A stretch of DNA of 10,937 nucleotides from Desulfuromonadaceae bacterium (GTDB lineage: Bacteria; Desulfobacterota; Desulfuromonadia; Desulfuromonadales; Geopsychrobacteraceae): the NCBI GenBank assembly GCA_013138655.1, contig WTCI01000073.1:1-10937 (forward strand), written 5' to 3'. The position numbers and the translations under genes are program-made. Below, one piece after another: positions 1-10,937 of this stretch (its first letter is position 1; every line of letters begins with the position of its first letter). The notes beneath the pieces were generated by a model. The model made no database searches, was not told the DNA's origin, and saw nothing but the letters and a program-made list of their open reading frames with translations.

Positions 1-2
1 TC

Positions 3-452
3 ACCGCAATGACCCTCGGTGGTCACGGCGACACCATGGTTCCTCTGATTCGTTATTCCAGCGTCCAGGGTATCCCGGTTATGGAACTGCTGGAGCAGAA
101 GTATGGTGCTGCCAAGGCTCAGGAAGTGATGACCGCCATGGTTGAGCGTACTAAAGCTGCCGGTGGTGAAGTTGTCAAGCTGCTCGGTAACGGCAGTGCT
201 TTCTATAGCCCGGCTTCTTCGGCAGTGGCGATGGCTGAGTCGATTCTTAAGGATCAGAAGCGTGTCCTGCCGACTTGTGCGCTGCTGAACGGTGAGTTCG
301 GTGTTGACGGTTTCTACGTCGGTGTTCCTTGTGTTCTCGGTTCCGCCGGTATTGAGAAGATCATTGAATTCAAGCTGGACGAGACCGAGCAGGCGCTGAT
401 GGACAACTCTGTGGCTGCGGTCAAGGAGCTTGTCGGCAGCATGGGCATCTAA
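3..452 (+). CDS. mdh: Malate dehydrogenase, C-terminal part (5' end outside window)
   Basis: This is the C-terminal 149 residues of an NAD-dependent malate dehydrogenase of the lactate/malate dehydrogenase family, which interconverts malate and oxaloacetate in the cytoplasmic TCA cycle. The frame is open from the first bases of the window, so the start lies upstream, and the first ATG at position 9 is internal. The visible part begins at the family's active-site segment GGHGDTMVP, whose His is the catalytic proton acceptor. It continues through the substrate-domain stretch beginning [10 protein letters not shown] and a typical C-terminal part containing [17 protein letters not shown]. The TAA stop is at 450-452 and a strong hairpin follows. 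The gene sits directly ahead of the kor operon, an arrangement I recall from Geobacter, and this supports malate rather than lactate as substrate. The substrate-selecting N-terminal loop is not visible. Confidence 0.93.
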
Positions 453-475
453 GGGTCTACCTACTGGATTGATCC

Positions 476-507
476 AGAAGGGCAGCCGCCAGGCTGCCCT
501 TCTTGTT
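476..507 (+). terminator. Rho-independent terminator after mdh
   Basis: A perfect 12-bp stem (476-487 pairs with 492-503) closes a 4-base loop and is followed by a short, interrupted T-rich stretch (TTCTTGTT). It begins 24 bases after the mdh stop. The T-tract is imperfect, so some read-through into kor is possible. Confidence 0.82.
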
Positions 508-588
508 AGGTGTATTTAAGAAACTGCATGAAATGATTGTGGTTTCGTCTGCCTCTGCAAGATGAATCAGAACGGCGAAGTGGTTTAA

Positions 589-601
589 GTATACTGTATA
601 C
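589..601 (+). promoter_or_regulatory. Palindromic operator candidate upstream of kor operon
   Basis: GTATACTGTATAC is two GTATAC half-sites around a central T, which makes it an odd-length palindrome and also a tandem repeat. It contains TATACT (590-595), a 5-of-6 match to a sigma-70 -10 element, but I see no good -35 at the right distance. It lies about 98 bases ahead of korD. The reverse complement matches the site overlapping the acnB promoter at 4776-4788 in 12 of 13 positions. GTATAC-type cores are known for some GntR-family repressors. The actual regulator is not identified. Confidence 0.55.
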
Positions 602-622
602 AAGATTTATCTGGTGCCTGGT

Positions 623-653
623 CGCCGCTTGTGTTAAGCTCCCGCCGCTTCTG
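623..653 (+). repeat. Two direct repeats in the kor leader
   Basis: CGCCGCTTGTG (623-633) and CGCCGCTTCTG (643-653) differ at one base and are exactly 20 bp apart, about two helical turns. A small hairpin GCTGT-TGAA-ACAGC follows at 658-671, just ahead of the korD ribosome binding site. These could be a tandem protein-binding site or leader structure. No function is shown. Confidence 0.35.
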
Positions 654-698
654 TCAGGCTGTTGAAACAGCAATCACATGTAAAGGAGAAAGACGCTA

Positions 699-893
699 AT
701 GAGCGCGAAAGCGGAAATCGAGATCATCGAGAGATACTGTAAGGGCTGCAACATTTGTGTTGAATTCTGCCCTACCAAGGTTCTGGAGATGGACGCATTT
801 GTTGTCAAGGTAGTCAATGCTGATGCATGTATCGCATGTAATCAGTGTGAATTACGCTGCCCTGATTTCGCCATCAAAGTTCACAAGCTGTAA
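699..893 (+). CDS. korD: 2-oxoglutarate:ferredoxin oxidoreductase, delta subunit (2[4Fe-4S] ferredoxin)
   Basis: This 64-residue protein is a bacterial-type dicluster ferredoxin. It carries two Cx2Cx2Cx3CP motifs, CKGCNICVEFCP near residues 14-25 and CIACNQCELRCP in the C-terminal third, giving eight cysteines for two [4Fe-4S] clusters. As the delta subunit of a four-subunit 2-oxoacid:ferredoxin oxidoreductase it should pass electrons from the thiamine site to external ferredoxin in the cytoplasm. The ATG at 699 has AAAGGAG at 682-688, 10 bases upstream. It is the first gene of the operon and korA follows 21 bases later. The assignment as delta subunit rests on length, cluster motifs and the immediately following alpha, beta and gamma genes. 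Confidence 0.92.
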   Translation: MSAKAEIEIIERYCKGCNICVEFCPTKVLEMDAFVVKVVNADACIACNQCELRCPDFAIKVHKL

Positions 894-914
894 TTCGCTA
901 GAGGAGGTCGGTTC

Positions 915-2048
915 GTGGCTAAAAAAATAGCTCTATTACAGGGGAATGATGCCTGTGCCCACGGCGCACTTTATGCCGGGTGTACGTTTTTCGGCGGTTA
1001 CCCCATTACTCCCTCCACCGAGGTTGCGGAAGTTATGTCTCAGGAACTTCCCAAGGTCGGTGGTACTTTTATGCAGATGGAAGACGAGATCGCCGCTATG
1101 GCAGCAATTCTCGGTGCTTCCCTGGCCGGTGCCAAGGTGCTTGATGCAACCTCGGGTCCCGGTATGTCACTCAAGCAGGAACTGATCGGCTACGCCTGTA
1201 TCGCCGAGATTACCTGTGTCGTTGTCAATGTCATGCGTGGCGGCCCGTCGACCGGAATGCCGACCGGCCCGAGCCAGTCGGATATGCAACAGGCGAAGTG
1301 GGGAACCCACGGGGACCATGCAGCTATCGTTTTGACTCCGGCTTCCTGCCAGGAGCTCTACGAAGAAACGGGGCGTGCCTTCAATATGGCTGAAAAATAT
1401 CGCATGCCGGTGCAGATTCAGATTGACGAAATTGGCGCCCATATGCGTGAGCGGGTCGAGTTTGCCGAGCCCGGTGAGCTTGAGGTGATTGACCGTGAAG
1501 TCACTACGCTTTCACCTGAAGAATACGAGCCCTACGCTGATACCGAGAGTATTGTTGCGCCGCTGGCTCCCTTCGGCAGTGGCTATCGCTATCATGTCAC
1601 AGGCCTGAATAAGAGTGCTGACGGCTTCCCGACCACCAAGGCTGAATTGGTCGCCCATGAAGAGCAGCGCCAGATCGACAAGGTCGCGCTCAATGCGGCC
1701 GATATCGAGAAAAACGAGGAATATCAGCTGGAGGATGCCGAGGTTGTTCTCTTTGCCTATGGAACGACCAGTCGAAGCGCACGTTACGCAGTGAACGAAC
1801 TGCGTAAGGAAGGCGTCAAGGCCGGTATGTTCCGCCCCCTGACCATGTGGCCCTTCCCCGAGAAGCGGATTGCCGAACTGGCTGATCAGGCCAAGGCGAT
1901 CGTTTGCGCAGAGATGAATCTGGGGCAAATGGTGATCGAGATTGATCGCGTGGCTAAAGGGAATTGTGTAGTTGCCCACATCGGGCGTGTCGATGGGGAG
2001 CCGATCAATCCCGGCCAGATCATCGACAAGGTCAAGGAGGTTCTCTAA
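915..2048 (+). CDS. korA: 2-oxoglutarate:ferredoxin oxidoreductase, alpha subunit
   Basis: This 377-residue protein is the alpha subunit of a four-subunit 2-oxoacid:ferredoxin oxidoreductase (oxidative decarboxylation of 2-oxoglutarate to succinyl-CoA, CO2 and reduced ferredoxin). The N-terminal pyrimidine-binding domain shows GGYPITPSTE (YPITPST at residues 29-35), the acidic QMEDE segment, and the conserved GGPSTGMPTGPSQSD loop. From about residue 275 a transketolase C-terminal-like domain follows (VVLFAYGTTSRSA, FRPLTMWPFP). The start is GTG at 915, because GAGGAGGT at 901-908 is well placed. Its TAA stop shares one base with the korB ATG, implying translational coupling. Substrate is inferred: malate dehydrogenase and aconitase next door favour 2-oxoglutarate, but a branched-chain 2-oxoacid enzyme has the same architecture. 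Confidence 0.93.
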   Translation: MAKKIALLQGNDACAHGALYAGCTFFGGYPITPSTEVAEVMSQELPKVGGTFMQMEDEIAAMAAILGASLAGAKVLDATSGPGMSLKQELIGYACIAEITCVVVNVMRGGPSTGMPTGPSQSDMQQAKWGTHGDHAAIVLTPASCQELYEETGRAFNMAEKYRMPVQIQIDEIGAHMRERVEFAEPGELEVIDREVTTLSPEEYEPYADTESIVAPLAPFGSGYRYHVTGLNKSADGFPTTKAELVAHEEQRQIDKVALNAADIEKNEEYQLEDAEVVLFAYGTTSRSARYAVNELRKEGVKAGMFRPLTMWPFPEKRIAELADQAKAIVCAEMNLGQMVIEIDRVAKGNCVVAHIGRVDGEPINPGQIIDKVKEVL

Positions 2049-2863
2049 TGGCGTACGATTACGAAAAATCGATCCGTCCGGGCAAACTGCCTCATATCTG
2101 GTGTCCCGGTTGTGGTCATGGCATTGTCCTGAAGGGGCTGATCCGGGCTATGGACACCTGTGAGCTGGATAGGGACAAGACCGCTGTTGTTTCCGGTATC
2201 GGCTGTGCCAGTCGTCTGCCGGGTTATCTTGACGCATGCACCCTGCATACCGCCCATGGCCGCGCCGCCGCTTTTGCGACCGGAATTAAAATGGCCAAGC
2301 CGGAAATGACGGTTCTTTGCGTTGGTGGTGATGGTGATGGTACGGCAATCGGCGGTAACCACTTCATCCATGCTTGCCGTCGCAACATTAATATGACCTA
2401 TGTCATCATGAACAACTACATCTACGGCATGACCGGTGGCCAGTTTTCTCCCTGCACCCCGACCGGCATGAAAGCCTCAACCACGCCTTACGGCAACCCT
2501 GATCCGATTTTTGATATCAGCAAGTTGGCGATCGGTGCCGGTGCAACTTATGTTGCCAGAACCACTGCTTTCCATGCGACTCAGATCGATAAATTGATCG
2601 CTGAGGGGATTAAGCACAAGGGGATGGCCGTCATTGAAGTTCTGGATGACTGTCCGACCTCTTATGGACGCCGGAACAAGTTTCGCAGTGTGGTCGAGAT
2701 GATGAAGCGTCTTAAAGATATTGCTGTGCCAGTCACTGCCGCAGCGAAGATGACTGATGAGCAGTTGGAAGGCAAGGTCTTGACCGGTGTTCTTTTTAAG
2801 GAAGAGCGACCGGAATACACCGAGCAGTATGCTCAGCTCATCCAACGCGTCCAGGGCGCCTGA
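2048..2863 (+). CDS. korB: 2-oxoglutarate:ferredoxin oxidoreductase, beta subunit (TPP-binding)
   Basis: This 271-residue subunit carries the thiamine diphosphate site of the Kor complex. Visible elements are WCPGCGHG (residues 18-25), the GDGD diphosphate/Mg motif at residues 94-97, and the NNYIYGMTGGQ segment (122-132) that completes the metal and cofactor pocket in this family. Length matches stand-alone beta subunits. The ATG at 2048 overlaps the korA stop, with a very strong AAGGAGG at 2034-2040 inside the end of korA. An in-frame extension back to 1964 lies wholly inside korA and is not family-like, so I rejected it. korC follows 22 bases later. It works only with KorA, and electrons leave through KorD. 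Confidence 0.94.
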   Translation: MAYDYEKSIRPGKLPHIWCPGCGHGIVLKGLIRAMDTCELDRDKTAVVSGIGCASRLPGYLDACTLHTAHGRAAAFATGIKMAKPEMTVLCVGGDGDGTAIGGNHFIHACRRNINMTYVIMNNYIYGMTGGQFSPCTPTGMKASTTPYGNPDPIFDISKLAIGAGATYVARTTAFHATQIDKLIAEGIKHKGMAVIEVLDDCPTSYGRRNKFRSVVEMMKRLKDIAVPVTAAAKMTDEQLEGKVLTGVLFKEERPEYTEQYAQLIQRVQGA

Positions 2864-2885
2864 TTACCTAAAGGGGAATTGAATC

Positions 2886-3437
2886 ATGGCTGAAAGATAT
2901 GAAATTCGATTTTCCGGTGCTGGTGGTCAGGGTCTGATCACGGCCGGAATTATTTTGGCAGAAGCAGCGTCAATCGTTGATAACAAGTACGCTGTTCAAT
3001 CGCAAAGCTACGGTCCCGAGGCGCGTGGTGGGGCCTCGAAGGCTGAGGTTATTATCTCGGATGAGCCGATCGACTATCCCAAGGCTACAGTCGTTGATGC
3101 CTGCCTGGCAATGACGCAGGAAGCCGCAGACAAGTATGCCGTCGGCATCAAGCCGGGAGGCCTGTTGCTCATAGACACTGACTTTGTGAAAAATGCGCCC
3201 AAAGGCGATTTCAAAGTCTATGACATGCCGATTATTCGGACTGCTAAAGAAGAGATTGGTCGGGAAATTGTCGCCAATGTGATCGCTTTGGGTGCTATGA
3301 TCGCATTGACTGACGTTGTTTCCCGTGAATCCGGGGAAACGGCGGTACTACGAAAGGTTCCGGAAGCCTTTATCGACCTGAATAAGAAGGCTTACAGCCT
3401 TGGGTTCGAAAAGGTTAAAGAGCTGTTGGCGAAGTAA
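2886..3437 (+). CDS. korC: 2-oxoglutarate:ferredoxin oxidoreductase, gamma subunit
   Basis: This 183-residue protein is the gamma subunit of the 2-oxoacid:ferredoxin oxidoreductase, the domain that in this superfamily contributes to CoA handling. It begins with the hallmark GAGGQG (residues 11-16) and has the conserved QSYGPEARGGASKAEV segment. Length fits stand-alone gamma subunits of about 180-190 residues. The ATG at 2886 has AAGGGG at 2871-2876. It is the last gene of the korDABC operon and a terminator hairpin begins 37 bases after the stop. With all four subunits intact, the enzyme should be functional. Confidence 0.93.
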   Translation: MAERYEIRFSGAGGQGLITAGIILAEAASIVDNKYAVQSQSYGPEARGGASKAEVIISDEPIDYPKATVVDACLAMTQEAADKYAVGIKPGGLLLIDTDFVKNAPKGDFKVYDMPIIRTAKEEIGREIVANVIALGAMIALTDVVSRESGETAVLRKVPEAFIDLNKKAYSLGFEKVKELLAK

Positions 3438-3473
3438 TTCTGTCGCCGGATAAATTAAGATAGGCTACAAGGG

Positions 3474-3510
3474 AGGCCCGGTGTGTTTTGCGCCGGGCCT
3501 TACTTTGTTT
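3474..3510 (+). terminator. Terminator after korC, immediately ahead of the FKBP gene
   Basis: An 8-bp GC-rich stem (AGGCCCGG at 3474-3481 pairs with CCGGGCCT at 3493-3500) with an 11-base loop is followed by TACTTTGTTT. It lies only 17 bases before the next ATG. Transcription of the isomerase gene must therefore either read through it or start upstream of or within it. Confidence 0.75.
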
Positions 3511-3527
3511 AAACAGCAGGAATCGTC

Positions 3528-4214
3528 ATGAAATTTTTTTTGTTGGCTTTTGTTCTTGTCACAATACTGATATCTGGAGCCTTCGCTCAGGAAACTCCGA
3601 TGACAGAAAAAGACAAACGGGGCTACGCCATCGGTATGAGTGTCGGCATGAATATGAAAAAACAGCATGTTGATGCCACCGCTGAGTTGTTGGCTGCAGG
3701 TCTCAAAGATGCATTTGCCGGGACCGGAACCCTGTTGACAGAAGAGGAAATGGTCCAGATACTCACCGCCTATCAGCAGGAAATGCAGATGAAGCAGATG
3801 GCGGAACAGGCCGCTATCGCAGCCGCACAGGTGAAAAAATCTGCACTTTTTATGGAAGAAAACGGCAAAAAAGAGGGTGTGAAGACCTTGCCGAGCGGTT
3901 TGCAATATAAGGTTCTGACTGCCGGTACCGGTCAGTCACCTGCCGCAGATTCGACTGTCGAAGTGCATTATCAGGGCCAACTGGTTGATGGTACCGAGTT
4001 CGACAGCTCATACCTGCGTGGTGAACCGGCAACGTTTCCGGTGAATGGTGTGATTTCCGGCTGGACTGAAGCCCTCCAGTTGATGAAAGAGGGTGCCAAG
4101 TGGCAGTTGGCGATTCCCGCAGCACTGGCTTATGGGGAACGGGGTTTCCCGCCGGCCATTCCACCTGCCTCTGCTCTTATCTTTGAAGTCGAACTTCTTA
4201 AAATTGTTGAATAA
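3528..4214 (+). CDS. Exported FKBP-type peptidyl-prolyl cis-trans isomerase (Mip/FkpA-like)
   Basis: This 228-residue protein has a signal peptide (residues 1-20: two N-terminal basic/aromatic residues, a hydrophobic core, and AFA before Gln21), so it should act in the periplasm. No lipobox Cys is present. Residues about 25-115 form a helical Met/Gln/Glu-rich N-terminal domain of the FKBP_N type, a dimerisation arm in Mip and FkpA. Residues about 120-228 are an FKBP catalytic domain with the expected pocket segments VHYQG, GTEFDSSY, FPVNGVISGW, ALAYGERG and a terminal FEVELLKI strand. The likely role is folding of exported proteins by proline isomerisation. The ribosome site (CAGGAA at 3517-3522) is modest. 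A strong terminator lies downstream at 4399-4435, past a palindromic repeat. Its place between two TCA units suggests no direct metabolic link. Confidence 0.92.
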   Translation: MKFFLLAFVLVTILISGAFAQETPMTEKDKRGYAIGMSVGMNMKKQHVDATAELLAAGLKDAFAGTGTLLTEEEMVQILTAYQQEMQMKQMAEQAAIAAAQVKKSALFMEENGKKEGVKTLPSGLQYKVLTAGTGQSPAADSTVEVHYQGQLVDGTEFDSSYLRGEPATFPVNGVISGWTEALQLMKEGAKWQLAIPAALAYGERGFPPAIPPASALIFEVELLKIVE

Positions 4215-4216
4215 TT

Positions 4217-4367
4217 GTAACTATTCAGCATTGTCAGATCAGGAGAAAAAATGTCTGTCATCCCCGAGTGCTGCTATCGGGGATCCAGTCTTTCTGTCTT
4301 CTAAACTCTGGATTCCGGCTAAAATCCTGCCGGAATGACTGTCTTTTGTACTGTGCTGAATAGTTAC
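4217..4367 (+). repeat. Nested inverted-repeat element (MITE-like), outer pair
   Basis: GTAACTATTCAGCA at 4217-4230 is repeated perfectly in inverted orientation as TGCTGAATAGTTAC at 4354-4367. The 14-bp arms enclose 123 bases, within which lies a second palindromic element (4256-4340). The left arm starts two bases after the isomerase stop codon. No transposase is encoded inside. Size and perfect terminal inverted repeats suggest a small non-autonomous mobile element or an intergenic repeat family, but other copies cannot be checked here. Confidence 0.6.
4256..4340 (+). repeat. Inner twin-hairpin palindromic repeat
   Basis: Two adjacent hairpins are bordered by GTCAT (4257-4261) and ATGAC (4335-4339). 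Hairpin one is ATCCCCGA (4260-4267) with TCGGGGAT (4277-4284). Hairpin two is ATTCCGGC (4312-4319) with GCCGGAAT (4329-4336). The centre carries TCCAG (4284-4288) facing CTGGA (4308-4312). This GTCAT-hairpin-CCAG...CTGG-hairpin-ATGAC layout resembles a type of intergenic palindromic repeat seen in many proteobacterial genomes; that resemblance is from memory. Confidence 0.6.
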
Positions 4368-4608
4368 GAATAATTTGTTCTTTCCCTGGCTTATTGCCAG
4401 CCCCACCAGAGTGAAATCGGTGGGGCTGTTTTTTTGCGATTGTAGAAGAATGAACATCCCGCCCCGTGTTCCATAACCGCTCTGTGTCAGGCTTTTTCCT
4501 GTTTCTGATCTGTGGTGTCGGCCGGGTTCTTTGCGTCTGTTCAATTTCCGGCAGAAACTGACTCAATATAATCAGGACGATACTTCCGAGTAACAGCATT
4601 TCGAACAT
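4258..4608 (-). CDS. Possible small membrane-anchored protein, unrecognised
   Basis: This would be a 116-residue protein that I do not recognise. The support is an excellent ribosome binding site, AAGGAGG at 4620-4614 with 5-base spacing to the ATG at 4608, and an N-terminal hydrophobic segment (about residues 4-19, LLLGSIVLIILSQFL) followed by a very polar, basic, Arg/Gln/Lys-rich remainder, as in single-pass inner-membrane proteins. It diverges from acnB. Against it, the last 70 or so residues are encoded by the complement of the FKBP terminator and the nested palindromic repeat, so the C-terminus looks accidental. The gene may have been extended or disrupted when the repeat arrived, or only the first 40-50 codons may be ancestral. 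An upstream in-frame ATG at 4662 has no such ribosome site. No signs of a known domain. Confidence 0.35.
   Translation of the reverse strand: MFEMLLLGSIVLIILSQFLPEIEQTQRTRPTPQIRNRKKPDTERLWNTGRDVHSSTIAKKQPHRFHSGGAGNKPGKEQIIRNYSAQYKRQSFRQDFSRNPEFRRQKDWIPDSSTRG
4399..4435 (+). terminator. Strong rho-independent terminator (end of FKBP transcript)
   Basis: A perfect 9-bp stem (AGCCCCACC at 4399-4407 pairs with GGTGGGGCT at 4419-4427) is followed at once by GTTTTTTT. It is oriented for + strand transcription. On the - strand no T-tract follows, so it would not stop the opposing transcript. Confidence 0.87.
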
Positions 4609-4656
4609 CTCTACCTCCTTGTCGATTTTCCTTTTAGTCGTTATCGCTCCTCTCTG

Positions 4657-4673
4657 TGTCATTTAATGTCATT
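4657..4673. repeat. Short tandem repeat TGTCATT, 10-bp period
   Basis: TGTCATT occurs at 4657-4663 and 4667-4673, one helical turn apart, in the space between the two divergent starts (4608 and 4889). It could be an operator for the - strand ORF, or chance. Nothing identifies a binding protein. Confidence 0.25.
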
Positions 4674-4754
4674 GTCTTGGTGGTGGGGGAAATTTAAAGA
4701 TATTTTGAGCTGCGTTAAACTATGGTTTTTCGCTTGAAATAGGACATGTGAAGA

Positions 4755-4782
4755 TTGACAGTTATGGCTGAAATCGTATACA
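4755..4782 (+). promoter_or_regulatory. acnB promoter (sigma-70 type)
   Basis: A consensus -35 TTGACA (4755-4760) is followed after 16 bases by TATACA (4777-4782), a 4-of-6 -10 element. Transcription would start near 4789-4790, leaving a leader of about 99 bases. The leader contains a small hairpin GCAGC-TGT-GCTGC (4852-4864) ahead of the acnB ribosome site. Confidence 0.65.
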
Positions 4783-4788
4783 GTATGC
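4776..4788 (+). promoter_or_regulatory. Operator candidate overlapping the acnB -10
   Basis: GTATACAGTATGC differs at one position (4787) from the reverse complement of the kor-upstream site at 589-601. Because it covers the -10 and extends to the expected start point, a bound protein would block polymerase. This is the classic repressor arrangement. Confidence 0.55.
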
Positions 4789-4888
4789 AGTGTTTTGCTC
4801 ACGTCATAACTTGAAACTGTGGCAAGGAACATTTGAAAATTTACCTGTCGTGCAGCTGTGCTGCGAAACTGATAATCGGAGGATAGAG

Positions 4889-7447
4889 ATGATTGAAGCT
4901 TATTTAAAACATGAAGAAGAACGGAATACTCAAGGGATTCCCGCTCTACCGTTGAGCCCTGAGCAAACGACTGAACTTTGCAATCTGCTGCAGAGTCCTC
5001 CTGCTGGTAAAGAAGATTTTTTGATGAATCTGCTTACCGAGCGGATTTCTCCCGGTGTTGATCCTGCTGCGCAAGTAAAATCAGCTTTTCTGACAGAAAT
5101 TATCACCGGAAGCAAGACTTCTCCATTGATCGATAAAACTAAGGCGCTTCAGATCCTTGGTACTATGCTGGGCGGTTATAATATCCAACCATTGATTACT
5201 GCCTTGCAGATTGCTGAACTTGCTGACGAAGCGGCCTCTGCTTTGAGCGGCATGGTTATGGTTTATGATGCTTTTGATGATGTCTTGGCATTGTCGAAAA
5301 GCAATGATGCAGCCAAAAAAGTTATTAAATCTTGGGCTGCAGCTGAGTGGTTTACCGCTAATCCTGAATTTCCTGAGACTATTACGGTCAAGGTGTTCAG
5401 GGTTGATGGCGAGATCAATACTGATGATTTCTCTCCCGCGAGTGATGCTTGGAGCCGTTCCGATATTCCATTTCACGCACTGTGTATGGGTAAAATGCGT
5501 TTTCCCGGTGGTTACGAAGAGATGGCAAAATGGCGTGCCGAAGGAAACGATGTGGCATTTGTCGGTGATGTGGTCGGTACCGGTTCCTCGCGTAAATCCG
5601 CATGTAACTCGGTTTTGTGGCATATTGGCCAAGATATTCCGGCGGTGCCCAACAAACGCCGTGCCGGTGTGATTATCGGTAGTGCAATGGCGCCTATCTT
5701 TTTTAACACCGCACAGGATTCCGGCGGGTTGCCACTGCGCATGAATGTGAATAAATTGAAGCACGGCGAAGTTATTACCATCAATACCAAGGCCGGCAAA
5801 GTAACGGATGCCGCCGGTGCAGAACTTTCGAGTTTTGAAATTGCCCCCAATACTGTCAGCGATGAGTTTCGTGCCGGTGGTCGTTCCACATTGATTATCG
5901 GGCGTAAACTGACTGAGCGTGCTTGTGCCGCATTAGGTCAAGCCGTACCCGATCTATTCATTAAACCGAACAATCCTGAGGTGAAAGCCGGTCAAGGTTT
6001 CTCTCTGGCGCAAAAAATGGTGGGTAAAGCTTGTGGCGTTGCCGGAGTTCTTCCCGGTACAGCTTGTGAGCCGACCATGACCACGGTTGGTTCTCAGGAT
6101 ACCACCGGTACTATGACCTCTGATGAACTGAAGGAACTGGCTTGTCTCAAGTTCCAGGCACCGATGTTCATGCAGTCTTTTTGTCATACTTGTGCTTATC
6201 CCAAGCCATCCGATGTGGTGATGCACAAGACATTGCCCGCGTTTGTTACTGAACGCGAAGGTGTGGTTTTGAACCCCGGTGACGGTGTTATTCACAGCTG
6301 GCTGAATCGTTTGGGTCTGCCTGATACTGTCGGTACCGGTGGTGATTCTCATACCCGTTTCCCTCTTGGCATCAGTTTTCCGGCCGGTTCCGGTCTGATC
6401 GCTTTTGCCGGTGCTCTTGGTTTTATGCCTTTGGATATGCCCGAATCGGTATTGGTGCGTTTTAAAGGTGAGCTTAACGAAGGGATTACCCTGCGTGATG
6501 CTGTTAATGCCATTCCCTTCTGGGCCATCAAACAAGGGCTGATGACTGTCCCTAAAAAGAACAAGATCAATATCTTCAATGGTCGTATTATGGAGATCGA
6601 AGGTCTGCCCAATTTGTCCGCTGAACAGGCTTTTGAACTGACAGACTCTGCCGCTGAACGTAGTGCCGCTGCCGGTTGTATTCAATTGTCCGAAGAATCA
6701 GTCACAAAATATTTACGTTCCAACGTCGCACTGATGGAAGCGATGATCAAAGATGGTTATGCTTACGCTCCGACCCTGCAAAAGCGGATTGATGCTGTTA
6801 ACGAGTGGTTGAAGAATCCACAACTGCTCAAGGCCGATAGCAATGCTGAGTATGCAGCTGTGATTGAGATTGATTTGGCTGAGATCACTGAGCCGATTTT
6901 GGCCTGCCCGAACGATCCTGATGATGTCAAGCTGTTGTCTGAAATTCAGGGCACCAAAATTCAGGATATCTTCCTCGGTTCCTGTATGACCAATATCGGT
7001 CATTTCCGTGCAGCGGCGAAGATTTGGGAAGGTAACAAATTTAATCCCAACGATCGCGTGTGGATCTGTCCTCCAACCCGTATGGATCAGTCAAAATTGA
7101 AGGATGAAGGCTATTTTGCCATCTTTAATCAGGTTGGTGCCCGTATTGAAACTCCGGGTTGTTCACTGTGCATGGGCAATCAAGCGCGTGTTCCCGATGG
7201 TGTAAATATGTTCTCCACTTCAACGCGTAACTTTGATGATCGTATCGGAACCGGCGCACAGGTTTATCTCGGCAGTGCCGAGTTGGGTGCTGTGACCGCG
7301 CTCAAAGGTGAGTTGCCGACCCCGGCCGAGTACTTGGCTATTTACAAAGATAAAGTTTCTCCTCACAAAGAAGAAGTTTACGATTATCTTCAATTAGATG
7401 AATTGGGAGAAGAGTACAACGCCATTTATAAGCGTTGCGATATTTAA
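4889..7447 (+). CDS. acnB: Aconitate hydratase B (bifunctional aconitase/2-methylisocitrate dehydratase)
   Basis: This 852-residue AcnB-type aconitase isomerises citrate to isocitrate through aconitate; E. coli AcnB is 865 residues. Domain order is the AcnB one: an N-terminal HEAT-like domain (about 1-160), then the swivel domain 4 (about 165-385, containing DDFSPASDAWSR and GTGSSRKSACNSV), then the catalytic core with GGDSHTRFPLG. The [4Fe-4S] ligands are Cys699 (GSCMTNIGH) and Cys758/Cys761 (GCSLCMGNQ), with the same 59- and 62-residue spacings as E. coli Cys710, Cys769 and Cys772. The start is the ATG at 4889, with GGAGG at 4878-4882 and the family-typical MIEAYLKHEEER. A GTG at 4790 would add 33 unlike residues lying in the leader. 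The gene is monocistronic, with its own promoter and terminator. Members of this family can also act on 2-methylisocitrate. No prp genes are in view, so the TCA role is favoured. Confidence 0.97.
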   Translation: MIEAYLKHEEERNTQGIPALPLSPEQTTELCNLLQSPPAGKEDFLMNLLTERISPGVDPAAQVKSAFLTEIITGSKTSPLIDKTKALQILGTMLGGYNIQPLITALQIAELADEAASALSGMVMVYDAFDDVLALSKSNDAAKKVIKSWAAAEWFTANPEFPETITVKVFRVDGEINTDDFSPASDAWSRSDIPFHALCMGKMRFPGGYEEMAKWRAEGNDVAFVGDVVGTGSSRKSACNSVLWHIGQDIPAVPNKRRAGVIIGSAMAPIFFNTAQDSGGLPLRMNVNKLKHGEVITINTKAGKVTDAAGAELSSFEIAPNTVSDEFRAGGRSTLIIGRKLTERACAALGQAVPDLFIKPNNPEVKAGQGFSLAQKMVGKACGVAGVLPGTACEPTMTTVGSQDTTGTMTSDELKELACLKFQAPMFMQSFCHTCAYPKPSDVVMHKTLPAFVTEREGVVLNPGDGVIHSWLNRLGLPDTVGTGGDSHTRFPLGISFPAGSGLIAFAGALGFMPLDMPESVLVRFKGELNEGITLRDAVNAIPFWAIKQGLMTVPKKNKINIFNGRIMEIEGLPNLSAEQAFELTDSAAERSAAAGCIQLSEESVTKYLRSNVALMEAMIKDGYAYAPTLQKRIDAVNEWLKNPQLLKADSNAEYAAVIEIDLAEITEPILACPNDPDDVKLLSEIQGTKIQDIFLGSCMTNIGHFRAAAKIWEGNKFNPNDRVWICPPTRMDQSKLKDEGYFAIFNQVGARIETPGCSLCMGNQARVPDGVNMFSTSTRNFDDRIGTGAQVYLGSAELGAVTALKGELPTPAEYLAIYKDKVSPHKEEVYDYLQLDELGEEYNAIYKRCDI

Positions 7448-7503
7448 CTTAACTCTGTGATCCGCATGACGGTCAATAGTGCAAGTCATTGAATTAGCTG
7501 AGT

Positions 7504-7553
7504 ATCCCAGAAGTCTCCGCTTAGTCCATCGGTGGAGTTAAGATTTTTGGGAT
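7504..7553 (+). other. Structured stretch in the acnB 3' region
   Basis: The 370 bases between acnB and the converging yceH hold no convincing gene. Here ATCCCA (7504-7509) pairs with TGGGAT (7548-7553), and inside it CTCCGC (7515-7520) pairs with GGTGGAG positions 7532-7537 (one G-U pair). This gives a two-stem structure about 90 bases upstream of the terminator. It could be part of the acnB 3' untranslated region or of a small RNA ending at 7672. Confidence 0.3.
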
Positions 7554-7641
7554 GTCCATGCAAATCAATTGCTTACGTTCTTTAACTGGCTGTGGTTTAC
7601 GGAATCAGGTTTATTTTCAGTGATTTTGGTGCAATATTTTG

Positions 7642-7672
7642 GGCCCGCTTCTTAAATGAAGCGGGCCTTTTT
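7642..7672 (+). terminator. Strong rho-independent terminator downstream of acnB
   Basis: A perfect 10-bp stem (GGCCCGCTTC at 7642-7651 pairs with GAAGCGGGCC at 7658-7667) with a 6-base loop is followed by TTTTT at 7668-7672. It is unusually far, about 195 bases, from the acnB stop. Confidence 0.88.
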
Positions 7673-7817
7673 GCTATACTACGCATTTTCGGCACATCGG
7701 CACCAAGTTACGGGGATATTTACTTTGTGCGCCCGGAAGGGCACTTCTTGAAGGTGTGGTGTGAGAGCCGAGAGGGGGCAATCTTTTTCGGTTATCCGTT
7801 GCAGCAGGTTGGTACGA
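7673..7817. other. Intergenic stretch with no supported gene
   Basis: This lies between the acnB terminator and the end of yceH. A + strand frame stays open here (7592-7837) and would encode a tail such as REGAIFFGYPLQQVG. However, it starts ahead of the terminator, runs through the hairpin, lacks a ribosome site and overlaps the 3' end of yceH. It may be a decayed coding fragment or chance. No clear terminator for the - strand operon is visible. Confidence 0.3.
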
Positions 7818-8456
7818 TTACTCAAACTGTTTTCTGAATTCCGCAAAATCCAATTTTAAAGCAGCTACCTCGGCGCGTAACTCGGCCAGTTCGTTTTCCA
7901 GGGCCGAGATTGGAGTGTTTTGTTGTGTCATTGTCTGATCGCTTGTGGCTTCTTCGGTTATCGGGCCGCTCAAAAGATGAGCGTAGCGATGTTCTTTTCG
8001 CCCCGGTTGTCGATCCAGTTTAACGACCATCGGTGGCTCTTGATCCATCAGCTCCTGTAAAGCCTGGTCCACTTTTATCAGATCGCTGAAGCTGGCCATG
8101 CGATCAGCCCGTGAGCGAAGCTCTCCCGGAGTCTGGGCCCCTCTCAGCAGCAGTTCGGCCAGGATTGCCAGTTCGTGGTCTTCGAGATAAAGGCGTTCTC
8201 GTAGGGTGTGACGGTATTTTTTAACGCGACTGCCGGCATCTTGTGACTGCATTGCCAGCCCTTTGCGGCGGAGTTGTTCAACCGTCTCATTGACCTCAAC
8301 ATCGGCTAATTGCACGACCGGGTTACGGTTTGATTTCTGGTTGCAGGCATTTGTCAGAGCGTTGCTGCTCAAAGGATAATAGTCTGGAGTGGTGAGCTCT
8401 TTTTCGATAAAAGCGCCGATGATGCGTGCTTCGACAGGCGTGATTTCAATTTCCAT
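7818..8456 (-). CDS. yceH: YceH family (DUF480) winged-helix protein
   Basis: This 212-residue protein matches the YceH/DUF480 family in length (E. coli YceH is about 215 residues) and in its characteristic opening, with EARIIGAFIEKELTTPDYYP followed by LSSNALTNACNQKSNR. The family fold is two tandem winged-helix domains (here about 1-85 and 90-165; the second contains LRGAQTPGELRSRA). A C-terminal heptad-like segment rich in Leu/Ala/Glu (about 180-205) looks like a coiled coil. The molecular function of the family is not established, and nucleic-acid binding is inferred only from the fold. The ATG at 8456 has GGAG upstream and overlaps the end of dedA by 11 bases, so it is probably translationally coupled. 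It is the last gene of a five-gene - strand run. Confidence 0.9.
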   Translation of the reverse strand: MEIEITPVEARIIGAFIEKELTTPDYYPLSSNALTNACNQKSNRNPVVQLADVEVNETVEQLRRKGLAMQSQDAGSRVKKYRHTLRERLYLEDHELAILAELLLRGAQTPGELRSRADRMASFSDLIKVDQALQELMDQEPPMVVKLDRQPGRKEHRYAHLLSGPITEEATSDQTMTQQNTPISALENELAELRAEVAALKLDFAEFRKQFE

Positions 8457-9078
8457 GCTTTTTCTCTCCGGTTGACATGATCAGTTTTCGACGTAGCCAA
8501 TAATGCAGAATTGTCACCAGCAGGGCCAGTAAAATCAGCAACACAAACCGGGTACCCATGCTCTGTGCCTGCTGCCAGCTGGCTCCACCCAGAAAACCGA
8601 TGCCTGGATAGGCAATCCCCCAGAGAATAGAGCTGATGAGTGCATAGCCGCAGAACATACGTCCCGGCATTCGTGACAGACCGGCAATAAAGGGGGTAAT
8701 GCCACGGATGGGACCGAGAAAGCGGGCGAAGAATATGCTCTTGCCACCATGTGCCAGGAAAAACCGTTCCGATTGGCCAACCAGCTTATGATGTTTCTGA
8801 AAACTCCGCATTTTTAACATGCGGCTGCCAAAATGGTCCCCAAGCCAGAAACTGAGCAGGTCGCCGAGGAGTCCGCCGCTGGTTGTCATGACGATAACGG
8901 GGAGAATCAGGCCCTTACCGTGGATAATCAGAAATCCTGCCAGAACGATGAGGGTACTGCCTGGAAGCAACAGGCCGACCATCGGTAAGGATTCACCGAA
9001 AGCAATCAGAAACAGAATCAAATAGTAATTGATTCCTTCGGGGAGCCATTGGATAAATTGCTGTAACCAGGTTTCCAT
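8446..9078 (-). CDS. DedA family inner-membrane protein
   Basis: This 210-residue polytopic protein belongs to the DedA (SNARE-associated/VTT) family. Members of the family are implicated in membrane homeostasis, including undecaprenyl-phosphate and phospholipid translocation. Signature parts are visible: FGESLPMVGLLLPG with its acidic residue and PG near residues 27-40, GGLLGDLLSFWLG, and the second-half motif FARFLGPIRGITPFIAGLSRM with the conserved Arg and Pro residues. About five hydrophobic stretches are present, and the C-terminus is basic. I chose the ATG at 9078, one base after the HD-gene stop (TGA, then T, then ATG). A TTG at 9087 would add three residues. Neither has a clear Shine-Dalgarno site, suggesting coupled translation. 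The substrate of this particular member cannot be told from the sequence. Confidence 0.93.
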   Translation of the reverse strand: METWLQQFIQWLPEGINYYLILFLIAFGESLPMVGLLLPGSTLIVLAGFLIIHGKGLILPVIVMTTSGGLLGDLLSFWLGDHFGSRMLKMRSFQKHHKLVGQSERFFLAHGGKSIFFARFLGPIRGITPFIAGLSRMPGRMFCGYALISSILWGIAYPGIGFLGGASWQQAQSMGTRFVLLILLALLVTILHYWLRRKLIMSTGEKKHGN

Positions 9079-9079
9079 A

Positions 9080-9652
9080 TCAGCCAATTAAATCGGGCTC
9101 AAAGCGCTGCAACCATTGATCGAAAGTCTTAAGTTTAGCAGATCCATATCTGTTTATGGCTTTGCGGACTTCCCCGACACTTTTTTCTCCGTCATTTTTT
9201 CGCAGACTTTTGGAATAAAAAAGATCCGCGTAGCAGATAATCTGTTCTTCCAGAGAGATTGGTAACATGTCGCGCGGGGGCAGGGGGAGGTTTTCCGAGA
9301 TGATTTCACTGGCTGTCAGGCCGATGCCGATATGTCTTTCGCAGACCAGGGCATGGTCTGGTAAACCCTCTTTTTCGAGTATTTCCCGCCCCCTGATACC
9401 GTGACAGAGATATGGATCCTGCCCGCGACAGCCCAACTCAGGAGCCTCTGTTGCGATCATTCCAACATCATGCAGCATGGCGGCTTCGGCGATGAATTGC
9501 AGGTCAACCGGTTCGGTTTTTTGCAGTTGTCGGGCAATTTTCAAAGCCCGTTTCGTGACCTGGCGGCTGTGTTCGAGAAGGATCTGCCATGCTTGAGGGT
9601 GCGCGGCATAATATTTCCGGATGATATCCGCCGAACGAACAGCTGCTGACAT
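9080..9652 (-). CDS. HD-domain metal-dependent phosphohydrolase
   Basis: This 190-residue protein has the full HD-superfamily metal set: His28 (LLEHSRQV), His61-Asp62 (MLHDVGM), further His84 and His107 (CHG and ERHIG), and Asp143 (CYADLFYSK). The order H...HD...H...H...D is that of the HDIG-type hydrolases, which cleave phosphate esters of nucleotides and related compounds, so a cytoplasmic phosphohydrolase is likely. Substrate is unknown. It is a stand-alone domain with no GYP motif, so I do not call it a cyclic-di-GMP phosphodiesterase. The start is the ATG at 9652, 5 bases after the lipoprotein stop. The stop at 9082-9080 touches the dedA start. The C-terminal part (FYSKS, GEVRKAI, FDQWLQRFEPDLI) is typical of small HD proteins annotated only by domain. 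Confidence 0.92.
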   Translation of the reverse strand: MSAAVRSADIIRKYYAAHPQAWQILLEHSRQVTKRALKIARQLQKTEPVDLQFIAEAAMLHDVGMIATEAPELGCRGQDPYLCHGIRGREILEKEGLPDHALVCERHIGIGLTASEIISENLPLPPRDMLPISLEEQIICYADLFYSKSLRKNDGEKSVGEVRKAINRYGSAKLKTFDQWLQRFEPDLIG

Positions 9653-9657
9653 GCTGA

Positions 9658-10239
9658 TTATTGCTCTTCCTTGGTCTCAGGGCGCACGATTTCGACAAAG
9701 CTGTTGACAATATCCTGGAAGATCGGCAGCAATTCGTCAAAACGGTTTGAGGGATAGTCGAGTGCAACAATGAAGTCCCGGTGTTGTCCCTTAAGAGCAA
9801 TGACCAGCATCCCCTGTTTTTCGTCATGGGCAAGAAGTTTCAATGCCGGTCCCGCAGGGTGTTTAAAATTTTCAACTTTGCTCGATTTCAGCTCTGGCCG
9901 GTTGGAAAGATAGGCACTGAGCAAGTTCTCAAGAGATTTCTCAGGATCTGCCAAGCGGCTCTGAATCAGCATTTCTCCGTTCCCGTGATTCAGTTTTCCC
10001 AGATATTTAACCTGCCAGCGGACGGTATCGGCCCGGTATTTTGGTGATGAAACAGGAATCTTCAGCCGTTGCCAATCCAGTGGGTGCTTGATGGCAAAAT
10101 CGAGCCTGGCATCAATGTATAACTGTTCCTTTATGTCTTGGGCCGGTTGTTTGCCCAGCATTGATGGGACGCAAGCCGAAATGAGCGTCATTCCAAAAAA
10201 CAGGCTGAGCGCCAGAAATAAATTACGTTGCGATCGCAT
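9658..10239 (-). CDS. Putative lipoprotein of unknown function
   Basis: This 193-residue protein has a lipoprotein signal: MRSQRN, a hydrophobic core (residues 7-20), and the lipobox ISAC ending at Cys23. It should be lipidated and attached to the inner or outer membrane. Residues after Cys23 are CVPS, without an Asp at +2, so outer-membrane sorting is possible by E. coli rules, which may not hold here. The mature part (about 40-185), with YIDARLDFAIKHPLDWQ near the front and a regular alternation of strands and amphipathic helix, is reminiscent of PsbP/DUF1795-like small alpha-beta proteins. That is a fold impression, not an identification. It starts two bases after the ferredoxin stop and ends 5 bases before the HD gene, so it belongs to the same operon. 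Confidence 0.88.
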   Translation of the reverse strand: MRSQRNLFLALSLFFGMTLISACVPSMLGKQPAQDIKEQLYIDARLDFAIKHPLDWQRLKIPVSSPKYRADTVRWQVKYLGKLNHGNGEMLIQSRLADPEKSLENLLSAYLSNRPELKSSKVENFKHPAGPALKLLAHDEKQGMLVIALKGQHRDFIVALDYPSNRFDELLPIFQDIVNSFVEIVRPETKEEQ

Positions 10240-10241
10240 AT

Positions 10242-10433
10242 TCAGTCTTCCCAGGTAATGCAGGCAACCGGACAGTTATCCATCGCTTCCTCGATTTTCT
10301 CTTCACTGTCGCCATTCGGATTGTAGATGCCTGCTTTGTGTTCTGAAGCCATACAGAAAACATTCGGGCAAATCCGGGTGCAGGTTTCGCAGCCGATACA
10401 GGCGTCTTCATCCAGGTAGGGGATTCTGGTCAT
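10242..10433 (-). CDS. Ferredoxin, [4Fe-4S] monocluster type
   Basis: This 63-residue protein is a small soluble electron carrier. The cluster-binding motif is CIGCETCTRICP (Cys12, Cys15, Cys18, Cys22), with the distal NCP motif at Cys54. In monocluster ferredoxins such as those of Desulfovibrio, the first three cysteines and the distal Cys bind one [4Fe-4S] cluster. The spacing here (12, 15, 18, 54) fits, leaving Cys22, Cys27 and Cys58 as extras. A second full motif is absent and the middle part is the acidic GDSEEKIEEAMDN helix. The ATG at 10433 has AGAGGA at 10446-10441. It is the first gene of the - strand run, directly ahead of the lipoprotein gene. It could serve as an acceptor for Kor, but it is not in that operon and its partner is unknown. 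Confidence 0.92.
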   Translation of the reverse strand: MTRIPYLDEDACIGCETCTRICPNVFCMASEHKAGIYNPNGDSEEKIEEAMDNCPVACITWED

Positions 10434-10478
10434 CTCTTTATCCTCTCAGGGTAAACTCAGTTGCGTCACATGAAGTTG

Positions 10479-10508
10479 ATTATCTAATATTTTTAGCAGG
10501 TTTTTAAA
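10479..10508 (-). promoter_or_regulatory. Candidate promoter of the ferredoxin-led operon
   Basis: On the - strand, TTTAAA (10508-10503) is followed after 18 bases by GATAAT (10484-10479), giving a start near 10472 and a leader of about 40 bases. A short palindrome GGTTT-TT-AAACC (10499-10510) overlaps the -35. The stretch is AT-rich, so chance matches are likely. Confidence 0.3.
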
Positions 10509-10601
10509 CCCTATATTTCTTTTTTTTTGCTAGATTGTAGTAGTTAAGAAGTTTTAAGTGATTATTTGTGAGTCAAGTAGAATCAAGACGGAGTTTTTTT
10601 G

Positions 10602-10937
10602 TTGAAGGCAGTTGGCTTACGAACTGAAATTTTGCTGACTCTCACCCTGCTGATGGGGGCGGCCCTGTTGTTCGGCGGTATTATGCTGCTGCGCCTCACG
10701 GAACAAAGCTTACTTGAACAACGTATAAGTCAGCTGGATGCTTTTTCTCAGACTCTTGTTCAGGTTCTCGTGGATCCGTCAGAAGAGAATATTCCTTTAA
10801 ACGAAAATTTAAAAAATTTGAGGTTTTTACAACAACTCCCAGCTGAATTAAACAATGTTGGTTGGTGGTTGTATGATCAGCAACTACAGCTGCTGTCTTC
10901 TCAGACGACCGGGCAGGTCAAACCCCTGCCGGTTTCT
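10602..10937 (+). CDS. Membrane sensor protein, N-terminal part (probable histidine kinase; 3' end outside window)
   Basis: This is an open frame running off the right edge, with 112 codons visible. The protein begins MKAVGLRTEILLTLTLLMGA and has one long hydrophobic segment (about residues 9-33), then a polar, Gln/Leu/Glu-rich region with predicted helices (LTEQSLLEQRISQLDAFSQTL) and a WWLYDQQLQ segment, as in the extracytoplasmic sensory region of membrane kinases. The GLRTEILL...LL opening resembles many Geobacter sensor histidine kinases, but the kinase domain is not in view, so a chemoreceptor or other sensor is possible. There is no ATG. GGAG at 10590-10593 precedes tandem TTG codons at 10599 and 10602, and an in-frame TAG at 10578-10580 rules out a start further upstream. 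It is transcribed divergently from the ferredoxin operon. Confidence 0.72.
   Translation, partial: MKAVGLRTEILLTLTLLMGAALLFGGIMLLRLTEQSLLEQRISQLDAFSQTLVQVLVDPSEENIPLNENLKNLRFLQQLPAELNNVGWWLYDQQLQLLSSQTTGQVKPLPVS

Follow-up and report, generated by a model that had tools for sequence, protein, structure and literature searches.

A palindrome shared by kor and acnB points to a GntR/FCD protein as candidate repressor of acetate oxidation and respiration in Desulfuromonadia

Results

Two copies of one palindrome in the kor-acnB region

The stretch of Desulfuromonadaceae DNA that we analysed (10,937 nucleotides, hereafter the window) carries the 3' part of mdh, a korDABC cluster and acnB, with one palindromic site ahead of kor and another ahead of acnB (Table 1). 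Not all gene names are equally firm: mdh was named by by-eye similarity to the ORFs preceding kor in relatives and not from an HMM result, and for korD the best NCBIfam model is OorD, yet its score is under the cut-off (59.4 vs 93 bits). Relatives of korA are found in 90 of 98 genomes of the class. The hairpin between mdh and korD is likely a terminator, and kor therefore probably needs its own promoter. A perfect stem of at least 10 bp is present in this gap in 28/33 relatives that carry gntR, the regulator gene described below, vs 3/7 relatives that do not. A simple promoter scan of positions 450-4900 was uninformative (5 found vs 4.5 expected).

Table 1. Coordinates of the features discussed (window positions, except for gntR).
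Feature	Position	Strand	Remarks
mdh 3' part, malate dehydrogenase	3..452	+	ORF open at 5' end; contig starts inside gene
12-bp hairpin, mdh-korD gap	476..503	+	fold -24.7 kcal/mol
Operator at kor, GTATACTGTATAC	589-601	.	perfect palindrome about central base; 0 mismatches to GTATACNGTATAC
TATACT hexamer within kor operator	590..595	+	without recognisable -35
korD, ferredoxin-like delta subunit	699..893	+	Fer4 above cut-off
korA, 2-oxoacid:acceptor oxidoreductase alpha	915..2048	+	ORF; name by eye and operon context
korB	2048..2863	+	ORF; start 2048 by eye; name from operon order
korC	2886..3437	+	ORF; name from operon order
TTGACA, -35 of acnB	4755..4760	+	16 nt before TATACA
Operator at acnB, GTATACAGTATGC	4776-4788	.	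1 mismatch to GTATACNGTATAC
TATACA, -10 of acnB, inside operator	4777..4782	+	spacing kept in relatives
acnB, aconitate hydratase 2 / 2-methylisocitrate dehydratase	4889..7447	+	TIGR00117 1312.1 bits, cut-off 1287.2
gntR, FadR-type GntR (GntR plus FCD domain)	L016 3606-4316		outside window

An earlier note, based on reading the sequence by eye, had claimed that kor and acnB are preceded by the same palindrome. Both positions were verified: they are the sole matches to GTATAC-N-GTATAC with at most one mismatch in the whole window, and 200 dinucleotide shuffles of the window gave a mean of 0.00 matches per shuffle at this threshold. At up to three mismatches such a pair is unremarkable (shuffle mean 1.45, with at least two matches in 86/200 shuffles). 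The note had seen no other GTATAC in the window and was right, because all three occurrences of the hexamer fall within the two operators.

The acnB site is conserved, the kor site only in part

The acnB site had been described as overlapping the -10 of a TTGACA-N16-TATACA promoter, and this is indeed its arrangement, with the operator lying over the -10 as would suit a repressor. Conservation upstream of acnB, on which the note had staked its reading, is complete among the gntR-carrying relatives fetched: the operator is kept with at most one mismatch in 33/33, vs 0/7 of those without gntR. In 32 of these 33, 14-17 nt separate the operator from the end of an upstream TTGACA-like hexamer (at most one mismatch). 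One genus that lacks gntR (G028, G076) has retained the acnB promoter and lost the second half-operator.

The situation at kor is less clear. The -10-like TATACT hexamer reported there is present, but the best TTGACA match nearby has three mismatches and no -35 is found, making its role as the -10 of kor doubtful. Conservation directly before kor also held only partly: the operator (at most two mismatches) lies in the mdh-korD gap in 5/33 gntR-carrying relatives, while in the other 28 the best match there, at 3-5 mismatches, does no better than the reversed control, and the operator is found before mdh or icd of the kor gene cluster instead. Together with the missing -35, this would fit a kor palindrome that is by itself fortuitous or a relic, with kor controlled mainly through the mdh/icd-side promoter, or not by this regulator at all. 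Two genus mates (G043 and G092) point the same way, having a full operator before mdh and three mismatches before kor. Nevertheless, the palindrome is perfect in our genome, a GTATAC half-site occurs in the gap of 15/33 genomes with gntR vs 0/7 without, and the hairpin parts mdh from a kor cluster that probably needs its own promoter. We regard a relic at kor as rather unlikely. A search for icd in our own genome gave no match, so the draft assembly probably lacks this gene.

The motif marks energy metabolism genes and follows gntR

In the whole draft genome, GTATAC-N-GTATAC with at most one mismatch occurs at 16 places vs 1 for the reversed control. The 16 places form 12 clusters, read here as lying ahead of genes that almost all serve energy metabolism, namely kor, acnB, gltA, sdh, nuo (on two contigs), atp, sfrAB-like and ppcA-like genes, mrp, the gene of a multihaem cytochrome and that of a GntR/FCD regulator. 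The motif is hence not random, and gltA and sdh, two of the TCA-cycle genes at which the note had suggested looking for it, are among the genes it precedes. We rejected a chance motif since the reversed control is far rarer both in this genome and in relatives. Sites with two mismatches were left out of the evidence because their number in this genome, after subtracting sites with at most one mismatch, is close to that of the reversed control (41 minus 16 vs 19 minus 1); several fall inside ORFs, among the part of these places that was fetched.

The presence of the motif follows that of gntR. We compared 194 genomes of the class: where gntR is present (161 genomes) the median is 11 sites (6-19), vs 2 (0-13) in the 33 where it was not found, and the reversed control has a median of 2 in both groups; these counts are not independent, because the genomes are related. 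The association is not strict. At least five sites occur in 11/33 genomes where gntR was not found, several of which are incomplete, and in three that are at least 99% complete (G033, G080 and G140) the sites exceed their controls. In Malonomonas rubra, 4/15 motif clusters accompany other genes or are intragenic.

The product of gntR has an N-terminal GntR winged helix (PF00392, 70.3 bits, cut-off 27) and a C-terminal FCD effector domain (PF07729, 93.9 bits, cut-off 24.3; both Pfam). The predicted fold of a close homologue (P0001) agrees with FCD, and the model matches AlkR/VanR, PmiR and FadR structures. Residues 45-58, in the recognition helix, are identical in 81/81 proteins. GntR proteins bind short palindromes, and the gntR promoter itself bears a perfect site in its spacer. 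A site is found at most 250 bp upstream of gntR in 79/79 testable relatives (0 mismatches in 75 and 1 in 4), where the reversed control has at least three mismatches, and in 71/79 a TTGACA-like hexamer ends 6 nt before it. Judged from the sequence, this near-invariant site looks like autoregulation. A GntR-type regulator, as the note had suggested, is supported by the site in the promoter of the GntR/FCD gene.

Sites occur in two geometries

The gltA site (at most two mismatches) is present in 19/19 genomes with gntR vs 0/5 without among those fetched, and the nuo site in 15/15 with gntR. As at acnB, the -35 precedes the site at icd (ending 14-15 nt before it in 17/19) and at mdh (14 nt in 10/10). 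At gltA and nuo the arrangement is mostly the opposite: the site ends 8-10 nt before the -35 in 16/19 and 10-12 nt before it in 12/15, respectively, the other three in each case being genomes outside the order. In our genome, the ppcA-like gene also has the site followed by TTGACA. A site just upstream of the -35 is an activator-like place, so activation at these genes is conceivable.

From these two conserved geometries, the same GntR could be a dual regulator, repressing acnB, icd/mdh and gntR and activating gltA, nuo and ppcA. Three points weigh against it: it is hard to see a metabolic use in driving citrate synthase and aconitase in opposite directions, in G012, G059 and G040 (outside the order) a -35 is found 22 nt upstream of the nuo site, and the TTGACT/TTAGAA promoter of gltA persists in G028, which has no gntR. 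We consider dual control a serious reading, albeit an unlikely one.

Discussion

We propose that the two palindromes are probably operators of a single autoregulated FadR-type GntR (GntR plus FCD) transcription factor acting as a repressor. From the observed motif, its placement, its conservation and its co-occurrence with gntR, together with the predicted protein fold, we infer binding of the motif by this protein, a repressing effect and the class of its effector. A GntR dimer would bind GTATAC-N-GTATAC. At acnB, icd or mdh, and gntR, whose TTGACA promoters have the site over the -10 or in the spacer, it would block RNA polymerase until released by a metabolite signalling that acetate is being oxidised, with a di- or tricarboxylate as the likeliest candidate. 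Besides gntR itself, the genes of citrate synthase, complex I and ATP synthase would most likely be under its control in related metal reducers that oxidise acetate. On our best reading of these sequences, a GntR/FCD protein would repress its own gene along with acetate oxidation and respiration. This agrees with the claim of the note that two TCA-cycle transcription units answer to one regulator, given the non-random motif and an acnB site conserved in all gntR-carrying relatives fetched.

In a bolder version, which we deem speculative and improbable as a whole, one metabolite-sensing GntR/FCD protein would govern acetate respiration throughout Desulfuromonadia as a master switch. From sites at the -10 it would repress aconitase, icd-mdh-kor and itself, and from sites immediately ahead of the -35 it would activate citrate synthase, complex I and ppcA. 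By sensing a tricarboxylate, for example citrate or isocitrate, it would keep flow through the TCA cycle in balance with entry into it.

That the operator belongs instead to HgtR (GSU3364), a hydrogen-dependent repressor of Geobacter central metabolism, with gntR merely one of its targets, is very unlikely: the motif tracks gntR over 194 genomes, the gntR promoter holds a nearly invariant site that looks autoregulatory, and short palindromes are typical of GntR proteins. In favour of HgtR, gltA, atpG and nuoA, genes that the motif precedes here, are reported as downregulated by it (in the excerpts of PMC7726332). The earlier note had brought up HgtR; despite the overlap in targets, the evidence points to the GntR/FCD protein.

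Metal-reducing and electroactive Desulfuromonadia live by acetate oxidation coupled to respiration, and what regulates their TCA cycle, complex I and ATP synthase locally is poorly defined. With an operator of 13 bp, a candidate regulator whose own promoter bears this site and a list of candidate targets kept over many families, the question becomes testable. Finding PpcA-like and SfrAB-like genes under the same site would tie carbon flow to extracellular electron transfer.

Comparison with known systems

Two GntR/FCD proteins bear comparison: PmiR of Pseudomonas aeruginosa, whose targets presumably differ from those of the GntR described here, and VanR (Atu1419), a vanillate regulator, unlike our candidate. 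PmiR (PDB 7xp0, 7xp1) shares 33% identity with it, and an Asp and a late His of the FCD pocket in 7xp0 align with His135 and Thr/Asn/Ala205 of our candidate and its relatives. Going by the titles of the entries, VanR (PDB 6za3, 6z74) resembles it in its GntR-FCD fold and its palindromic DNA, and a fortuitous citrate is present in 6z74.

In the portions of the literature found on HgtR, GSU3370 and Geobacter GntR regulons we did not recognise the operator as stated, although it may be published, and GntR does not occur in the main text of Rodionov 2004 (PMC545781). The repeat classes of G. metallireducens (GTTGCTYN, TCTCCGTS and MTYCTGA, from excerpts of PMC2700814) were rejected as this operator, being other motifs. 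As to HgtR, the overlap lies in gltA, atp and nuoA, preceded by the motif in our genome; it differs in its locus and in a predicted RpoN-dependent promoter (abridged text of PMC2725144), and the motif follows gntR instead.

A GntR homologue is present in 15/15 genomes of the genus searched. The gene order at L138 (gntR, selA, ispD, ispF, glnS, cysS, read by eye) presumably fits locus numbers 3370 down to 3365, and on these grounds the product of gntR is a candidate orthologue of GSU3370. According to the passages available of PMC10599522 (citing Ueki and Lovley 2010), GSU3370 is a GntR-family regulator of Geobacter sulfurreducens that binds the gltA promoter, and little is known of its mechanism and its role in central metabolism. 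The likeness is in the family and in gltA, where the motif is found in our genome and in all 19 fetched relatives with gntR. While the original GSU3370 paper may cover part of this, the difference lies in the operator, the apparent autoregulation and the wider candidate regulon described here.

A shared operator before korDABC and acnB

The palindromes that the earlier note had placed before korDABC and acnB are both present (see table), and they are the sole matches in the window to GTATACNGTATAC at up to one mismatch; 200 shuffles gave none. Every GTATAC of the window falls within one of the two, as had been claimed. They are a true shared operator, putative sites of one regulator. The promoter proposed for acnB proved to be a good one, with its -10 within the palindrome. 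At korDABC the -10-like TATACT is present, but a -35 is absent (best candidate: three mismatches).

Operator sites and associated features in the window and the draft genome
Feature	Location	Remarks
Motif cluster, korDABC	window 589-601	GTATACTGTATAC
Motif cluster, acnB	window 4776-4788	GTATACAGTATGC
acnB -35	window 4755-4760	TTGACA, followed by N16
acnB -10	window 4777-4782	TATACA
mdh-kor hairpin	window 476-503	
gntR	L016 3606-4316	
Motif cluster, gntR		perfect site, its end 32 nt from gene start
Potassium-channel-like gene	L016 2477-3559	below NCBIfam cut-off
Motif clusters (two), nuoA	contigs C2 and C21	flanks nearly identical
nuoA operators	L017 5558-5577; L019 232-251	same operator, near-same promoter, two contigs
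Motif cluster, F0 b' ATP synthase gene		sites overlap in 7-bp phase
Matches upstream of ATP synthase genes	L018 559-599	five, overlapping, 7-bp phase (GTATACAGTATATTGTATACAGTATATTGTATACTGAATAT)
Motif cluster, gltA		mechanically called ORF also overlaps site
Motif cluster, sdh		mechanically called ORF also overlaps site
Motif cluster, PpcA-like triheme cytochrome		
Motif cluster, mrp/mnh antiporter		
Motif cluster, multihaem cytochrome		
Motif cluster, SfrAB-like pair		

The motif marks genes of acetate oxidation and respiration

The genome-wide scan that the earlier note had proposed gave 16 places at up to one mismatch, against one for the reversed control (the motif read reversed, same mismatch limit), in a draft of 2.45 Mb, 364 contigs and 93% completeness in which the window is contig C79. 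These fall into 12 clusters, read as lying 5' of genes whose names have Pfam and NCBIfam support for several and were given by eye for the remainder. No match was found for icd in this draft, although relatives carry it before mdh-kor. A gltB-type glutamate synthase gene (L029) has a 2-mismatch site 5' of it, a class that is overall near control. The matches before the ATP synthase genes (four with one mismatch, one with two) form a possible array for several dimers, and the duplicate nuoA promoter contigs probably reflect differences between strains within the assembly.

Malonomonas rubra, from the genus group of the window, has 16 places in 15 clusters, ten of them at targets of our genome (gntR, acnB, mdh-kor, atp, sdh, gltA, the ppcA neighbourhood, cytochrome, nuo, and sfrAB-like). 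Another cluster (L287) belongs by eye to a second ATP-synthase operon, and four more lie elsewhere (L281, L282, L288, and, inside an ORF, L283). Geobacter argillaceus has 11 places: three 5' of gntR, icd, and acnB, and eight read by eye. These include sites 5' of nuo-like, sfrA-like, and fumarase-like (L298) genes; a further site is 0.7 kb away from an ETF-like gene (L297), and the four without clear assignment are in L294, L295, and L296 (two). Across seven named genomes, motif counts were 9-16 vs 0-1 for the control.

A candidate regulator with its own operator

By Pfam, the gntR product combines a GntR helix with an FCD domain. Among the best 80 of 280 relatives in named genomes, titled chiefly Desulfuromonadales, Desulfuromonas, Geobacteraceae or Deltaproteobacteria, 79 have the motif within the 250 bp or less scanned upstream (75 with no mismatch, four with one); the 80th offered just 2 bp. 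The reversed control reached at best three or more mismatches in the same 79. The site starts exactly 6 nt past a TTGACA-like hexamer in 71/79, which places the gntR operator in the promoter spacer, a classic position for autorepression. gntR and the divergent potassium-channel-like gene have one operator region in common; by eye, a similar neighbour adjoins gntR in four of five loci outside the order. A gntR 98% identical to ours comes from a record whose title gives it as a Chloroflexi MAG (L036), which points to a probable error in the bin or in its naming.

Residues 45-58, the recognition region, are identical in 81/81 sequences, in keeping with the invariant operator. An AlphaFold2 model of a close homologue (P0001, 97% identical; mean pLDDT 88.3) resembles the structures of AlkR/VanR, PmiR, TM0439, DhdR, and FadR, and PmiR is the best PDB sequence match. 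By its paper's title, PmiR reportedly senses 2-methylisocitrate. In alignment with PmiR (7xp0), an FCD aspartate is replaced here by His135, and a late histidine by position 205 (Thr in 53, Asn in 17, and Ala in 11 of 81), while His135, His139, His183, Arg164, and Arg166 are invariant in the set. A carboxylate is at most a reasonable guess for the effector.

Motif and gntR occur together

We found gntR in 161 of 194 Desulfuromonadia genomes (E 1e-30). Genomes with it (gntR+) hold 6-19 motif sites (median 11) and the 33 without (gntR-) 0-13 (median 2), where the control has a median of 2 in either set. At a completeness of 95% or more, 131/131 gntR+ vs 7/22 gntR- genomes have at least five sites, counts that are not independent since the genomes are akin. 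Five of those seven (G033, G080, G140, G184, and G099) exceed their own controls and may have a gntR overlooked by the search or another regulator; G157 and G187 do not exceed control. G080, G033, and G140 are at least 99% complete and carry 8-13 sites without a gntR match at 1e-30, pointing to a diverged regulator or a missed gene. In a phylum draw of 118 genomes, 16 had a match at 1e-60, 12 of these outside the class (47-53% identical).

The operator is conserved at acnB and mobile at kor

Footprinting upheld the acnB site: it lies within 400 bp, at up to one mismatch, in 33/33 gntR+ genomes fetched and in 0/7 gntR- (4-5 mismatches). The -35 ends 14-17 nt ahead of it in 32/33, which puts the -10 under the operator. 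In G028 and G076, gntR- genomes from a single genus, TTGACA and TCGTATACA are still there and the second half-site is gone: the operator decayed while the promoter survived. Throughout the loci read from this genus (L176, L177, L238, and L259), where gntR was not found, acnB, icd, and gltA promoters are retained with operators at 2-4 mismatches, which looks like a regulon caught in decay. The gltA site is present in 19/19 gntR+ genomes (18 at one mismatch, one at two) and 0/5 gntR- (3-5 mismatches; one, G052, has a 2-mismatch reversed-control match), and the nuo site in 15/15 gntR+ and not in G028, the only gntR- genome fetched for nuo.

At kor the outcome was mixed. A site at up to two mismatches stands right before korD in just 5 of the 33 gntR+ genomes, while the other 28 are at 3-5, like the reversed control. 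At up to one mismatch, sites precede mdh in 10/33 and lie ~3.8-4.0 kb 5' of korA in 18/33, at the icd start expected from distance and the 3' part of icd seen; in G008, whose genes are ordered differently, two sites stand 2.9 and 5.3 kb ahead of korA. The site is immediately 5' of korD in the other four, G048, G100, and G094 (one mismatch each) and G059 (two), where the stretch before icd is not covered, and G013 has a second, 2-mismatch site there. These counts indicate that the kor site, perfect in our genome, occupies an evolutionarily mobile position. A GTATAC half-site occurs in the mdh-korD gap of 15/33 gntR+ vs 0/7 gntR- genomes. None of the seven gntR- genomes has a site at up to two mismatches in the 2.6 kb 5' of korA; G028, the only one covered further, has a 2-mismatch remnant at the icd start. 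A hairpin (stem of at least 10 bp) separates mdh and kor in 28/33 gntR+ and 3/7 gntR- genomes, which makes a separate promoter for kor probable. The letters of this hairpin are strongly alike (AGAAGGGCAATGG..CATTGCCCTTCTT or AGAAGGGCAGCC..) in most genomes read (L179-L211); as they are kept beyond pairing, this suggests more than a plain terminator.

Position of the sites and mode of control

Three layouts recur: over the -10 (acnB, icd, and mdh), in the spacer (gntR), and 8-12 nt 5' of the -35 (gltA, 16/19; nuo, 12/15; all deviating genomes come from outside the order). Repression is what the first two point to. The third is compatible with repression too, since the stretch just upstream of the -35 is covered by RNA polymerase, its alpha C-terminal domains included. 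It is also compatible with activation, which Rodionov 2004 (PMC545781) called by the same positional criterion. We favour repression throughout: three genomes from outside the order have a -35 upstream of the nuo site, it would be odd for gltA and acnB to be controlled in opposite ways, and G028 keeps the gltA promoter without gntR. The palindrome is perfect in 13/19 icd, 8/10 mdh, and 75/79 gntR sites; departures from it are conserved by target (twelfth base G in 24/33 at acnB, a varied second base at gltA), which suggests tuned affinities.

Relation to known systems

The shared operator belongs to a predicted regulon of acetate oxidation and respiration under an autoregulated GntR/FCD protein, and this regulon spans most class genomes sampled. 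The gene order at one locus (L138), read by eye, is gntR-selA-ispD-ispF-glnS-cysS. This agrees with what we take to be the locus numbers GSU3370 down to GSU3365, so our GntR is likely the GSU3370 orthologue, and HgtR (GSU3364) would be a neighbour and a distinct protein. Passages of PMC10599522 describe GSU3370 as a GntR-family protein of G. sulfurreducens that binds the gltA promoter (citing Ueki and Lovley 2010), its mechanism being little known. Downregulation of gltA, atpG, and nuoA by HgtR is stated in part of PMC7726332, and an RpoN-dependent HgtR promoter is predicted in a passage of PMC2725144. The regulon is of the FadR type, an already-known kind of system, and its candidate binding protein was partly foreshadowed in print.
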